Assembly (NCBI RefSeq): GCF_000010305.1
Contig: NC_012489.1
Span: 3,727,646-3,791,645 of the forward strand
Source of the DNA: Gemmatimonas aurantiaca T-27
GTDB taxonomy: Bacteria; Gemmatimonadota; Gemmatimonadetes; Gemmatimonadales; Gemmatimonadaceae
DNA: 64,000 nt
Reading direction: 5' to 3'
The notes beneath the pieces were generated by a model. That model made no database searches, had not been told where the DNA came from, and was given only the letters and a program-made list of their open reading frames with translations. Every line of letters starts with the position of its first letter. The stretch's first letter is position 1. Positions 1 to 64,000 of the stretch are shown here, in pieces. A program made the translations under genes and the position numbers.

Positions 1-1332
1 ACCCGGTTTGCTCGGGCCGATGGCCACACCATCTGGGCACATATGGACCAATGGGAAGGCCAGCGCTACAACGACGCACCGGGGACCATCGTGAGCGCGG
101 TACAGAAGGTGCGCGTTGATGGCGCCGCCCGCATCACATTGTCGGCCGACCGGGTGTTGCCGCCAGTGAAGAAGACCGCTGACACGGAATGGGTGCAGCG
201 CTTCACGATGAAGTCGAAACTCGTCAGCGCGTTCTGGAATCATGACATGACAGTGGGCGCCGTGGTGCTGCTGCCCAAGGGGTACGCGCAGAACACCGCC
301 AAGCGTTATCCGGTGGTGTACACCATCGGCCACTTCAACGACCGTGCGCCCTTTGGCTTCACGTTCGAGGGCTGCGATCGCCCGGAAACCGCCGAAGCCC
401 GCACCATCCGTCTCGCGCGCAGTGCCCGTGAACCGGGATGTGAATTCCAGCAGGCGTGGACCACCGGCAAGGTGCCAGAGTTCATCGCCGTGTTCATCCA
501 GCACCCCACGCCGTTTTACGACGACAGCTACGCACTCAATTCCGCCAACAACGGCCCCTACGGCGACGCCATCACCAAGGAACTCATCCCCGAGATCGAT
601 CGCCGCTATCGTACCGTCGCCTCGGGACATGCGCGTATGCTCACCGGTGGCTCGACGGGTGGCTGGGATGTGCTCGGCCTACAGATCCACTACCCCGATG
701 TGTTCGGCGGCGCGTGGTCGCTGTATCCCGATCAGCTCGATTTCCGGAACTACCAGTTCGGCAACATCTACGCCGACTCCAATGCCTTCGAGCGCCGTGA
801 CGGGGCGTGGCTGTCGCGGGAAATTCCCTCGAGCCGAAGCCCGGAAGGCATGATGGAGCTGAGCATGCGCGAAGAGAATCAGGCCGAAATGGTGGTCGCG
901 TCACGCGGCCGCTCTGGTGGCCAGTGGGATGGGTGGCAGGCGGCGTGGGCCCCAGTGGGCGCCGACGGATATCCCAAGCCGCTCTGGGACAAGCGTACCG
1001 GCGTGATCGATCACAGCGTGGCCGAAGCCATGCGCGCCAAGGGCTACGACCTGCGCGACTACGTGGAGAGGAACTGGTCGACCATTGGCCCCAAGCTGGT
1101 GGGCAAGCTGCACGTGGCCGTCGGTGACATGGACAACTACTTCCTCAACCTCGGCGTGTATCGCTTCGAGACATTCCTCGAGAGCACGAAGCAGCCAGGC
1201 AAGGGGCCGTATTACGGTGGCAAGTTCGAGTATGGTCGACCGCTCAAGCCACACGGCTGGCAGCCATGGAGCAACCAGGAGCTGCTGCGCATGATGGACG
1301 CGCAGGTGAAGAAGGGCGCGACGCGGCAGTAA
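1..1332 (+). CDS. Alpha/beta-hydrolase esterase (5' end outside window)
   Basis: The frame is open from base 1 and reads sensibly upstream of the first in-window ATG at 43, so the true start lies before the window. The visible 443 residues resemble the esterase family that includes PHB depolymerase and enterochelin esterases. The nucleophile elbow is GGSTGGW near position 650, and DMDNYF near 1130 with the PHGWQPW stretch near 1250 are candidate acid and histidine sites. The substrate cannot be read from the sequence. The enzyme is probably exported, judging by family, but the N-terminus is missing. It converges with the FAD oxidoreductase 45 bases downstream. Confidence 0.8.
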   Translation, partial: TRFARADGHTIWAHMDQWEGQRYNDAPGTIVSAVQKVRVDGAARITLSADRVLPPVKKTADTEWVQRFTMKSKLVSAFWNHDMTVGAVVLLPKGYAQNTAKRYPVVYTIGHFNDRAPFGFTFEGCDRPETAEARTIRLARSAREPGCEFQQAWTTGKVPEFIAVFIQHPTPFYDDSYALNSANNGPYGDAITKELIPEIDRRYRTVASGHARMLTGGSTGGWDVLGLQIHYPDVFGGAWSLYPDQLDFRNYQFGNIYADSNAFERRDGAWLSREIPSSRSPEGMMELSMREENQAEMVVASRGRSGGQWDGWQAAWAPVGADGYPKPLWDKRTGVIDHSVAEAMRAKGYDLRDYVERNWSTIGPKLVGKLHVAVGDMDNYFLNLGVYRFETFLESTKQPGKGPYYGGKFEYGRPLKPHGWQPWSNQELLRMMDAQVKKGATRQ

Positions 1333-1376
1333 CAACCATCGGGGAACGGCACCGGATGGAGTGGCGGCGATTGCTG

Positions 1377-2777
1377 CTACAACTGCCCGGTGCCACCCCA
1401 CGTGGCAACCCGCGCACGATAGGCCGGATCCTCATATCGGTCGGGACGGAATGCGGCCGCATGTGAGGGCACCGCTTCACCAGCCATGAGTTGCGCGAGT
1501 ATTTCACCCGCTGCGGGTGCGGCCATGAGGCCAAACCCCGAAAAGCCAGCACACACATAGGCGCCTTGTGCACCTGACGCACCAATCAGCGGCCTGTTCT
1601 CGGCGGTCTTGGTGTAGTAGCCACCGTCGACATACATCGACGGCAGGCGATCGACATACTGCGCGAATCCCGGCACTAGTGCGGCCATGCCTCGGAGCAC
1701 GATTTCGGCATAACTGAGATCATCCGGCATCGGAAACTCCGGTTCATCGAATCGGTGATCGCCGTGATAGTCCCACAGCATCAGCACGGTCTTCGACGCA
1801 CCGTACCCCTCGGGGCGCAGATGAATGCCTGCCGGCATGACCTCGATGAAGCGGCGCGTTTCGTCAGATGCCGCAAGCTCCTCGCGCTCGTCATCAGCCC
1901 ACCGGAGTTGTTGCACATCGTCCAGAATGACGAGTCCCGTATCTCGATCCAGCGCGCCGTGCACATCCTCGATGGCCACCTTGTAATGCGCTTCCGAGAA
2001 CAGTGGCAAATCGCTCTGCACCATCCGCGCGACCTGCCGAGCATGAGGACCGGCGGCATTTACAAAGTGGGAGGTGGCAATGCGCTGCTCGATGCCCTGC
2101 GCATCACGCACGGCAACCCCGGCGACACGCGCGTGATCGTGATCGGGTTCGAAGGCAACATCGGTGATGCGGCCTTCCACCAGCACGACTCCCGCTTCAC
2201 GCGCTTCCTCGAGCAGGTGCATGCCCAATTGCTGGCCACTGAACCAGCCACAGCGCCGCGCATGCAGCACGCCGCAGATGTCCGGTGCGAGCCAGGGAAA
2301 CCAGTGGCGAATGGCGTCGCGGTCCAGAAAGAGATCGGCGCCCTCCGGATGATCGTGGTACCCACGGTGCCGGGAAGGCAGGTAGGACTCGCTTTCAGCG
2401 CGTGTCCGATACACTCGCACGGGACCGGCGCCCTGCGCCGCGGCGAGGGCCGCTTCCGTTTCGAACCGTTGAGCGCGCACCGGGTCGGCGGTGGTGTAGA
2501 GATACCCGCGGCGGTTGAGATGGAAACGATTGCCACAGGCATCGGCCCACGATTCCAGCAGGTCGATACTCCGGTTCATCAACCGCACCATGGCATCGTC
2601 GGGCCCGGGCCACCAATTGCGATACGCCTCGGTGGACTTGTCACTGGTCAGCGAGAGTGGCGGCCGTTCGTCCACCAGCACCACGTCGCGCCACCCCTGC
2701 TGCACCGCCAGGGCATGGGCCACCGCAATGCCCGCGATACCGGCCCCGCAGATCACCGCACTCGCCTGCACCGGCAT
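1377..2777 (-). CDS. FAD-dependent amine/amino-acid oxidase (DadA/glycine-oxidase-like)
   Basis: This is a 466-residue flavoprotein of the D-amino-acid oxidase fold. The N-terminal Rossmann motif GAGIAGIAVAHAL (residues about 10-22) binds FAD. The C-terminal motif TAENRPLIGASG followed by FSGFGLMAAPAAGEI is the usual flavin-cradling end of this family. It should oxidise an amine or amino acid with release of a keto product; the substrate is unknown. I chose the ATG at 2777 because the flavin motif begins eight residues later; the open frame extends upstream to 2903, but that part lies inside the neighbouring gene. The stop of the upstream gene is only two bases before this ATG, so translation is probably coupled. 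Confidence 0.85.
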   Translation of the reverse strand: MPVQASAVICGAGIAGIAVAHALAVQQGWRDVVLVDERPPLSLTSDKSTEAYRNWWPGPDDAMVRLMNRSIDLLESWADACGNRFHLNRRGYLYTTADPVRAQRFETEAALAAAQGAGPVRVYRTRAESESYLPSRHRGYHDHPEGADLFLDRDAIRHWFPWLAPDICGVLHARRCGWFSGQQLGMHLLEEAREAGVVLVEGRITDVAFEPDHDHARVAGVAVRDAQGIEQRIATSHFVNAAGPHARQVARMVQSDLPLFSEAHYKVAIEDVHGALDRDTGLVILDDVQQLRWADDEREELAASDETRRFIEVMPAGIHLRPEGYGASKTVLMLWDYHGDHRFDEPEFPMPDDLSYAEIVLRGMAALVPGFAQYVDRLPSMYVDGGYYTKTAENRPLIGASGAQGAYVCAGFSGFGLMAAPAAGEILAQLMAGEAVPSHAAAFRPDRYEDPAYRARVATWGGTGQL

Positions 2778-2779
2778 GC

Positions 2780-3361
2780 TCACGTCGACGCCCCATTGGC
2801 CCAGAGCGCACGCTCGACCATCACGGCGTCCCATCCAGCACCGAGTTGTGACGCGCGCTCGACCAGTGCTGCGGCGTAACGCCGATAGTAGGTGGTGCTC
2901 CACGCCACTGGACCGAGTTCCTCCACCTGTGCGGCGACCAACTCATCGAAGAAGGGATAGCGATCGGGTGCCACGAGAGCGAGCACCGCAGAGGCCGTGG
3001 CAGGCCCCACACCGGCCAGTGTCGTGTAGGCGCCAATGGCCTTGCTGAGCTGCGTGATATGCGTGGCAGCCAACACCCCGGCATCGTGCACGGCGTCCGG
3101 CGTATTGCTGCGCACCAACGTGAGATTGGGGCCTCGCCACACTCCACGCGTCATCTTCCATTCGGTGAGGCGCACCAGTTCTTCCTGCGTCACCAGTCGC
3201 GGCGTTCTCGCCTGCACGTCGGACGTCAACGTGCCACGATACCACGTGTCCAGCTCCACAAGCCGCGCGGGAGGCTGCAGGGCGACCACCGCAGGATACG
3301 CGTCGAGGGCCGCCCGCCAGGGCGCTTCCGCGGGTGCGGTCCAGAGTCCGGGAGTGAGCAT
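2780..3361 (-). CDS. Helix-hairpin-helix-like protein of unknown function
   Basis: This 193-residue protein has no enzyme signature I can name. Its central segment AGVGPATASAVLAL is a clear helix-hairpin-helix-like element, followed by a Pro-Phe-Phe-Asp-Glu stretch. Upstream is a Trp-Lys-Met-Thr-Arg-Gly motif (EWKMTRGVWR). This order (WK-x-x-RG, then GVGPATAS, then PFF-x-E) matches, from memory, an uncharacterised family found in fungi and bacteria. Helix-hairpin-helix elements commonly bind DNA backbone, but no glycosylase Asp or Fe-S cysteines are visible. It is the first gene of a two-gene unit with the FAD oxidoreductase, two bases apart. Function unassigned. Confidence 0.7.
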   Translation of the reverse strand: MLTPGLWTAPAEAPWRAALDAYPAVVALQPPARLVELDTWYRGTLTSDVQARTPRLVTQEELVRLTEWKMTRGVWRGPNLTLVRSNTPDAVHDAGVLAATHITQLSKAIGAYTTLAGVGPATASAVLALVAPDRYPFFDELVAAQVEELGPVAWSTTYYRRYAAALVERASQLGAGWDAVMVERALWANGAST

Positions 3362-3407
3362 CGCGAGAATCTGTCAGCACCAATGCCCACGGCGGAAGAA
3401 CCGAAAC

Positions 3408-3974
3408 TCAGGGGCCCGCGACGTCCGTGGCCATGGTCAGCAGCTTTTGCATCGTGTTCCAGTTGCGTGCGGTGATCCGGTCCCCCAGACCGCGCGTCGC
3501 CTTCTCGTACACGGTGCTCGCCGACATGCCATCGGGGAACCACAGGTACGCCGCATGCGCGCCCACCAGGAACCGCTCGCGCACCGTCGGCGCCTCGGCG
3601 ATGCACCGAAGATCCGCCGGCGTGACATCCGCACTCCACACGGTCACCACGAATCGTGATGGGTTGTCGAGGGCTTCCTCCGGCATCGGATTTTCCTGCA
3701 GTAGCTGTCGCATCTGTGCCGGCGTGCGCACAAACACCCGGGAATCCACACCCAGGACATCGAGAATCCCGTCATGCAGGGAAAGCGCTGCGGCATCGGG
3801 TTTCAGGCGGGTGCGGTACACCAGATTGCCGCTGTTGAGCAGGGAGCGTACGTCGGTACACCCGAGAGACTCCGCAATGGCGCGGAGCTCCGCCATGGGC
3901 ACCTTCTTGCCACCTCCCACATTCACACCACGCAGGAGCGCTATCTGGAGGGACGATCGACTCTCTGGCATCAT
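3408..3974 (-). CDS. DUF1697 family protein
   Basis: The 188-residue protein starts with LQIALLRGVNVGGGKKVPM, the typical opening of DUF1697 proteins. It keeps the family's SLLNSGNLVY segment and the C-terminal RNWNTMQKLL stretch, and its length suits the family. The biochemical role of DUF1697 is unknown. Two adjacent ATG codons (3974 and 3971) precede the domain. The longer open frame to 4229 adds about 85 residues of low-complexity arginine-rich sequence overlapping the divergent gene, so I rejected it. It is separated by 46 bases from the helix-hairpin-helix gene downstream and may be cotranscribed with it. Confidence 0.85.
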   Translation of the reverse strand: MMPESRSSLQIALLRGVNVGGGKKVPMAELRAIAESLGCTDVRSLLNSGNLVYRTRLKPDAAALSLHDGILDVLGVDSRVFVRTPAQMRQLLQENPMPEEALDNPSRFVVTVWSADVTPADLRCIAEAPTVRERFLVGAHAAYLWFPDGMSASTVYEKATRGLGDRITARNWNTMQKLLTMATDVAGP

Positions 3975-4153
3975 TTCCAAGGGCGAGGTTTCCGTGTCGT
4001 GTTGTGCGCGACGTCCCACCAGTCTAGCTTTCCCAAGGTGAGATGTCAGCGATTGTCGCTGCCCATCCGCCACGGGCCTGCCACCGCGCGCGGGCCCCAT
4101 GCCATCCGTCAATTTTGTGACCTTGGCATCGCACACTGCCGGAGGATACCGGC

Positions 4154-4726
4154 ATGATCCCACACGCTTCACCTGAGTTCGTGCGCGATTCGCGCCTGGG
4201 ATTTGACCGGGGCGCGTTTCTGGTGACACATCGCGCGCAATCGGCCGCGTCGCGCGAGTTCACGCAACTCTCCGAACGCGCGATCGAAATCGCGAACCAG
4301 ATCGCGGTCACACTCGACACCGATCCGCCCGAGCTGCGGCGCGCGCCGGAACGCTGCGTCATCCAGCTTGGCCTTGTGGCCCTGACGCTGGCCTATCTGC
4401 GAGCGGGTGGCGAAGTGCAGGCTGGTGGCCAGTTGCTGGCCATCGTCTGGCACGGCGTCATCGCTCCACGCGGTGATCACGCACCAGAACGTGGGCCGCG
4501 CCATGCGCCGCCGCCGCCGAAGCCGGTGTGGGAAGAAACACACCTGGTATCGGCCGAAAACGAATCGGGGTGGAACTGGCACCCCTTCGGCTTTGAACGG
4601 GAAGGCTTCACGTCGTTGGAAACGGCGGAGCGCTGCGTCGAACAACTGCGCCTCGCGCTCGTGGATGTGCCGCCGGGGCCGCGCACGTTGCCGCCGCCGC
4701 GTTCGTCAGCGCGGATGCGCCGATAG
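4154..4726 (+). CDS. Hypothetical protein
   Basis: I do not recognise this 190-residue protein. The start is supported by a GGAGG ribosome-binding site at 4141-4145, eight bases before the ATG. The N-terminal two-thirds look helical and amphipathic, with no membrane segment or signal peptide, then a proline-rich linker (HAPPPPKPVW, about residues 117-126) and a C-terminal part with WNWHPFGFEREGF. The last residues are proline/arginine-rich. It is divergent from the DUF1697 gene and sits four bases upstream of the alcohol dehydrogenase, so those two are probably cotranscribed. A smaller opposite-strand frame exists, but the ribosome-binding site favours this one. Confidence 0.6.
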   Translation: MIPHASPEFVRDSRLGFDRGAFLVTHRAQSAASREFTQLSERAIEIANQIAVTLDTDPPELRRAPERCVIQLGLVALTLAYLRAGGEVQAGGQLLAIVWHGVIAPRGDHAPERGPRHAPPPPKPVWEETHLVSAENESGWNWHPFGFEREGFTSLETAERCVEQLRLALVDVPPGPRTLPPPRSSARMRR

Positions 4727-4729
4727 CCT

Positions 4730-5785
4730 GTGGATATGCCGGTGACGATGAAGGCCGTGCAGATGGTGCGCGCGGGCGATCCGGTCGTGTCTCATGAGGT
4801 TCCGGTACCATCGCTGGGCCCCGACGACGTGCTGGTGCGCGTGCGGGCCGCCGGCATCTGTCACTCGGATGCACACTATCGGAGCGGTCGCTCACCAGCG
4901 CACCCGCTCCCGCTCACCCTCGGACATGAGATCGCCGGAGAAGTCGCGGCCGTCGGCTCGGATGTCACGACGCTGGCGATCGGCGCCCGGGTGGCGCTGC
5001 ACTACCTCGTGATCTGCGGCGCCTGCGATGACTGCCTCGCCGGGCGCGAACAGTTCTGCCGGACCGGTCTCATGCTCGGCCACTACACCAATGGTGGCTG
5101 GGCCGAGTACATCGTGGTACCAGCGTGGAACGCCGTACCACTGCCCGATGCGGTGTCGTACGAGCATGGCGCGGTCATGATGTGTTCGTCTTCCACGTCG
5201 CTGCATGCGTTGCGCAAAGGACGGATGCAGCCCGGTGAATCGGTGCTTGTCATCGGCGCGGGGGGACTGGGCATGTCGGCCATTCAGTTGGCGACTCACC
5301 TGGGCGCGTCGCAGGTCATCGCCGTGGACCGGGATGCCAAAAAGCTCGCGCTGGCGGCGCAGTTTGGTGCAACGCCGGTGTCGGCGGCGGACCTCACCGT
5401 GGATCAGGTCGTGGCAGCCGTTCGTGATGCGTCGAACGGCCGCGGTGTGAATGTGGCCCTCGAACTGGTGGGCAGTGTCGACACGGTGCAGGTGTCCCTG
5501 AAGGCCCTCGCTCCCCTCGGCCGCGCTGCCGTGGTTGGGCTCAACAACGTCGCCGTGCCGGTGGACAGCTACCGCGACATCATTGGCCGCGAGGCAGAGC
5601 TGATCGGGTCAAACGATCACCTGCGCAGTGAGCTCGAGGAGCTGATGGCACTGGCCGCCGCAGGACACCTCGATCTGCGTCACGTCGTCACCAACACCGT
5701 GCCACTCGACGCCGACGCCATCAATGGGGTGCTCGACGCGCTCGATCGTCACGCCGCACCGGTGCGCACCGTTATTCTGCCGTAG
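4730..5785 (+). CDS. Zinc-dependent alcohol dehydrogenase (MDR family)
   Basis: A medium-chain dehydrogenase/reductase of about 350 residues. Catalytic zinc ligands are visible in ICHSDAHY and LGHEIAGEV. The structural zinc loop CGACDDCLAGREQFC keeps all four cysteines. The nucleotide-binding motif GAGGLGMSAIQLA is followed by an acidic VIAVDRD at the end of the second strand, which favours NAD over NADP. It should oxidise a primary or secondary alcohol reversibly in the cytoplasm; the substrate is not evident. The first possible start is GTG at 4730, with ATG at 4736 and 4748 as alternatives; all keep the domain intact. It ends 40 bases from the convergent Nudix gene. Confidence 0.9.
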   Translation: MDMPVTMKAVQMVRAGDPVVSHEVPVPSLGPDDVLVRVRAAGICHSDAHYRSGRSPAHPLPLTLGHEIAGEVAAVGSDVTTLAIGARVALHYLVICGACDDCLAGREQFCRTGLMLGHYTNGGWAEYIVVPAWNAVPLPDAVSYEHGAVMMCSSSTSLHALRKGRMQPGESVLVIGAGGLGMSAIQLATHLGASQVIAVDRDAKKLALAAQFGATPVSAADLTVDQVVAAVRDASNGRGVNVALELVGSVDTVQVSLKALAPLGRAAVVGLNNVAVPVDSYRDIIGREAELIGSNDHLRSELEELMALAAAGHLDLRHVVTNTVPLDADAINGVLDALDRHAAPVRTVILP

Positions 5786-5824
5786 ATCGGGTGATGATAT
5801 GCCGTCTCACGGTGCCGAACATCG

Positions 5825-6271
5825 CTACCGTGGCGGCAGCACAAATCCCTGATCGAGCAGATGATCGATGGGGAGAAAACGTGGCGTCGGCAGTGCATCC
5901 CACCGAAACCACTCCCAGCCATCGCACTTGTCCGGCTCCTGCACCACGGCCTCACCATGAGGCGCCTCGGCAATCACGAACAGCGTGACGTAGTGACGCC
6001 CGCGCTGCGTGCCTTGCGCAGGAAAGACATCGTTGGTCCAGGGACCGTCGTGCGTGTCCGTCAGCACGAGTCCCGTTTCTTCGAGGGTTTCCCGGCGCGC
6101 GCAGTCGTGCACCGACTCCCCCCACTCGAGATGGCCGCCCGGAAACTGCCATACGCCGTCGCCATGAGAGGTGCTGCGACGCCGGCCGAGCAGTACGCGA
6201 TCGGCGCGGCGAATGATCACCGCCACCCCGATCCGGGGCTGCAGCGCACCGGCCGATTCAGTCACGTCCAC
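5825..6271 (-). CDS. Nudix hydrolase (NUDT15/MutT-like)
   Basis: A compact 148-residue Nudix protein. The complete Nudix box GX5EX7REUXEEXGU is present in GGHLEWGESVHDCARRETL followed by EETGL (residues about 45-68). The lead-in VWQFPGGHLEWGES resembles the NUDT15 type of nucleotide diphosphatase, so hydrolysis of (oxidised) nucleoside triphosphates is plausible; substrate range cannot be read from the motif. It is the last gene of the minus-strand redox operon: its ATG lies inside the end of the LanC-like gene (10-base overlap), which implies translational coupling. A nucleotide-sanitising enzyme would fit an oxidative-stress operon. Confidence 0.9.
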   Translation of the reverse strand: MDVTESAGALQPRIGVAVIIRRADRVLLGRRRSTSHGDGVWQFPGGHLEWGESVHDCARRETLEETGLVLTDTHDGPWTNDVFPAQGTQRGRHYVTLFVIAEAPHGEAVVQEPDKCDGWEWFRWDALPTPRFLPIDHLLDQGFVLPPR

Positions 6272-7686
6272 GACGGCGAATCAGGCAGTACGACCAGCGG
6301 CCTCCGTTCACGCAGCGCACCTTCCATGTGCAGCAATGCGATGCCCACGCCCGCAGCCCCCTGCATGAAACCCGTCTGCGCAATGACGTCATCGGGGCTG
6401 GTCCGATTTTCCGCTTGCACCCACTTGAGTCCACCCGCGTCGGGTGTGGCACGCCGGATCACGTCGTCCATGACCCGCTGCGCAAACGCCAGATCATCGG
6501 CACTGCGCGTCGCCGCATGGCGCGCCACGAAATACTCGGCCACGCCACAATTGCCGCAACACTGCGAGATGTTGTTCCAGAAACCCGAGCGATCAGGATG
6601 TTGTTCCGGGACACCGCTCTCGACGATCGCCTTGGCCAGCGCTGGCTGATAACGACGCCACGTGGCATCACCGGTGAGACGCTCGAGCTGCCGGTACAAA
6701 CGCCCGGTGCCGGCCGGTCCATGGCACCAGCTCAGGTAATACAGCGACTCATTGCCCGGTTCGGAGTGGAAGATCTTCCGTGCACCGCTTGGCGATGTGG
6801 TGGTGATGCCATCGAGATAGCGCGCACCCGACAACGCACCTTCACGAGCAGCCCGTTGCAGCGTCCGATCGTCAGCGAGCGCGGGATGCATGGCCAGGGT
6901 AGCCAGCGTATAGCTCACCCCCGCCGTACCGTGCGAGAAGTTGGGGTAGCGGCGGGGGGTCGACGACGAAATCGCCCACTTGGTTCCGTTGCCTTCACTG
7001 ACGCCGGCGTCCAACAGTGAGCGCGCCGCCCCCCGCAACACCCGGCTGGAATCCCGCCATGGTGAGGCGGAAGCACGATCACGCGCTTGCAGCCACACCA
7101 GGGCCAGAGCGAGACCTGCGGTACCAGAAATGATATCCGTGGAATCCTGCCAGACGGCCGCCTCGCCTTTCCACGAGGCGCTGCCGCGCACACGTTCGGC
7201 GATCTGCGCGAGTGCCGTCTGACCGGCCGCAAACGGTGCGCGCTCCTGTACGAGCTGCAACACGTAGGCGATGCCCGTGAGCCCGGTATACAGGCCCGCT
7301 CCAGCGGCGCCCACTCCTTCCGGGGGCAACGCGGCGACCAGTGCGCGCGCACCGCTCTGCGCTTCACGCAGGTAGCGCGCGTCGCCCGTGGCGTGATGCA
7401 GTTCGAGATAGAACAGCACCACGCCGGGCATCCCCGAGTAGAGACTCTGGTCCACGACCTTGGGCTTGAGCGGATCCACCGGCCATCGCACAGTGTCCCC
7501 TTCGCGCTGCGCAACGCTGTTGAGCCATCGCTCGGCGGCCAGCGCCGCCGCCCGGTAGTCTTCGGCCGATGACGTCGCCGACAGCACAGCGCTAGACGCC
7601 GTGGACTCCGATGCCGCCAGCCATCGCGGAGCCGCCAGCAGACTGGAACCCATCAGCACGTGCTTCAACAATTCACGGCGTTCCAT
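6262..7686 (-). CDS. Exported LanC-like (lanthionine cyclase fold) protein
   Basis: A 474-residue protein whose N-terminus MERRELLKHVLMG plus a hydrophobic stretch to about residue 26 looks like a signal peptide, possibly Tat (twin Arg). The rest is a LanC-type toroid. Seven Gly-x-x-Gly helix motifs occur in order: SGMPGV, TGLTGI, SGTAGL, HGTAGV, HGPAGT, CGNCGV and QGAAGV. Predicted zinc ligands are Cys321 (SWCHG) and Cys376-Cys377 (QCCGNCG). Classical LanC has Cys-His-Gly at the latter site; a Cys-Cys-Gly version is known from the ProcM-like LanM group. No lantibiotic precursor or dehydratase is visible nearby, so the reaction is unknown. ATG 7686 was chosen because the upstream extension to 7797 overlaps the OsmC gene and lacks a signal peptide. 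Confidence 0.8.
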   Translation of the reverse strand: MERRELLKHVLMGSSLLAAPRWLAASESTASSAVLSATSSAEDYRAAALAAERWLNSVAQREGDTVRWPVDPLKPKVVDQSLYSGMPGVVLFYLELHHATGDARYLREAQSGARALVAALPPEGVGAAGAGLYTGLTGIAYVLQLVQERAPFAAGQTALAQIAERVRGSASWKGEAAVWQDSTDIISGTAGLALALVWLQARDRASASPWRDSSRVLRGAARSLLDAGVSEGNGTKWAISSSTPRRYPNFSHGTAGVSYTLATLAMHPALADDRTLQRAAREGALSGARYLDGITTTSPSGARKIFHSEPGNESLYYLSWCHGPAGTGRLYRQLERLTGDATWRRYQPALAKAIVESGVPEQHPDRSGFWNNISQCCGNCGVAEYFVARHAATRSADDLAFAQRVMDDVIRRATPDAGGLKWVQAENRTSPDDVIAQTGFMQGAAGVGIALLHMEGALRERRPLVVLPDSPSWT

Positions 7687-8146
7687 GCGTTGCCTCCACC
7701 ACCACGTCGGTCCGTACCGAGTTGGCGATAAAACAGGATTCATGCGCCTCATGATGCGCGGCATCTTCTTCAGCAGCCGAGGGCGGGTCACCGGCAAATC
7801 GCACGGCGGGGCGCAACGTCACCCGTGACATCACCAGTTGTCCGCGCTCGTTCCTGGTCATCTCGCCCTGTGCTTCATCGAGATAGCTGTCGACGGTCCA
7901 GCCACGTTCGGCAGCGATGGACAGAAACCAGAGCATGTGGCACGACGACAGCGACGCGACAAAGGCTTCTTCCGGATCCACACCCGACGGATCGGAGAGC
8001 GGAATGCGTACGACCTGCGGCGAGGACGACGCGGGCACCACAGCCCCGCCATCGAAGCGCCACTGATGTGCGCGGCTGTAGCGATTGTCGGTGAATCGCG
8101 CCTCACCGCGCGACCACTCGATGGTGGCGGAGTAGAGATGAGCCAT
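7673..8146 (-). CDS. OsmC/Ohr-family peroxiredoxin-like protein
   Basis: The 157-residue protein matches OsmC/Ohr in size and in its two reactive cysteines, Cys69 in SLSSCHM and Cys138 in HESCFI. Members reduce organic hydroperoxides with these two thiols in the cytoplasm, usually recharged by lipoylated proteins or another thiol donor. There is no signal peptide. Its stop overlaps the start of the LanC-like gene by 14 bases, and it follows the TlpA-type gene after 43 bases, so it is an internal gene of the redox operon. It reads closer to the OsmC-like branch than to true Ohr, but I cannot settle this without an alignment. Confidence 0.9.
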   Translation of the reverse strand: MAHLYSATIEWSRGEARFTDNRYSRAHQWRFDGGAVVPASSSPQVVRIPLSDPSGVDPEEAFVASLSSCHMLWFLSIAAERGWTVDSYLDEAQGEMTRNERGQLVMSRVTLRPAVRFAGDPPSAAEEDAAHHEAHESCFIANSVRTDVVVEATHGTP

Positions 8147-8189
8147 ACGGTCACACTACTCCGCCGCCACCGAGTGCGCTACCGAATGT

Positions 8190-9485
8190 TCAGCGCCCGC
8201 TCGCGCCGCTCACCGGTTCCTTCAGCAGTCCCTCCACGATGGCTTCGTACTCGGCCACCAAAGTCTCGTGGTGCACCCCGCTCGCCTTGGCTGCAAAACC
8301 GGTGCGTACCGCCCGCACCGTGCCGTCACGTCCCAGGAAAAACGTGGCCGGCCAGGTGTTCAGATTCACGGCCTGCGGCAGCTTGGCGGTGACCTCCTTG
8401 GGCTCACCGGCCACCAGATAGGCATAGTCCACGTCGTAGCGCTTCACGAACGCCTTGAGGCGGGAGAGATCCTGCAGTTCTTCGGTCTCCTCGAAATCCA
8501 GCGCCACCACCTCCAGCCCCTGCTCGCGATACTTGCGATAGAGCGACGACAGGAACGGCGCTTCGTCGTGGCAGTTCGGGCACCAGGTGCCGGTGACATT
8601 CACGACCACCACTTTGCCCGCATACCGCGCATCGCGGTTCGTGACTCGCGCTCCACTCACGTCCTTGAAGTCGAAGGCGAAGGTCTCACGCGCATCACGC
8701 ACGGAGGTGTGCGTCGCCACATCGGCCGGCTCGGCCAATCCGCGGGCCCGCGCGTCAGCGTCGCGCCATGCCACATACCGGCGTGCCGCACCACGCGGAG
8801 AACGCTGCACAATTGTCAGCGAACCATCAGCATTGGGTTCGACATCGATACGCCCAGGCCGCGTGCCATCGAAGTGTGACAACGCGAATCGTCCATCGGC
8901 AAACGTGCCGGTATGTGCGCCAGCGTCACCATCCACCCGCAGGATGGTAGCCGTCACATTGGCGCCCGACTGCTGCGCGACAAAACGCCACGCGCGTTCG
9001 CCCTTGGAGCTTTCTACGGGGAAGATCCAGGTGCCGGCAATCGACGGGGCCTTGCCCGACGCCGCCACACGCGCGCGACCGGGATGTGCGGTCACCCGCA
9101 CCGAATCCCGCCGGCGCGGATTGCCGAACCATCCTTCGAAACCGTCTGCCGTGCGGGTGCCGCGCAACCGCGATGCCAGGTGGGCAAAGTCGACGATGAC
9201 CGAATCACCGGTGTTCACCGTGCCTGCCGTTCCTCGGCCTTTCGGCACGACGCGCACCGATGTGGACGTGATCGAATCGGTGCCATTGTACAGCGCGAGT
9301 TGCACGGCGCGTGACGTACCGGTGGTGCTCCACGTGAGGGGGAAGACCACCGTGAGCGAATCGTAGTGCAACGTGCCTTCCCAACGTCCTGTCAGCGCTG
9401 ACGGCGCCTGGGCGGCAAGTGTTGTGCCGTGCACGCCGAGCAATCCCGCTGCAACGGCCAGCACAGTCTTCGTGCGATGTGTCAT
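8190..9485 (-). CDS. Secreted TlpA/ResA-type thioredoxin-fold protein
   Basis: A 431-residue exported protein. The signal peptide is MTHRTKTVLAVAAGLLGVHG and so on, ending in LAAQ. Residues about 30-260 form a beta-rich domain I do not recognise. The C-terminal 160 residues are a TlpA/AhpC-TSA thioredoxin domain with the active site WCPNC in VNVTGTWCPNCHDEAPF. It should act as a thiol-disulfide reductant or exchanger in the periplasm. The ATG at 9485 sits four bases past the stop of the DsbD-alpha gene, suggesting the two act together: DsbD-alpha domains normally pass electrons to such thioredoxin-like partners. The longer frame to 9668 overlaps the upstream gene and hides the signal peptide, so I rejected it. 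Confidence 0.85.
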   Translation of the reverse strand: MTHRTKTVLAVAAGLLGVHGTTLAAQAPSALTGRWEGTLHYDSLTVVFPLTWSTTGTSRAVQLALYNGTDSITSTSVRVVPKGRGTAGTVNTGDSVIVDFAHLASRLRGTRTADGFEGWFGNPRRRDSVRVTAHPGRARVAASGKAPSIAGTWIFPVESSKGERAWRFVAQQSGANVTATILRVDGDAGAHTGTFADGRFALSHFDGTRPGRIDVEPNADGSLTIVQRSPRGAARRYVAWRDADARARGLAEPADVATHTSVRDARETFAFDFKDVSGARVTNRDARYAGKVVVVNVTGTWCPNCHDEAPFLSSLYRKYREQGLEVVALDFEETEELQDLSRLKAFVKRYDVDYAYLVAGEPKEVTAKLPQAVNLNTWPATFFLGRDGTVRAVRTGFAAKASGVHHETLVAEYEAIVEGLLKEPVSGASGR

Positions 9486-9489
9486 GTGT

Positions 9490-9972
9490 TCACCGTGCGG
9501 CAAGCCGCGTTGAGAGTTCGATGGTCTTGGGGGGCAGGCAGAGCGTGTCGCTGCAAGCCTGGTAGCGCACGCGGACAACTGCTGTGGTGTTCGCTCCTTT
9601 CCCGGGCGTTGCCACGACAGGCACGGAGAACTGCGGCGCACCGCTATACCACTCCACGGGAATACCAAACGGCGACGTGGGCTGCCGTTCGGGCGCCGGC
9701 CCTTTCACCGCGCCGGCAATCGTCCAACCACTGGCGGCACCCGTCGGTGCAGGCACCGTCACACGCAGTGGAAACGGACCGTCCGGATCCTGGGTGAGCG
9801 AATAGACATGCCAACCCGGATCGATCCGGGCGCCAAGCTCCACAAACTGCGTATCACCACGCACGGCGCGCGTCACGCGCGTGATGGCCCACTTCACCCG
9901 TTCAGCGGGTTGTGTGGGCGGAAAAGAAACGCTGCTGCCGATCAGCAGCGCGATGGAGGCCAACACCGACAT
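9490..9972 (-). CDS. Stand-alone DsbD alpha-domain (DsbC-binding) protein
   Basis: This 160-residue protein has an N-terminal hydrophobic stretch (MSVLASIALLIGSSVSF) for export. It then has the N-terminal domain of thiol:disulfide interchange protein DsbD. The WHVYS motif and the paired cysteines in YQACSDTLCLPP are the family's redox site. In full DsbD this domain receives electrons from a membrane beta-domain, which is absent here, as is the gamma-domain. The partner is probably the TlpA-type protein encoded four bases downstream. It is the first gene of the operon, about 40 bases after a terminator-like hairpin and a long leader, so expression may be controlled by attenuation (inference). 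Confidence 0.85.
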   Translation of the reverse strand: MSVLASIALLIGSSVSFPPTQPAERVKWAITRVTRAVRGDTQFVELGARIDPGWHVYSLTQDPDGPFPLRVTVPAPTGAASGWTIAGAVKGPAPERQPTSPFGIPVEWYSGAPQFSVPVVATPGKGANTTAVVRVRYQACSDTLCLPPKTIELSTRLAAR

Positions 9973-10014
9973 GAAACCACCATGATGGAGGTGAACACAT
10001 GCGGGGGCCTGAAT

Positions 10015-10048
10015 GAAAAACGCCCGCCCCTCGCATGAGGGGCGGGCG
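10015..10048 (-). terminator. Intrinsic terminator or attenuator before the redox operon
   Basis: A perfect 12-bp stem (CGCCCGCCCCTC paired with GAGGGGCGGGCG, bases 10021-10048) with a GCAT loop is followed on the minus strand by a run of five T (10020-10016). This is a textbook rho-independent terminator for minus-strand transcripts. It lies between a predicted promoter at 10286-10257 and the first gene at 9972. It either ends a small RNA or works as an attenuator for the redox operon. Confidence 0.85.
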
Positions 10049-10252
10049 CCGAAGCCGTACTGTACGCGATCAGCAAGAGTGCGATGCGCGTACTAGCCCG
10101 AACAGACGGACGTCACCAAGCCCCCGACGTGCGGTGTGCGACAGCACACCACGCGACAGCGGGGACAACAACAGGTGACATCGCGATGCGACACGTGAGC
10201 GTGGGCTCGGGTGATCGACAGTCCGCTCGGCAACCACCGGTCGGATATCTTC
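10049..10252 (-). ncRNA. Putative structured leader or small RNA
   Basis: About 200 bases lie between a minus-strand promoter and the terminator. The RNA can fold into a long interrupted stem. Bases 10227-10230 pair with 10098-10101, 10221-10224 with 10108-10111, 10210-10214 with 10113-10117, and 10203-10207 with 10119-10123. A hairpin with a GACA-type loop at 10133-10150 and a palindromic CATCGCGATG at 10179-10188 lie inside. An open frame of 68 codons (10276-10070) crosses it, but its GTG start precedes the predicted transcription start and it has no ribosome-binding site. I do not recognise the RNA family. Chance pairing is common in G+C-rich DNA, so this is tentative. Confidence 0.45.
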
Positions 10253-10256
10253 ACGC

Positions 10257-10286
10257 AGCGTAATGTGGCTTGTCACGCCGTGTCAA
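10257..10286 (-). promoter_or_regulatory. Sigma-70-type promoter for leader/redox operon
   Basis: On the minus strand, TTGACA (10286-10281, perfect -35) is followed after 18 bases by TACGCT (10262-10257, three of six matches to -10). Transcription would begin near 10250. It is back-to-back with the metB promoter about 32 bases away. Confidence 0.5.
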
Positions 10287-10317
10287 GCGGCATACGCCGA
10301 ATTGTATGACGCCCCCC

Positions 10318-10347
10318 TTGACTTCACGGGCCGGTCGACACTAACCT
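10318..10347 (+). promoter_or_regulatory. Candidate promoter for metB leader
   Basis: TTGACT (10318-10323, five of six -35 matches) and TAACCT (10342-10347, weak -10) are spaced by 18 bases. A start near 10354 would give a leader that contains the whole SAM-II riboswitch. The -10 match is poor, so the assignment rests mainly on position. Confidence 0.4.
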
Positions 10348-10393
10348 CAAAAGAGCAACACCAAGCAACAAGACAACCGAAGACGCAGTTCGC

Positions 10394-10443
10394 TCCGTGG
10401 TCATTTGCCGCTATTGCCGCCACGCTAAACAAGGTGCTAAAAC
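10394..10443 (+). promoter_or_regulatory. SAM-II riboswitch upstream of metB
   Basis: The leader matches the SAM-II (metA/SAM_alpha) pattern. Stem P1 is CGTGG (10396-10400) paired with CCACG (10420-10424). It encloses the conserved TCATTTGCCG and ATTGC segments and is followed by CTAAAC and GGTGCTAAAA (10425-10442), which form the pseudoknot and the A-rich strand. SAM-II aptamers bind S-adenosylmethionine and shut off methionine/SAM biosynthesis genes. The downstream gene is metB, and a terminator follows seven bases after the aptamer. The motif was recognised from memory of the consensus, not from a covariance search. Confidence 0.85.
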
Positions 10444-10449
10444 GCGAAT

Positions 10450-10472
10450 ACCCGGCACGCGCTGGGTTTTTT
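10450..10472 (+). terminator. Riboswitch-associated intrinsic terminator
   Basis: A 7-bp hairpin ACCCGGC/GCTGGGT (one G-T wobble) with an ACGC loop spans 10450-10467 and runs into a six-T tract ending at 10472. It lies between the SAM-II aptamer and metB. It is probably the expression platform: SAM binding would favour termination. Confidence 0.75.
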
Positions 10473-10481
10473 GTTTTGGGA

Positions 10482-10508
10482 CCTCGTCTATTCACCCAGC
10501 TCACGAGG
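10482..10508 (+). promoter_or_regulatory. Hairpin covering the metB ribosome-binding site
   Basis: CCTCGT (10482-10487) is complementary to ACGAGG (10503-10508). The latter contains the GAGG ribosome-binding site six bases before the metB ATG at 10515. The 6-bp stem with a 15-base loop would mask the site. Whether it is linked to the riboswitch or just local structure is unknown. Confidence 0.5.
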
Positions 10509-10514
10509 CCCAAG

Positions 10515-11738
10515 ATGTGCGCTCCCGCTGTCACTGCCGCCGCCGATTCTGTTTTGCCCGAGGCCATCAGTGCCCCGTCCCGCCGCACGCGTGCCGTGCG
10601 GGTCGGGATCGACACTGACGTAGCCCATGGCGCCGTGGTGCCGCCATTGCATCTCTCGTCGAACTTCTCGTTCGCGGCCTTCGGAGAGAAGCGCCCGTTC
10701 GACTACACGCGCAGCGGCAATCCCACGCGGCAGATTCTCGCCGACGCGCTGGCCGAACTCGAAGAAGGACATGGCGCCGTCGTGACGTCCAGCGGCATGT
10801 CGGCCGTCACACTGGTCCTGCAACTCGTGCCAGCGGGCGGTAGCATCGTGTGCGCGCACGATTGTTACGGCGGCACCTGGCGCCTGCTGCAGTCGCTGGC
10901 CACACGGGGGCTTTTCACCCTGCATCTGGTCGACCTCACGCAGGACAGCGCGGTGGCACGCATCGAGGCGCTCGCTCCGTCGCTGGTGTGGATCGAAACG
11001 CCCAGCAACCCGCTGCTGCGCATCACCGACGTGCGAACGATCTGTGCCGCCGCGCAGCGCGCCGGCGCGCTCAGTGTCGTGGACAACACCTTCCTGTCAC
11101 CGGCCCTGCAACGCCCGCTGACACTCGGTGCCGACATCGTGGTGCACTCCACCACCAAGTACCTGAATGGTCACAGCGATGTCGTGGGCGGTGCCGTCAT
11201 TGCGCGCAACGAACAAATCATCGAACAACTGTCCTTCTGGGCCAACTGCCTGGGTGTCACCGGCGCCCCATTCGACAGCTATCTCACGCTCCGCGGGGTG
11301 CGCACGCTGTATCCCCGACTGGCGCTGCATGAGGCCAACGCGCAACTGATCGCGGAAGCCCTGGATGGCCATCCGGCCGTGCGTGCGGTGCACTATCCGG
11401 GCCTGCGCTCACACCCTGGACATGCACTTGCCGCGTCACAACAGGATGGCTTTGGCGCGATGCTGAGTTTCGAACTGGCGGGCGGATCGGACGCGGTGCG
11501 CGCACTCACGGCATCGTTGCGCTGTTTCACGCTGGCCGAATCGCTGGGCGGAGTGGAGAGCCTCATCGCTCACCCGGCCACCATGACACATGCCTCCATG
11601 GCACCGGAGGCCCGTGCCGTGGCGGGCATCACCGACGGTCTCGTGCGCCTGTCGGTGGGGATCGAACACGGGGAAGATCTGCGTGACGATCTGCTCTCTG
11701 GTCTCGATCGTGTGCTCAATACGGGCTGGGCGCGCTGA
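10515..11738 (+). CDS. metB: Cystathionine gamma-synthase
   Basis: A 407-residue PLP enzyme of methionine biosynthesis that joins an activated homoserine with cysteine to give cystathionine. Similarity to E. coli MetB is visible almost throughout: VVPPLHLSSNF, DYTRSGNPTR, AHDCYGG, ETPSNPLLR, VVDNTFLSPALQRPL, and the PLP lysine in HSTTKYLNGHSDVVGG, ending with ESLGGVESLIAHPATMTHA. I start at ATG 10515 (GAGG ribosome-binding site); the frame is open upstream to 10263, but that part is the riboswitch leader. Close relatives (gamma-lyase, O-acetylhomoserine sulfhydrylase) cannot be fully excluded, but the riboswitch and motif match favour MetB. Confidence 0.92.
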   Translation: MCAPAVTAAADSVLPEAISAPSRRTRAVRVGIDTDVAHGAVVPPLHLSSNFSFAAFGEKRPFDYTRSGNPTRQILADALAELEEGHGAVVTSSGMSAVTLVLQLVPAGGSIVCAHDCYGGTWRLLQSLATRGLFTLHLVDLTQDSAVARIEALAPSLVWIETPSNPLLRITDVRTICAAAQRAGALSVVDNTFLSPALQRPLTLGADIVVHSTTKYLNGHSDVVGGAVIARNEQIIEQLSFWANCLGVTGAPFDSYLTLRGVRTLYPRLALHEANAQLIAEALDGHPAVRAVHYPGLRSHPGHALAASQQDGFGAMLSFELAGGSDAVRALTASLRCFTLAESLGGVESLIAHPATMTHASMAPEARAVAGITDGLVRLSVGIEHGEDLRDDLLSGLDRVLNTGWAR

Positions 11739-11758
11739 ACGACACGCGCTGCTGCCAT

Positions 11759-11801
11759 GCACCTGCTGGTGAGTGAGACAGTCCCACTCACCAGCAGGTG
11801 C
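11759..11801. terminator. Bidirectional terminator hairpin (metB / chemoreceptor)
   Basis: A perfect 17-bp inverted repeat (GCACCTGCTGGTGAGTG at 11759-11775 and its complement at 11785-11801) with a 9-base loop fills the gap between convergent metB and the chemoreceptor gene. There is no strong T tract on either side, but size and position fit a shared terminator. Confidence 0.7.
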
Positions 11802-11804
11802 TGA

Positions 11805-13808
11805 TCATGCCGCCACGCCGACACGGCGGCGGGATATCGACCGCGCGTGCTGCTGGATGCTGCCATCGCGCCGCACCTGGAACTGACCAACGAGTGACGT
11901 GAGTTCCTGTGCCTGCCCGGCCAACTCTTCGGAAGCGCTCGCCGACTCCTCGGCATTGGCCGCGACATGCTGGGTCGTGCCATTGAGCTGATTGACGGCG
12001 ACTTCGATCTGCAGGATGCCATCCGCCTGTTGCCCACTGGCATCAGCGACCTGCGTGATCGCTTCACCCACCGAATGCACGGTGCGGTCGATGACGTCGA
12101 GACGTTCGGCCACCCGGGCGTTGAGCGCGACGCCTTCCGCCGCAATCTGCTGCGAGCGTTCGATCAGATCGGTGGTGTTGCGCGCCGCTTCCGCAGAGCG
12201 CAACGCGAGGGCACGCACCTCATCGGCCACCACGGCAAATCCGCGTCCGGCATCGCCGGCCCGCGCAGCTTCAACGGCGGCATTGAGCGCGAGCAGATTG
12301 GTCTGGAACGCGATCTCGTCGATGCTCTTGACGATACGCGCGGTCTGACTCGCCGCATCCTGGATTTCGCGCACCGTCGTGGACAACCGCGCCATCTCCG
12401 TCGTGCCCTCCCGCGCAGCTTCCCGGGCGCTGTCCGACAACCGCCGCCCTTCGGCCGCGTACTCCGCGCTGACCTTGGCTTGTGCACTGAGTTCGGTCAG
12501 CGAGCTGCTGATCTCTTCCAGCGATGCCGCCTGCTCCGACGACCCGGAGGCGAGGGCCTGACTGCCGCTGGCGATCTGTGCACCGGCCGAGGAGACCTGC
12601 TGCGCGGCGCCTCCCACCTGCGCCATCGCTTCTTCGAGATTGTTCGCCGCCGTATCGATCGCCGTGGCCATCGCGGCAAATTCGCCACGATACTGCCCCT
12701 GCACCCGAGCCGTCAGCTCGCGTTCGGCGATGGCTTCCAGCGTGCGCCCGGCATCACGCATCGGTGCGACCACGGCATCGAGCAGCGCGTTCACTTCCAA
12801 CGTGAGCTGTCGGTAGCCTCCCTGCAGCGAACCCGCGTCTGCGCGCGAGGTGAGATCACCATTGGATGCACTGCCCACCAGTGACGAGGTCTGCGTGATG
12901 AGCTGCCGGAGGACACTGCGACCATTCTGGATGGCCTCTCCAGCTTCACGGGCTTCCGACGCCATGGTGTCGAAGGTGCGCGCCACATCGCCGATCTCGT
13001 CGGTGCGCGTCAGGCCCAATCGCGGAGCCGGCACGGCGATATCCGTGGTCAGATCGCCCTGCGCGATCGCGGACCCCATACGACCAACGGCATTGATGGT
13101 CTGCTCACGCACGGCATTGGCCGCCTGCACCACGGCGTGAATGGCCCGACCGAGTCGGTTGGCAATCAGCAGCCCCAGTCCGAGGCCGGCCAGCACCGAC
13201 GTGACAATGACCAGCACCATGAAGTTCCGGCTCGAGCGATACAGCGCATCGGCTTCCACGCTGGCCGTCGCCGCATTGGCCGTCTTCATGTCCGACAGGA
13301 GCGTCATGAGCGTGTCGGCATGTGTGGCACGCGGGTTCAATTCGCTCTTGAGCAGCTCCACCGACGTCCGCTGCTGCGCCATGGGTTCGGCCAGCGTCGC
13401 TACCTGCACCTGCTTGTAGACGCGGAGATAGTCCTCGGCGGCAGCGCGCACCTGCGCCAGAGCCGCCTGACCGGCGGGTGTGTAGAATCGGGTGCCGGCG
13501 CTGTCGAGTTGCTCGAGGAGCACGATGCGTGCGTCTTCACCGGACTTGAGCGCGGCCTGCCGTTCCTCTTCGGACGTGGCCAGCACGAGGGCGCGGATGG
13601 AGCGGCCCAGATACACGAGGTTGATGTTCGCTTCCTTCACGAACGACAACCCGAGCAGTTCCTTGTTGTAGATGGTTCGGCTGGATTCACTCAGCTTCGC
13701 CATGTTGCTGATGCCCACCAGGCCGACCAGGGCCGTCAGTGTGGACAAGACGGTGAACGAGACCAACAGTTTGGTGCGGAGCTTCCAGTTGTCGAAGGCG
13801 GTCAGCAT
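11805..13808 (-). CDS. Methyl-accepting chemotaxis protein
   Basis: A 667-residue chemoreceptor. A transmembrane helix lies at about residues 15-35 ([18 protein letters not shown]), then a helical periplasmic sensor of the four-helix-bundle type, then a second membrane helix near 195-215 ([20 protein letters not shown]). HAMP-like segments follow, and the signalling hairpin has its tip in [19 protein letters not shown] near residue 503. It should control a CheA-CheW array, but no che genes lie in the window, so it is an orphan here. There is no CheR-binding pentapeptide at the C-terminus (ends RRRVGVAA). ATG 13808 was chosen since the longer frame to 13958 adds an arginine-rich stretch before the membrane helix. 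Confidence 0.93.
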
Positions 13809-14070
13809 GGATGGCGGTTTCAACGAACGTCGGCCGTGCACTGAGCGGCGTGCTGCCGAACACATGATGAAGATCAGTATCGTCCGTCCGATGACCGACT
13901 TGATGGGTCTTTTCTCTCCTGTGATCCCCGGTGACGAGAGGCGCCAACAGAGTGGCAACTGGGGACTTTGTCTTGTCGACTATCGCATTCATGGGTAGGC
14001 TTTCCTCAGTCGTTCCCTCCTCCCCGCGCTGCGCCCATAGGCCCGCGCCTCCCCATCGTTCCCAAGTGCC

Positions 14071-15210
14071 ATGACTCAGGCCCGCTACGCTGCCATCACC
14101 GGATGGGGGGAGGGACTTCCGCCCGCCATCCTGACCAACGAGGATCTCTCCACTTTTCTCGACACGTCGGACGAGTGGATCGTGCAGCGCACGGGCATGC
14201 AGGAACGTCGGATCTCGCATGTCTCTGCCATCGACATGGCCACGCTGGCCTCACGCCGTGCCCTGGCCTGTGCCGATCTCGATGCGGGAGCGCTGGAACT
14301 CATCGTCTACGGTAGTTGCAGCAACGACGAACAAGTGCCCAACTGCGCCTCCGGCGTGCAGATCGCACTGGGGGCGACTCGCGCGGCGTCGATGGATGTG
14401 AATACCGCGTGCACCAGCTTTCTCTACGGGCTGTCGACGGCCACGGCGATGATCCAGACCGGTGTGGTCAAGAACGCCCTGGTGATCGGCGTGGAACTGA
14501 TCAGCCAGTTCATGGACTGGAGCAATCGCAACGTGGCGGTGCTGTTTGGCGATGGCGCGGCCGCTGTGGTACTGCAGGCGAGCGAAACGCCAGGCGGCGT
14601 GATCGGCACCGTCCTGGGGTGTGATGCTGAAGGGCGACAGACGCTGCGCGTACGTGGCATGGGGTGTGACTATGCCCGTGGCGCGCTGACCTATGGCGAC
14701 ACCATCTGGGACTTCGACGGACAGGCGATCTTCAAGCGCGCCGTGCATGGCATGAGCAATGCTTGCGCGCGGGTGCTCAGCGAGGCCGGGGTCGATGCGC
14801 AGGACATCGACCTGCTGGTTCCGCACCAGGCGAACCTGCGCATCATCGAATCGGTGGCGAAGTACGCCGGTGTCTCGATGGAACGCGTCATGCTCACCGT
14901 GCAGCGATACGGCAACATGAGCGCGGCCACCGTGCCCGTTGCATTGGTGGACGCGCTACGCGAAGGGCGCGTCAAGCCGGGCAGCCTGCTGCTCATGCCG
15001 GGCTTTGGTGGGGGACTGACGTATGGCGCACTACTGGTGCGCTGGGGCGATCGTGTGACGCCGCTCCGGGAAAGTGATGCCACCTTCCCGCCGGTGGAGC
15101 AGTCGGCACTCGACATGGTGAACGCCATCCGGCAGCGTCAGGATCCGCATGGCCGCTCACGCGAAGCGCTCTACGCCCCGCAGTTCATCGAAACCCATCT
15201 GCCCACGTGA
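14071..15210 (+). CDS. Beta-ketoacyl-ACP synthase III (FabH)-like
   Basis: A 379-residue thiolase-fold condensing enzyme. The triad is visible: Cys114 in NTACTSFLYGL, His in PHQANLRIIE, and Asn in YGNMSAATVPVAL. It should condense an acyl-CoA starter with malonyl-ACP. FabH is usually about 320 residues; this one has an extra C-terminal tail of about 45 residues (after GALLVRWGD) rich in charged residues. It is not in a fatty-acid gene cluster here: a chemoreceptor lies divergently upstream and a kinase convergently downstream. It may be the housekeeping enzyme or a KAS III paralogue for a special starter unit, so I leave the gene symbol empty. Confidence 0.85.
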   Translation: MTQARYAAITGWGEGLPPAILTNEDLSTFLDTSDEWIVQRTGMQERRISHVSAIDMATLASRRALACADLDAGALELIVYGSCSNDEQVPNCASGVQIALGATRAASMDVNTACTSFLYGLSTATAMIQTGVVKNALVIGVELISQFMDWSNRNVAVLFGDGAAAVVLQASETPGGVIGTVLGCDAEGRQTLRVRGMGCDYARGALTYGDTIWDFDGQAIFKRAVHGMSNACARVLSEAGVDAQDIDLLVPHQANLRIIESVAKYAGVSMERVMLTVQRYGNMSAATVPVALVDALREGRVKPGSLLLMPGFGGGLTYGALLVRWGDRVTPLRESDATFPPVEQSALDMVNAIRQRQDPHGRSREALYAPQFIETHLPT

Positions 15211-15215
15211 TATCG

Positions 15216-15244
15216 CCGTGTGAGATCGCGGTGATCTCACACGG
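15216..15244. terminator. Hairpin between convergent FabH-like and kinase genes
   Basis: A perfect 12-bp stem, CCGTGTGAGATC with GATCTCACACGG, and a 5-base loop lie six bases after the FabH-like stop. The kinase gene ends at 15258 from the other side. It has no T tract but is well placed as a bidirectional terminator. Confidence 0.6.
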
Positions 15245-15257
15245 TGCTCTGGGTCTC

Positions 15258-16577
15258 TCAGGCTCCCACCGTCGGCACCCAAAGCGTGAACGTGGTGCCG
15301 ACACCGGGGGCACTCTGCACGGCCAACGTGCCTCCGGCTTCGCGCACCACCCGATCCACCAGCGACAAACCGAGCCCCGAGCCACCACGATGTGCACGGG
15401 TGGTGAAGTGCGCTTCGAAGATCCGCCCGCGCGTGGCCTCGTCCATGCCCACGCCATTGTCCTGCACTTGCAGCTCGATGCCTCGCACCCCTCCGGCGTC
15501 GACATCCGCGGTGCGCAGATGGAGCGTGCCACCACTGGGCATCGCGTCGCGTGCGTTGAGCGACAGATTGATCACCGCCTGCTCGAGCTGCAGACGACTC
15601 GCCGCCGGCTTGTTACGGGCGCCGTCCTCCACGACCAGCGTGATGCGCCGTCCAACCAAGGCCCGCAGCAGGTGCGTCATCCGATCGAGCCCGAAGGGCG
15701 CGGCGCCGTCTTCGTCTTCCACCTGCTGACGACCCATGGCCAGCAGGGTGCGCACGGTGGCAGAGGCCTGTGCACCAACCGTCCGGATGTCACTGACGAC
15801 ACGACGCGTTTCATCATCCAGCTCGTGGCCGTCCAGCATGTCGGCGCTGGACGTCATCACCTGCACCACATTGGCGATGTCGTGGGCCATGCCGGCCGCC
15901 ATGGCCGCCACCAGTTCACCACGCTGCAACAATTCGGCTTCGCGCTGCGCCGCCAGCATGGCCTGCTGACGCGACGCCAGCGCCACCTGGGCATCGCGAT
16001 AGATGCGCACCGTCTGATCCACCACGCCCGCACAGAACCACAGGCCGGAGAACATGATCAGCATCGTGACACCGCGATCCAGCCAAGGCAGATCCGACTC
16101 GGCCGTTGATGTGGCGTGCATGCCGTACGCATTGAGAGCGAGGCCCACGAGCACCATCACAATGAAAAAGAGCAGCAGACTGATGGCCGTCTTCCGGCGG
16201 AAGAACAACACCGTCAGTGTGAGCGTGACCGCAACGCCGGTGGCACTGGTGGCGCGTGGCCCACTGAGCAACAGACCAATGGCGGTGCCGATCGACGCGA
16301 GAATCACCGCACTGCCGGCACGCGCCATCGCCGATCGATGTGGTGAGGGCAACAGCAGCCAGCCCACCATCGGAATCAGCAAATAAAGCACATAGGGCAG
16401 CGAAAACCGTCCCCCTTGCAGCCATCGCACGAGGATGCTGGCGGCAAAGGCGGGGGTCCACACCCACAACACAATACGGGCAAGGAGCAATACGGCCGAT
16501 TCACGTGTGGCCGCCAGAGGACCTTCCACCTCTGACGGCCAATGCCCATCATCCCCAGAGGAGACGATCAGGGCCAC
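15258..16577 (-). CDS. Membrane sensor histidine kinase
   Basis: A 439-residue kinase. About six hydrophobic helices fill residues 25-185, with no recognised sensor domain. The HisKA-type box has the phospho-acceptor His in AAGMAHDIANVV (about residue 231). The ATPase boxes are NLSLNARDAM (N), DNGVGMD (G1), IFEAHFTTR (F) and GSGLGLSLV (G2). No partner response regulator lies adjacent. The start is GTG at 16577, inside the last codons of the upstream metalloprotease gene (10-base overlap), so the two are probably translated together. This pairing of a secreted protease with a kinase is unusual and may reflect shared regulation. Confidence 0.88.
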   Translation of the reverse strand: MALIVSSGDDGHWPSEVEGPLAATRESAVLLLARIVLWVWTPAFAASILVRWLQGGRFSLPYVLYLLIPMVGWLLLPSPHRSAMARAGSAVILASIGTAIGLLLSGPRATSATGVAVTLTLTVLFFRRKTAISLLLFFIVMVLVGLALNAYGMHATSTAESDLPWLDRGVTMLIMFSGLWFCAGVVDQTVRIYRDAQVALASRQQAMLAAQREAELLQRGELVAAMAAGMAHDIANVVQVMTSSADMLDGHELDDETRRVVSDIRTVGAQASATVRTLLAMGRQQVEDEDGAAPFGLDRMTHLLRALVGRRITLVVEDGARNKPAASRLQLEQAVINLSLNARDAMPSGGTLHLRTADVDAGGVRGIELQVQDNGVGMDEATRGRIFEAHFTTRAHRGGSGLGLSLVDRVVREAGGTLAVQSAPGVGTTFTLWVPTVGA

Positions 16578-18991
16578 GGAAGCGTGATCACCGGATAGCG
16601 CGGACGCAATTCCGGCTTGTCATTGCCATCGAGGAAGCGCTGGATGTCATGGCGAGCCGCCACGACATGTGCAGCGGCGGCCGCATCACCCGCCCCTGCT
16701 GCGCCCGCGAGGCGTGTCTGCAGTTGCCGCACATGCGTGAGCGCCGTAGCGCGCACGTCCGGCATGGCACGCACATCGCCCGCGAGATCGAGCAGCACAT
16801 CGAGTGTGGCACGCTGGGAGGCGCGCAACACGGCCCGTTCCGCAGCGGCGGTGGGGACGGCGGCCCCCCAGGTGCGCGACACGATCGTGCGCATCACCTC
16901 ATCGAGTGTGAGCGCCTGTGGGTCACGGGCGGCAAACAGCACCACGCGAGCCGCACGATCACGGTCAAGCAGGTAGCCAACGACCTCGTTGGCCAATCCA
17001 CCGGCCAGCGTGATGGCATCGAATGCCGGGCCACCGCTGCCTTCGATCCACGTCTGATCGGTGTTGAATCCCGGCGGCGGCGGCGGGATCAGCTTCTGCA
17101 CCCGCTCAGGTACCGTGAGTTCTGCCGGTGCGAGTGCGTCGAGTGCCAGCTTGAGCGCGCGGCGCTGATCGGCAGCCGGCAATACGCGGGTGGGCACCTG
17201 TCCGTCGCCACGCAGGGCAAAGCTGAAGTCCATGCCGCCCACATACTTGCTCACCCCTTCGAGTGAGTAGCGGTGATGCAGGTACACGTGCGCAAACCGC
17301 ATGTTGAGCAACGCCAGCGGCTCACCGGGCTGGATGGCCCGTTCGTCGAACTTGTCCATCAGGACGCGGCGCACCTTGCTGCTACGGGTGACGGCATCGA
17401 ACATGGTGGCGCCTTCATCCCAGCGCGTGACTTCGGGGATGGACCCATTGGCATTGGCGTACGTGTCGTTGATGAAGCGCACGTTACGCGTTATGCCATC
17501 CTTCATGATGGCCGCCAGCCCCGACTTCTCGGCGTTGACATCCGGATACCAAGTGTATCCCAGCTTGATGGACAGCGAATCCCAGGCACCGGGTCCGGTA
17601 CGGAAGGCATCCCGCAGATCCACACCACCATTCGCATCGAGCGTGATGAGCGGGAAGGGATAGTCCATCACACTGGAGCGACCCTGAGAGGACGCGATGT
17701 AGTTGTGCGACAGGCCGATCGTGTGGCCGATTTCATGCGCCGCGTGCTGACGACGGCGTGCCATCGCAAACGATTCCGCGCTCACATTCGGACCTGCCGT
17801 CCCAAACGCCGGCACCGTGCCGGCCCAGATGTTGTAATCGATGAGCGAGCGCCAGGCGTCCATACGCACCACGGCGCGAATGATCTCGCCCGTACGTGGA
17901 TCGGAGTAGCTCGGCCCCACGCTGGGGCCTGGCCCGGTGCGGTGCACCCACATCAGCATGGAATAGCGGGCATCCATCGGGTCGGCACCAGCCGGTAGAT
18001 CGAGCACGCGGAACGCATTGCGGAACCCGGCGGCTTCGAAGACTTTGGCCCACCAGTTCCCACCCTCGCGCATCGCCTCGCGATACGGTGCCGGAATGCC
18101 GGGATCGAGATAGTAGGTGATCGGCGTGACCGGCTCCACCACTTCGCCACGCGCGTAGGCGGCCGGATCCTTCGGCACGAGGCGCCAGCGGTTGATGAAA
18201 CCCGACCGGTAGTCACCGTCGAAGCCTTCCGAGAGATCGGCGAACTGCGTGCCGCCATAGCCGAAACGCGGATCGTAGTCACGCGGACGGAACCCGTCCC
18301 GCTCAGGCAGTACGACCAGCGAATGATGCTCCTCGAAGGTCAGTGCGCGCGCATCAGGCACGGTGCGCTGCAAGGCCCGATTGGGCTGATCGGCCACGAA
18401 CGTCAACACCGCATGCACTTCGGCGTTCTTCGGGAAGCCCTTGGTGCGTTCGGCGTCGAGATAGCTGCGCGCCGGATCCACACGATACGGGCCGCCACCA
18501 GCCCCGCCCTGCCCGCGCAAGCCATCGGCAACACCGTAGGCATCCGCGAGGAACAGCGAGGTGGCATCGACGGTGAGCACACCAGCGTTGTCGCTCTCCA
18601 CCGGGAACGACGCGACGATGGAGCGCGGAAATCCTTCCCGTGCGGCGCGTTGGTTGGCCGCATCACCAGCGGGCGCGCGCACCGAATAGTTGTCGCGCAC
18701 CATCAGCACACGATTGCCACGGCGCTCGAGGCGCACGATGCCACTGGAGCCCGTGTTGCCGCGGTCGAGGCTTCCTGTCCCCAATCCGGTGGCGAGCGTG
18801 ACCTGATGCAGGAAGTCCCGATTCAACTGAGCGGCCGGAATCTCCAGCAGCGCGCGGTTGCGGGTGTCGTCCACGCGGACGCGGAGAAACGGCTCATCGG
18901 ACTGTGCGCCGGCGGGCGCCGCGGCTGCGATGGCCAGCAGCGCGCCGGCGGGTATCGAGCGGAGGGCGGTGCGGAACAGAGACATGACCAT
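16568..18991 (-). CDS. Secreted zinc metalloprotease (DUF5117/metzincin type)
   Basis: An 807-residue exported protease. The signal peptide (LRSIPAGALLAIAAAAPAGAQ) ends at about residue 30. The extended zinc motif HEIGHTIGLSHN (near residue 417) followed by a Met-turn SVMDYP marks it as a metzincin. Its overall arrangement matches the large zinc-dependent metalloproteases carrying DUF5117/DUF5118 that are common in Gemmatimonadota and Bacteroidota. The protein probably acts in the periplasm or outside the cell on polypeptides; no membrane anchor is visible. ATG 18991 or 18985 may be the start. A promoter-like pair lies at 19060-19032. The gene is divergent from the SusC-SusD-PhoD operon. Confidence 0.88.
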   Translation of the reverse strand: MVMSLFRTALRSIPAGALLAIAAAAPAGAQSDEPFLRVRVDDTRNRALLEIPAAQLNRDFLHQVTLATGLGTGSLDRGNTGSSGIVRLERRGNRVLMVRDNYSVRAPAGDAANQRAAREGFPRSIVASFPVESDNAGVLTVDATSLFLADAYGVADGLRGQGGAGGGPYRVDPARSYLDAERTKGFPKNAEVHAVLTFVADQPNRALQRTVPDARALTFEEHHSLVVLPERDGFRPRDYDPRFGYGGTQFADLSEGFDGDYRSGFINRWRLVPKDPAAYARGEVVEPVTPITYYLDPGIPAPYREAMREGGNWWAKVFEAAGFRNAFRVLDLPAGADPMDARYSMLMWVHRTGPGPSVGPSYSDPRTGEIIRAVVRMDAWRSLIDYNIWAGTVPAFGTAGPNVSAESFAMARRRQHAAHEIGHTIGLSHNYIASSQGRSSVMDYPFPLITLDANGGVDLRDAFRTGPGAWDSLSIKLGYTWYPDVNAEKSGLAAIMKDGITRNVRFINDTYANANGSIPEVTRWDEGATMFDAVTRSSKVRRVLMDKFDERAIQPGEPLALLNMRFAHVYLHHRYSLEGVSKYVGGMDFSFALRGDGQVPTRVLPAADQRRALKLALDALAPAELTVPERVQKLIPPPPPGFNTDQTWIEGSGGPAFDAITLAGGLANEVVGYLLDRDRAARVVLFAARDPQALTLDEVMRTIVSRTWGAAVPTAAAERAVLRASQRATLDVLLDLAGDVRAMPDVRATALTHVRQLQTRLAGAAGAGDAAAAAHVVAARHDIQRFLDGNDKPELRPRYPVITLPWP

Positions 18992-19327
18992 TCGGTTCGA
19001 GGGAGGGAACGTCTGCGGCCATAGCCTAACGATTGTAACGGCCCGCGGCGAGAGTGAGAACGCACTCGATCGTCACGAATCGGTCGTCCGCCCACGCCAG
19101 AATGGCGACCGGATGCCGACCGGCTCGTTGCGGCGGCGTTACCGGTCTGTCGTCGGTCTGGCGAGCACGGCCGATAGCGTGGGACACACGATGGCATGCG
19201 TCGACGGGCACCGCTCGTGGCGCCTGCCTGCGGCGTCGGCTTGCAGCACTGGCTCCGGCATCCTCCGACAGTGCACGCCGCATCGTGTCCTCCACATCTC
19301 GAGATCCTCGTGACTTCCGAACCGTTC
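18992..19327. other. Divergent intergenic region
   Basis: This 336-base gap separates the metalloprotease from the SusC operon. On the minus strand it holds a promoter-like pair (listed separately). On the plus strand I see no convincing -35/-10 pair, hairpin or repeat. The receptor reading frame is open back to 19196, but that part shows no signal peptide and reads as non-coding. Confidence 0.5.
19032..19060 (-). promoter_or_regulatory. Candidate promoter for metalloprotease-kinase pair
   Basis: TTCTCA (19060-19055) and TACAAT (19037-19032) are separated by 17 bases on the minus strand. The -10 matches five of six positions and the -35 four of six. The start would be about 34 bases before the metalloprotease ATG. 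Confidence 0.5.
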
Positions 19328-22264
19328 ATGCCACGCCGCCACGGGTGGTTGCCGGGCATGTGGCGTCTGGTGCACGTCGCCATGACGCTCCTGCTTTTTG
19401 CGACCACTGTGCCGAGTGAGACCCTCCAGGCCCAGAGTGCCACCAGCGTAACGGGACTCGTACGCGACGAAACCGGCGCTCCGGTCGCCAACGCCCAGTT
19501 GCGCATTGTGGGCCAGGAGCGCGGCGGCCAGACCGACGAGCGAGGCCGCTTTGTCATCCAGAACGTGACACCGGGCGAACACACGCTGGAAGTGCGTCGC
19601 ATCGGATTTGCCGTCAAGCGTTTGCCGATCACGGTACGTGCCGGCACCAACGAAGTACCGGTGGCCCTCGAACACTCTGCCCTCGCCCTCGATGGCGTCG
19701 TCGTGACCGGTCAGGGCGGTGAGATGGAACGCCGTCGCCTCTCCACCAACGTCGATGTCATTTCGCGCGACGAAATCGAGGCCTCACCCACCACGCGACT
19801 CGACCAACTGCTGCAAACCAAGTTGCCCGGCGCACAGATCCGCATGACCTCGGGCCAGCCCGGCACCACGTCGCTGATCCGGACCCGCGGCATCAATTCG
19901 GTGAGCACGAATTCCACGCCGGTCATCTACGTGGACGGTGTACGTGTGGACAACCTCAATACACCGGCCACACTGGGCATGAATGTGTCGGGTGGCGCGC
20001 ACCAGGGCACGGCCACCAGCGCCCTGGCCGACATCCCGCTCGACAACATCGAGCGCATCGAACACATCCCGGGCGGCGCCGCCACCACGCTGTACGGATC
20101 CGATGCTGCCAATGGTGTGATCCAGATCTTCACCCGTCGCGGTGTCGCAGGCCCCACGCGGGCGAACATCGAAGTGGAGACGGGGATGGAAACCCCGCAG
20201 ACACAGTTTCAGTTCTTCAATCGCACGCGCGATCTGCTGTACCGCAACGGTGCGACGCAGAAATACAGCGCCGGCGTGGAAGGTGGCACCGGCGGCTTCA
20301 CCTACAGCATCTCCGGTAGCGCGCGCGCATCACAGAGCCACCGCGTCGAAGGCGAGAACAACGCCTTGTCGTTCCGCTCGGGCTTCGGCGCGGAAATGGG
20401 ACGCAGTGGCCGATACCAGGGTTCGTTGTCGTACAACCAGGACGCGTACCCGCGTTTCCGGAATGGCAACTCCGGCGGATACAACTCGATCTGGTTCGTG
20501 GAAGGCGGACGGTCCAACGCCTTCGGCTTCAATCCAAACATCGACCAACTCGGCGATTCGGCCTGGCGTGCCCTGCAGGGGTTTGTGTCGAAGGCGGAAG
20601 CGTTGCAGGACAACTCCGTGCGTGTGCGCCGCTTCACCACCTCACACGGATTCACCATCGAGCCAATGACCGGGCTGTCGGTGAAGGCCAACGTGGGCAT
20701 CGATCAGCGCCTCACGCATGAACGGGCCATCACCACCAACGAGTTCCTGATTCACACGAAACAGGTCGCCGTCGGCACGTCCGATCGTGGCACCATCCAG
20801 AACTACGATCGCACGTTCCAGGGGCTCACGGGTGAGCTCACGGCGCAACATCGGTACGACCGCGGCGCAGTATCGATCGTGTCGGCCGTTGGCGGGCAGC
20901 TCTTCCGCAACGACGACGAACAGGTTGCATACACCGCCACCAATGTGCGCGATGGCGCGCAGACGGTCACCGGTGCCGGCACCACCACGGGCGCGGACGC
21001 CACGTTGCGTGTGGCCAACTACGGCCTGTACGGCCAGACCAACATCGGCCTGAGCGACAAGTATTTCCTCGAGTTGGGCGTGCGGGCCGACCAGAACACC
21101 GCATTCGGTTCGACGGTGGGGGCGCAGTACTACCCGAAGGTCGGCCTCGTGTACGAACTCACGCAGGAATCGTGGGTGCGCAGCGTGGTGAGTGAGCGGT
21201 GGCTGCCCAAGTTCCGCCTGCGCGGCAACTACGGCGTGGCTGGCAACTTCCCGCGTCCCTTCGCCAACGATCAGACGATCAACTTCTCGTCGCTGGGCGG
21301 CGCTCTTGCCGCCACGTTTGGTCAGCCGGGTGATGCCAGCCTGCGCCCGGAGCGGACCAGCACGTTCGAAGGCGGTTTCGATGCGAGCCTATTGTCGGAC
21401 CGTGCCACGGTGAGCCTCACCGTCTACAAGTCGCGTACCGACGACGCCCTGCTCAACGCACCGTCGGCTCCATCGTCGGGACAGACGGCGCAGCTACGCA
21501 ACGTGGGCGTGATCGAGAATCGCGGCATCGAACTGCGCTCCTCGGTCGTGCCGTGGTCGGGCCCGTCCGGTCGTCTCACACTCACCGGTTCGCTCAACAC
21601 GCTCAAGAACAAGATGGTGAGCACGGGCAACACCCCGGTGTTCAATCTCGGCGGCTTGAGTGAGCGCACCATTCAGGCGGTGGTGGAAGCGGGACAGCCG
21701 GTGGGCTACCTGCGCGGCACGAAGGCCACGTTCAATGCCGACGGCACCGTGGCAAAAATCGAGCAGCTTCAGTACCTCGGCAAGCCGCACCCCGATGCGT
21801 TTGGCTCGATGTCGGCGCAGCTCCGACTGGGCAGCCGTTTCACGATCAACGCCGACGGCGATTACCAGTTCGGCGCGTCGTCGCACTCGTTCGATCGTCA
21901 CTTCCGCTTCCAGTACGGTCTGCCGGAAACGATCGTGCCCGCAGCCGCGGTGAAGGCGGCCGGTGGCCCGGCCAATATCTGGCTCGACGTATTCAACCTG
22001 TTCGTCGAGAAGACCGATTTTGTGAAGCTGCGGAACGTATCGGTGGAATACCGCCTGCCCGATCGCTTCATCCCGCGTGGTGCACGCTCGGCCCGCATCA
22101 GCTTCGCCGCCAACAACCTGCTCACCTGGGCCGCTTCGAGCTTCGATCCGGAAGTGGACCTCTCTGGCGCCATCGGCCAGGGCGGCGCGGCCGTGGGCGG
22201 TTTCAACTACTCCACCGACTCCGCGGCGCGCAGCTTCCTGCTGTCGATCGGCGTGGGCTTCTGA
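19328..22264 (+). CDS. SusC/RagA-type TonB-dependent outer-membrane receptor
   Basis: A 978-residue receptor. After a long signal peptide (hydrophobic core MTLLLFATTV, ending near LQAQ) comes a carboxypeptidase-regulatory-like beta domain (SVTGLVRDETGAPVANAQL to about residue 115). A TonB plug follows (LDQLLQTKLPGAQIR, then TRGINSVSTNSTPVIYVDG), then a 22-strand-type barrel ending in a terminal Phe (SIGVGF). It should import a large or complex substrate through the outer membrane together with the SusD lipoprotein encoded two bases downstream. The third gene, PhoD, points to a phosphorus-containing substrate (inference). ATG 19328 precedes the signal peptide; GTG 19313 is an alternative. Confidence 0.92.
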   Translation: MPRRHGWLPGMWRLVHVAMTLLLFATTVPSETLQAQSATSVTGLVRDETGAPVANAQLRIVGQERGGQTDERGRFVIQNVTPGEHTLEVRRIGFAVKRLPITVRAGTNEVPVALEHSALALDGVVVTGQGGEMERRRLSTNVDVISRDEIEASPTTRLDQLLQTKLPGAQIRMTSGQPGTTSLIRTRGINSVSTNSTPVIYVDGVRVDNLNTPATLGMNVSGGAHQGTATSALADIPLDNIERIEHIPGGAATTLYGSDAANGVIQIFTRRGVAGPTRANIEVETGMETPQTQFQFFNRTRDLLYRNGATQKYSAGVEGGTGGFTYSISGSARASQSHRVEGENNALSFRSGFGAEMGRSGRYQGSLSYNQDAYPRFRNGNSGGYNSIWFVEGGRSNAFGFNPNIDQLGDSAWRALQGFVSKAEALQDNSVRVRRFTTSHGFTIEPMTGLSVKANVGIDQRLTHERAITTNEFLIHTKQVAVGTSDRGTIQNYDRTFQGLTGELTAQHRYDRGAVSIVSAVGGQLFRNDDEQVAYTATNVRDGAQTVTGAGTTTGADATLRVANYGLYGQTNIGLSDKYFLELGVRADQNTAFGSTVGAQYYPKVGLVYELTQESWVRSVVSERWLPKFRLRGNYGVAGNFPRPFANDQTINFSSLGGALAATFGQPGDASLRPERTSTFEGGFDASLLSDRATVSLTVYKSRTDDALLNAPSAPSSGQTAQLRNVGVIENRGIELRSSVVPWSGPSGRLTLTGSLNTLKNKMVSTGNTPVFNLGGLSERTIQAVVEAGQPVGYLRGTKATFNADGTVAKIEQLQYLGKPHPDAFGSMSAQLRLGSRFTINADGDYQFGASSHSFDRHFRFQYGLPETIVPAAAVKAAGGPANIWLDVFNLFVEKTDFVKLRNVSVEYRLPDRFIPRGARSARISFAANNLLTWAASSFDPEVDLSGAIGQGGAAVGGFNYSTDSAARSFLLSIGVGF

Positions 22265-22266
22265 TC

Positions 22267-23736
22267 ATGACACCACTCTCTGCCATTCCGACCACCTCGC
22301 GTCGCCTCCTGTGCGGCGCGACGGCTGCGGCCGCCCTGCTGCTCTCGGCCTGCGATCAGTTCAATCCGACCGGGGTCGAAAACCCCAACGTCACCAACAA
22401 TGCGTTTCTGCGCACGCCGGATGCATCGAAGATCTGGGTGAAGGGCGTTGAGCGCACGTACCTGTCCACGATCAACTCGCTGATGGCGAACGTGGAGATC
22501 GTGTCGGACAACTACTTCAACAACTACACCACGCAGAACAAGGTTTTTGACCAGCCGCGTATCGACAATCAGGATCTCGACGTGCGGTCGATGTTCATCG
22601 ATCTCGCCCGCCTGCGGGAAAGTGCCACCTACGGCATCGATGTGGTGCTGCCGGCCGACACCCTGAACCGGGTGCGCAACGAAGCGGACCTGCTGTTCTA
22701 TCGCGCGATGGCCTCCATCTGGGCGGGTGAGTACTTCGCGGGCATGCCGGCCGTGGCGCTCGGACCGATCGTCGATGGGCCGGGCCACCTGCGCCTCGCC
22801 ATCGATGATCTCAAGCGCGCCCGCACGCTCTACACCGACGTCGCGCTGCGCAATGCGTGCACGGCAGCACTGGCTCGTGCGTACTACCGCCTGGGCGATC
22901 GAGCCAATGCCACCACCGAAGCCACGGCACTGCTCGCGGCCGCACCGTCATTCCTGCGCAACGCCACGTTCGACGGCATCACCGGCCCGTCCAACTCGTT
23001 CCAGGGGTTGATCACCGGCTCCACGAACAACTATCAGCCACTCCCCCGTCTCGACTTCCTCGACCCCAAGTACCCGAACCGCGGGGCGCAGGTGCAAAGC
23101 CCCCTGGCGGTGCTGAAAGCCGAAGAAGCCCATGCGATCCTGGCCGAAGCGGCGCTGGCCACCAGCGACGTGACGACCGCCCGCACGCGTCTCCGGGCAC
23201 TGCTCACACTCATCCAGTCACGTCCCACGGAACTGGTGGATTCCCGTACGCAGAATCGCGGGCGTTCCGGCGGCACGGTCATCTACCCCGACAGCACCGA
23301 CTACCGCGTGGCGTTCTCCCCGGGCGCGCCGTTCCAGTCCGGCTTTGTGCTCTACCGCCGTGGCGCAACCGTGCGCGTGGCCACAGTTTCGGGCACGTCG
23401 GTGACCGCTGAGCGGATCGACCAGATCACCAGCGCGAACGATGGCTACTACGTGCTGTATCTCATGCGGCAGGAGATGTTCTTCGCTGAAGGCCGGCGTT
23501 CCACCGATATCGGCCTGCGATTCCCGGTGCCGTTTGCCGAGGCGCAGGTGAACACGAACATCTCGATGAGTGCACCGTACATGTCCGGTGTGATTCCGTC
23601 GTTCCTGCCTACCAACCTGGGCATGGACAGCTTCGTGATGAGCACCACGGCCCGCACCGTGGAAATCCGCAACGACGTCAACGCCATCCTCGTGGCCAAC
23701 CGCACGTCGCCGCTCATCATGCCGTTCAAGAACTGA
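22267..23736 (+). CDS. RagB/SusD-family outer-membrane lipoprotein
   Basis: A 489-residue lipoprotein. Signal sequence LLCGATAAAALLLSAC provides a lipobox with the acylated Cys at about residue 36, followed by an Asp. The helical repeat body (LDFLDPKYPNRGAQ, LLFYRAMASIWAGEYFAG) and the C-terminal RQEMFFAEGRRSTDIGLRFP stretch are typical of SusD-like solute-binding lids. It would sit on the barrel of the preceding receptor and capture ligand. The start follows the receptor stop by two bases, so the pair is translationally coupled. Confidence 0.88.
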   Translation: MTPLSAIPTTSRRLLCGATAAAALLLSACDQFNPTGVENPNVTNNAFLRTPDASKIWVKGVERTYLSTINSLMANVEIVSDNYFNNYTTQNKVFDQPRIDNQDLDVRSMFIDLARLRESATYGIDVVLPADTLNRVRNEADLLFYRAMASIWAGEYFAGMPAVALGPIVDGPGHLRLAIDDLKRARTLYTDVALRNACTAALARAYYRLGDRANATTEATALLAAAPSFLRNATFDGITGPSNSFQGLITGSTNNYQPLPRLDFLDPKYPNRGAQVQSPLAVLKAEEAHAILAEAALATSDVTTARTRLRALLTLIQSRPTELVDSRTQNRGRSGGTVIYPDSTDYRVAFSPGAPFQSGFVLYRRGATVRVATVSGTSVTAERIDQITSANDGYYVLYLMRQEMFFAEGRRSTDIGLRFPVPFAEAQVNTNISMSAPYMSGVIPSFLPTNLGMDSFVMSTTARTVEIRNDVNAILVANRTSPLIMPFKN

Positions 23737-23769
23737 TCCCCACGTCTTCCACTTCATCAGGCTCTGCGC

Positions 23770-25398
23770 ATGACCGACCCCACGATCTCCCGGCGTCTGT
23801 TTCTTGGTGCCACTGTCGCTTCCGGCGCCGCCCTGCTGCGTTCTCCGCAGCCCGCGTCGATCTGGTCGGCGCGCGGATTGCTCGAGGGAGCACCGGGGAT
23901 CGTGACCTCGGAGCGCTTGCGACCGGTGTTGCCGGGCGGTGTGCAGACCGGCGACGTGCTGCATGACCGCGCGATTCTCTGGGGGCGCGTGGATCGGCCA
24001 GCCCAGTGCCTGGTGGAGTGGTCCACGTCGGAGAAGTTCACCAACGTGCGACGGGTAAAAGGTGGTGTGACCAACGCAGCGTCGGCCTTCACATCACATC
24101 TCGACGTGACAGGCCTGCCCCCCGGTCAAACCATTCACTATCGCATGCAGTACGAAAGTGCGGACTCGCCGGGTGCGTTCAGCGAACCGGTGATCGGCAG
24201 TCTCCGCACCCCTCAGCGCCCCGATGCGCGCGGCAACGTACGCCCCGTACGCATTGCCTGGTCGGGCGACATGGTCGGCCAGGGATGGGGCATCGACGAA
24301 GCGCGGGGTGGTCTGCGCATTTACGACGCCCTGCGCCGGGCCGAGCCCGATGTGTTCGTGCACTCGGGTGACAACATCTACGCCGATCAGCCCCTGCTGG
24401 CTGAAGTGAAGCTCGACGACGGTACGATCTGGAAGAACGTCGTCACCGAAGCCAAGTCGAAGGTGGCCGAAACCCTCGACGAGTTCCGAGGCTGTTTTGC
24501 GTACAACATGCTCGATCCGCATGCACAGAAGTTCGGATCCAGCGTGCCGCTCATCACCCAGTGGGATGATCACGAGGTGGTGGACAACTGGTTCCACGAT
24601 CTGGTGCTGCAGAACGACACGCGTTTCACCGAAAAGCGCGTGCGCGTGCTGGCCGAGCGGGCCAAGCAGGCGGTGTTCGAGTTCCTGCCCATCCGGCGCC
24701 ATGCCGTGGAGCGGGATCGCATCTATCGCTCGTTCTCGTATGGGCCACTGGTCGAGATCTTCGTGGTGGACCTGCGCAGCTATCGCGGCGCCAACTCGGG
24801 CAACAAACAGACGGAGCTCAATGCGGCGTCCTCCATTCTTGGCCCTGATCAGTTCAAGTGGCTGGAGCAAGGGCTCAAGAACAGCCGCGCCACGTGGAAG
24901 GTCGTGGCCTGCGACATGCCGATCGGCCTGATCGTCCCCGATCGCATGCGCAACGGTGAGCGCAACTACGAGGCCATTGCCAACGCCGACAACGGCGTGC
25001 CACTCGGGCGGGAACTCGAGATTGCGCAGTTGTTGCGCTCACTCAAGGCAGGCAACGTCCGCAATGTGGTGTGGGTGACGGCCGACGTACACTATGCCGC
25101 CGCGCACCACTATGCCCCGGACCGCGCAGCCTTCACCGAGTTCAATCCGTTCTGGGAACTCGTGGCGGGCCCGATGCATTCCGGCACCTTTGGCCCGAAT
25201 CAACTGGATGGCACTTTTGGCCCCGAAGTGCGGTTTGCGAGCCCCGCCCCAAAGCCGAACCGTCCGCCCAGCGACAATATGCAGTTCTACGGCACGCTCG
25301 ATGTGGATCCGCGCACACGCGCACTCACGGCCGGTCTGTGGGATGTGACCGGCAAGCGCCTCTGGAGCATCGAGATGCCGGACGAAACCGCGCGATAA
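23770..25398 (+). CDS. phoD: Alkaline phosphatase/phosphodiesterase PhoD
   Basis: A 542-residue protein with a Tat signal (ISRRLFLGATVASGAAL). It has an N-terminal fibronectin-like PhoD domain (LPGGVQTGDVLHDRAILWGR) and a metallophosphatase core. Core motifs include HSGDNIYAD, TQWDDHEVVDNW and VWVTADVHYAAAHHYAP, which supply the Asp, Asn and His ligands of the Fe-Ca site. It hydrolyses phosphomonoesters and phosphodiesters outside the cytoplasm. It lies 33 bases after SusD, so the three genes form an operon for organophosphate capture and dephosphorylation. I see no Pho-box upstream, so phosphate control is not shown. Confidence 0.9.
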   Translation: MTDPTISRRLFLGATVASGAALLRSPQPASIWSARGLLEGAPGIVTSERLRPVLPGGVQTGDVLHDRAILWGRVDRPAQCLVEWSTSEKFTNVRRVKGGVTNAASAFTSHLDVTGLPPGQTIHYRMQYESADSPGAFSEPVIGSLRTPQRPDARGNVRPVRIAWSGDMVGQGWGIDEARGGLRIYDALRRAEPDVFVHSGDNIYADQPLLAEVKLDDGTIWKNVVTEAKSKVAETLDEFRGCFAYNMLDPHAQKFGSSVPLITQWDDHEVVDNWFHDLVLQNDTRFTEKRVRVLAERAKQAVFEFLPIRRHAVERDRIYRSFSYGPLVEIFVVDLRSYRGANSGNKQTELNAASSILGPDQFKWLEQGLKNSRATWKVVACDMPIGLIVPDRMRNGERNYEAIANADNGVPLGRELEIAQLLRSLKAGNVRNVVWVTADVHYAAAHHYAPDRAAFTEFNPFWELVAGPMHSGTFGPNQLDGTFGPEVRFASPAPKPNRPPSDNMQFYGTLDVDPRTRALTAGLWDVTGKRLWSIEMPDETAR

Positions 25399-25410
25399 GC
25401 TCGCGCGGCG

Positions 25411-27195
25411 CTATGACGCGCCAGCCTGTGCCAACAATCGATCCGTAAGACCGGAGCCGCGCACCACCGATCGGTGGATCGCGGCTTCGATCATTCGGTC
25501 ACTGCCGCTGATGGTGACTGATCGGCGAGCCCGGGTCACGGCCGTATAGAGCAACTCGCGGGTCAGTACACGACTGTCCGCTTCCGGCAGCACCACCAGC
25601 ACATGATCGAATTCTGATCCCTGTGATTTGTGCACGGTCATCGCCCATGCCGTCTCGTGGGCCGGCAATTGTGATGGCATGAAGGATCGCACCCCACCGT
25701 CAGACGCCGGGAAGTGCACCATGGGCACACCATCGATGGCCAGCGTGACACCGACATCACCGTTGTAGAGCTGCGTGGCCGCGTCATTGGCCGTGACAAG
25801 CACCGGTCGATGATCATACCATCCCATCACAGCACGTCCCTGCCGCTGCAGCCAACCCTCGGTCAGTGCATTGAGCCCCGTCACACCACCGGGGCCATCA
25901 CGCAGCGCACAGAGCACACGGAATCGTGCCAGAGCAGCGAGTGCGGCCACCGGCGTATCAGTGGCAAGGAATGCCTGCACATGCGGCTCCACCGGCGCCA
26001 GCAGCTCCTGCGCGCTCCGATGCGGTAGTTGCCATGCGACATCCGTCAGTGCGGTGTCCTGCAGCGCCCGCATGGCCTGCTGGCTTTCGCCAACACGCGT
26101 GGCTTCGGCCAGCAGGCCAATGCCGACCTGCTGGCCGAATCGCCAGGAGTATGCCAGTCGCACCACCGAGCGCCTGATCGCCGAGCTTTTCACGGCATCG
26201 TGCGCAGCCCGCGTGACATCACCCAGCACGAACCCCGTGTCCACACTGGCCAGTTGGTCGGGATCACCCAATACGATCAGACGCGCGGACGGCTTGAGTG
26301 CGGCAAACAGCGCATCCATCATCAGCACGTCGATCATGCTGGCCTCGTCGACGATGACCACATCTTCGGCCAGAGGCCGTTGTGCATGATGACGGAATCG
26401 CTGGGTGGCCGTGTGGTAGCCCAACAGACGATGCAATGTCTTGCCGGACACGCCAGGTAGCGATGGAGCAAGTTCATGAAGGGCGTCACGCAGCGCCGCT
26501 GCGCCGATGGCCTCGGATAGCCGCGCCGCCGCTCGCCCGGTGGGTGCAGCCAGCGCAAACGTCAGCGTGGGATCACGATGGAGCAGCAGTGCCAGCAAGC
26601 GCGCCGCCACCGTGGTCTTGCCGGTGCCGGGCCCTCCCGTCACGAACACCAGTGGCGACGCGAGAGCCGTGGCAGCCGCACGCGCCTGCCAATCGACGAC
26701 ACCATCCACCGCCGGGAACAGTGCGTGGAATCGCGGCGTGTCCGGCAGCGCTTCCACGGGTGTGGCCTGCTGCGCCCGATGCACGATGGCTTCGGCCAGA
26801 CGCACCTCGGCGCGATGATACCGCAGCAGGTACAGTCGTGTGCCTTCGAGCACAAACAGGGGCACGTTGGCATCCTGCGTGTGAGGCACACGCGCGCACA
26901 CTCCGCTCGCTCGCAGGACATCACCCCAGTCATCCAGTGCGGGGAACTGCACCGTGCGGCTCCCCAACGTGATGATGCGGCCGGCATGCGCGGCCAAGTC
27001 CACACAACTGTTGCCCATGCCACGTTCAGCACTGACCAGCAGTGCGGTATTGGCAAGCACTTCACGGGCCAGCAGCGCTTCGGTGGTGCCCGCCTGCACG
27101 GCGGCCATACGCACCACGAGATCGGCGAAGGCCTCGTCGAGACGCGACACCTCCAGCGTCGATGCGGCGGCCTGGCCGACGAGTGGATGACTCAT
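25411..27195 (-). CDS. recD: Exodeoxyribonuclease V alpha subunit RecD
   Basis: A 594-residue 5'-3' helicase subunit of RecBCD. Walker A is VTGGPGTGKTTVAA (near residue 185), the DEAD-like motif is VVIVDEASMID, and the C-terminal helicase motif is TVHKSQGSEFDHVLVVLP. Length and motif order fit RecD. Its ATG overlaps the recB stop by four bases (ATGA). It acts with RecB and RecC on double-strand ends in recombination repair. The longer frame to 27255 lies within recB and is not needed. Confidence 0.95.
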   Translation of the reverse strand: MSHPLVGQAAASTLEVSRLDEAFADLVVRMAAVQAGTTEALLAREVLANTALLVSAERGMGNSCVDLAAHAGRIITLGSRTVQFPALDDWGDVLRASGVCARVPHTQDANVPLFVLEGTRLYLLRYHRAEVRLAEAIVHRAQQATPVEALPDTPRFHALFPAVDGVVDWQARAAATALASPLVFVTGGPGTGKTTVAARLLALLLHRDPTLTFALAAPTGRAAARLSEAIGAAALRDALHELAPSLPGVSGKTLHRLLGYHTATQRFRHHAQRPLAEDVVIVDEASMIDVLMMDALFAALKPSARLIVLGDPDQLASVDTGFVLGDVTRAAHDAVKSSAIRRSVVRLAYSWRFGQQVGIGLLAEATRVGESQQAMRALQDTALTDVAWQLPHRSAQELLAPVEPHVQAFLATDTPVAALAALARFRVLCALRDGPGGVTGLNALTEGWLQRQGRAVMGWYDHRPVLVTANDAATQLYNGDVGVTLAIDGVPMVHFPASDGGVRSFMPSQLPAHETAWAMTVHKSQGSEFDHVLVVLPEADSRVLTRELLYTAVTRARRSVTISGSDRMIEAAIHRSVVRGSGLTDRLLAQAGAS

Positions 27196-30100
27196 GCGCC
27201 GAGCGCCGCGCTGAGGGCGCGGATGAGCGCCGCCGGTGGCCGATGCACAAACCAACCGGTGCCATCGACTGACGCGTCAGCAAACCCACGCAGGAAGGCG
27301 TAGGCGGCCCCACCAATGTGCGTGTCGTAGTCATAATCGGGCACACGTTGCGCGAGAAACCGGTGCGCCGCGACCAGGTACAGATGGTACTGCAATGTGT
27401 AGTGGTGGTCGTCCATCACGGTCTGCAGCGCCGAGGATTTGTACGCCCCGTTGTCGGCCCCGAGCTGGTTGGACTTCCAGTCCACCACATACCACCGGCC
27501 TTCGTGCTCGAACAGCAGATCGACAAAGCCGGTCAGGTATCCGTGCAGGCGATTGAAGGACAGCCGACGAAGCTGGTCGGCATAGGCCGCGCCATGTGCA
27601 CCGCCGTGTTGGGCAAACACCGCCGCCAGTGCCTGGCGGGTCATGACGTGATCGGCGGATGCCAGAGGCAGCAGGAACTGCCACTCGCGACGCGTGCGCG
27701 ACGCAGGTACTGCCGCGAGGGCAAAACCGAGTCCCGGGAGAGGTGCCTGCAGCAGTCGTTGCATCATGCGTACGGTGCTGGCCGTGCGCAGTTCGTGCTC
27801 GTCTTCGTCGAACCCCAGTACAAGGAGCTCCCTATCGGCAATTTCCTGCCATGCCGCCGGGCTCCCATCGAAGTGGGCATGCTCGAAGATCGCATGCAGC
27901 ACCGTGCCCGGTACGGCGCCCGCCGGGAAGGTGCGAAAGTCGTGTGGATCGTTCGTCACTGTGGTGACGGGCGTCGCATCAGGCTGGGCATCCCGATCCC
28001 GGGCCACCTGCTCGCTCATCTCTGCGCGCAGGGATTCGTACACCCCGGCGGTCAACGAGGTGAAGCTCGCAATGGAGAAGGTGGAGAAACGCTCTCGCAG
28101 AGACGGCACCGAGGGCAGTTGCCGTGCGTGCCCCGTGAGCGGTGGCGCCTGCGGCGCGGCGGCCACCGGTGCGATCGGCTGCCACGTGTCCACCATATCC
28201 AAGGCCATCAGCGATGGATGAGCATCCACCAGCGACCGCAGCATGCCCTGCCACGCATCGGGGGCGGCGCGCAACTGATCGGCCACCGCAGCAGGTCCGT
28301 CACGGTCTGGCGCAGCGGCACCATCGAAGAGCAACCACGACAAGGCCGACTGCTCGGAGCCGTTTGGCGCATTGCCGATCGGCCCCCACGCGACATAGGT
28401 GCGGAAGCGGGCCCGCGTGAGCGCGACATATACCAACCGGCAATCCTCAGCCAACCGCTCGCGTTCCGCCTGTGCTGTGCGTTCGGCCAGACGTGGAGAG
28501 CCGTGATCGTACACCACACGGCCCTGCTCGTGCACCAGCACCGGAGCATCGGGCTCGACGCGCCGCACGCCCCACAAGGTGGGGCAGAACACAAGATCGT
28601 ATTCGAGGCCTTTGCTGCGATGCACCGTCACGATCTGCACCGCGTCGTCATCACTTTCGAGGCGCAACTCCCGCACCCCACGCGTCTCGGCGGGTTCGCG
28701 GCGCGCCGCATCGAGCCAGCGCAGGGTGCCCTCGATGCTCAGTGCGTCCTGCTCCGCCGCACCATGCAGCAGTTCCTGCGCATGCCGCAAATTGGTGAGC
28801 CGGCGATCACCATCGGTGTACGTCAGATAGCGCGACACGACCGCACGCGACTCGAACAACCGTTCGAGCAATTGCAGGGTGCCCTGCGTGGCCCACAGCT
28901 CGCGCAGGGACGCCACCTCGGTCAGGATTTCTTCCCATTCACGTTCCCCCTCCGGCGAAGCGAGACGCACGAGGTCTTCGTGGGTCGCGCCCCACAGGGT
29001 GGTGGCCAATGCCGCTCGCACGCGCGACGGATCGCGTGGCACCGCGATGGCCTCCAGGACCCGCTGCAATTCCGCCATCTCCAGCGACTGCATCACGTCA
29101 CCAAGCCCGGAAACGACTGATCGCACGCCGGCCTCAGCGAGCACCTGCACCATCTCCACGCCCTCAAAGCCTTTGCGCACCAAGACAGCGATGCGGCCGG
29201 GCGGCACCTCCTGCTTGATGTAGGAGGCAATCCTGCTGGCACATGCGCGGAACAGCAGCGTCCGTGCTTGCCCTATTGGCGTGGGGACACTGTTCCCATT
29301 TCGAGTGTCGGGCGGCACAAACAGCCAATGCAGCCCATGCGAACCGGCCACCCCTTTGGGGTTGGGATCAAAATTCCGCGCCGTCGCCGGGTGAAATGCA
29401 ATCTCCGGTTCCACGAACGGTGCAGTCGATCTCGAGAACAGCGCATTCACCGCCTGCACCATGGGTGGCGTGCTGCGGAAATTGAATTCGAGGCTGTAGC
29501 GGTGAGACGCCTGCCGCGCCGCCTCGAGGTACGCCCGGACGTCGGCACCACGAAACGCGTAGATCGCCTGCTTCGGATCACCGATCAGGAAGAGCGGCTG
29601 GCCGGCAAACGCGATGCGGAACACGTGAAACTGATGACTGTCCGTGTCCTGAAACTCGTCGATCAGCGCCGCCTGGAATTGCTGCCGAATGGCGCGGGCC
29701 AGCAACCCCTCGCTGCCCTGCGCCGCCAGCACCGCATGCAACTGCCCCAACAGGTCATCGAAGCCCATCAACGAGCGTTCGCGTTTGAGCGTGCGCACCC
29801 GATCATCCACGTCCTGCAAACAGTCCGCGCGCACGGCCAGCACGAGCTGCTGAATGGCGGCCGCAAGCGCCGTCGCGGCCACGGCAATGGGCCAGTCGGC
29901 AATGCCGTCGGCGGTCGCGCGATTCTGCTTGCCGACCTTGTTGGCCTTCGCTTGCAGCGCATCGATGTTGAGCGCACCCGCCAGCCCCTGCATCGCCGCC
30001 AGGCTGCCGGCGCGTGCTTCCTGAATCAGCGCATCCAACGAGGCCAGTCCATCCTCCGTGGCCAGCACCGCACCCTTGTTCCACTTGACTGCCGCAGCCG

Positions 30101-30824
30101 TGCCCCGGAGAGAATCCGGCGACCAGACGTCGAGCATCCGTTTCGCAACGGTCGTGAGCACACTTCGTGCTTCACTCAGGCGAATCATCGGATCGAGCAC
30201 GGCATCGGGCCAGCGACGCCACATCGCATAGTCCTGCACGAAGCTGAGCGGCGACCACTGACGATGTACCGCCCACGCAGCGAGTGCCGGGTCGATGTAG
30301 AACGTGCGCCGCCACCAGTCGAACATCGCCTCTTCGATCAGTGGAGTCGGATCGTCCAGCAGCTCCATGCTGAATGGGGCACCACTTTCCAGCGCGAATT
30401 CATCCAACACGCGCTTGCAGAAGCCGTGAATGGTGAACACCGCCAGTGCATCGAGGGCTCGGAGGGCCTCCTGGGCCCGCGTCGCGGCCCACGGTTCACG
30501 CCCGTTCGCCAGCTCGCGCAGAATCTCGATCTCGGAGTTGCTCTTCGCATACAGTGCTCCGGACCACACCTCGTGGGCCAACTGCAGCATGCGCCGCACG
30601 CGCGTCACCAACTCCTCGGTGGCCGCGTTGGTGAACGTGACCACGAGGATGCCACCCAGTCCGCTCACGATCGGTTGCCCGGCGGCATCCTGCTCGAGCA
30701 GCAACCGCACGACGCTCATGGCGATGTTGAATGTCTTGCCGGTGCCGGCGCTGGCCTCGATCAGCGAGATACCAGGTGGGAACGGCGACCGCGCCACATC
30801 GAACGGACCTGCCGCACGGCTCAT
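27192..30824 (-). CDS. recB: Exodeoxyribonuclease V beta subunit RecB
   Basis: A 1210-residue helicase-nuclease. Walker A is IEASAGTGKTFNIA (about residues 22-35). UvrD-type motifs include LIDEFQDTDSHQF, LIGDPKQAIYAFRGAD and TVHRSKGLEYDLVF. The C-terminal RecB nuclease has GFVDLLFEHEGRWYVVDWKSN near residue 1110, with the Asp-x-Lys catalytic signature intact. It is therefore expected to be active in both unwinding and DNA degradation. Four-base ATGA overlaps join it to recC upstream and recD downstream. Confidence 0.96.
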   Translation of the reverse strand: MSRAAGPFDVARSPFPPGISLIEASAGTGKTFNIAMSVVRLLLEQDAAGQPIVSGLGGILVVTFTNAATEELVTRVRRMLQLAHEVWSGALYAKSNSEIEILRELANGREPWAATRAQEALRALDALAVFTIHGFCKRVLDEFALESGAPFSMELLDDPTPLIEEAMFDWWRRTFYIDPALAAWAVHRQWSPLSFVQDYAMWRRWPDAVLDPMIRLSEARSVLTTVAKRMLDVWSPDSLRGTAAAVKWNKGAVLATEDGLASLDALIQEARAGSLAAMQGLAGALNIDALQAKANKVGKQNRATADGIADWPIAVAATALAAAIQQLVLAVRADCLQDVDDRVRTLKRERSLMGFDDLLGQLHAVLAAQGSEGLLARAIRQQFQAALIDEFQDTDSHQFHVFRIAFAGQPLFLIGDPKQAIYAFRGADVRAYLEAARQASHRYSLEFNFRSTPPMVQAVNALFSRSTAPFVEPEIAFHPATARNFDPNPKGVAGSHGLHWLFVPPDTRNGNSVPTPIGQARTLLFRACASRIASYIKQEVPPGRIAVLVRKGFEGVEMVQVLAEAGVRSVVSGLGDVMQSLEMAELQRVLEAIAVPRDPSRVRAALATTLWGATHEDLVRLASPEGEREWEEILTEVASLRELWATQGTLQLLERLFESRAVVSRYLTYTDGDRRLTNLRHAQELLHGAAEQDALSIEGTLRWLDAARREPAETRGVRELRLESDDDAVQIVTVHRSKGLEYDLVFCPTLWGVRRVEPDAPVLVHEQGRVVYDHGSPRLAERTAQAERERLAEDCRLVYVALTRARFRTYVAWGPIGNAPNGSEQSALSWLLFDGAAAPDRDGPAAVADQLRAAPDAWQGMLRSLVDAHPSLMALDMVDTWQPIAPVAAAPQAPPLTGHARQLPSVPSLRERFSTFSIASFTSLTAGVYESLRAEMSEQVARDRDAQPDATPVTTVTNDPHDFRTFPAGAVPGTVLHAIFEHAHFDGSPAAWQEIADRELLVLGFDEDEHELRTASTVRMMQRLLQAPLPGLGFALAAVPASRTRREWQFLLPLASADHVMTRQALAAVFAQHGGAHGAAYADQLRRLSFNRLHGYLTGFVDLLFEHEGRWYVVDWKSNQLGADNGAYKSSALQTVMDDHHYTLQYHLYLVAAHRFLAQRVPDYDYDTHIGGAAYAFLRGFADASVDGTGWFVHRPPAALIRALSAALGA

Positions 30825-33800
30825 CTGACTGATGCCCCGGTGACATCGGACGCCGCGTGCACCGTCTGCGCGGCTTCCAGTGGCTCCCAGAACGCATCGA
30901 CGAGCGCGACAAAGGCATCGGCATGGTGTGCGAAAGGGTCCCGCTCACGCCACAACAATGCGACGTAGGGATCGTCGAGATCTCCTTCGCCGTAGTCCCC
31001 GCCGGGCGCAAACTTTGCCCGCGCGGCTTCGAGTGGCGGCTTGGCCGCTCCACGACCACTCGACGCCGTGGCGATCGCCTTTCGATAGGCGACCGCAGCA
31101 GCGAGGAAGTAGGGCATTGGTTCGGCCAGCATGCGCTGATAGCCCTGCACCAATGCTTCCAACAGGACCATCGCATCTGCCTGTGGCGCAAACCGCAGCT
31201 CCTGATCGAGTGCCATGACGCGAGTGGTGCCACCGACGCCCATGGCCTGGCGGGCGAGGTGCGCGATCCAGCCACGCACGACATCACGCGGTTTGAGTGT
31301 GGCCGCCCGCACGCGCCACTGTTCTTCTGCGTGCTGGTAATCGAGTCGCCCCACGAGCTGCCAACCGTGTCCGCGCAGATCGACCGTCAGCGGCTCGAGA
31401 AACCGTGGCTGACCGACGCGCTGCAGCAGTGGATCGACCTGCTGCGCTAGCCGTTGCTGCCAGGCAGCACCCAGCGGCCCAGGTGGCAGTTCGCCAGACG
31501 CCGACAGGCGTGCCGTGGCTCCACGCTCACCAGCGCCGTGCAGTACCTCGTTGAGCAGACGCTGCTGCAATCGGGTGCGCAGCAGCGCGTCCACCACCGT
31601 GGGCTCCACATCATCCAGCGCATCACGATGGTCACGAAGGGACAGATGCAACGTACGCTCGGCATGCAGTTGCGATGGGTTGGACCATGCCAGCATGAGA
31701 TCGTCGAGCGCGATCACCCCCTCGGTGTGCAATGGGGTCACCGCACGAGCCACGAAGGGTGGCGCCTTCCGGCGCTCGGTCACATCGCGGACACTGGCCG
31801 CAAGCACATCGTCGAAACTGAACAGCGCGGTATCGGTCGCCGTTGGCACGAAGTAGGCCGTACTGAATGGCTGCAGACGATGCTCCACCCGCAACAACGG
31901 ATGGGGAGCCTTGTCGACCGTATGCACCATGCGCTGCAGGTACTGCAGCAGTTCGGCCACCACGATGGAGGGGGCGATCTCGGCGTTGTTCGTCTCTGAT
32001 CGCCCGACGTACGACAGGTGCAACCGATCCTCGGCGCACAGCAGGGTGTCGAGCACGAGCTGTCGATCATCCGTACGCGGATCACGATCTCCAACCCGCC
32101 GAGCGCTCCCGATGAGATCGAACGCCGGCCGTCGCTCGCGGCGCGGATAGCTGCGATCGTCGAGGCCGAGCATCGCGATGACCCGATGCGGAATCGCGCG
32201 CATCGGTTTCATGGCGCAGATCGTGAGCCCCCCGGTGAGGAAACCCGTGGCATGATCATCGCTGTCGAGCGCCGCCAGAATCCAATCGCGGACCACCTCG
32301 AAGGCGACCTCGGGATCTTCCACATCGTGCGCCTCGCGCAGCCGGCGCTGGCGCGGTGCGCCGGACGGTTCCCGCAGCGCTTGCATGGCCTCGGCGATCT
32401 GCGCCATGGTCGCCTGTTCCGCACTGCCTTCCGGCACGACCGCCCAGGCGAACACCTCCGCCAGAACGGTCGACCAGGTCGATAGGGGCCGCGCCTCCCG
32501 CAGTCGCATCAGATGCCGCTCGAGGTCGTCCACCCAACGTACGAACACCCCGAGCAGCTCGGCATCACCGACGAGATCCCCCGCCACTGGTACATGCCCC
32601 TCGACCAGCACGTCCACGGGCCCCATGGCATAGCCGGCCATGAGACGATCGAGTCCGAGGCGCCAACTGTTCTCGACGAACGACGGTACGCCGAATCGTG
32701 ACACCCGATCGTCAGCGTCCCATCCCCATCGAATGCCGGCTTGCTGCACCCAGCCAGTGAGCTGCTCGACCTGTGCCGGCGTAACTCCCACGCGCCGCCG
32801 CACGGAAGGCACGGACAACAGGTGGAGTACGTCACTCACACCCAGTCGCGACGACACGAGCTGCAACAACAGCTCCAGCGCCTGCAGGGGTGCCGACTCC
32901 CGGGCGAGCGCCCGATCGGCCACGCGAAACGGAATACGGGGGCGGGACTCGCTCATCGCTCCACCGAACACCACTTCCGCCAGTGGAGCATACAGCTCGA
33001 CATCCGGCACCATCACGAGCACGTCATGCGGCCGCAGGGCAGGATTCACGGCGAACGCATCGAGGAGCTGGTCGCGCAACACCTCCATCTCGCGTAGCGG
33101 TGAGTGGCAGATGTGCACACTCACGGAGCGGTCGGTGGGCGACACCAGGCAGGCCGTCGGCGTGAGCTCCGAGCCACGCAGGGCACGCTGCAGATGATGC
33201 AACACGGAGTCCTCGGCGGGCATCGCGGCCTGCACATGCCGCGAACCGCCAGGCTCGTTCGCACCAAGCAACGTCAGGAGCTCCTGCGACGCGTGCCCGA
33301 ACTGCGCCGTCAGGGGGTTCGGCGACCTGCCAACAAGCTGCGGATCTGCAGGTACCAGCACGAAGAAGCGCACTGCTGCGAAACGCGACACCGCCTTCAG
33401 CAGGCGCACGAACAGCGGTGGCAGCGTGGAGATGCCAAAGACCGACAAGCGATCAGGCAGACCGACCGGTCTGATCGCCGCCTGTTCAAGGCGCTCGATG
33501 GTGTGCAGGAACCACCGGGCAAAGTGCATCGGCCGCTCTCCCTGTAGCACCTGTTGCCATAGGGCGCACTGCCAGGCCGCATGCGGATTTTCGGCCGCGG
33601 TGTCGAAAGGCCCTTCGACAGATGCATGTCCGCCTGCCTCCCAGGCGAGCAGCATGTCCGGACGATACAGACGGTACTCATCGAACCGCGCACTGACGCG
33701 GCGTGCCAGTCCGTAACGCTTGGCAGGATCAGCCTGTTCGAGGAATGCACGCAGCGGCGCGTACACCGCGTCAGCGAGCATGTCCTCGTCGCTCAGCAAC

Positions 33801-34126
33801 GCGAAGAGCCGCCAGGTGAGCGCTTCCTCCTCGAATCGTTTGTCGAGCGTCGGGGCGTCGGTCTCGTTGCCGGGTCCGCCGATACCCGCCAGCGACTCGG
33901 CCAGTTTTCGGCAGAAAGCGGCCGGGAATGGCAACTGCAGCGATGCCGCGCAACCACGACGACGGGCGAGCTGTTGCCGCACCCAGCGTTCCATACCTAG
34001 GCTTTGCACCACCACGATATCGTCGTCGAAGGGCGACAGCGGCCAGGTTGTCAGCGTGCGATCCAGCTCCGCCAACAGGGCATGCGGCGAATCGCCCGTG
34101 ACGACCTGCAGTCCGGGTGTCTCCAC
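30821..34126 (-). CDS. recC: Exodeoxyribonuclease V gamma subunit RecC
   Basis: A 1101-residue subunit that holds the complex and recognises Chi. The N-terminus has VVVQSLGMERWVRQQLARR, the usual RecC opening. Later segments, FDLIGSARRVGDRDPRTDDRQ (split across about residues 665-685) and LHLSYVGRSE, are also RecC hallmarks. The helicase motifs are degenerate, as in other RecC proteins. The start is GTG at 34126; no earlier in-frame start is plausible. It is the first gene of a recC-recB-recD operon, and no promoter was identified in the 50 bases before it. Confidence 0.93.
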   Translation of the reverse strand: METPGLQVVTGDSPHALLAELDRTLTTWPLSPFDDDIVVVQSLGMERWVRQQLARRRGCAASLQLPFPAAFCRKLAESLAGIGGPGNETDAPTLDKRFEEEALTWRLFALLSDEDMLADAVYAPLRAFLEQADPAKRYGLARRVSARFDEYRLYRPDMLLAWEAGGHASVEGPFDTAAENPHAAWQCALWQQVLQGERPMHFARWFLHTIERLEQAAIRPVGLPDRLSVFGISTLPPLFVRLLKAVSRFAAVRFFVLVPADPQLVGRSPNPLTAQFGHASQELLTLLGANEPGGSRHVQAAMPAEDSVLHHLQRALRGSELTPTACLVSPTDRSVSVHICHSPLREMEVLRDQLLDAFAVNPALRPHDVLVMVPDVELYAPLAEVVFGGAMSESRPRIPFRVADRALARESAPLQALELLLQLVSSRLGVSDVLHLLSVPSVRRRVGVTPAQVEQLTGWVQQAGIRWGWDADDRVSRFGVPSFVENSWRLGLDRLMAGYAMGPVDVLVEGHVPVAGDLVGDAELLGVFVRWVDDLERHLMRLREARPLSTWSTVLAEVFAWAVVPEGSAEQATMAQIAEAMQALREPSGAPRQRRLREAHDVEDPEVAFEVVRDWILAALDSDDHATGFLTGGLTICAMKPMRAIPHRVIAMLGLDDRSYPRRERRPAFDLIGSARRVGDRDPRTDDRQLVLDTLLCAEDRLHLSYVGRSETNNAEIAPSIVVAELLQYLQRMVHTVDKAPHPLLRVEHRLQPFSTAYFVPTATDTALFSFDDVLAASVRDVTERRKAPPFVARAVTPLHTEGVIALDDLMLAWSNPSQLHAERTLHLSLRDHRDALDDVEPTVVDALLRTRLQQRLLNEVLHGAGERGATARLSASGELPPGPLGAAWQQRLAQQVDPLLQRVGQPRFLEPLTVDLRGHGWQLVGRLDYQHAEEQWRVRAATLKPRDVVRGWIAHLARQAMGVGGTTRVMALDQELRFAPQADAMVLLEALVQGYQRMLAEPMPYFLAAAVAYRKAIATASSGRGAAKPPLEAARAKFAPGGDYGEGDLDDPYVALLWRERDPFAHHADAFVALVDAFWEPLEAAQTVHAASDVTGASVR

Positions 34127-34175
34127 GACTACGACAACCTGCGCACGACGCTCATGCCGGTTCCTGGTTGTTCAC

Positions 34176-35495
34176 TCAGGCAAGCGCGCGATCGGCAGCG
34201 ATGACCGCATTGAGCAGCACATTCGCACCGTGCGCCACGTCTTCCGGCTTCGTGAACTCACGTGGCGAATGACTGATCCCGCCAACACTGGGCACGAAGA
34301 TCATGCCCATCGGGGCGATGTGCGCCACTTCCTGCGCATCGTGCCCGGCCCCGCTGGGCATGCGCTGATGGGTGAGCTGCAGCGCTGCAGCACTCGCCTG
34401 CACCACATCCATCACACGTGGGTCGGCCAAGGCCGGCTGGCTGTTGGCGTTGATCGCAAAGCTGAATTCCGTACGTGTCGCGTCGCCAATCTCCTTGGCA
34501 ATCTGACGAAAGCGCGCCGCGAAACGTTCCAGCTTTGCCCCGTCGATGTCGCGCAGGTCGATGGTCATCACCACCTGACCGGGAATCACGTTGGTGGTGT
34601 TGGGTGTGACATTCATGCGCCCCACCGTCGCCACTTGCCGCCCGGGTTCGCTGCGAACGGCTTCGTTCACCGCCACCGTGAAACGCGCCGCGGCCAGCAT
34701 GGCATCCTGCCGCTGATCCATGGGCGTGGTGCCGGCATGATTGGAGAACCCCTTGATGGTCACCTCGAACCAGCGCAGCCCCACGATGCCTTCCACCACG
34801 CCGATCTGTCGGCTGCCCCGTTCCAGCAAACCACCCTGCTCGATGTGCAATTCGATGTAACAGGCGACATCACCCTTCCGCTTCACACTTTCGCCAATGC
34901 GGTCAGGATCACCGCCAATGAGCGTGATGCCTTCGCGCAGTGTCTTGCCTGAGCGTGCCACCTTCGACAGGTCCTCGGGCTTGAGCAAGCCGATGAACCC
35001 CTGACTGCCGACGGTGCCCCCTTCTTCGTTCTGCCACACCACCACATCGATGGGATGCCGCAGCCGCACCCGCTGCTCGGCCAGCGACCGGGCCACCTCA
35101 ATGGCACTGAACGATCCCACGGGCCCGTCGTAGTTGCCACCATCGGTCACCGAGTCGATGTGCGACCCGATCATGATGGGCGACAGTTTCGCATCGGTGC
35201 CCGGCACACGCGCGATGATGTTGCCGAGAGTGTCGAGCCGCGGTGTGAGACCACTCTGCCGAAAGAGATCGAGCGTGAACTTCCGCCCCGCCAGATCCGC
35301 GTCGCTGTACGCCACACGATTGATGCCACCTGCCGTGCGTCCGATGCGATCGAACTGGGCGAGCATGCCGTTCAGGCGTTCCCCGTTGACCCGGAGTGGC
35401 GTTGGCTGCCCACGATAGCCACGCACGATGGTACCACCCAGGGCCGGAACCGCGGCCAGTGCGGCAGCCTGCTGCAGGAAAGTGCGACGAAGCAT
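34176..35495 (-). CDS. Exported M20-family amidohydrolase (carbamoylase/allantoate-amidohydrolase-like)
   Basis: A 439-residue zinc hydrolase. MLRRTFLQQAAALAAVPALGG is a signal peptide with a Tat-like twin Arg. Metal-site motifs are visible in IGSHIDSVTDGGNYDGPVG (His near 111, Asp near 121), VVWQNEEGG (Glu pair near 156), and the late His in GISHSPREF. The pattern fits N-carbamoyl-L-amino-acid hydrolase / allantoate amidohydrolase relatives, which cleave amide or carbamoyl C-N bonds. Its export is unusual for carbamoylases, so the true substrate may differ. It lies 54 bases after map on the same strand. Confidence 0.85.
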   Translation of the reverse strand: MLRRTFLQQAAALAAVPALGGTIVRGYRGQPTPLRVNGERLNGMLAQFDRIGRTAGGINRVAYSDADLAGRKFTLDLFRQSGLTPRLDTLGNIIARVPGTDAKLSPIMIGSHIDSVTDGGNYDGPVGSFSAIEVARSLAEQRVRLRHPIDVVVWQNEEGGTVGSQGFIGLLKPEDLSKVARSGKTLREGITLIGGDPDRIGESVKRKGDVACYIELHIEQGGLLERGSRQIGVVEGIVGLRWFEVTIKGFSNHAGTTPMDQRQDAMLAAARFTVAVNEAVRSEPGRQVATVGRMNVTPNTTNVIPGQVVMTIDLRDIDGAKLERFAARFRQIAKEIGDATRTEFSFAINANSQPALADPRVMDVVQASAAALQLTHQRMPSGAGHDAQEVAHIAPMGMIFVPSVGGISHSPREFTKPEDVAHGANVLLNAVIAADRALA

Positions 35496-35549
35496 TGACG
35501 GACGATGCGATAGGGAAGAATGAACGAACGACGAACGCCGTGTCGGCGA

Positions 35550-36293
35550 TCAGACCTGCGTCAGGATCAGCGGCTCACCATTGCGGATCATGATCGTGTG
35601 CTCTTCGTGCACGGCGACGGTGCCGTTGTGCGTGCGGTATGTCCACCCGTCATCGTCTTCCACCACACGGGCCACACGACCGGCGATCATGGGCTCCACC
35701 GCAATCACCAAACCTTCGTGCAACACCATGGAGGCCGAGGGATCGTCCCAGTTCGGCACCGACGGTTCTTCGTGCAATTGGCGTCCAATGCCATGTCCGC
35801 TCAATTCCTTGAACACCCGTGCGCCGTAGCTGCGCACCGTGCGATCGATGGCGGCGCCCACATCGCGCACCCGCTTGCCTGGGCGGGCCGCCGCGAGGCC
35901 GGCTTCGAGGGCGAGATGCGCGGTTCGTACGAGCTGCTCCGCACCACGAGGGCCCGTGCCCACGATCACCGTGCGCGCACTGTCGGCCATGAATCCATCG
36001 AGCTCCAGCGTCACGTCGAGTGTCACCACATCCCCGTCGCGCAACACGCGCGGCCCGGGAATGCCATGCACGATTTCGTCGTTCACACTGATGCAGGTGA
36101 ACCCGGGGAAGTCATAGGTGAGCTGCGGCGCCGACCGGCCGCCGGCGGCGCGGGCACACGCCGCGGCCACCTCGTCGAGTTCCCCCGTGGTGACTCCCGG
36201 GCGCACGGCCTGAGTCATGGTGTTCAGGGTACGGGCCACCAGTGCCCCCACCCGCTGCATGGCATCCAGCTCCGAAGCGTGTTCGATGGTCAT
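35550..36293 (-). CDS. map: Methionine aminopeptidase, type I
   Basis: A 247-residue enzyme that removes the initiator methionine. Metal ligands are seen in VVTLDVTLELDGFMADSAR (two Asp), SGHGIGRQLHEEP (His), VIAVEPM (Glu) and EEHTIMI (Glu). Length matches the short bacterial type I enzyme with no N-terminal extension. It is not next to ribosomal genes as in many bacteria, so it may be an additional copy; that cannot be judged from this window. It diverges from the Kir-type channel gene. Confidence 0.95.
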   Translation of the reverse strand: MTIEHASELDAMQRVGALVARTLNTMTQAVRPGVTTGELDEVAAACARAAGGRSAPQLTYDFPGFTCISVNDEIVHGIPGPRVLRDGDVVTLDVTLELDGFMADSARTVIVGTGPRGAEQLVRTAHLALEAGLAAARPGKRVRDVGAAIDRTVRSYGARVFKELSGHGIGRQLHEEPSVPNWDDPSASMVLHEGLVIAVEPMIAGRVARVVEDDDGWTYRTHNGTVAVHEEHTIMIRNGEPLILTQV

Positions 36294-36435
36294 GCAGCAA
36301 CGCTAGCACGTGACGTCGCCGTTGGCGCGGGGTCGGGGACCAACGGTACGCACTGGACCGTACAACGATGGCCTTCCGACGTGGAATGGCGCACTTTCCA
36401 GCAGGCACCTTCCGCTGGAACTCTGTCGACGCCCG

Positions 36436-37473
36436 ATGACCGCGCCCGCAACTGATCACCTGAACGACACCGACGCCGCCGACATCTCGGCGCCCGCCCC
36501 GCCCGCTGATTCCGACCTGGGCTTCGGCCGGGTCGTGGCTCAACAGACCCGCGGACGATTCCTCTCCAAAGACGGTCGGGCCACCGCCCGGAAGTTCGGA
36601 CTCGGAGGACAACGCACCGAACATCTCTACCTGCGCGCGCTGAATGTGCCGTGGGGCACATTCCTGCTGTGGACGGTGGGCGCGGTCCTGCTGATGAACG
36701 GCATCTTTGCGCTGGGTTATGGCTCGCTGGGCAGTGGCGCAATCGCTGGCGCGGGCACCTTGGGCCTCGACGACCCGTTCATGCGGGCCTTCGTGTACAG
36801 CGTGGGCGCGTTCACGACCACGGGCACCGACGGCCTGCATGCCATGGGCAGCGCCGCTCATCTGCTCACCATCATGCAGTCGCTGATCGGTCCGCTCACC
36901 GGCATGATCATCGCCGGCCTTGTCATCGCGCGCCTCACCCGCCCCCGCGCGCGTCTGCGTTTCAGCGAGTCGGCCGTGATCGCGCCATACGAAGGCGGAC
37001 GTGGACTGATGTTCCGCTTCGTGAACGAGTTGCCCAGCGAACTCACCGATGTGACGGTGAGCGTCAATCTCTTCTGGTACGAAGACATCGATGGCAAGCG
37101 CGAACGCAACTTCCACGTGCTCACTCTGGAGCGTGAACACGTGGCGTTTTTCCCGCTGCATTGGACGGTGGTGCATCCCATCACCGCCGATAGCCCGATG
37201 CGTGGCGTGACGCCGGAGCGCCTGTGCAGCGGAGACACGGAAATCCTCGTGCTCATCACCGCCCACGAAGAGACGTTCTCCACGCATGTCTCCGTGCGGG
37301 CGTCCTATCGATGGGATGAGGTCAGCTGGGATGCGAAGTTTGCCAACATCTTCACGACCGCCGGTGACGACGCACTGGCCATCGATGTGGATCGTCTGAG
37401 TCGTTTCGATCGACTGCCCGAAGGCACCACCCGCATCCCGGCGCCGGCCGAAGGCGCTCCCATCAGCGCCTGA
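36436..37473 (+). CDS. Kir-type (inward-rectifier) channel homologue with abnormal filter
   Basis: A 345-residue relative of KirBac channels. In order it has a slide helix and M1 (HLYLRALNVPWGTFLLWTV, residues 64-82), a pore helix (FMRAFVYSVGAFT), M2 (LIGPLTGMIIAGLVIARL) and the cytoplasmic Ig-like domain (RPRARLRFSESAVIAPY to the end). The KirBac filter Thr-Val-Gly-Tyr-Gly is replaced by Thr-Thr-Gly-Thr-Asp (residues 128-132) within TTTGTDGLHAMG. Potassium selectivity is therefore doubtful. The rest of the fold is well kept, arguing for a functional channel of altered selectivity or a ligand-gated regulator. ATG 36436 was chosen; the upstream extension is low-complexity sequence. The next gene, convergent, is a cation/proton antiporter. 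Confidence 0.85.
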   Translation: MTAPATDHLNDTDAADISAPAPPADSDLGFGRVVAQQTRGRFLSKDGRATARKFGLGGQRTEHLYLRALNVPWGTFLLWTVGAVLLMNGIFALGYGSLGSGAIAGAGTLGLDDPFMRAFVYSVGAFTTTGTDGLHAMGSAAHLLTIMQSLIGPLTGMIIAGLVIARLTRPRARLRFSESAVIAPYEGGRGLMFRFVNELPSELTDVTVSVNLFWYEDIDGKRERNFHVLTLEREHVAFFPLHWTVVHPITADSPMRGVTPERLCSGDTEILVLITAHEETFSTHVSVRASYRWDEVSWDAKFANIFTTAGDDALAIDVDRLSRFDRLPEGTTRIPAPAEGAPISA

Positions 37474-37490
37474 TCGGCCGTGTAGTGGCC

Positions 37491-39095
37491 CTACCGCGCG
37501 GCGGTGTGGGCCACTGCGCCATGGGACCCGGCATCCACGTGCTCGCCGCGCAGGGCGTCAAAGTCCAGCTCCCGTTCCAATTCGCGCAGCACCTCGTCCG
37601 AGATGGCCCCCTCATTGCGCAGCCGCACCAGCAAGCGGCGTTCGGCTTCCCGCATGCGCGCCCGCACCTCGTGGCGTGCATGCGCCCCATGGGGATCGCG
37701 ATGATGTTCCTTGCGCTCGCGCAGTTCATGCCGGAGCCAGGCCACGTCTGCCTCACTGAGGGAGCCTTCCCGCGCGGCGTCTTCCAGCTCTTCGGCAGCA
37801 CGGCGCATTGCTTCCAGCCTGGCGAACCGTTCTTCGTCATGCTGCCGGGTTTCCGGCGCGAACTTGAATGACCGAATGATCGGCGCCAGCGAGCAGCCCT
37901 GCACGACCAACGTGACGAGGATGACCACCATCGTCACGTACAGCAGTTGCTCGCGAAACGGGAACGCACTGCCATCGGCCAGCGTGAGCGGGAGAGCCAG
38001 CGCCGTGGCCAACGACACGATGCCACGCATGCTCGTCCAGGCCACCAGCACCAGCGACCGCACCGGTGGCGCGGGGTCACGTCGCGCGATCGAACGATCG
38101 AGCCAGCGCGGCAGATAGGTGGCGATCGGCACCCACAACAGACGCACCACGATCACCACGATCGAAATCACCAGCCCGGGCATGAGCAGCTCCGGCAATT
38201 CCGCCGCTTCACTGGTGCGGAGCAGTTTGGCGAATTGCATGCCGAGTAGCACGAAGATCATCGCATTCAGCACGAACACGAGCACATCCCACACCGCGTT
38301 CGACTGCAGACGCGACTTGGGGCCGACCGCGGTGGAGAGATGCTGGCGCGTGTAGAGACCACCGGCCACACAGGCGAGCACCGCCGACACGTGCAGCGTT
38401 TCAGCGAGCATCCAGGCCGCATAGGGTGCCGCGAGAATGAGCAGGGTTTCGGCCAGCTCATCACGTGTCCGCCGCGCGCCACGAATGATCAGCCATCCCA
38501 CAGCCAGGCCGATCAACGTGCCAATGCCGGCGTCCACGAAAAACCGCACGATCGATTCGCCGAAGCTGAACACGCCGGCCACGGCGGCGACAACCGCGGA
38601 CCGATACAACACGAGGGCCGACGCATCGTTGACGAGGCTCTCTCCCTCGAGAATCACGATCACGCGACGTGGCACCGGCAGGCGCGACACCACGGCCGCA
38701 GCCGCCACGGCATCGGGAGGCGAGACAATGGCGCCCAGCGCGATGGCCACCGCCCATGGCATCCCGGGGAACAGCGCGCGGGCCACCACCGCCACACCAA
38801 CGGTGGTCACCACCACCAACCCGATCGCCAACAGCGCGATCGGTCGGCGATTGGCCTTGAACTCACGCAACGAGGTGAAGTACGCCGCGGCCCAGAGGAT
38901 GGGCGGCAGGAACACGAAGAAGACGAGATCGGGTTCCAGTTCGGGCACCGTCACACTCGGGATGAACCCGAGCGCGAGGCCGGCCAGCACCTGTAGCACC
39001 GGCGCCGGCACCGGCAAGCGGCGTCCGAACGCGGTGAGCGCAGCCACCAGGGCCGCGAACGCGATGCCGATCAGGATGGGAGAATGCGAGTTCAC
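37491..39095 (-). CDS. CPA1-family Na+(K+)/H+ antiporter
   Basis: A protein of 534 residues with about 12 membrane helices in its first 410 residues. The motifs FVFLPPILWAAAYF, AIVSPPDAVAAAAV (with the transport-site Asp of the P-P-D motif), ILEGESLVNDASALVLY and WTSMRGIVSLATALALP are hallmarks of the NhaP/NHE-type CPA1 group. A charged helical C-terminal tail of about 110 residues, rich in Glu, Arg and His, could be regulatory. It exchanges sodium or potassium for protons across the inner membrane. The start is GTG at 39095 just before the first helix; the frame to 39161 adds no visible feature. Confidence 0.9.
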   Translation of the reverse strand: MNSHSPILIGIAFAALVAALTAFGRRLPVPAPVLQVLAGLALGFIPSVTVPELEPDLVFFVFLPPILWAAAYFTSLREFKANRRPIALLAIGLVVVTTVGVAVVARALFPGMPWAVAIALGAIVSPPDAVAAAAVVSRLPVPRRVIVILEGESLVNDASALVLYRSAVVAAVAGVFSFGESIVRFFVDAGIGTLIGLAVGWLIIRGARRTRDELAETLLILAAPYAAWMLAETLHVSAVLACVAGGLYTRQHLSTAVGPKSRLQSNAVWDVLVFVLNAMIFVLLGMQFAKLLRTSEAAELPELLMPGLVISIVVIVVRLLWVPIATYLPRWLDRSIARRDPAPPVRSLVLVAWTSMRGIVSLATALALPLTLADGSAFPFREQLLYVTMVVILVTLVVQGCSLAPIIRSFKFAPETRQHDEERFARLEAMRRAAEELEDAAREGSLSEADVAWLRHELRERKEHHRDPHGAHARHEVRARMREAERRLLVRLRNEGAISDEVLRELERELDFDALRGEHVDAGSHGAVAHTAAR

Positions 39096-39281
39096 GCGAG
39101 GGTGCTGAAGTGAAGAGGCGGTGATGCTCCCGAATCTGTCGACCCGGACGCCCCTTTGCACTCCAGTGGCGTGTCACGCCTCGGCAGGCCACCTGTTGAG
39201 CGTGGTGCGCCTCCCCATATTGCGAGAAGCAGGGTGTCCGCGCCCGAGGGTACCCATGGTGTCACCACAGCCCGATCCACA

Positions 39282-40352
39282 ATGTCCGCGCTCTTTTCGC
39301 CGCTCACACTTCGTGGTGTCACCCTGCGCAATCGCGTGGGCGTCTCGCCGATGTGCCAGTACTCGTCCACCGACGGCATGGCCACCGATTGGCATCTGGT
39401 GCACCTCGGGGCTTTTGCCTCGGGTGGTGCGGGCCTCGTGATCACCGAGGCCACGGCCGTCTTGCCCGAAGGGCGCATCTCGCCCCAGGACCTTGGCATC
39501 TGGTCCGATGCACACGTGCCGATGCTGCGACGCATCACCGATTTCATTCACGAACAAGGCAGCGTGGCTGGCATCCAACTGGCCCATGCGGGCCGCAAGG
39601 CCAGCACCCGTCGCCCATGGTCCGGACATGGTGCAGCGCCAGTATCAGAGGGGGGCTGGGACAATGTGATGGCGCCGAGTGCGGTGGCGTTTGCCCCCGA
39701 CTATCCGCAGCCGCACGCCCTCACGCTCGACGGCATCGCGCAGGTCGTTGAGGCCTTTGTCGCCGGCGCCCGCCGAGCCCTGGACGCCGGATTCCAGGTG
39801 GCGGAGGTGCATGCGGCACACGGCTACCTGATCCACCAGTTCCTGTCTCCGCTCGCCAACCAGCGCACCGATCAATACGGCGGCTCGTTCGAGAACCGTA
39901 TCCGGCTTGCCTGCGAAGTGTCCGCCGCGGTCCGTGGCGTATGGCCCGACAACCTTCCGGTGATCGTGCGCATCTCGGCCACCGACTGGGCCGATGGCGG
40001 ATGGGATATCGAGGAGTCCATCCAACTCGCCGACCGCCTGCGAGCCTTGGGAGTCGATCTCATCGACTGCTCAACCGGCGGCCTCGCGGCACATCAGCAG
40101 ATCACGATCGGCCCTGGTTATCAGGTGCCGTTTGCGCGCCGCATTCGCCATGAGGGCAAGATCCCCACGGCAGCCGTTGGCCTGATCACCGAAGCACAGC
40201 AGGCCGAGGACATCATCACGAACGGCGACGCCGACATGGTGCTGCTGGCCCGAGAGGTCCTGCGCAATCCGCATTGGCCGCTGCTGGCCGCACATCAACT
40301 CGGCGACGCTGGATCGTGGCCGTCACAGTACCTGCGCGCGCGGCCACGGTAG
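39282..40352 (+). CDS. Old Yellow Enzyme (YqjM-like NADPH dehydrogenase)
   Basis: A 356-residue flavoprotein of the thermophilic-like OYE class, which reduces activated C=C bonds with NAD(P)H. Class marks are Cys25 in VSPMCQYSS, the HAGRKAS segment, and the catalytic tail of HAAHGYLIHQFLSPLANQRT with DQYGGSFENR. The FMN phosphate region GLITEAQQAEDII is followed by ADMVLLAREVLRNPHWPL. The ATG at 39282 matches the family start. It is divergent from the antiporter and ends just before the palindromic element at 40372. Confidence 0.92.
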   Translation: MSALFSPLTLRGVTLRNRVGVSPMCQYSSTDGMATDWHLVHLGAFASGGAGLVITEATAVLPEGRISPQDLGIWSDAHVPMLRRITDFIHEQGSVAGIQLAHAGRKASTRRPWSGHGAAPVSEGGWDNVMAPSAVAFAPDYPQPHALTLDGIAQVVEAFVAGARRALDAGFQVAEVHAAHGYLIHQFLSPLANQRTDQYGGSFENRIRLACEVSAAVRGVWPDNLPVIVRISATDWADGGWDIEESIQLADRLRALGVDLIDCSTGGLAAHQQITIGPGYQVPFARRIRHEGKIPTAAVGLITEAQQAEDIITNGDADMVLLAREVLRNPHWPLLAAHQLGDAGSWPSQYLRARPR

Positions 40353-40371
40353 CTTCGCGACGACTGAGATT

Positions 40372-40576
40372 GTGGGCAGGGCGAGCGTTGAGGGGCCGCC
40401 TTCGGCGGCGATACCAGCAGGATCAACCGCTGGATACCAGCAGGATAGAACAACTTGATGGGGATTGAGATGGACCCATCAACATCCCTATCTCCCGATG
40501 TTCATCCTGCGGGTATCCAGCGGTTGATCCTGCTGGTATCACGCCCGCAGGGCGCCTCCCCTGCTCGCCCCTACAC
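40372..40576. repeat. Long imperfect palindrome (MITE/REPIN-like) in convergent gap
   Basis: Two perfect 29-base arms, 40410-40438 and 40512-40540, are reverse complements. They continue inward for seven more pairs after one mismatch (40440-40446 with 40504-40510). Inside is a further 8-bp stem (40455-40462 with 40475-40482). Outward, GGGCGAGC (40379-40386) pairs with GCTCGCCC (40563-40570), giving an element of about 205 bases that folds into a long hairpin with side stems. A 13-base unit ATACCAGCAGGAT occurs twice in the left arm (40411 and 40434). There is no open reading frame or transposase, so it is probably a non-autonomous dispersed repeat. Confidence 0.8.
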
Positions 40577-40591
40577 CAAAACTCGCCGCGA

Positions 40592-41068
40592 TCAGCCCGG
40601 CGCCCGCTTCCCGGTGATCGGCGTGGGATCCGCGTTGATCTGCAGTCCGGTGATCTCACGGGTCAGTGAGCCCTCGAGCTGATCGCCATTGGCGCGCACG
40701 GTCCAGGTGGTGATGGCTTCGCGCGTCATTTCCTCGCCGTTCATGTTCAGTCGCGCCTGCGAGATCTGACGAAAAACGGCACCGGCTGCCGTCATCCGTC
40801 CGCTGATCGTGAAAGGCTTGGGCGGCGCCGAGCCATCGGATCGCTTCGTGACATCCATGGTGCCGAGCAGCGAGTCGCCCGATGTCACGACGGTCAGTAC
40901 GCCCGTGGAGTGGATGGGAGAAGGCACTCCGTTCTCCACGCGACGGCCGGCTTCCCATTCGACGGTCCATTTGCCGACCAGTGGAGTGGCAGACTGGGCG
41001 CCAAGGGGAGCGACGGCCAGGGCGGCGGCCGCCGCCGCGCCAACGAGTGTGACCAGAAAACGAGACAT
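40592..41068 (-). CDS. Exported hypothetical protein (lipocalin-like beta protein)
   Basis: A 158-residue protein with a signal peptide (MSRFLVTLVGAAAAAALAVAPLGAQ). The mature part looks like a beta barrel of repeated strands, including LVGKWTVEWE, GVLTVVTSGDSLLGTMDV and TTWTVRANGDQLEGSLTREITG. A similar pattern occurs in other secreted Gemmatimonadota-type proteins. I know no function. ATG 41068 is the start consistent with the signal peptide. A 9-bp hairpin (41092-41100 with 41117-41125) lies in the region before it. Confidence 0.75.
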   Translation of the reverse strand: MSRFLVTLVGAAAAAALAVAPLGAQSATPLVGKWTVEWEAGRRVENGVPSPIHSTGVLTVVTSGDSLLGTMDVTKRSDGSAPPKPFTISGRMTAAGAVFRQISQARLNMNGEEMTREAITTWTVRANGDQLEGSLTREITGLQINADPTPITGKRAPG

Positions 41069-41188
41069 GGAGGGATTCGTCCGAAAATGAGTGACCCGAC
41101 ACAAACCACTGGTTGCGTCGGGTCAGTCACGAGTCGACATCGGAGGGTTTCCTGCGATCCGGGGTCCGCCTGCCCCCATACCAAACCC

Positions 41189-41830
41189 CTACACTTTCAC
41201 GCCGCCCAGCGCGCACACGTGGGCCCACTCATCCGCCGTGACGGGCACTACCGACAGACGGCTCACCCGCAGCAGCGCCATCTCGGCGAGCGCGGGATCA
41301 GCCTTGATCTGGGGGAGGGTCACCAAGGTCTTGAACGCGGCAACGGCCTTCACATCCACCATGAACCAGGTCGGCATGGCCGGATCGGACTTTTCGTCGT
41401 AGTACTCGTGCGACGGGTCGAACGCCGTGTGATCGGGATACCCTTCGCGCACCACTTCGCACACACCCGCAATCGCCGACGGCTCGGCGTTGGAGTGGTA
41501 GTAGAAGCAGCGATCGCCCACCTTCATGCCATCGCGCAGAAAATTGCGCGCCCCCGAATTGCGGATGCTGTCCCAGCACGTCGTGCGCTGAGGCGCTTGC
41601 ATCAGATCGTCGAAGGAAAACACATCCGGCTCGGACTTGATGAGCCAGTAGCGCCGCTCACCCTTTGCGCGCGGCGCAAACACGGAGGCCCAGGCTCCCT
41701 GCTCGTAGGGAGCCGACTGGGGAGCCTTCTTCGCCGCCTGTTTCGTGACCGCAGGCTTCGCGGCCGTCTTGGCCGCCGTCTTGGCCGCCGTCTTGGCCGC
41801 CGTCTTGGCCGCCGCCTTCTTGGCCGGCAC
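41189..41830 (-). CDS. EVE-domain protein with Lys/Ala-rich N-terminal tail
   Basis: A 213-residue protein. Residues 1-40 are almost only Lys, Ala and Thr (AAKT repeats), resembling histone-H1/AlgP-like DNA-binding tails. Residues 60-213 are an EVE domain (PUA-like), with YWLIKSEPDVFSFDDL, TCWDSIRN, GDRCFYYHS, GVCEVVREGYPD, and PTWFMVDV. EVE domains in other proteins bind modified nucleic-acid bases. The tail presumably adds non-specific DNA affinity (inference). The GTG start at 41830 follows the FmdB-like gene's stop by two bases, so the two are coupled. A longer frame to 41902 would overlap the neighbour. Confidence 0.85.
   Translation of the reverse strand: MPAKKAAAKTAAKTAAKTAAKTAAKPAVTKQAAKKAPQSAPYEQGAWASVFAPRAKGERRYWLIKSEPDVFSFDDLMQAPQRTTCWDSIRNSGARNFLRDGMKVGDRCFYYHSNAEPSAIAGVCEVVREGYPDHTAFDPSHEYYDEKSDPAMPTWFMVDVKAVAAFKTLVTLPQIKADPALAEMALLRVSRLSVVPVTADEWAHVCALGGVKV
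41766..41813 (-). repeat. 12-bp tandem repeat coding AAKT units
   Basis: Four perfect copies of GTCTTGGCCGCC (plus strand) lie in the tail of the EVE-domain gene and encode Lys-Thr-Ala-Ala repeats. Identical copies allow slippage, so tail length may vary between strains without frameshift. Confidence 0.85.
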
Positions 41831-41832
41831 GG

Positions 41833-42081
41833 TCAGTTCATGCAGCAGTTGCCCGCGCCACATCCCATGGCCGGCAGTCCTCGACCGGACGGCATGGCGC
41901 AACTGTCGCCACTCGCGCCATTGGTGAAAGTCACCAGACCACCGGAGAGCACCCGGCGCACCGGTCGTCCCGATTCGGGATGAGCCGTGAGTGGCGCTTC
42001 GGACATCGCCTGGCGCACTTCGAAGCGCTCAGGTGCCTCCCCCTGCGCCTCGGGGAGCGTTTCATAGACGTAGATGGGCAT
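41833..42081 (-). CDS. FmdB-like small protein with lost zinc-ribbon cysteines
   Basis: An 82-residue protein starting MPIYVYETL, with PLTAHPESGRPVRRVLSGG where FmdB-family zinc ribbons have a Cys-x-x-Cys pair. The usual Cys-x-x-Cys near residue 9 and the CPECG pair are missing (here PEA and HPESG). Five cysteines remain in the C-terminal tail: one at GDSCAMP and four in the last nine residues (MGCGAGNCCMN). If it binds metal, it must be through those. Function unknown. It starts 29 bases from the divergent beta-lactamase-like gene and is coupled to the EVE-domain gene. Confidence 0.7.
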   Translation of the reverse strand: MPIYVYETLPEAQGEAPERFEVRQAMSEAPLTAHPESGRPVRRVLSGGLVTFTNGASGDSCAMPSGRGLPAMGCGAGNCCMN

Positions 42082-42110
42082 GGCTGAAAGATACGCGATA
42101 CATTCGCGTC

Positions 42111-43772
42111 ATGCGCCCCCTTCTGCTGCGCGTTGCCGCGCCCGCCCACCTCACCGTTGCCACGCTGCTGGCTGCCCTGGCAGCCGCCGCTCCGCTCCGC
42201 GCCCAGTCCGTCAATCTGGTGACCACGGCCGATCGCATCTTTGCCGCGTGGAACACCACGCACAGCCCGGGTTGTGCCGTGGGTGTGGCACGCGGTGGCG
42301 TGACGCTGCTCGAACGTGGTTATGGCATGGCGGACCTGGCCGGCGAGCGCCCCATCACTCCGGCCACGATTCTGGAATCGGGTTCGGTGGCCAAGCAGTT
42401 CACCGCCGCCGCCGTGATGGTCCTGGTGGCCGACGGCAAAGTCGCGCTGGAAGACGACGCGCGGAAATATCTCCCCGAGTTACCGCTGTACGGGCGCACG
42501 ATCACCGTGCGCAATCTGCTCACCCACACCAGCGGCCTGCGGGAGTGGAGCAATCTGATGGCCTGGCAGGGCTGGCCGCGCGGTACACGCGTGCACACCC
42601 AGCCGTACGTGTACAGCGTCATCACGGCACAAAAGGCGCTCAACTACCCCGTCGGTGAGCACTATTCGTACACCAACTCCGGCTTCCTTCTGCTGCGCAC
42701 CCTCGTCGAACGAGTGAGTGGAAAGACGTTTGCGGAGTTCAGCAAGGCACGTCTCTTTGCGCCGCTCGGCCTCACGCACACGCAGTGGCGCGACGACTAT
42801 ACGCGCATTGTGCCCGGCCTCGCGCAGGCCTATTCCCGTGAAGGCACGGGGTTCAGCATCGACATGCCCACCGACAACATCATCGCCGCCGGTGGCCTGC
42901 TCACCACCGTGGGCGACTGGTTGCGCTGGAACAACTCACTCACGAAGAAGACCCTTGGCGCCGGCGTGGTCGACTCCCTCACGCGTCAGATGCGCCTCAC
43001 CAACGGCCTCGAGATCGCCTACGCGCTCGGCCTCACGGTCGGCAAGTACCGCGGCACCCGGGAAGTCGCGCATTCCGGGTCCACGGCGGGCTACTCCACC
43101 TATCTCGCCCGCTACCCCGAACTCGGCGATCTCTCCATTGCCGTATTGTGCAATGTGGCCGGCGCCAACCCCACGAGCTCCACCCGCCAGTTGGTGGACG
43201 CCCTGCATCCCGAATTGCCGCGTGCGGCCGCACTCGACACCGTGGCGGCCGATCAGAATGCACTGCGAGCGTGGCGGGGTCTGTACGAAGATGGTCGTTG
43301 GCACGAAGTCACGGTGCTAGATACCGCCGGCGGTCTGCTCCGGCAGGGCAACACACCCATCCGCGCATTGCGCGACGGCACGTTGATGATGGGCGGCCAG
43401 CGCATTCGGTTGGCGATGGACAAGGACGGCCGCACCCGCACCATCCGCACGGTCACCAGCGACGGTGACTCGGTGGTGTACACATGGCGCGCCGAGACCA
43501 CAGCGAAACCAACGCCCACCGAACTCGCCGCGTATGCCGGTCGGTATCGCAGCGATGAGATTGGCACGACGTTCACGGTGGCCGTGGAAAACGGCGCGCT
43601 CACGGTGAGCCCACGGGCCGGTCTCAGCGAGACCCTCTCTCCCACCTTCCGTGATGCCTTCGACGGCCCGTCCAATGCCGTCTGGTTCACCCGCGATGCG
43701 AAAGGCCGTGTGACCGCCATGCACTTCGGTGCTGCGCGTGTCTGGGACTTCGTGTCGACACGCATCCCCTGA
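42111..43772 (+). CDS. Exported serine hydrolase (class C beta-lactamase-like)
   Basis: A 553-residue exported enzyme with a signal peptide ending in PLRAQ near residue 32. The class C beta-lactamase / D-alanyl-peptidase fold is shown by Ser92-x-x-Lys95 in ESGSVAKQF, the Tyr-x-Asn in HYSYTNSGF (about residue 187), and the HSG triad equivalent in VAHSGSTAGYS (about 323). A further domain of about 200 residues after residue 380 (LRAWRGLYEDGRWHEV) is beta-rich and resembles the C-terminal DUF3471-type region of such hydrolases. The substrate may be a peptide or ester. It is the first of four closely spaced genes. Confidence 0.88.
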   Translation: MRPLLLRVAAPAHLTVATLLAALAAAAPLRAQSVNLVTTADRIFAAWNTTHSPGCAVGVARGGVTLLERGYGMADLAGERPITPATILESGSVAKQFTAAAVMVLVADGKVALEDDARKYLPELPLYGRTITVRNLLTHTSGLREWSNLMAWQGWPRGTRVHTQPYVYSVITAQKALNYPVGEHYSYTNSGFLLLRTLVERVSGKTFAEFSKARLFAPLGLTHTQWRDDYTRIVPGLAQAYSREGTGFSIDMPTDNIIAAGGLLTTVGDWLRWNNSLTKKTLGAGVVDSLTRQMRLTNGLEIAYALGLTVGKYRGTREVAHSGSTAGYSTYLARYPELGDLSIAVLCNVAGANPTSSTRQLVDALHPELPRAAALDTVAADQNALRAWRGLYEDGRWHEVTVLDTAGGLLRQGNTPIRALRDGTLMMGGQRIRLAMDKDGRTRTIRTVTSDGDSVVYTWRAETTAKPTPTELAAYAGRYRSDEIGTTFTVAVENGALTVSPRAGLSETLSPTFRDAFDGPSNAVWFTRDAKGRVTAMHFGAARVWDFVSTRIP

Positions 43773-43779
43773 TCGCCTC

Positions 43780-44550
43780 ATGACCAATCGCTCTCCCGCA
43801 GTCCTCATCACCGGCGCCGCCACCGGTATCGGCGCGGCGTGCGCCACCGCCTTTGCGCGCGCCGGCTGGCGTGTCGGCGTGTGCACCCTGCCTGACACAC
43901 GCGCCGAAGCGGACGCCGTGGTGGCCGCCTGTCAGGCGATCGGCCAGGATGCGCTCGTGGTCGAAGTGGATGTCACCGATGATGCCTCCTGCCGCGCTGC
44001 CGCTGCGGCTTTCGAAAACCACATGGGCCAGCTCGATGGCCTGGTGAACTGCGCCGGCACCACGCGATTCATTCCGCATGGCGACCTCGAGGCGCTGCCG
44101 TCGAGCGAATTTGGCCGCACGAACAACGTCAACGTGCTCGGCACGTTCCAGATGATCCGCGCCTGCCGCGCCGGACTGGAGCGCAGTGGCCGTGGGGCCA
44201 TCGTGAACTACTCGTCCATCGCTGGCATTTCGGGTGTGGGCTCGTCGGTGGCGTACGCGGCCAGCAAGGGCGCCGTCAGCACCCTCACCATCTCCATGGC
44301 CCGCGCACTGGCGCCGCACATTCGCGTGAACGCCATCGCACCGGGTTATGTGGCGGGCGGATTGCCCAGCCGTGTGCTCGAAACCGAAGCGCTGGCGGCC
44401 GTGGAAGCCAAGTATCTCGAAACACAGCCGCTCAAGCGGTTGCTGACACCGGTGGAAGTGGCCGAGTTGACGATCTTCCTGATCGCCGGCCCGCCGGGCA
44501 TCACAGGCGAGATCATCCGCATGGACAACGGCCTGCACCTCAACGGCTGA
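43780..44550 (+). CDS. Short-chain dehydrogenase/reductase
   Basis: A classical 256-residue SDR. The cofactor motif is TGAATGIG (residues about 11-18), the NNAG-equivalent is NCAGTTRF, and the catalytic residues are Ser in NYSSIAG and Tyr-x-x-x-Lys in YAASKGAV. It uses NAD(P) to oxidise or reduce an alcohol/ketone; the substrate is unknown. It starts seven bases after the serine hydrolase and its TGA overlaps the next ATG. Confidence 0.9.
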   Translation: MTNRSPAVLITGAATGIGAACATAFARAGWRVGVCTLPDTRAEADAVVAACQAIGQDALVVEVDVTDDASCRAAAAAFENHMGQLDGLVNCAGTTRFIPHGDLEALPSSEFGRTNNVNVLGTFQMIRACRAGLERSGRGAIVNYSSIAGISGVGSSVAYAASKGAVSTLTISMARALAPHIRVNAIAPGYVAGGLPSRVLETEALAAVEAKYLETQPLKRLLTPVEVAELTIFLIAGPPGITGEIIRMDNGLHLNG

Positions 44551-45455
44551 TGTCCACATCCACGATCGGCTTCATCGGCACGGGCCTCATTGGCGCCCCC
44601 ATGGTGGAACGACTGCTCGAATGCGGCCGTTCGGTGGTGGTGTGGAATCGTTCCTCCGAAAAGCTCGCGCCGCTGCTTGCCGCCGGCGCTACGGCCGCCG
44701 GCAGCATGCGTGAGCTCGCGGAGCAGGTGGACATCGTCTGCATCTGTCTCACCGACACCAGCGCGGTGGAAGATGTGCTCTTCGGCGCAAACGGTATTGC
44801 GAGTGCCATGCGCGCTGGGCAATTGCTGGTCGATCTGTCGAGCATTGCACCGGATGCCACACAGCGCATGGCCACACGCCTGCACAGCGAAGCCGGTGCA
44901 CGCTGGATCGACGCACCGGTATCTGGTGGCGTGCCGGCGGCACGAGCGGGCCGTCTGATCATCTTTGCCGGTGGTGAGGCGGACGACATTGCACACGCGG
45001 CCCCGGTGTTCGATGCGCTGTCGCAGCGCGTGACACACATGGGCGCCAATGGCGCCGGTCAGTTGACCAAGAGCTGCAACCAGCAGATCGTGGCGTGCAA
45101 CCTCATGGTCATTGCGGAGATGCTGGCGTTTGCCGAAAAGTCGGGCGTGGATGCGTCAAAGTTGCCGGCGGCGCTGGCCGGTGGGTTTGCCGATTCGCTG
45201 CCTCTGCAGATCTTCGGCCCGCGCATGGCGGCCAACATCGACACGCCGCGGCTCGGCGCCGTGGGCACGTTCCGCAAGGACATCGAACAGGTGGGCCGTT
45301 TGGCCGGCGAAGTGGGCGCGTCCATTCCCGTCACACGCGCAGCACTCGAGCGCTACCGCGAAGCCATTGCCGCCAGTGACATCGGCGCCGATGGAGATGC
45401 CTCGCGACTGATTCGCCTCACGCGCAACGCTACTTCGCAGCACCCGGCGTCGTGA
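44550..45455 (+). CDS. Beta-hydroxyacid dehydrogenase (3-hydroxyisobutyrate dehydrogenase-like)
   Basis: A 301-residue NAD(P)-dependent dehydrogenase. The Rossmann motif GFIGTGLIGAPMVERL opens the protein, DAPVSGGVPAARAG is the substrate-binding signature, and the catalytic Lys lies in GQLTKSCNQQI. It belongs with 3-hydroxyisobutyrate, tartronate-semialdehyde and related dehydrogenases. It overlaps the preceding SDR by one base and the next gene by four, so these three genes are one translational unit acting presumably on one pathway. Confidence 0.88.
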   Translation: MSTSTIGFIGTGLIGAPMVERLLECGRSVVVWNRSSEKLAPLLAAGATAAGSMRELAEQVDIVCICLTDTSAVEDVLFGANGIASAMRAGQLLVDLSSIAPDATQRMATRLHSEAGARWIDAPVSGGVPAARAGRLIIFAGGEADDIAHAAPVFDALSQRVTHMGANGAGQLTKSCNQQIVACNLMVIAEMLAFAEKSGVDASKLPAALAGGFADSLPLQIFGPRMAANIDTPRLGAVGTFRKDIEQVGRLAGEVGASIPVTRAALERYREAIAASDIGADGDASRLIRLTRNATSQHPAS

Positions 45456-47140
45456 CCCGTCGATTCCGTTCGGCCACGATCTACGAAGGCACGGTTCGCG
45501 CCACGACACACGCATTTCTCGAGGCGTTGGGGCAGAGCGCTGAAGAGATCCGGCGTCCGCATATCGGCGTGTTTCACACCGGTGGCGAGATGAGTCCGTG
45601 CAACATGAACCTGCGCGACCAGGCGCAGCATGCCAAGACGGGCATCTACGCCGGCGGTGGCATGCCGCACGAATGTCCGGTGGTGTCGGTGTCCGATGGC
45701 TTGTCCATCGCACACAGCGGCATGCGCTACTCGCTGGTGTCACGCGAGCTGATTGCCGACAGTGTGGAAGCCAGCACCGAAGGGCATCAGTGGGACGGCA
45801 TCTTCGCGATTGGCGGCTGCGACAAGAACCTGCCCGGCCTCATGATGGGCATGCTGCGCTGCAACGTGCCATCGGTGTTCGTGCATGGGGGGGCCGCACT
45901 GCCCGGACATTGGCAGGGACGTGACACCAACGTGGCCGAGACGTATGAGACCATCGGCAAGGTGTACGCCGGTGAAGCCACGACCGAGCAGCTCGAAGCG
46001 ATCGCCCATGCCTGCCTGCCGACAGCGGGATCCTGCGCCGGCCAGTTCACCGCCAACACCATGGGCATGGTGTCGGAAGCCATCGGACTGGCACCGATTG
46101 GTTCGAGCATGGTGCCCGCAGTCTTCAGTGAACGTGCCCCGCTCATGCGTCGCGCCGCAGCGGCATTGATGCGCGCCGTGATGGCCGATGCACCGCGTCC
46201 ACGGGATATCGTGACCCGCGACGCGTTGGAGAATGCCTGCGCGGTGGTATCGGCGACCGGCGGATCCACCAACGCCGCGCTGCATATCCCGGCGATGGCA
46301 CATGAAGCCGGTATCACGTTCACCCTCGATGATGTGGCCGCGGTGTTTCGTCGCACGCCACTCATCGCCGATCTGCAGCCGGGCGGTAAATACCTGGCGC
46401 GTGACCTGCACTACGCCGGCGGCGCTGGTGTGGTGTTGCGTGCGCTGCTCGACGCAGGCGCTCTGCACGGTGATTGCATCACGTTCACAGGACGTACGCT
46501 GGCCGAAGAACTCGAAAACGCCGCGCCGGTGGACGGACGTGTGGTGCATGCCGTGGAGCAGGCATTGTCGGCCGATGGTGGCGTGACCGTGCTGCATGGT
46601 AACCTCTGCCCCGATGGCGCCCTGCTCAAGACCGCCGGCTTGGGCACACTGGTGCACCGTGGACCGGCACGGGTGTTCGAGAGTGAAGAGGCGGCATTGG
46701 TCGCGGTGCGCGACCAGCTCTATGCTGCCGGCGATGTGCTGGTGATCCGCAACGAAGGACCGCGCGGCGGTCCCGGCATGCGGGAGATGCTGGGCATCAC
46801 CGCCCTGCTGTACGGTCAGGGCATGGGCGCCAAAGTGGCGCTACTCACCGATGGCCGTTTCAGCGGCGCCACCCGAGGCCTGTGCATCGGCCACGCCGGA
46901 CCTGAGGCCGCCGACGGTGGCCCGATCGCCGTGCTGCGTGACGGTGATATCATCACCATCGATGCGCGGCCGGATGCACGCAGCATTCGCGTGGAACTCA
47001 GCGATGAAGCGCTCGCTGCACGACTATCGGCGCTTCCCGCCCATCAGATCCCTGCGCATGCGCGCGGCGGGCTACTGCAGAAGTACCTGAAGCTGGTTGG
47101 CCCCGCGCATCTCGGAGCGACCACACACAGCGGCCTGTAA
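45452..47140 (+). CDS. IlvD/Edd-family dehydratase (dihydroxyacid dehydratase-like)
   Basis: A 562-residue iron-sulfur dehydratase. Cluster cysteines are visible in GEMSPCNMNL, GGCDKNLPGLMMG and TAGSCAGQFTANTMG, and the C-terminal motif GRFSGATRGLCIGHAGPEA carries the active-site Ser. Length fits either IlvD (branched-chain amino acids) or sugar-acid dehydratases of the same family. The context (two dehydrogenases, no other ilv gene) favours a catabolic role on a sugar or hydroxy acid, but IlvD itself cannot be excluded. The start is GTG at 45452, overlapping the stop of the preceding gene. The palindromic element starts seven bases after its stop. Confidence 0.85.
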   Translation: MTRRFRSATIYEGTVRATTHAFLEALGQSAEEIRRPHIGVFHTGGEMSPCNMNLRDQAQHAKTGIYAGGGMPHECPVVSVSDGLSIAHSGMRYSLVSRELIADSVEASTEGHQWDGIFAIGGCDKNLPGLMMGMLRCNVPSVFVHGGAALPGHWQGRDTNVAETYETIGKVYAGEATTEQLEAIAHACLPTAGSCAGQFTANTMGMVSEAIGLAPIGSSMVPAVFSERAPLMRRAAAALMRAVMADAPRPRDIVTRDALENACAVVSATGGSTNAALHIPAMAHEAGITFTLDDVAAVFRRTPLIADLQPGGKYLARDLHYAGGAGVVLRALLDAGALHGDCITFTGRTLAEELENAAPVDGRVVHAVEQALSADGGVTVLHGNLCPDGALLKTAGLGTLVHRGPARVFESEEAALVAVRDQLYAAGDVLVIRNEGPRGGPGMREMLGITALLYGQGMGAKVALLTDGRFSGATRGLCIGHAGPEAADGGPIAVLRDGDIITIDARPDARSIRVELSDEALAARLSALPAHQIPAHARGGLLQKYLKLVGPAHLGATTHSGL

Positions 47141-47146
47141 CTACTT

Positions 47147-47329
47147 GTACAGCGGGGGGAACACAGATGGCACAGAAACGAAGCAGATGAAAGACAGATA
47201 CAACAAAAACTTGAACTGAAAAAGTAACGGGGGAGCAAGAACCGGATTGCTCCCCTTCTTTCAAATTGTTCTGGTTGTATCTGTGCCTTCTGCTCTGTTT
47301 CTGTGTGCTCTGTGTTCCCCCCGCTGTAC
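47147..47329. repeat. A+T-richer 183-base imperfect palindrome
   Basis: The ends, 47147-47166 and 47310-47329, are perfect 20-base inverted repeats. The arms stay largely complementary through ACAGA-, GCAGA- and GATACAAC-type stretches. The centre closes with GGGGAGCAA (47230-47238) and TTGCTCCCC (47247-47255) around an 8-base loop. The element is markedly A+T-richer and more C/A-biased per strand than its surroundings and has no coding capacity. It fills the gap between convergent genes and may act as a terminator, but its length and base composition point to an inserted dispersed repeat. Confidence 0.8.
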
Positions 47330-47336
47330 CAGCTTT

Positions 47337-47852
47337 TCAGCGCTCGCTGGTATCTCGCGGCGCAGCAGGCATGGCCGGCAGACACATCGCGTACACGTGA
47401 TACCGCACTTCGCCGGCCGCGAGCGGACGTGCCTGCCCGGCCTGTTCCTCGCCATCGGTCATCATCATCTCGGGACCGTAGAAGTTGAACAGGCAGTCAG
47501 CGCTATCCTTGCGGAAGCGCAGCGACGCTTCGGTGGGCGCATCGCGGGGATCGGGCGTCCGCACCCATCCGACCGCACGGATACGTTCGAAGAAAAACAC
47601 CGCTTCCGGCTGCACGCCGCGAGTACTGCCACCCGCCGCCGAGATCTTGCATCCCTGCACGCGCTTGCGGGTGCGCCAGTCGTTCACGGTATCGGGCTCG
47701 ATCACGGTCTTCATGTTCCGGTCCGTACGCAGAAAGGCGTCGGCCGCCACACACAGCGGTTGAGCCAACGCCGTGCGCGCGGGGGGCTGCGAAAGGAGCA
47801 CGGCGCCGAGTGCGGGAAGGAGCACCGCCGGAAGAATCAGGTTCGCGATCAT
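47337..47852 (-). CDS. Exported hypothetical protein
   Basis: A 171-residue protein of unknown function. It starts with a hydrophobic segment (MIANLILPAVLLPALGAVLL) that is a signal peptide or a membrane anchor. The mature part has four cysteines (PLCVAAD, QGCKIS, ADCLFNF, AMCLPAM), which could form two disulfides outside the cytoplasm. No family was recognised. It is divergent from prpE and converges with the palindrome at its 3' end. Confidence 0.65.
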   Translation of the reverse strand: MIANLILPAVLLPALGAVLLSQPPARTALAQPLCVAADAFLRTDRNMKTVIEPDTVNDWRTRKRVQGCKISAAGGSTRGVQPEAVFFFERIRAVGWVRTPDPRDAPTEASLRFRKDSADCLFNFYGPEMMMTDGEEQAGQARPLAAGEVRYHVYAMCLPAMPAAPRDTSER

Positions 47853-47980
47853 GATGGAAGTTGCCCAACACCCACCGAACCCGAAACCCCGAATCCATCA
47901 CTGCGTCACGTGTCGCAGCCCTCGACACACCCTCACACGCTTCCGAACTTGTGATTCCCACCCCAATCACGAGCCGCCGC

Positions 47981-49906
47981 ATGTCCGATCCCACCGCCTA
48001 CGACATCGCCTATCAACAGGCCCTCTCCGATCCGGTCGCCTTCTGGAGCGAAGCAGCGAACGCGCTGCACTGGGACCGTCCGTGGGATCGTGTGCTCGAT
48101 GACCGTGCCGCGCCGCTCTATCGCTGGTTCGAAGGCGGCATGCTGAACACCTGTTACAACGCCATCGACCGTCACGTGCTGGCTGGGCGCGGCGCACAAC
48201 CGGCAGTGATCTACGACAGCCCCGTCACCGGTACGAAGCGGATCATCACCTACGCCGAACTGCAGGACGAGGTAGCGCGATGCGCCGGGGCATTGCGAGC
48301 TCTTGGGGTGGAGCGTGGGGATCGGGTGATCATCTACATGCCGATGACGCCCGAAACACTCATCGGTATGTATGCCTGCGCACGCCTCGGCGCCGTGCAT
48401 TCCGTGGTATTCGGCGGGTTCGCGCCCAATGAACTCGCGGTGCGCATCGATGATGCCGAGCCCAAGGTGATTCTCACGGCGAGCTGCGGGATCGAAGTGC
48501 AGCGCATCGTACCCTACAAGCCGTTGCTCGATCAGGCCCTGACGATCGCTGCGCACCAACCCGCGCATTGCATCGTGCTGCAGCGTGATGTGCACCGCTG
48601 TGAACTGACGGCCGGACGCGATCACGATTGGCAGGAGACGGTCACCAACGCCGAACCAGTGCCATGTGTGCCCGTCGCGGCCACCGATCCGTTGTACATC
48701 CTGTACACGTCCGGCACGACCGGCAAACCCAAAGGGGTGGTGCGGGATCACGGCGGCCACGCCGTCGCCATGCACTGGTCCATTCAACACGTGTTCGGCA
48801 TGTCGCCCGGCGAAGTGTTCTGGGCCGCTTCCGACTTTGGCTGGGCCGTGGGACACTCCTACATCGTGTATGCACCGCTGCTGGCGGGGTGCACCACGGT
48901 GGTCCACGAAGGCAAGCCGGTGGGTACGCCGGATGCCGGCGAATTCTGGCGTGTGATTCAGGAGCATCAGGTGCGGGTGCTGTTCACGGCGCCCACGGCC
49001 TTCCGCGCCATCAAGCGGGATGATCCCGACGGTCTGCACCACGCGCGCTACGACACGTCCGGGCTGCGCACGCTGTTCCTCGCCGGTGAACGGCTCGATC
49101 CCGACACCTATCACTGGGCCCGTGCGCTGCTCCAGAAACCGGTCATCGACAACTGGTGGCAAACGGAGACGGGATGGCCCGTTGCGGCCAATTGCCTGGG
49201 ATTGACCACCTTCCCCGTGAAGCCGGGGTCACCCACCAAGCCGGTGCCGGGTTATGTGGTCGAGATTCTCGACGACGAAGGCCACCCCCTGCCCCCGAAC
49301 CGGGAGGGCGCCGTCACCATCCGCCTGCCCCTGCCGCCAGGCACGCTCCCGACGCTCTGGCGCGACGACGCGCGATACATCGACACCTACCTGTCCCGCT
49401 ATCCCGGACACTATCTCACGGGAGACGGCGGGTACATCGACGAAGACGGCTACCTGTTCATCATGGGCCGGGTCGACGACATCATCATCGTGGCCGGGCA
49501 CAACCTCTCGTCGGGTGCCATGGAACAGGCGCTTGCCGGGCACCCCGATGTGGCCGAGTGCGCCGTGGTCGGCATACGGGACCCGCTCAAGACGCAGCTA
49601 CCGGTGGGGCTGGTCGTCCTCAAGGCCGGTGTCACACGGGAGCACGCCGTCGTCACAGCGGAGCTGGTGCAACGCGTGCGTGATCTGGTCGGTCCGGTGG
49701 CCAATTTTCGCATGGTGGCCATCGTGTCCCGTCTGCCCAAAACCCGGTCCGGCAAGGTCCTGCGGAAAACGGTACGCTCAATTGCCGATGGCGAGAGCGT
49801 ATCGGTTCCTGCTACTATCGAGGATCCAACTGTGCTCGACGAAATTCAGAAGGCACTGCAGACGCTGGGACTCGCCGGGAATCCGAGGACGGCGATCGGC
49901 GGCTGA
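47981..49906 (+). CDS. prpE: Propionyl-CoA synthetase (acyl-CoA synthetase)
   Basis: A 641-residue AMP-forming acyl-CoA synthetase. The N-terminal domain (AYDIAYQQALSDPVAFWSE, RWFEGGMLNTCYNAIDRHV) is characteristic of the PrpE/ACS group. The ATP loop is YTSGTTGKPKGVV, the core motif is DNWWQTETGWPVA, and the acetylatable catalytic Lys lies in PKTRSGKVLRK (about residue 592). It makes propionyl-CoA (or acetyl-CoA) from the acid, ATP and CoA. No methylcitrate genes are present here. Assignment to PrpE rather than acetyl-CoA synthetase rests on the N-terminal motif. Confidence 0.88.
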   Translation: MSDPTAYDIAYQQALSDPVAFWSEAANALHWDRPWDRVLDDRAAPLYRWFEGGMLNTCYNAIDRHVLAGRGAQPAVIYDSPVTGTKRIITYAELQDEVARCAGALRALGVERGDRVIIYMPMTPETLIGMYACARLGAVHSVVFGGFAPNELAVRIDDAEPKVILTASCGIEVQRIVPYKPLLDQALTIAAHQPAHCIVLQRDVHRCELTAGRDHDWQETVTNAEPVPCVPVAATDPLYILYTSGTTGKPKGVVRDHGGHAVAMHWSIQHVFGMSPGEVFWAASDFGWAVGHSYIVYAPLLAGCTTVVHEGKPVGTPDAGEFWRVIQEHQVRVLFTAPTAFRAIKRDDPDGLHHARYDTSGLRTLFLAGERLDPDTYHWARALLQKPVIDNWWQTETGWPVAANCLGLTTFPVKPGSPTKPVPGYVVEILDDEGHPLPPNREGAVTIRLPLPPGTLPTLWRDDARYIDTYLSRYPGHYLTGDGGYIDEDGYLFIMGRVDDIIIVAGHNLSSGAMEQALAGHPDVAECAVVGIRDPLKTQLPVGLVVLKAGVTREHAVVTAELVQRVRDLVGPVANFRMVAIVSRLPKTRSGKVLRKTVRSIADGESVSVPATIEDPTVLDEIQKALQTLGLAGNPRTAIGG

Positions 49907-49922
49907 TCCTCCTCACGGCCTC

Positions 49923-51992
49923 ATGCCGAGACGATCACCAAAGGCTCACCTCGCGGCAGTGCTGAAATGGATCGCGGCGTCGCCCACCTCCGCTGTGGAC
50001 GCGTGGCGACGTCGCATTTTCTCGGCCTTGCTGCTGGGTGTGGCCGCGTTGGGCATGGTGGCGTACATCCCGAGCACGTGGTTTGCCTGGAAGTTTGGTG
50101 ACTATGACGTCGTCATTCTCGGCACTGCCGTCTACGCCCTCGCGATCGTCGCCCTGCTGGCCAGGCAATGGAGTTTTGCGACGCGAGCCGGTCTGTTGGC
50201 TTCGCTGCCGGCCGGCATGGGAGCGTATTTCCTCTTCTCCTACGGACATGCCACGGCTGCGCCGGTCTGGCTCCTCACGTTCCCGATCTTCTGCGCCACC
50301 CTGATCGGACGCAAGGCCGCTCAGACGGCCATCCTGTTTGTCACGCTGACCTATGCCGTCTGCGCACTCGCCGTAGACCGGGGCATGCTGTGGTGGGCGC
50401 TCGATCAGCCCAATGCGCTGGGCATGCTCACCGTCACTGGCGGTTGCAGTGTGTTGTTGGCCACCGCGCTGTCGTTTGCCATCACGGCCATCTTCGATGG
50501 ACTGGCCGCTGAGGCGCTCGCCCGCGTCGCGGCAGAAGAAGCCTCCGTGCAGTTCGCCCGCGCGGTCAATCAAAGCGACGGGTTTGTCATGCTGCTCAAC
50601 GTCGACGGCTCCGTCGCCAACGGCAATGTCGCCACCAACGAGCTGCTGGCTCGCGAATCGGTGCCATGGGATGAGGCACCGTGGACCATCGTGCGTGCCG
50701 GTGAACCGTGGGCCGGGACCTTCGACTGGCCCCTGAAGGACGGCGCCGTGATGCGACTCTCGGGCACCATTTCGCTGGTTCGCGATGAACAGGGCACCGT
50801 GACGCAGTACCTGGCGACCCTGCGTGACGTGGAACGAGAGCGCTTCCTGGAGACCCGTCTCGAACAGGGGCAGCGTCTTGCCGCCATCGGTACGCTGGCC
50901 GGTGGCATCGCGCACGATTTCAACAACCTGCTGCACCCCATCCTCAGCAACACGGAGGCGGCGCGTGCGCAACTCGACAACAACGGCGAAGCGGCGATGT
51001 ACCTCGACGATATTCGTCGATCGGCCGAACGCGCACGCACACTGGTGCGTCGCATCCTCAGCTACTCCCGCACCGACAACGCCGAACGCGAACCACTCGA
51101 CCTTGGCGAATTGCTGACCGAGACCGACCGATTGTTGCGCGCCACGTTGCCGCAGTCGGTGCACCTGCACTGCGTGAGCGAGCCGGGGGTCATCGTGCGC
51201 GCAGAGTCCGGTGAGATCCAGCAGATTCTGCTCAATCTCGCCACCAATGCCGCCCACGCGATGCCGACGGGAGGCACACTGCGTATCTCCGCTACCGGCG
51301 CACCGGTGCGGGACGATGCGGTCCTCACCAGCACGTTCCGCGGCCAGCGTTTTGTGGCCTGCCTGCAGGTGCAGGACACCGGCATCGGCATGGACGATGA
51401 CACGATCACACGGGCCTTCGAGCCATTTTTTACCACCAAGTCGCTCGGTCGTGGCACAGGACTGGGCCTGGCCATGGTCCATACCACGGTCACCGCGCTG
51501 GGTGGCGTGATCGTGCCCATGTCCCGCGTCGGCGCGGGCACGACCATGATGATCTACCTGCCATTGGCAGCGGCCGCTCCGCCGGAGCCCACGCGCGCCG
51601 ACAAGCAGGCCCGCACACCAGGTGTCGATCGCATCCTCGTGGTGGACGATGAAGCCATGGTGCTCATGGCAACCCGTCGCCAACTCGAACGACTCGGCTG
51701 GCAAGTCACCGCACTGACCGATCCGGCCGAGGCCGCGAGCCTGCTCGCGGACAACACCACACAGTTCGACTGCCTCATGACCGATCTCGCGATGCCGGGC
51801 ATGTCCGGTGTGCAGCTCGCCGGCGTGGCGGAACAGTTGCATCCCGAACTGCCGGTGGTGCTCACCACGGGCTACCTCGACCACGAACTACAGCCCGGTG
51901 AACGCTACCGCATTGTGGCCGTGCTTCCCAAGCCGTTCACCAGCGTCGAACTGAACGAAGTCCTGCTGCAGGCCATGCAGGCGCAGCGGTGA
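49923..51992 (+). CDS. Hybrid sensor histidine kinase with receiver domain
   Basis: A 689-residue hybrid kinase. About five to six membrane helices lie in residues 30-190, then a PAS-like domain (about 205-300). The HisKA box has the acceptor His near residue 330 in LAGGIAHDFNNLL, and the ATPase boxes are NLATNAAHAM, DTGIGMDD, FEPFFTTK and GTGLGLAMV. A C-terminal receiver starts at ILVVDDEAMVLMATRRQ with the phospho-acceptor Asp near 620 in CLMTDLAMPGMSG. It starts 16 bases after prpE, so it is probably cotranscribed. No separate output regulator is adjacent. Confidence 0.9.
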   Translation: MPRRSPKAHLAAVLKWIAASPTSAVDAWRRRIFSALLLGVAALGMVAYIPSTWFAWKFGDYDVVILGTAVYALAIVALLARQWSFATRAGLLASLPAGMGAYFLFSYGHATAAPVWLLTFPIFCATLIGRKAAQTAILFVTLTYAVCALAVDRGMLWWALDQPNALGMLTVTGGCSVLLATALSFAITAIFDGLAAEALARVAAEEASVQFARAVNQSDGFVMLLNVDGSVANGNVATNELLARESVPWDEAPWTIVRAGEPWAGTFDWPLKDGAVMRLSGTISLVRDEQGTVTQYLATLRDVERERFLETRLEQGQRLAAIGTLAGGIAHDFNNLLHPILSNTEAARAQLDNNGEAAMYLDDIRRSAERARTLVRRILSYSRTDNAEREPLDLGELLTETDRLLRATLPQSVHLHCVSEPGVIVRAESGEIQQILLNLATNAAHAMPTGGTLRISATGAPVRDDAVLTSTFRGQRFVACLQVQDTGIGMDDDTITRAFEPFFTTKSLGRGTGLGLAMVHTTVTALGGVIVPMSRVGAGTTMMIYLPLAAAAPPEPTRADKQARTPGVDRILVVDDEAMVLMATRRQLERLGWQVTALTDPAEAASLLADNTTQFDCLMTDLAMPGMSGVQLAGVAEQLHPELPVVLTTGYLDHELQPGERYRIVAVLPKPFTSVELNEVLLQAMQAQR

Positions 51993-52009
51993 CGGCGTAG
52001 TCGAACCGC

Positions 52010-52600
52010 TCAGCGACGACGACCGCCTCCACGCGGGCTCACGACGATCGGTACGCCGATATAGCCCGTGTAGAAGGGCCGATAGCCAAACGCGCCCATA
52101 CCGCCGTAGGCCCCGTATCCGAATGGCCCGTACGCACCAAAGAGCCAGGGGTCGAAGTACGGATAGTTCGCGTATCGCGTGCGTCCACCGCGGTCATCCT
52201 GCTGCACATCGAGCGGCGCCACGGCCACAGACGCGTTGCCCTGCACGTCCTTGCAATTGCGCTTCTCCTTCTCGGCCTTCGCCACCAGCTTGTCGTTCAC
52301 CCACAGCGCAATGTCTTCCTTCGACTTGGACGTGAACGCCACCTGTTCATGCGCCGCGAGCGTGATGCGTGTCTTGTCGGTGGCCTTGTCCACAGCCAGC
52401 TCCACGTTCACCTCACGATCACTGTCGTTGCGCACCACGAAATCATCGTCGCACAGGTAGCCAAACGTGAGGCGCGTGATGTCCGCCACCTGACTGCGTG
52501 TCACGCCAGTGATCTGCGCGTCGACCGGCGCCGCGGCGAGTGTGCCAGCCGCAGCCATCATCGCCGCAGCCCATGCCGCGCGATATCCGGATATCTGCAT
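52010..52600 (-). CDS. Exported hypothetical protein with Gly/Tyr-rich C-terminus
   Basis: A 196-residue exported protein. The start is supported by an AGGAGG ribosome-binding site six bases upstream. The signal peptide ends near PVDAQ (residue 29). The middle (LTFGYLCDDDFVVRNDSDREV, LAAHEQVAFTSKSKEDIAL) is beta-like with two cysteines (residues 50 and 115). Residues about 145-185 are rich in Gly, Tyr, Phe and Pro (GAYGPFGYGAYGGMGAFGY), suggesting a flexible or adhesive tail. No family was recognised. Confidence 0.7.
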   Translation of the reverse strand: MQISGYRAAWAAAMMAAAGTLAAAPVDAQITGVTRSQVADITRLTFGYLCDDDFVVRNDSDREVNVELAVDKATDKTRITLAAHEQVAFTSKSKEDIALWVNDKLVAKAEKEKRNCKDVQGNASVAVAPLDVQQDDRGGRTRYANYPYFDPWLFGAYGPFGYGAYGGMGAFGYRPFYTGYIGVPIVVSPRGGGRRR

Positions 52601-52978
52601 GTGTTCCTCCTGTCGTCATGATTCCCGTCTCTGAATCCCTTCATGACGGCCTGCACGACGACGCATGATGTGTCCTGTGAGTGCATCGCGCACGGTGCTG
52701 CGATGCCGTCACTGTGAAGAAGACACCGATGGGCGCATTCACCCTATCGCGGTGCAAGCCAGCGGGACGCCGACGTCGCATACGGCATTTTCCTGACAGA
52801 GACGACGCCACGCACGGAACTACGTTGCCGCGTCCGGTCGACTCGCCGACACCGGCGAGTCACTCATCATCGGATGGACATTCTCTCCGACATCAGGAGT
52901 GGTTTCATGCGGGATACAGGATTTTCGAACGTCTGCCGTTCACTGGCTGGGGGATTCGCGCAGGCACCGCGATCCAGG
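52601..52978. other. Divergent intergenic region, no gene seen
   Basis: The 378-base gap between two exported-protein genes holds no convincing gene. Near the plus-strand gene is a perfect 8-bp hairpin, GACTCGCC with GGCGAGTC (52840-52861). An in-frame ATG at 52874 could extend the OmpW-like protein by 35 residues without a signal peptide. I see no clear promoter. Confidence 0.4.
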
Positions 52979-53626
52979 ATGCGTCGCACCATTGGCATCA
53001 TGGCAGGCACCGCCTTGCTCATGACGGCGCCGTTTTCGCACGGTGATGCGCAGACGGCGGCATCGACGACGGAAGGGTCATGGATGATTCGTGTGCGTGC
53101 GTTGTCACTCACCGCCGCCAACAAGTCCGACGCCATTCCATCGCTCGGCGTGAAAGCCGACCAGATCACCGTAAGCGACAAGATTTTCCCCGACGTCGAT
53201 ATCAGCTACTTCTTCGGCAAACATCTCGCCGCCGAACTCGTGTTGACGTATCCGCAACAGCATGACGTGAAACTCGGCAGCACCAAGATCGGCCATTTCA
53301 AACATCTGCCGCCGACGCTGCTGGCGCAGTATCACGTGTTGCCCGACGCGATCGTACGGCCGTACATCGGTGTGGGGGTGAATCTCACGCTCATTTCAGA
53401 TGTCGATATCGCGGTGCCCGGTGTCGGCCGACTCGATCTCGAAAAGAGTTCGGTTGGTGTGGCCGGACAGGTCGGCGCCGACATTCGCCTGGCGCCCGGC
53501 AAGTTCCTGAACATCGACCTCAAGCGCGTCGGCATCGGCTCGGACGTGCTGCTGGGGAGCACAAAAGTGTCCGCCGTGCGGGTCGACCCGTGGCTGGCCA
53601 GTGTCGGACTGGGGGTACGCTTCTAG
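52979..53626 (+). CDS. OmpW-family outer-membrane protein
   Basis: A 215-residue eight-strand barrel protein of the OmpW type. The signal peptide (MRRTIGIMAGTALLMTAPFSHGDAQ) is followed by SWMIRVRALSLT, FPDVDISYFFGKHLAAELVLTY, HVLPDAIVRPYIGVGVN and a terminal strand ending in Phe (ASVGLGVRF). These are the family's usual strands. OmpW-like proteins form a small hydrophobic channel in the outer membrane. ATG 52979 fits the signal peptide; the frame extends to 52874. Confidence 0.85.
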   Translation: MRRTIGIMAGTALLMTAPFSHGDAQTAASTTEGSWMIRVRALSLTAANKSDAIPSLGVKADQITVSDKIFPDVDISYFFGKHLAAELVLTYPQQHDVKLGSTKIGHFKHLPPTLLAQYHVLPDAIVRPYIGVGVNLTLISDVDIAVPGVGRLDLEKSSVGVAGQVGADIRLAPGKFLNIDLKRVGIGSDVLLGSTKVSAVRVDPWLASVGLGVRF

Positions 53627-53717
53627 ACCGCGTGCGCCGGCGGATATGCCTCCTGTGGGTGGGATTGGCCGTGTTAGATTTGGACGGTTGTTCCCACCCT
53701 TTGCGAGGACTCCGTTG

Positions 53718-54791
53718 ATGTCCCGTCGGCCCTACGTGCCCCTGCTGCTGTTGTCGATCGGTGCGTGCACCGTGCAGCGTACTGCCCCTGCTCCGTCTCA
53801 AAGTCTCGCGATGCAGCGACAGGTTCCGGCCGTTTCGGAGCTTGGCCGCCACACGGGAGGCCCGTCTGCCATGGACGATCACATGGCGCACATGAACGCG
53901 GCCGACCTCGTGGCGCCGCAGATCAACGCGGTGACAACGCCGCAGGACCTGAGCCTACCCGCGTCGGCCAATGCCGCAGCGGAACGGGTGAAAAATTCAC
54001 CGCGTCACGCCGAATGGGTGAAGATCCCCATGGCTGGTACGCCCGATACGCTCATGGCGTGGGTGGTGTATCCGTTTGCCAAGGACAGCCGCCAGAAGGC
54101 ACCGGTGGTCGTCGTGGTCCATGAGATCTTCGGTCTGTCCACTTGGGTGCGTGGTGTGGCCGACCAGGTCGCGGCCGACGGCTTCATCGCCATCGCGCCC
54201 GATTTCCTGTCCCGTGCACGTGGTGGTCCAAGCTCGGTGGAGCTCAGCGCGGACACCGCGCGCCGTATCATCGCCGGTGTGAACACCACCGAACGCAATC
54301 AGATCATCAACGCGGCCGCCAACTACGCGATGATGTTGCCGAGTGCGCAGCAGAAGTATGCGGTGATCGGCTACTGCTGGGGTGGGCAGACGGTGTTTGC
54401 CCACGCCGTGAACGGCGGTGTGAAGGGTTTCTCGGGTGGTGTGGCGTTCTATGGTGCGCCGTATACGAAGGGCGGCACACCGGCCACGGCCACCACAGCG
54501 GCCGTGCCCGCGTCGGTGGACACGGATTCACTCAAGAAAATCTCGAAGCCGGTCATGTTGCTCAATGGCAGCAAGGATGCCCGTATCGGCGCGTTGATGC
54601 CGGCGCTCGAGGAAGCCATGAAGGGCAAGAAGTACGAGCAAAAGAACTACGAGGGCGCCGTGCACGGTTTCCTGCGTGCGCAGGGTGACCCGAAGGCGAC
54701 GCGGGATGAGGCCGAGGAAGCGGCCAATATCGCCGCCACCAAGGACGGTTGGCCGCGCACCATTGCCTTCCTGCGCAAGAATCTGAAGTAA
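53718..54791 (+). CDS. Dienelactone-hydrolase-family lipoprotein
   Basis: A 357-residue protein. MSRRPYVPLLLLSIGACTV provides a lipobox with the acylated Cys at about residue 17. Residues about 120-355 form a dienelactone-hydrolase fold with the Cys nucleophile in GYCWGGQTVFAH (near residue 219), a VVHEIFGLSTW segment and a late His in GAVHGFLRA. It should hydrolyse an ester or lactone outside the cytoplasm or at a membrane. An N-terminal stretch with a HMAHMNAAD motif is of unknown function. A strong terminator follows. Confidence 0.85.
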   Translation: MSRRPYVPLLLLSIGACTVQRTAPAPSQSLAMQRQVPAVSELGRHTGGPSAMDDHMAHMNAADLVAPQINAVTTPQDLSLPASANAAAERVKNSPRHAEWVKIPMAGTPDTLMAWVVYPFAKDSRQKAPVVVVVHEIFGLSTWVRGVADQVAADGFIAIAPDFLSRARGGPSSVELSADTARRIIAGVNTTERNQIINAAANYAMMLPSAQQKYAVIGYCWGGQTVFAHAVNGGVKGFSGGVAFYGAPYTKGGTPATATTAAVPASVDTDSLKKISKPVMLLNGSKDARIGALMPALEEAMKGKKYEQKNYEGAVHGFLRAQGDPKATRDEAEEAANIAATKDGWPRTIAFLRKNLK

Positions 54792-54819
54792 AGGCACGCT
54801 TTCGCAGGCAGCAACAAAC

Positions 54820-54857
54820 AGAAGGCCCCCACACCAGACACGGTGTGGGGGCCTTCT
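54820..54857. terminator. Bidirectional intrinsic terminator
   Basis: A perfect 16-bp stem, AGAAGGCCCCCACACC (54820-54835) with its complement (54842-54857), has a 6-base loop. It lies between the convergent lipoprotein gene and the DUF4397 gene. T-rich and A-rich flanks are short, but the stem is strong enough to serve both sides. Confidence 0.8.
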
Positions 54858-54878
54858 GTTGTCCTGCGTGAATGACGC

Positions 54879-55679
54879 CTAGCGGTTCGTCGTGTTGTCC
54901 AGGAACGGCCGGTTGGTGGCCGTGGTGGAGGTGATCGTCATGTCGCCACGACCGCCGATCGTATACACGCGTCCTCCCGCGAACCCGGTGGCGGCTCGAG
55001 AGATGACGTTGGTCGTCGAGCCGGCCACCCGGGTGTTGAGATCGTACGTCCCGGCCGGAATCTCCACGAATGCCCCAGCGGACTTGTATGCGATCGCACC
55101 ACCAATGGCGACTTCCGTGCCAGTGGTCGTGTTCCGCGCATACAAGGTCATGGGACTCGAATTCGGGATCGCGTTCACGAATCGCACATGAGTGACCAGG
55201 AATCGCCCGACCTCGAGCGGTTCCGGCGGCAACACGTCCTCTACGATGAAGCCTTCCACCGTCTTGGCCGTCGTGTTGTAGAACCCACTCACGAAGAGCG
55301 AGTACGCCTTGCCATCGGCCAGTGCGCCCGGAATCGTGGCCACGGCGACGTCCTTGTCGACGGTCGCCGCAATGCGTCCGGTGAACGTGTACTGGCCAGG
55401 TGCCAGCGCCGAATACAGCGACCCCAGGCCGACGCCACCGTACACGATGCCGGTGGTGGATTCCACGCCGGTGGCAGAACTGATGGCCGTCACCTTGTCG
55501 GTGTTGGCGTAGAAGTTCATGCCCGGAGCGTTGAGTCCGAAGTTGTAGAAGCGGATACGTGCCGTCGGCAGGGGGCCGTCGATGGTCTGCACCGCCGTCT
55601 TGTCACATGCCGCCAACACAACGGCACCCAGCAGCGTCACCGACCGAAGAGATCGGGAGAAGATTCTGTTGATGGTCAT
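54879..55679 (-). CDS. DUF4397-domain lipoprotein
   Basis: A 266-residue lipoprotein (LLGAVVLAAC with a Cys at about residue 25). The body contains two repeats of a beta-sandwich domain of the DUF4397 type, opening with TARIRFYNFGLNAPGMNFYAN and THVRFVNAIPNSSPMTLYARN. DUF4397 proteins are cell-surface lipoproteins of unknown ligand. It is the third gene of the operon with the second SusC-SusD pair, five bases after SusD, so it may form part of that outer-membrane complex. Confidence 0.82.
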   Translation of the reverse strand: MTINRIFSRSLRSVTLLGAVVLAACDKTAVQTIDGPLPTARIRFYNFGLNAPGMNFYANTDKVTAISSATGVESTTGIVYGGVGLGSLYSALAPGQYTFTGRIAATVDKDVAVATIPGALADGKAYSLFVSGFYNTTAKTVEGFIVEDVLPPEPLEVGRFLVTHVRFVNAIPNSSPMTLYARNTTTGTEVAIGGAIAYKSAGAFVEIPAGTYDLNTRVAGSTTNVISRAATGFAGGRVYTIGGRGDMTITSTTATNRPFLDNTTNR

Positions 55680-55684
55680 GGCGT

Positions 55685-57262
55685 TCACGGTTGGGTGATC
55701 CAAAGCGGCTTGGTGTGGTAGTCGGCGGCGCGGGCTCCGATGGCGTCGAGTGCGGGGATATTCCACACATACTCGGAGTTGTACCGCGGACGAATACGCT
55801 GGACGACCTTGCCGCCATTGTCTCCATAGAGGTTGGTCGGCGCCGCAAAACCAGGGTACACCTGACGGCCACTGGCGGGATCGATATCCGTGTAGTGATA
55901 CCGGCGCATGTCCATCCACAGCTCGTTGTGTCCCCATCCCCACTGCGCGATGTACTTCTGGGACATGATATGCGTGAGCGTGAGTCCGGCCGCGCCCGGC
56001 ATGATGGCCGTATTGGTCAGGAACGCATCCTTCTCGGCCGCCGTGATCTGCGTAGGCTGCTGGTTGTTGTCGAGATTGCGGGCGTTCACAAAGTCGATGT
56101 GCGACGACACGGCGTTGCGATATGCCGTATAGGCCGTGGCCTTGTCACCGGCGCGATATGCCGCTTCGGCCTTGATGAACTGCAACTGCGAGTACGTCAT
56201 TACCGGGATCTTCGCCTTGTCGTCGAAGATGTAGCGCCCCGGCAACTGCGCTCCACCGCTGCCCGGATAGCCGTTGAAGTTGTTGGGCTGCTGCGTCGCC
56301 GTGAGCGCTCCGTAGTTCACGGCATTGATATCGAGACCACGATACTGTCCGTCCGGAGACGGAGACAGCATGCGGCTCAGGCGCGGATCCACCACGCCAT
56401 TGAACGCCGTGCCGTTCATCAGCCCGACCACGAACTGCGTCTGACGATAGAACGTGGTACCACCGATGTTGCCGCGGGTCCGGCCCCAGAAGTTGATGTC
56501 GTCGTTCTGGGTGGCCGGATAGGTCAGAAGGGGATCGTCGGCGTTGCTCGCAAACGACTTGTCCACTGCCGCGATCACATCCGCTGGCTTGTAGCCCGCT
56601 TTGTTGCTGTAGTGGTTCAGGTTCATGGCCAGCATGGCGTAGGCCAGCTTGAGCCACTTGGCACGATCTCCGCCGTACATCTTGTCGCCACGGGCCAGAT
56701 ACGCCACGTCCACGCCACCATCGTTCCGCTGCAGCAGCTCGATCGCCTTGTTCAGCAGACGCTGGGTCTCCTGATAGGCGAACTCCTGCGAATCGTAGTT
56801 GAACGAGAAGGTGTTCTGGTTGATGGCCTCCTTGATGATGATCTCACCGTGCATGTCGGTGAGCACCTGCCATCCCCAGGCCTTGAGCACATAGCCCACG
56901 CCCAAGATGTCCCAGCGCTCTTCCGCCTCGGCCTTCGTCATCATGTCCACGAGGTTCTGGCCGAGCGTCCAATACACATCGCGCCACTGCTGGGCACCGT
57001 TGTCGCTGCCCGGGTCGTATCCCATACGGTCCCAGGTGGTCTGCGCCGTCGCCGCGACATACCACTGCTGCGTATAGCGGCCGATGAAACGCCCCTCATA
57101 CTGCGGAGCGGTGGCCATCCAGTGGATCATCGGCGCCAGGTACAGATTGGCCGACACCACCTGCGGCGCGTTGGGGTTGGTGTTGACATCGAGGAATTCG
57201 TCGCAGCTCGTGGCGGGCAGTACCAACCCTCCCACCAGCAGCGCAGTGCAGAGCCGTTTCAT
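55685..57262 (-). CDS. SusD/RagB-family (SusD-like_2) lipoprotein
   Basis: A lipoprotein of about 525 residues. From ATG 57262 the signal MKRLCTALLVGGLVLPATSC ends in a lipobox Cys. The body is a SusD-like helical protein (NTNPNAPQVVSANLYLAPMI, VYWTLGQNLVDMM, GVGYVLKAWGWQVLTDMHG). Alternative starts are ATG 57286 and 57328; the last begins two bases after the receptor frame's stop and would add 22 residues before the signal peptide. It partners with the preceding SusC-type receptor, whose reading frame is interrupted. Confidence 0.85.
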   Translation of the reverse strand: MKRLCTALLVGGLVLPATSCDEFLDVNTNPNAPQVVSANLYLAPMIHWMATAPQYEGRFIGRYTQQWYVAATAQTTWDRMGYDPGSDNGAQQWRDVYWTLGQNLVDMMTKAEAEERWDILGVGYVLKAWGWQVLTDMHGEIIIKEAINQNTFSFNYDSQEFAYQETQRLLNKAIELLQRNDGGVDVAYLARGDKMYGGDRAKWLKLAYAMLAMNLNHYSNKAGYKPADVIAAVDKSFASNADDPLLTYPATQNDDINFWGRTRGNIGGTTFYRQTQFVVGLMNGTAFNGVVDPRLSRMLSPSPDGQYRGLDINAVNYGALTATQQPNNFNGYPGSGGAQLPGRYIFDDKAKIPVMTYSQLQFIKAEAAYRAGDKATAYTAYRNAVSSHIDFVNARNLDNNQQPTQITAAEKDAFLTNTAIMPGAAGLTLTHIMSQKYIAQWGWGHNELWMDMRRYHYTDIDPASGRQVYPGFAAPTNLYGDNGGKVVQRIRPRYNSEYVWNIPALDAIGARAADYHTKPLWITQP

Positions 57263-57330
57263 CGGAAGACGGTTGATCGGAAACATGCCTAGGAGTCCTG
57301 CGGACGGAGTCAGGGATTCGCGTCGCATGA

Positions 57331-59340
57331 TCAGTACCCCAGCTTGACGCCGAACGCGAAGCCGCGCGGCATCGGGAAGTTGCCGAAGTCGATGCCGGAT
57401 GCACCCGAGCCACCAACCGCAGCCGTGTTGCCGTTCACCACCGGATCGAGTCCCGAATAGTTCGTGAAGAGGAACAAGTCGGTGCCGCGCACCCACACGC
57501 TCACGTCACGGGCCTTGAAATACCGGTTGGGCACCTGGTAACGCAGCGTGACATCGCGCAGACGGAACCAGTTGATGTCCTTCTCGATGAAGAGCTCTTC
57601 GCTCATCAGGCGGTAGTACTCCGTCTGCGCACCCGGCACGACGACAATCGTGTTCTTGGTCGGCGTGGAGCTGTTTTCCTTGCCGTCCCGCAACACCCCC
57701 TCCACCACACGCGGCTCCCACCGATCGAGCGTGCGCATGCTCAGGCCACGGGTCGTCAGATAGTGCTCGGTGGCATTGAACACATCACCACCGCGGCGCA
57801 CATCCAGCAGCATGCTCAACTGGAAGTTCTTGAAGCGGAAGGTGTTGGTGATACCGATGGAGTAGTCGGGCTGACGATCGTAGCCGCCATCGATGAACGT
57901 GGCCGAACGCAGCGGAAGTCCGGTCGTCGGATCGATCAGTAGCTGCTTCTGATTGTTGCGCTGGTAGAAAAAGCCGGTCAGCGAGCGCGTCGACAGGTTG
58001 GGCGCTGTACCGTTGCGCACATTGCCGAACAGCCAGGTGTCGGACACGTAGGATTCCGGCAGATCATTCGGAATCTTGAGCGTCTTGCCGCGGGCTCGCT
58101 CGAAGTTGGTGGTGATGTCCCAACCGGCGCTGGCGGTCTGGATCGGGCTCAGACGCAGCGTGGCTTCGACGCCTTGGTTTTCCGTCTCGGCGCCATTGAG
58201 ATTGAACAGGATGAACCCCGTGGCGTAGGAGCCGCGGATATCGTTCACGATCTGATCGGTCGTGCGCGCCTTGTAGTGCGTGATATCGAGGCCGACCCGG
58301 TTCTTGAGGAAGCTCAGCTCCGCACCGAATTCCACCGACGTCTTGAACTCCGGCTTGAGCCCGAGATTGGGGCCCGTGAAGCCGTACCCGTATCCGCCGT
58401 TGGCGGTCAGCTTGGATTCGAGCGATGGACGGAACGCATACGGACGCGCATCGCGACCCACCGCTGCGTAGCCCGCGCGCAGCTTGCCACTGACGAACTT
58501 GGCCACGGACGGGAAGGCGTCACTGAAGACAAAGGCCGCATTGACACCCGGATAGAAGAACGAGTTGCGCTCGACGGGAATGGTGGACGTCCAGTCGTTG
58601 CGCCCCGTCGCTGTCACGAACAGATAGTTGTCATAGCTGACCGTGGCGCTGCCGAACACACCGACCAGGCGACGCTGCAACAAGGTCGTGCGGTTCGTAC
58701 GCAGCACGGTGTTGTTGGCCGACACGAACGCCGGGTCGAGGAAGTCCTGTCCCTTGATGGCATTCGTCTGTGACCAGGAGTCATTGATCGCGTTCGCCAC
58801 CAGGCCGCGCACCGCAATCTTCGAAGTGAGCTGGTAGGTATTGAAGTTCAGAACCGTCTGCATGTTGGTGTTGCGCGTGACATCGTCCGCAAGATCCAAC
58901 ACGCCGTTGTACTGGAAGCCAGACGCACTCTGCGGATTCCGCAACAGCAACGCTTCGCTGATGTAGGTCTGCGTGCCGATGTTGGTTTGCAGAGAGGCCC
59001 AGCGCACCGGCGTCAGCGTCAACCCGAGATTCGCAATGATCTGGCTGGTGACGTTGTTGTTCCGGTTGGCCGACAGGTTGAAATACGGATTGTCCACTTC
59101 GGCCGAAGCGCCAAGGTTGGTGAGTCGACGGCGCTGACCGGACGGCGTCAGGTAGTCCTTGGCATTGTCGGTCTGCGGCCAGAGCAACAAACCGATCAGC
59201 GGACCGATCTCGCCCTTGTAGGGCTGATTGTTGTCGGCCTTGCTGTACTGCATGCTCAGGTCGGCCTTGAGCCAACTGGTCGCCTGCCCCGTCGCCGCAC
59301 CGGTCACGTTGATACGCCGGTAGTCGGTGTTGATCACCAC
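57331..59340 (-). pseudogene. SusC-type receptor, C-terminal part after internal stop
   Basis: This is the 3' two-thirds of a SusC/RagA TonB-dependent receptor. It encodes most of the barrel (LKADLSMQYSKADNNQPYKG, NFERARGKTLKIP) and ends in a terminal aromatic strand (RGFAFGVKLGY). It is in the same frame as the upstream part, with only the TAG at 59355-59353 in between. If translated alone it would lack the signal peptide and plug and could not be an outer-membrane protein. The first in-frame start after the stop is GTG 59340; a ribosome-binding site is not evident. Confidence 0.85.
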
Positions 59341-59352
59341 ACCCTTGGTGTC

Positions 59353-60393
59353 CTAAAACGCCGTGCCGAGACGATAGGTGATGCGACCGTCGCTGGAGCC
59401 GCCGCTGAAGTTCAGGTTGTGGCGCTGATTCACCGACTGGCGAAAGAAGCCGTCGATGTTGTCGTAGAACTGTGTACCCGCCGGGTACTGGGGGCCAAAG
59501 TACGTGAAGCCCGCCGTCGACAGTCCGCTCGGCGAAAACACATTCTGCAGCTCAGGGTTCGCCCGCATATTGTCGATGCGGAAGTCATTGCTGTAGTCGA
59601 AACCGTTCGAGCCCGCACGGCCGCGCTTCGTCGTGATGACGATGGCGCCATTGGCTGCGTCGATGCCGTACAGCGCAGCCGCTTCAGGCCCCTTCAGCAC
59701 CACGAGGGTTTCAATGTCTTCCGGGTTGATGTCGGCCGCCCGGTTGGTGAAATCGACACCGCGATTCGAGAAGGCCGTCAACGATCCCGGGGCGTCCGAC
59801 GCGAGCACGCCGGTGCTCATCGTCTTGTTGTCGATGGGCAAACCATCGACGATCATGAGCGGCTGATTGCTCGAGCTGATCGAGCTCACACCGCGGATGG
59901 TGATGGAAGCCGACGCGCCCGGCACACCGGAGCTGCTCGTGACCTCCACGCCCGCCACGCGCCCCTGCAGGCCGTTCACGAAATTTTCGCGTCCCGTCTG
60001 TGCCAGGTCAGCACCGATCACGGTCTGCTGCGACACACCCAGACTGCGCTGCACCGTCTGCTGGCCGAGCGCAGTGACCACCATGGCATCGAGATTGGTC
60101 GCCGACTTCTCGAGGGTCACATTGATGACGCTGTTCGTGCCGACGGGGCGCTCCTGCGGGACATAGCCGATGAGTCGGTACTGCAGAGTTTGCCCCGGAC
60201 TCACCCGGATGGTGTAATCGCCGTTGGTATTGGACTGAGTCCCCAACGTCGTGCCCTTGATGACAATGGAGGCGCCTGACAAGGGCACACTCCCATCGCG
60301 GGTGACCTTGCCGGTCACGGTTTGCTGTTGAGCCATCGCCGATGAGGCGATGAGGGCGGTGCCAAGCAGCACCGCCAGGACGCGTTTCTTCAT
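59353..60393 (-). pseudogene. SusC-type receptor, N-terminal part ending in amber codon
   Basis: This is the first 346 codons of the receptor: signal peptide (MKKRVLAVLLGTALIASSAMA), the carboxypeptidase-like domain (GKVTRDGSVPLSGASIVIKG) and the plug (GLQGRVAGVEVT, LMIVDGLPIDN, LKGPEAAALYGIDAANGAI). It stops at TAG after RITYRLGTAF, where the family normally continues into the barrel with a residue before DxKGV. The next codons read DTKGVVINTDYRR, so the break is a single nonsense codon, most simply CAG (Gln) to TAG. Total length without it would be 1020 residues, normal for the family. It may be a real mutation, a sequencing error or a suppressed stop. Confidence 0.88.
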
Positions 60394-60525
60394 CGTGAAG
60401 AGTGCCTGGGAGGGGGCCTGTGCACTGTCGGGAGCAGCGCACGGACAGGATGAAACAGTGGGCCTGCAAGGGGCACGATTTGCCGAAAATTCCGAGGAGT
60501 GATCCCCGTCGCAATCGGATGGCCT

Positions 60526-60554
60526 ACCTTAGCCCTGCCCACATAGGCTGTCAA
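60526..60554 (-). promoter_or_regulatory. Sigma-70-type promoter for second SusC-SusD operon
   Basis: On the minus strand TTGACA (60554-60549, perfect) and TAAGGT (60531-60526, three of six) are spaced 17 bases. Transcription would begin near 60519, leaving a leader of about 125 bases before the receptor ATG. Confidence 0.6.
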
Positions 60555-60805
60555 ACCGTCCCGGGGACCAACAGGTGAGCCCTCCCGTCAATGCACGACT
60601 CAGCGACCCTGTCGCACTTTCAGCAGCGCTATTCCACAGCACTCAGCGGGCTGAGCCGCTCACCCGAATACTCATGGGCCCATCCGTATTCCGAATTGAT
60701 GGGATAGTCGGGGACTCCGAACAGTCGCCTGCCGACGGCACCCCAGCCCATCGGCAGCCCTTGGCAGCAGCCCCGATAGGCGTCTCCGGGGACTAATTTC
60801 CCGCC
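60555..60805. other. Intergenic region upstream of hldD
   Basis: The 251 bases between the minus-strand promoter and hldD hold no gene I can support. The short motif CGGGGAC occurs three times (near 60563, 60709 and 60788), and several C-rich and G-rich tracts could pair. No promoter for hldD is obvious. A 65-codon minus frame ending at 60629 lacks a ribosome-binding site. Confidence 0.4.
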
Positions 60806-61849
60806 ATGACTGAAGCGAATTCTCACCGGCCCCTGCCACTCCTCTCTGTACTCGACACGCTGCCCACACGCGTACTCGTCACGGGTGGTGCCGGCTTCAT
60901 CGGCAGCGCGCTGGTCTGGGCCCTCAATCAGCAGGGCGTCGACCGCATCGTCATCGCCGATCGGCTCGGGCAGGACGAGAAGTGGCGCAACCTCGTCCCG
61001 CTGCGGTTCGAGGACTACCTCGAGGCCGACGATCTCTTCCCGCGTCTCGAGTCAGGGGCATTGGGAGATTTCGACCTCATTCTCCACCTCGGCGCCTGTT
61101 CGGCCACGACCGAGCTCGATGCGACCTATCTCGCGCGCAACAACTTCGAGTTCACCAAACAGCTCGCCCACCGGGCGCTCGCGCGGGGATCACGATTCGT
61201 GTACGCGTCGAGTGCCGCCACGTATGGCGACGGCGCACACGGCATGGACGATATCGACAATTCGTCCGCCGCGCTCTCGCGGCTTCGTCCGCTGAACGCG
61301 TACGGTTACTCCAAGCACCTGTTCGACCAGTATGCGGCGCAGGCCGGGCTGCTGCATCGGATTGTGGGACTCAAGTACTTCAACGTGTACGGCCCCAACG
61401 AAGCGCACAAAGGCGATATGCGCTCGCTCGTCCATAAGGCCTTCGGGCAGATCCGCGACACCGGCCGCGTCCGGCTCTTTCGCTCACACCGGGTCGACTA
61501 CAAGGATGGCGAGCAGCAACGCGACTTCCTCTACGTGAAGGACGCGGTGGCCATGACGTTGCACCTGGCCATGTCACCGGCGGCCGGTGGCCTGTACAAC
61601 ATCGGCAGCGGCCAGGCACACTCGTGGCTCGAGCTCACCGGCGCCCTGTTCGCCGCACTCGGTCGTGAACCGGAGATCGAGTTCATCGATATTCCCGAGT
61701 CCATCCGCGCCAAGTACCAGTATCACACCAAGGCCGAGATCGCGAAGCTACGGGCGGCCGGATATGCGGCGCTCGTGACGCCATTGGCGGACGCCGTGCG
61801 TGACTATGTGCAGGGTTACCTCACCGACGACCGGCGTCTGGGAGACTGA
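60806..61849 (+). CDS. hldD: ADP-L-glycero-D-manno-heptose 6-epimerase
   Basis: A 347-residue epimerase for the last step of ADP-heptose synthesis for LPS inner core. The order of motifs follows E. coli HldD: TGGAGFIGSALV (NADP site), HLGACSATTE, FVYASSAATYG (catalytic Ser/Thr), YGYSKHLFDQY (catalytic Tyr-x-x-x-Lys), KYFNVYGPNEAHKGDM, and KYQYHTKAEIAKLRAAGY. The N-terminus is about 20 residues longer than in E. coli, before the Rossmann fold. It implies a heptose-containing LPS and hence a Gram-negative cell. It is 40 bases from the downstream transporter gene. Confidence 0.93.
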   Translation: MTEANSHRPLPLLSVLDTLPTRVLVTGGAGFIGSALVWALNQQGVDRIVIADRLGQDEKWRNLVPLRFEDYLEADDLFPRLESGALGDFDLILHLGACSATTELDATYLARNNFEFTKQLAHRALARGSRFVYASSAATYGDGAHGMDDIDNSSAALSRLRPLNAYGYSKHLFDQYAAQAGLLHRIVGLKYFNVYGPNEAHKGDMRSLVHKAFGQIRDTGRVRLFRSHRVDYKDGEQQRDFLYVKDAVAMTLHLAMSPAAGGLYNIGSGQAHSWLELTGALFAALGREPEIEFIDIPESIRAKYQYHTKAEIAKLRAAGYAALVTPLADAVRDYVQGYLTDDRRLGD

Positions 61850-61889
61850 GGCGAGTGACGGCGGCCAGTGCGACAGCAGGTGACTGGAC

Positions 61890-63449
61890 GTGAGTGACGC
61901 CGCACGGCGCTTCGCGCGCAGTCGATGGATGTGGTACCTGCTGACCGCGCTGCTCGCATCGATGCTGCTGACAGCCTGCGACCGGACCTCGACCAACACC
62001 AGCCAGACGGCCCCGACTCTGCGCTGGGGTGGTGACGCCGAAGGTGGTGCGCCTTTTGTGGAAGCCGATCCCGCCAATGCCAGTATCGTGCACGGTTTCG
62101 ACGTGGAGATCGCGTCGGCCATCGCGACCGGACTTGGACGCACACCGCAATTCGTGCAGGTCAGCTGGCCGTCCATCGAACAATCGGTGACGCGCGGTGA
62201 TTTTGATGTGGGGATGTCGGGTCTCGAAGACCGCCCCGAGTTGCGCGCCCGGATGGCCGTGAGCCTGCCGTACTTCGAGTTCCGCGAAGTGCTGGCCGTG
62301 CGTCCCGCGGACGCCACACGCTTCCGCACGCTGGCCGATCTGGCGAAGCGTCGTGTGGCGACGCTGGGTTCCACGCAGGCGTATACCATGCTGCTCGAGG
62401 CGCAGCGTGTGCATGGCGTCATTCCGGTCTCGTACGACGACGATGTGTATCCCTACAAAGATCTGGTGGCCGGTCGTGTGGATGCCGTGCTGCTCGACCA
62501 CGTGCTGGCCGATCGGGCCATGCGGCGCACGGCGGGGTTTGTCGTACAGCCTGAACCCGTCGCGATCGGCCACTATGTCGCCGTGTTCGCCCCGGAACGA
62601 CACGCACTGCGCGATTCCGCCGATGCGATATTGCGTGCACGCCTCGTCGATGGGTCGCTGGAACGGATCTTCCGCACGTGGGGCGTGTGGGACGAAGCCC
62701 AGGCGCGTTACCAGCAGCAACTCATCGCGCAGTTCGCCGAACAACCCACCAACGACACCGCGGCTGGCAGCACGGGCACCGTTGCCTCAGCTCCCCGTTC
62801 AGCCGGTACGTCGCCCGCGTCACTGACCGCATACCTGCCGGCACTGCTGCGCGCCGCGGTCATCACACTGGGCATCTCACTCGCCGCGATGGCGCTCGCC
62901 ATGGTCGCTGGTGGCGCTATCGCGACCGGACGGGTGTACGGTGGTCCGGTACTGCGTGCGGCACTTTCCATCTATGTCGAAGTGGTGCGCGGCACACCCG
63001 TGTTGCTGCAGCTCTTTGTGCTGTACTACGGCTTGAGCGGAGTGATCCGCTTACCGGCATTGGTGGCCGCGATTCTCGGGCTCGGACTCAACTATGCCGC
63101 CTATGAGTCGGAGATTTACCGGTCGGCCCTCATGGCCATCCCACGCGCGCAGCTCGAGGCCGCCCGCACCCTCGGCCTCACGGAGTGGCAGGTTCTGCGA
63201 CTGGTGCGCGGCCCCCAGGCACTGCGCCTCGCGCTCGCACCGATGACGAACGATTTCGTCGCGCTGCTCAAAGACTCGTCGCTCGTATCGGTGATCACGG
63301 TGGTGGAGCTCACCAAGCAGACCGCCATCTATGCGACCAACAGTGGGAGCTGGGTGGTTCCCGGGTTGATGTGTGGCGTGATCTATCTGTGCATGTCACT
63401 GCCACTGTCGCGATTGGCCCGCCGTCTTGAAGCGCGATGGAGCACCTGA
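61890..63449 (+). CDS. Polar amino-acid ABC transporter, fused binding protein and permease
   Basis: A 519-residue fusion. A hydrophobic segment with lipobox MLLTAC (Cys30) is followed by a solute-binding domain of family 3 (residues about 40-280, with GFDVEIASAIATGLGR, SGLEDRPELRARMAVSLPYF, and DLVAGRVDAVLLD). After a Ser/Thr/Ala-rich linker (about 290-310) comes a HisMQ-type permease with the EAA loop EAARTLGLTEWQVLRLVRG and VVRGTPVLLQLFVLYYG. The fusion arrangement is known from GlnP-type systems. The ligand is likely a polar amino acid. The start is GTG at 61890; the ATPase gene follows. Confidence 0.9.
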   Translation: MSDAARRFARSRWMWYLLTALLASMLLTACDRTSTNTSQTAPTLRWGGDAEGGAPFVEADPANASIVHGFDVEIASAIATGLGRTPQFVQVSWPSIEQSVTRGDFDVGMSGLEDRPELRARMAVSLPYFEFREVLAVRPADATRFRTLADLAKRRVATLGSTQAYTMLLEAQRVHGVIPVSYDDDVYPYKDLVAGRVDAVLLDHVLADRAMRRTAGFVVQPEPVAIGHYVAVFAPERHALRDSADAILRARLVDGSLERIFRTWGVWDEAQARYQQQLIAQFAEQPTNDTAAGSTGTVASAPRSAGTSPASLTAYLPALLRAAVITLGISLAAMALAMVAGGAIATGRVYGGPVLRAALSIYVEVVRGTPVLLQLFVLYYGLSGVIRLPALVAAILGLGLNYAAYESEIYRSALMAIPRAQLEAARTLGLTEWQVLRLVRGPQALRLALAPMTNDFVALLKDSSLVSVITVVELTKQTAIYATNSGSWVVPGLMCGVIYLCMSLPLSRLARRLEARWST

Positions 63450-63451
63450 GC

Positions 63452-64000
63452 ATGACGGCACCGGCGCTCACGCTCGAGCAAGTCACACTGTCCCGCGACG
63501 GTCGTGCGGTATTGCGCGGCGTCGATCTCGCCGTGCCCACTGGCCAAGTCTGGGCGTTGATGGGGGTATCCGGCGCTGGCAAGTGCACCATCCTGCGTGC
63601 GGCGGTGGCCCTCGAGGCCTTCGACAGCGGCCGTATCACGATGGGCGACGTATCGCTGGTGCCGGGCCGCGTGCCGCCCGAATCGCAACTGCACGCGCTA
63701 CGCCGCCGCGTGGGCATGGTGTTTCAACAGCACGCCCTCTTTGCGCATCTCTCGGCGCTCGACAACGTGACCCTGGCCCCGGTACACACTGGCGCCCTGA
63801 CGCCGGCAACGGCGCGGTCGACGGCGATGCAGTTGCTCGATTCGCTCGGCGTGGCCCATCGTGCCGAAGCCTATCCCGCGCAACTCTCCGGCGGGGAAGC
63901 ACAGCGAGTCGCCATTGCCCGCGCGCTCGCACTCGACCCACCGTTGTTGCTGATGGACGAACCCACCGCCGCTCTCGATCCGGCGCGACGCATGGCCCTC
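63452..64000 (+). CDS. Polar amino-acid ABC transporter ATP-binding protein (3' end outside window)
   Basis: The visible 183 residues contain the full nucleotide-binding core: Walker A GVSGAGKCT (residues 38-46), Q-loop VGMVFQQHALFAHL, signature LSGGEAQRVAIARAL, and Walker B LLLMDEPTAALDP. Family features fit the GlnQ/HisP group. The Walker A Ser/Thr after Lys44 is Cys45 (codon TGC), followed by Thr46. The start could be ATG 63452, two bases after the permease stop, or ATG 63437, which would overlap it by 13 bases. The C-terminal D-loop and H-loop lie beyond the window. Confidence 0.9.
   Translation, partial: MTAPALTLEQVTLSRDGRAVLRGVDLAVPTGQVWALMGVSGAGKCTILRAAVALEAFDSGRITMGDVSLVPGRVPPESQLHALRRRVGMVFQQHALFAHLSALDNVTLAPVHTGALTPATARSTAMQLLDSLGVAHRAEAYPAQLSGGEAQRVAIARALALDPPLLLMDEPTAALDPARRMAL

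Follow-up and report, generated by a model that had tools for sequence, protein, structure and literature searches.

The window, a 64,000-nucleotide stretch of the Gemmatimonas aurantiaca T-27 genome, contains an intact open reading frame for a Kir-type channel subunit and, converging on it from the opposite strand, the gene of a CPA1 Na+/H+ antiporter. The two reading frames end 17 nt apart. The channel ORF begins with an ATG codon; the same frame is also open upstream, from a GTG at 36310. The features discussed below are the following (window coordinates).

36436..37473, + strand: Kir-type channel subunit, 345 aa, selectivity filter TTGTD, almost certainly NirBac2.1 (ORF, Pfam, phmmer, AlphaFold, Foldseek; name from PMC4607889)
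36610..36642, + strand: slide (interfacial) helix, residues 59-69 (AlphaFold/DSSP)
36652..36726, + strand: M1 helix, residues 73-97 (AlphaFold/DSSP)
36775..36816, + strand: pore helix, residues 114-127, with Gly at residue 124 (AlphaFold/DSSP, clade alignment)
36817..36831, + strand: selectivity filter T128-T-G-T-D132, replacing TxGYG (sequence, alignments)
36850..36939, + strand: M2 helix, residues 139-168, with the hinge G152-P153 and Ile164 at the KirBac bundle-crossing Phe/Tyr position (AlphaFold/DSSP, clade alignment)
36955..37410, + strand: cytoplasmic Kir (IRK_C) beta domain, residues 174-325 (Pfam IRK_C, E 9.6e-18)
37491..39161, - strand: paired CPA1 Na+/H+ antiporter with the motif ESLVNDA, convergent with the channel (TIGR00831 above cut-off)

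The channel and its filter

The initial annotation had recognised a Kir-family fold lacking the K+ signature, and both points were borne out. In a phmmer search of PDB sequences, residues 39-321 of the channel matched KirBac3.1 (E 1.8e-42), and its T-T-G-T-D fell on the T-I-G-Y-G of that protein. The Pfam IRK_C model gave a clear match, and the transmembrane model IRK remained below its cut-off (E 0.1). An AlphaFold model, computed as a monomer from a 36-sequence alignment, reached a mean pLDDT of 81.4 (about 90 in the pore region) and displayed the complete set of Kir/KirBac (IRK) superfamily features: slide helix, M1, pore helix, M2 and the C-terminal Kir beta domain. KirBac3.1 structures were its best PDB matches in Foldseek (E 1.1e-27), at low TM-scores, the model being a monomer whose domain orientation is probably different. 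The channel thus has the architecture of the family and carries TTGTD where K+-selective Kir/KirBac channels have TxG(Y/F)G; homology to these channels combined with a non-canonical filter is what characterises a NirBac at the sequence level.

Neither the channel nor its TTGTD filter is new, both having been known since 2015. Zubcevic et al. (PMC4607889) described NirBac2.1 (YP_002762692) from G. aurantiaca T-27, a protein about 35% identical to KirBac1.1 whose filter reads TTGTD, and re-sequenced the gene from genomic DNA. Organism, filter and Kir architecture all coincide, and the window channel is almost certainly NirBac2.1. That paper deals with a single NirBac2.1 sequence, makes no mention of an orthologous clade or of filter drift, and contains no antiporter or gene-context terms. 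A full-text search of the open-access literature for NirBac follow-up yielded the trypanosomal channel TbIRK as the only relevant item, and no paper linking KirBac, antiporter and gene neighbourhood. Three points, to which we now turn, appear to be new: there is a whole filter-less clade, its tyrosine was lost a single time, and the channel is strictly paired with an antiporter.

A clade that has lost the filter aromatic

The relatives of the channel split into two groups separated by a gap, one at 53-71% identity and the other at 44% or below. From the first group, hereafter the clade, 39 members could be read, and these were compared with 71 fetched members of the second. Tyr or Phe occupies filter position 4 in none of the 39 clade members versus all 71 of the other Kirs, whose filters invariably read TIGYG, TIGFG or TVGYG. 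The clade filters are TTGTG (8 members), TTGTD (7), TTGVD (3), TTGSD (2), TAGTG (2) and seventeen others found once each. An acidic residue stands at position 5 in 14 members, mostly of the Gemmatimonas group; the remaining 25 have mostly Gly, Ala, Ser or Thr there. When the pore-loop columns were left out of the tree, all 39 sequences fell on one side of a branch of length 0.95 with an SH-aLRT value of 100. On this tree the aromatic at position 4 changes once, the acid at position 5 has to change four times inside the clade, and 11 changes are needed for that position as a whole; the ancestral clade filter deduced by parsimony is T-[TVA]-G-T-[GA]. Since the aromatic changes a single time and the acid four times, the founding event was the loss of the tyrosine and not the gain of an acid. 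Judged from these sequences, the altered filter marks out a clade of proteins from Gemmatimonadales. The initial annotation had asked whether TTGTD itself recurs across a clade of intact sequences and had stressed the acidic residue. Absence of the aromatic is indeed shared by the intact genes of the clade; the exact motif is confined to 7 of the 39 members, and the acid is not the defining change.

A second, independent species-genome scan, with an alignment query, returned 35 further such records with readable filters, partly overlapping the assemblies of the first survey, and these followed the same pattern. NirBac2 and a canonical KirBac occur together in nine genomes (G008, G019, G029, G037, G044, G136, G219, G377 and G381). 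Pairwise dN/dS values of the NirBac2 genes range from 0.03 to 0.25; the genes are therefore under purifying selection. Sequencing error, chance, a pseudogene and an oddity of this strain were all rejected, on account of the loss shared by orthologues, this dN/dS range and the re-sequencing of the gene (PMC4607889).

Filters departing from the signature were also seen among other Kir relatives. Two of these, with 33-35% identity (L160 4001-4897 and L161 4001-4924), come from MAGs labelled "bacterium" and Patescibacteria; their filters read TLGSS in place of TxGYG, and the K+ signature may have been lost independently there. The match in L161 is interrupted by one in-frame stop; no CPA1 gene was found nearby at L160. 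A Pseudomonadota relative (L155 4001-4903) has TVGYE, the last Gly being replaced by Glu.

The clade differs from the other Kirs outside the filter as well. The pore helix has Gly, Ser or Ala at residue 124 in 39/39 clade members versus Glu, Gln, His or Asp in 71/71 of the others. At residue 164 in M2 the clade has Ile, Val or Leu, and Phe or Tyr is present in 68 of the 71 other Kirs; a Pro follows the hinge Gly in 35/39 versus 0/71. In the phmmer alignment residue 164 corresponds to Tyr132 of KirBac3.1, the bundle-crossing position, at which the aromatic side chain acts as inner gate. KirBac3.1 and KirBac1.1, which share the fold at about 35% identity, differ from the window channel in having a TIGYG filter, Gln or Glu in the pore helix and an aromatic at the M2 bundle crossing. 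The changes at residues 124 and 164 and at the hinge therefore indicate that the conduction path was rebuilt at several points beyond the filter.

Pairing with a CPA1 antiporter

The neighbouring gene product scores 378.6 bits against a cut-off of 279.6 for TIGR00831, which places it among CPA1 antiporters. Its Asn-Asp motif, ESLVNDA, is kept in all 62 readable orthologues; such a motif is usual in electroneutral exchangers. The channel was found in 36 of 395 genomes of the phylum (a count uncorrected for kinship), and an antiporter orthologue, defined by at least 58% identity, in the same 36; the best antiporter outside those genomes reaches about 45%. Among 100 near-relative genomes, both genes occur in the same 27. 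The two surveys overlap, and the genome sets were compared by eye. All 66 loci holding both genes show the convergent, tail-to-tail arrangement, with a median gap of 17.5 nt (ends taken as the first in-frame stop, some assemblies being counted from both collections). The reading frames overlap in 20 of these loci, in 16 of them by exactly 4 nt, so that expression of both genes would necessarily give convergent transcripts with overlapping 3' ends. Such an overlap may regulate the pair. In the window, the stop-codon region of the two genes spans 37470-37494. The suggestion in the initial annotation that the antiporter is a meaningful neighbour is thus upheld by an identical genome distribution and a conserved layout.

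Could the two genes simply have moved and been lost together, their pairing having no functional meaning? Adjacent genes share a common fate; hence the identical distribution partly follows from linkage, and co-occurrence does not provide independent evidence in each genome. Furthermore, convergent genes do not form an operon and their layout is therefore no proof of co-expression, a point that also counts against the Na+ re-entry role proposed below. However, apart from the pair and its shadow frames, no gene lying within 4 kb recurs in more than four of 29 distant loci, and neither a lone channel nor a lone antiporter orthologue was found among the 395 genomes. Channel loci without a visible antiporter stop at a contig edge, with one exception: in G025 about 20 kb separates the two genes, and both have been kept in the same orientation. 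We thus regard a meaningless pairing as unlikely. When the surroundings of 20 canonical KirBac genes (10-12.5 kb each) were searched at E 1e-3, none contained a CPA1 homologue.

Three loci deserve separate mention. The insert of about 20 kb in G025 (L185/L186, G025:C5:341000-366500) includes a protein-kinase-like ORF. A NirBac2-CPA1 pair lies in a MAG labelled Planctomycetota (L136 4001-4954); either the bin is mixed or wrongly labelled, or the pair was transferred beyond the phylum. In G086, one NirBac2 record sits at a contig end and a partial one, beside the antiporter, at the start of another contig (L143/L149); these are either two copies or an assembly overlap.

A proposed route for Na+ re-entry

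We propose, with a probability of roughly 0.55, that NirBac2.1 is a non-selective, mainly monovalent cation pore that lets Na+ re-enter the cell for the tail-to-tail CPA1 antiporter. The protein would form a homotetramer with a remodelled K+ filter. Deprived of the filter tyrosine and the pore-helix Glu/Gln, the two outer K+ sites should lose their scaffold and only the inner T-T-G sites would be left, as in NaK and CNG channels; hence the predicted non-selective monovalent flow. Na+ would re-enter down its gradient through NirBac2.1, so that the antiporter could go on exchanging internal Na+ for H+, and the resulting local Na+ cycle would serve cytoplasmic pH and cation balance. The position of NirBac2 beside an antiporter would fit the scheme described in alkaliphilic Bacillus, where Na+ re-entry via NaVBP or the non-selective NsvBa is proposed to supply cation/proton antiporters and to hold cytoplasmic pH (PMC4225499). 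NaVBP and NsvBa are 6-TM voltage-gated channels and not Kir proteins, so the resemblance is one of working only.

As to the ions carried, the initial annotation had named Na+, Ca2+ or non-selective flow. Non-selective monovalent flow is favoured by two other NirBacs, NirBac1.1 and NirBac1.2 of Anaeromyxobacter, which are activated by POPG and, when reconstituted, show little selectivity among monovalent cations (PMC4607889). Selectivity for Na+ or Ca2+ based on the Asp is the weaker guess, because the acid is present in 14/39 clade members and the aromatic is lost in 39/39. NirBac1.1 and NirBac1.2 resemble the window channel in combining a Kir domain with a non-canonical filter; however, their whole P-loop is unrelated to those of K+ channels, whereas that of the window channel is recognisable, with changes in the filter and nearby residues. 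This difference counts against carrying their non-selectivity over to NirBac2.1, as does, for the proposed role as a whole, the fact that purification of NirBac2.1 itself proved problematic and was dropped, leaving no recordings of it in that study (PMC4607889). The T-27 genome encodes one Ion_trans_2 channel, and no other Kir and no TrkH match were found in it. It also contains six Na_H_Exchanger genes, the paired one included, and the five extras again speak against the Na+ re-entry role.

The protein might instead not be a working channel at all, serving as a Kir-fold sensor or subunit whose pore has decayed and whose cytoplasmic domain was kept, perhaps to regulate the antiporter. Such decay would agree with filter position 5 being more variable than 81% of the clade columns, yet the pore-loop and M2 residues S122, F126, T127, T128, G130, G138 and G152 are invariant or nearly so, and D113 and F115 at the start of the pore helix are invariant. 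Given also that stable, conducting oligomers are known from other NirBacs (PMC4607889), we consider this improbable. Slightly less probable still is a channel that continues to prefer K+, the T-T-G-T-x backbone and adjoining residues supplying enough carbonyl and hydroxyl sites. The precedent is TbIRK of Trypanosoma brucei, a eukaryotic acidocalcisome channel with the filter GGYVG, which is a Kir homologue devoid of the signature and yet moderately K+-selective, with a pK/pNa above 7 (PMC5429665); it shows that non-selectivity of NirBac2.1 is not certain and thereby weighs against our preferred reading. Both NirBacs assayed have nevertheless lost selectivity (PMC4607889). Moreover, although most clade members retain T128 and G130, GYG or GFG is invariant in the 71 neighbouring Kirs whereas the clade filter drifts freely. 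Acidic rings confer Na+ or Ca2+ selectivity in Nav and Cav channels, and the Asp or Glu at position 5 of 14 clade members could be taken in the same sense. Least probable in our view is nonetheless a Na+- or Ca2+-selective channel with a high-field-strength site made by a ring of four Asp132, as the 25 members lacking the acid keep the same partner antiporter, the acid needs its four separate changes on the tree, and NirBac1.2, though its loop differs, is impermeable to Ca2+ (PMC4607889).

Returning to the non-selective pore, one may tentatively go further and view NirBac2 and CPA1 as the two genes of a dedicated Na+-cycle module in Gemmatimonadales, derived from a Kir channel that was converted once, from K+ to non-selective conduction, and has been kept only with one antiporter. 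We would put this slightly short of an even chance; the genomic association that such a module calls for is observed. If true, a NirBac would for the first time have a defined role in the cell. What prokaryotic Kir-type channels do there, called unclear in PMC4607889, becomes a testable question with the clade and the pairing. The strict pairing with one antiporter yields a specific hypothesis on what a cell gains by keeping a non-selective pore, and the loss of one tyrosine followed by filter drift in some 40 sequences amounts to a natural mutagenesis series for K+ selectivity.
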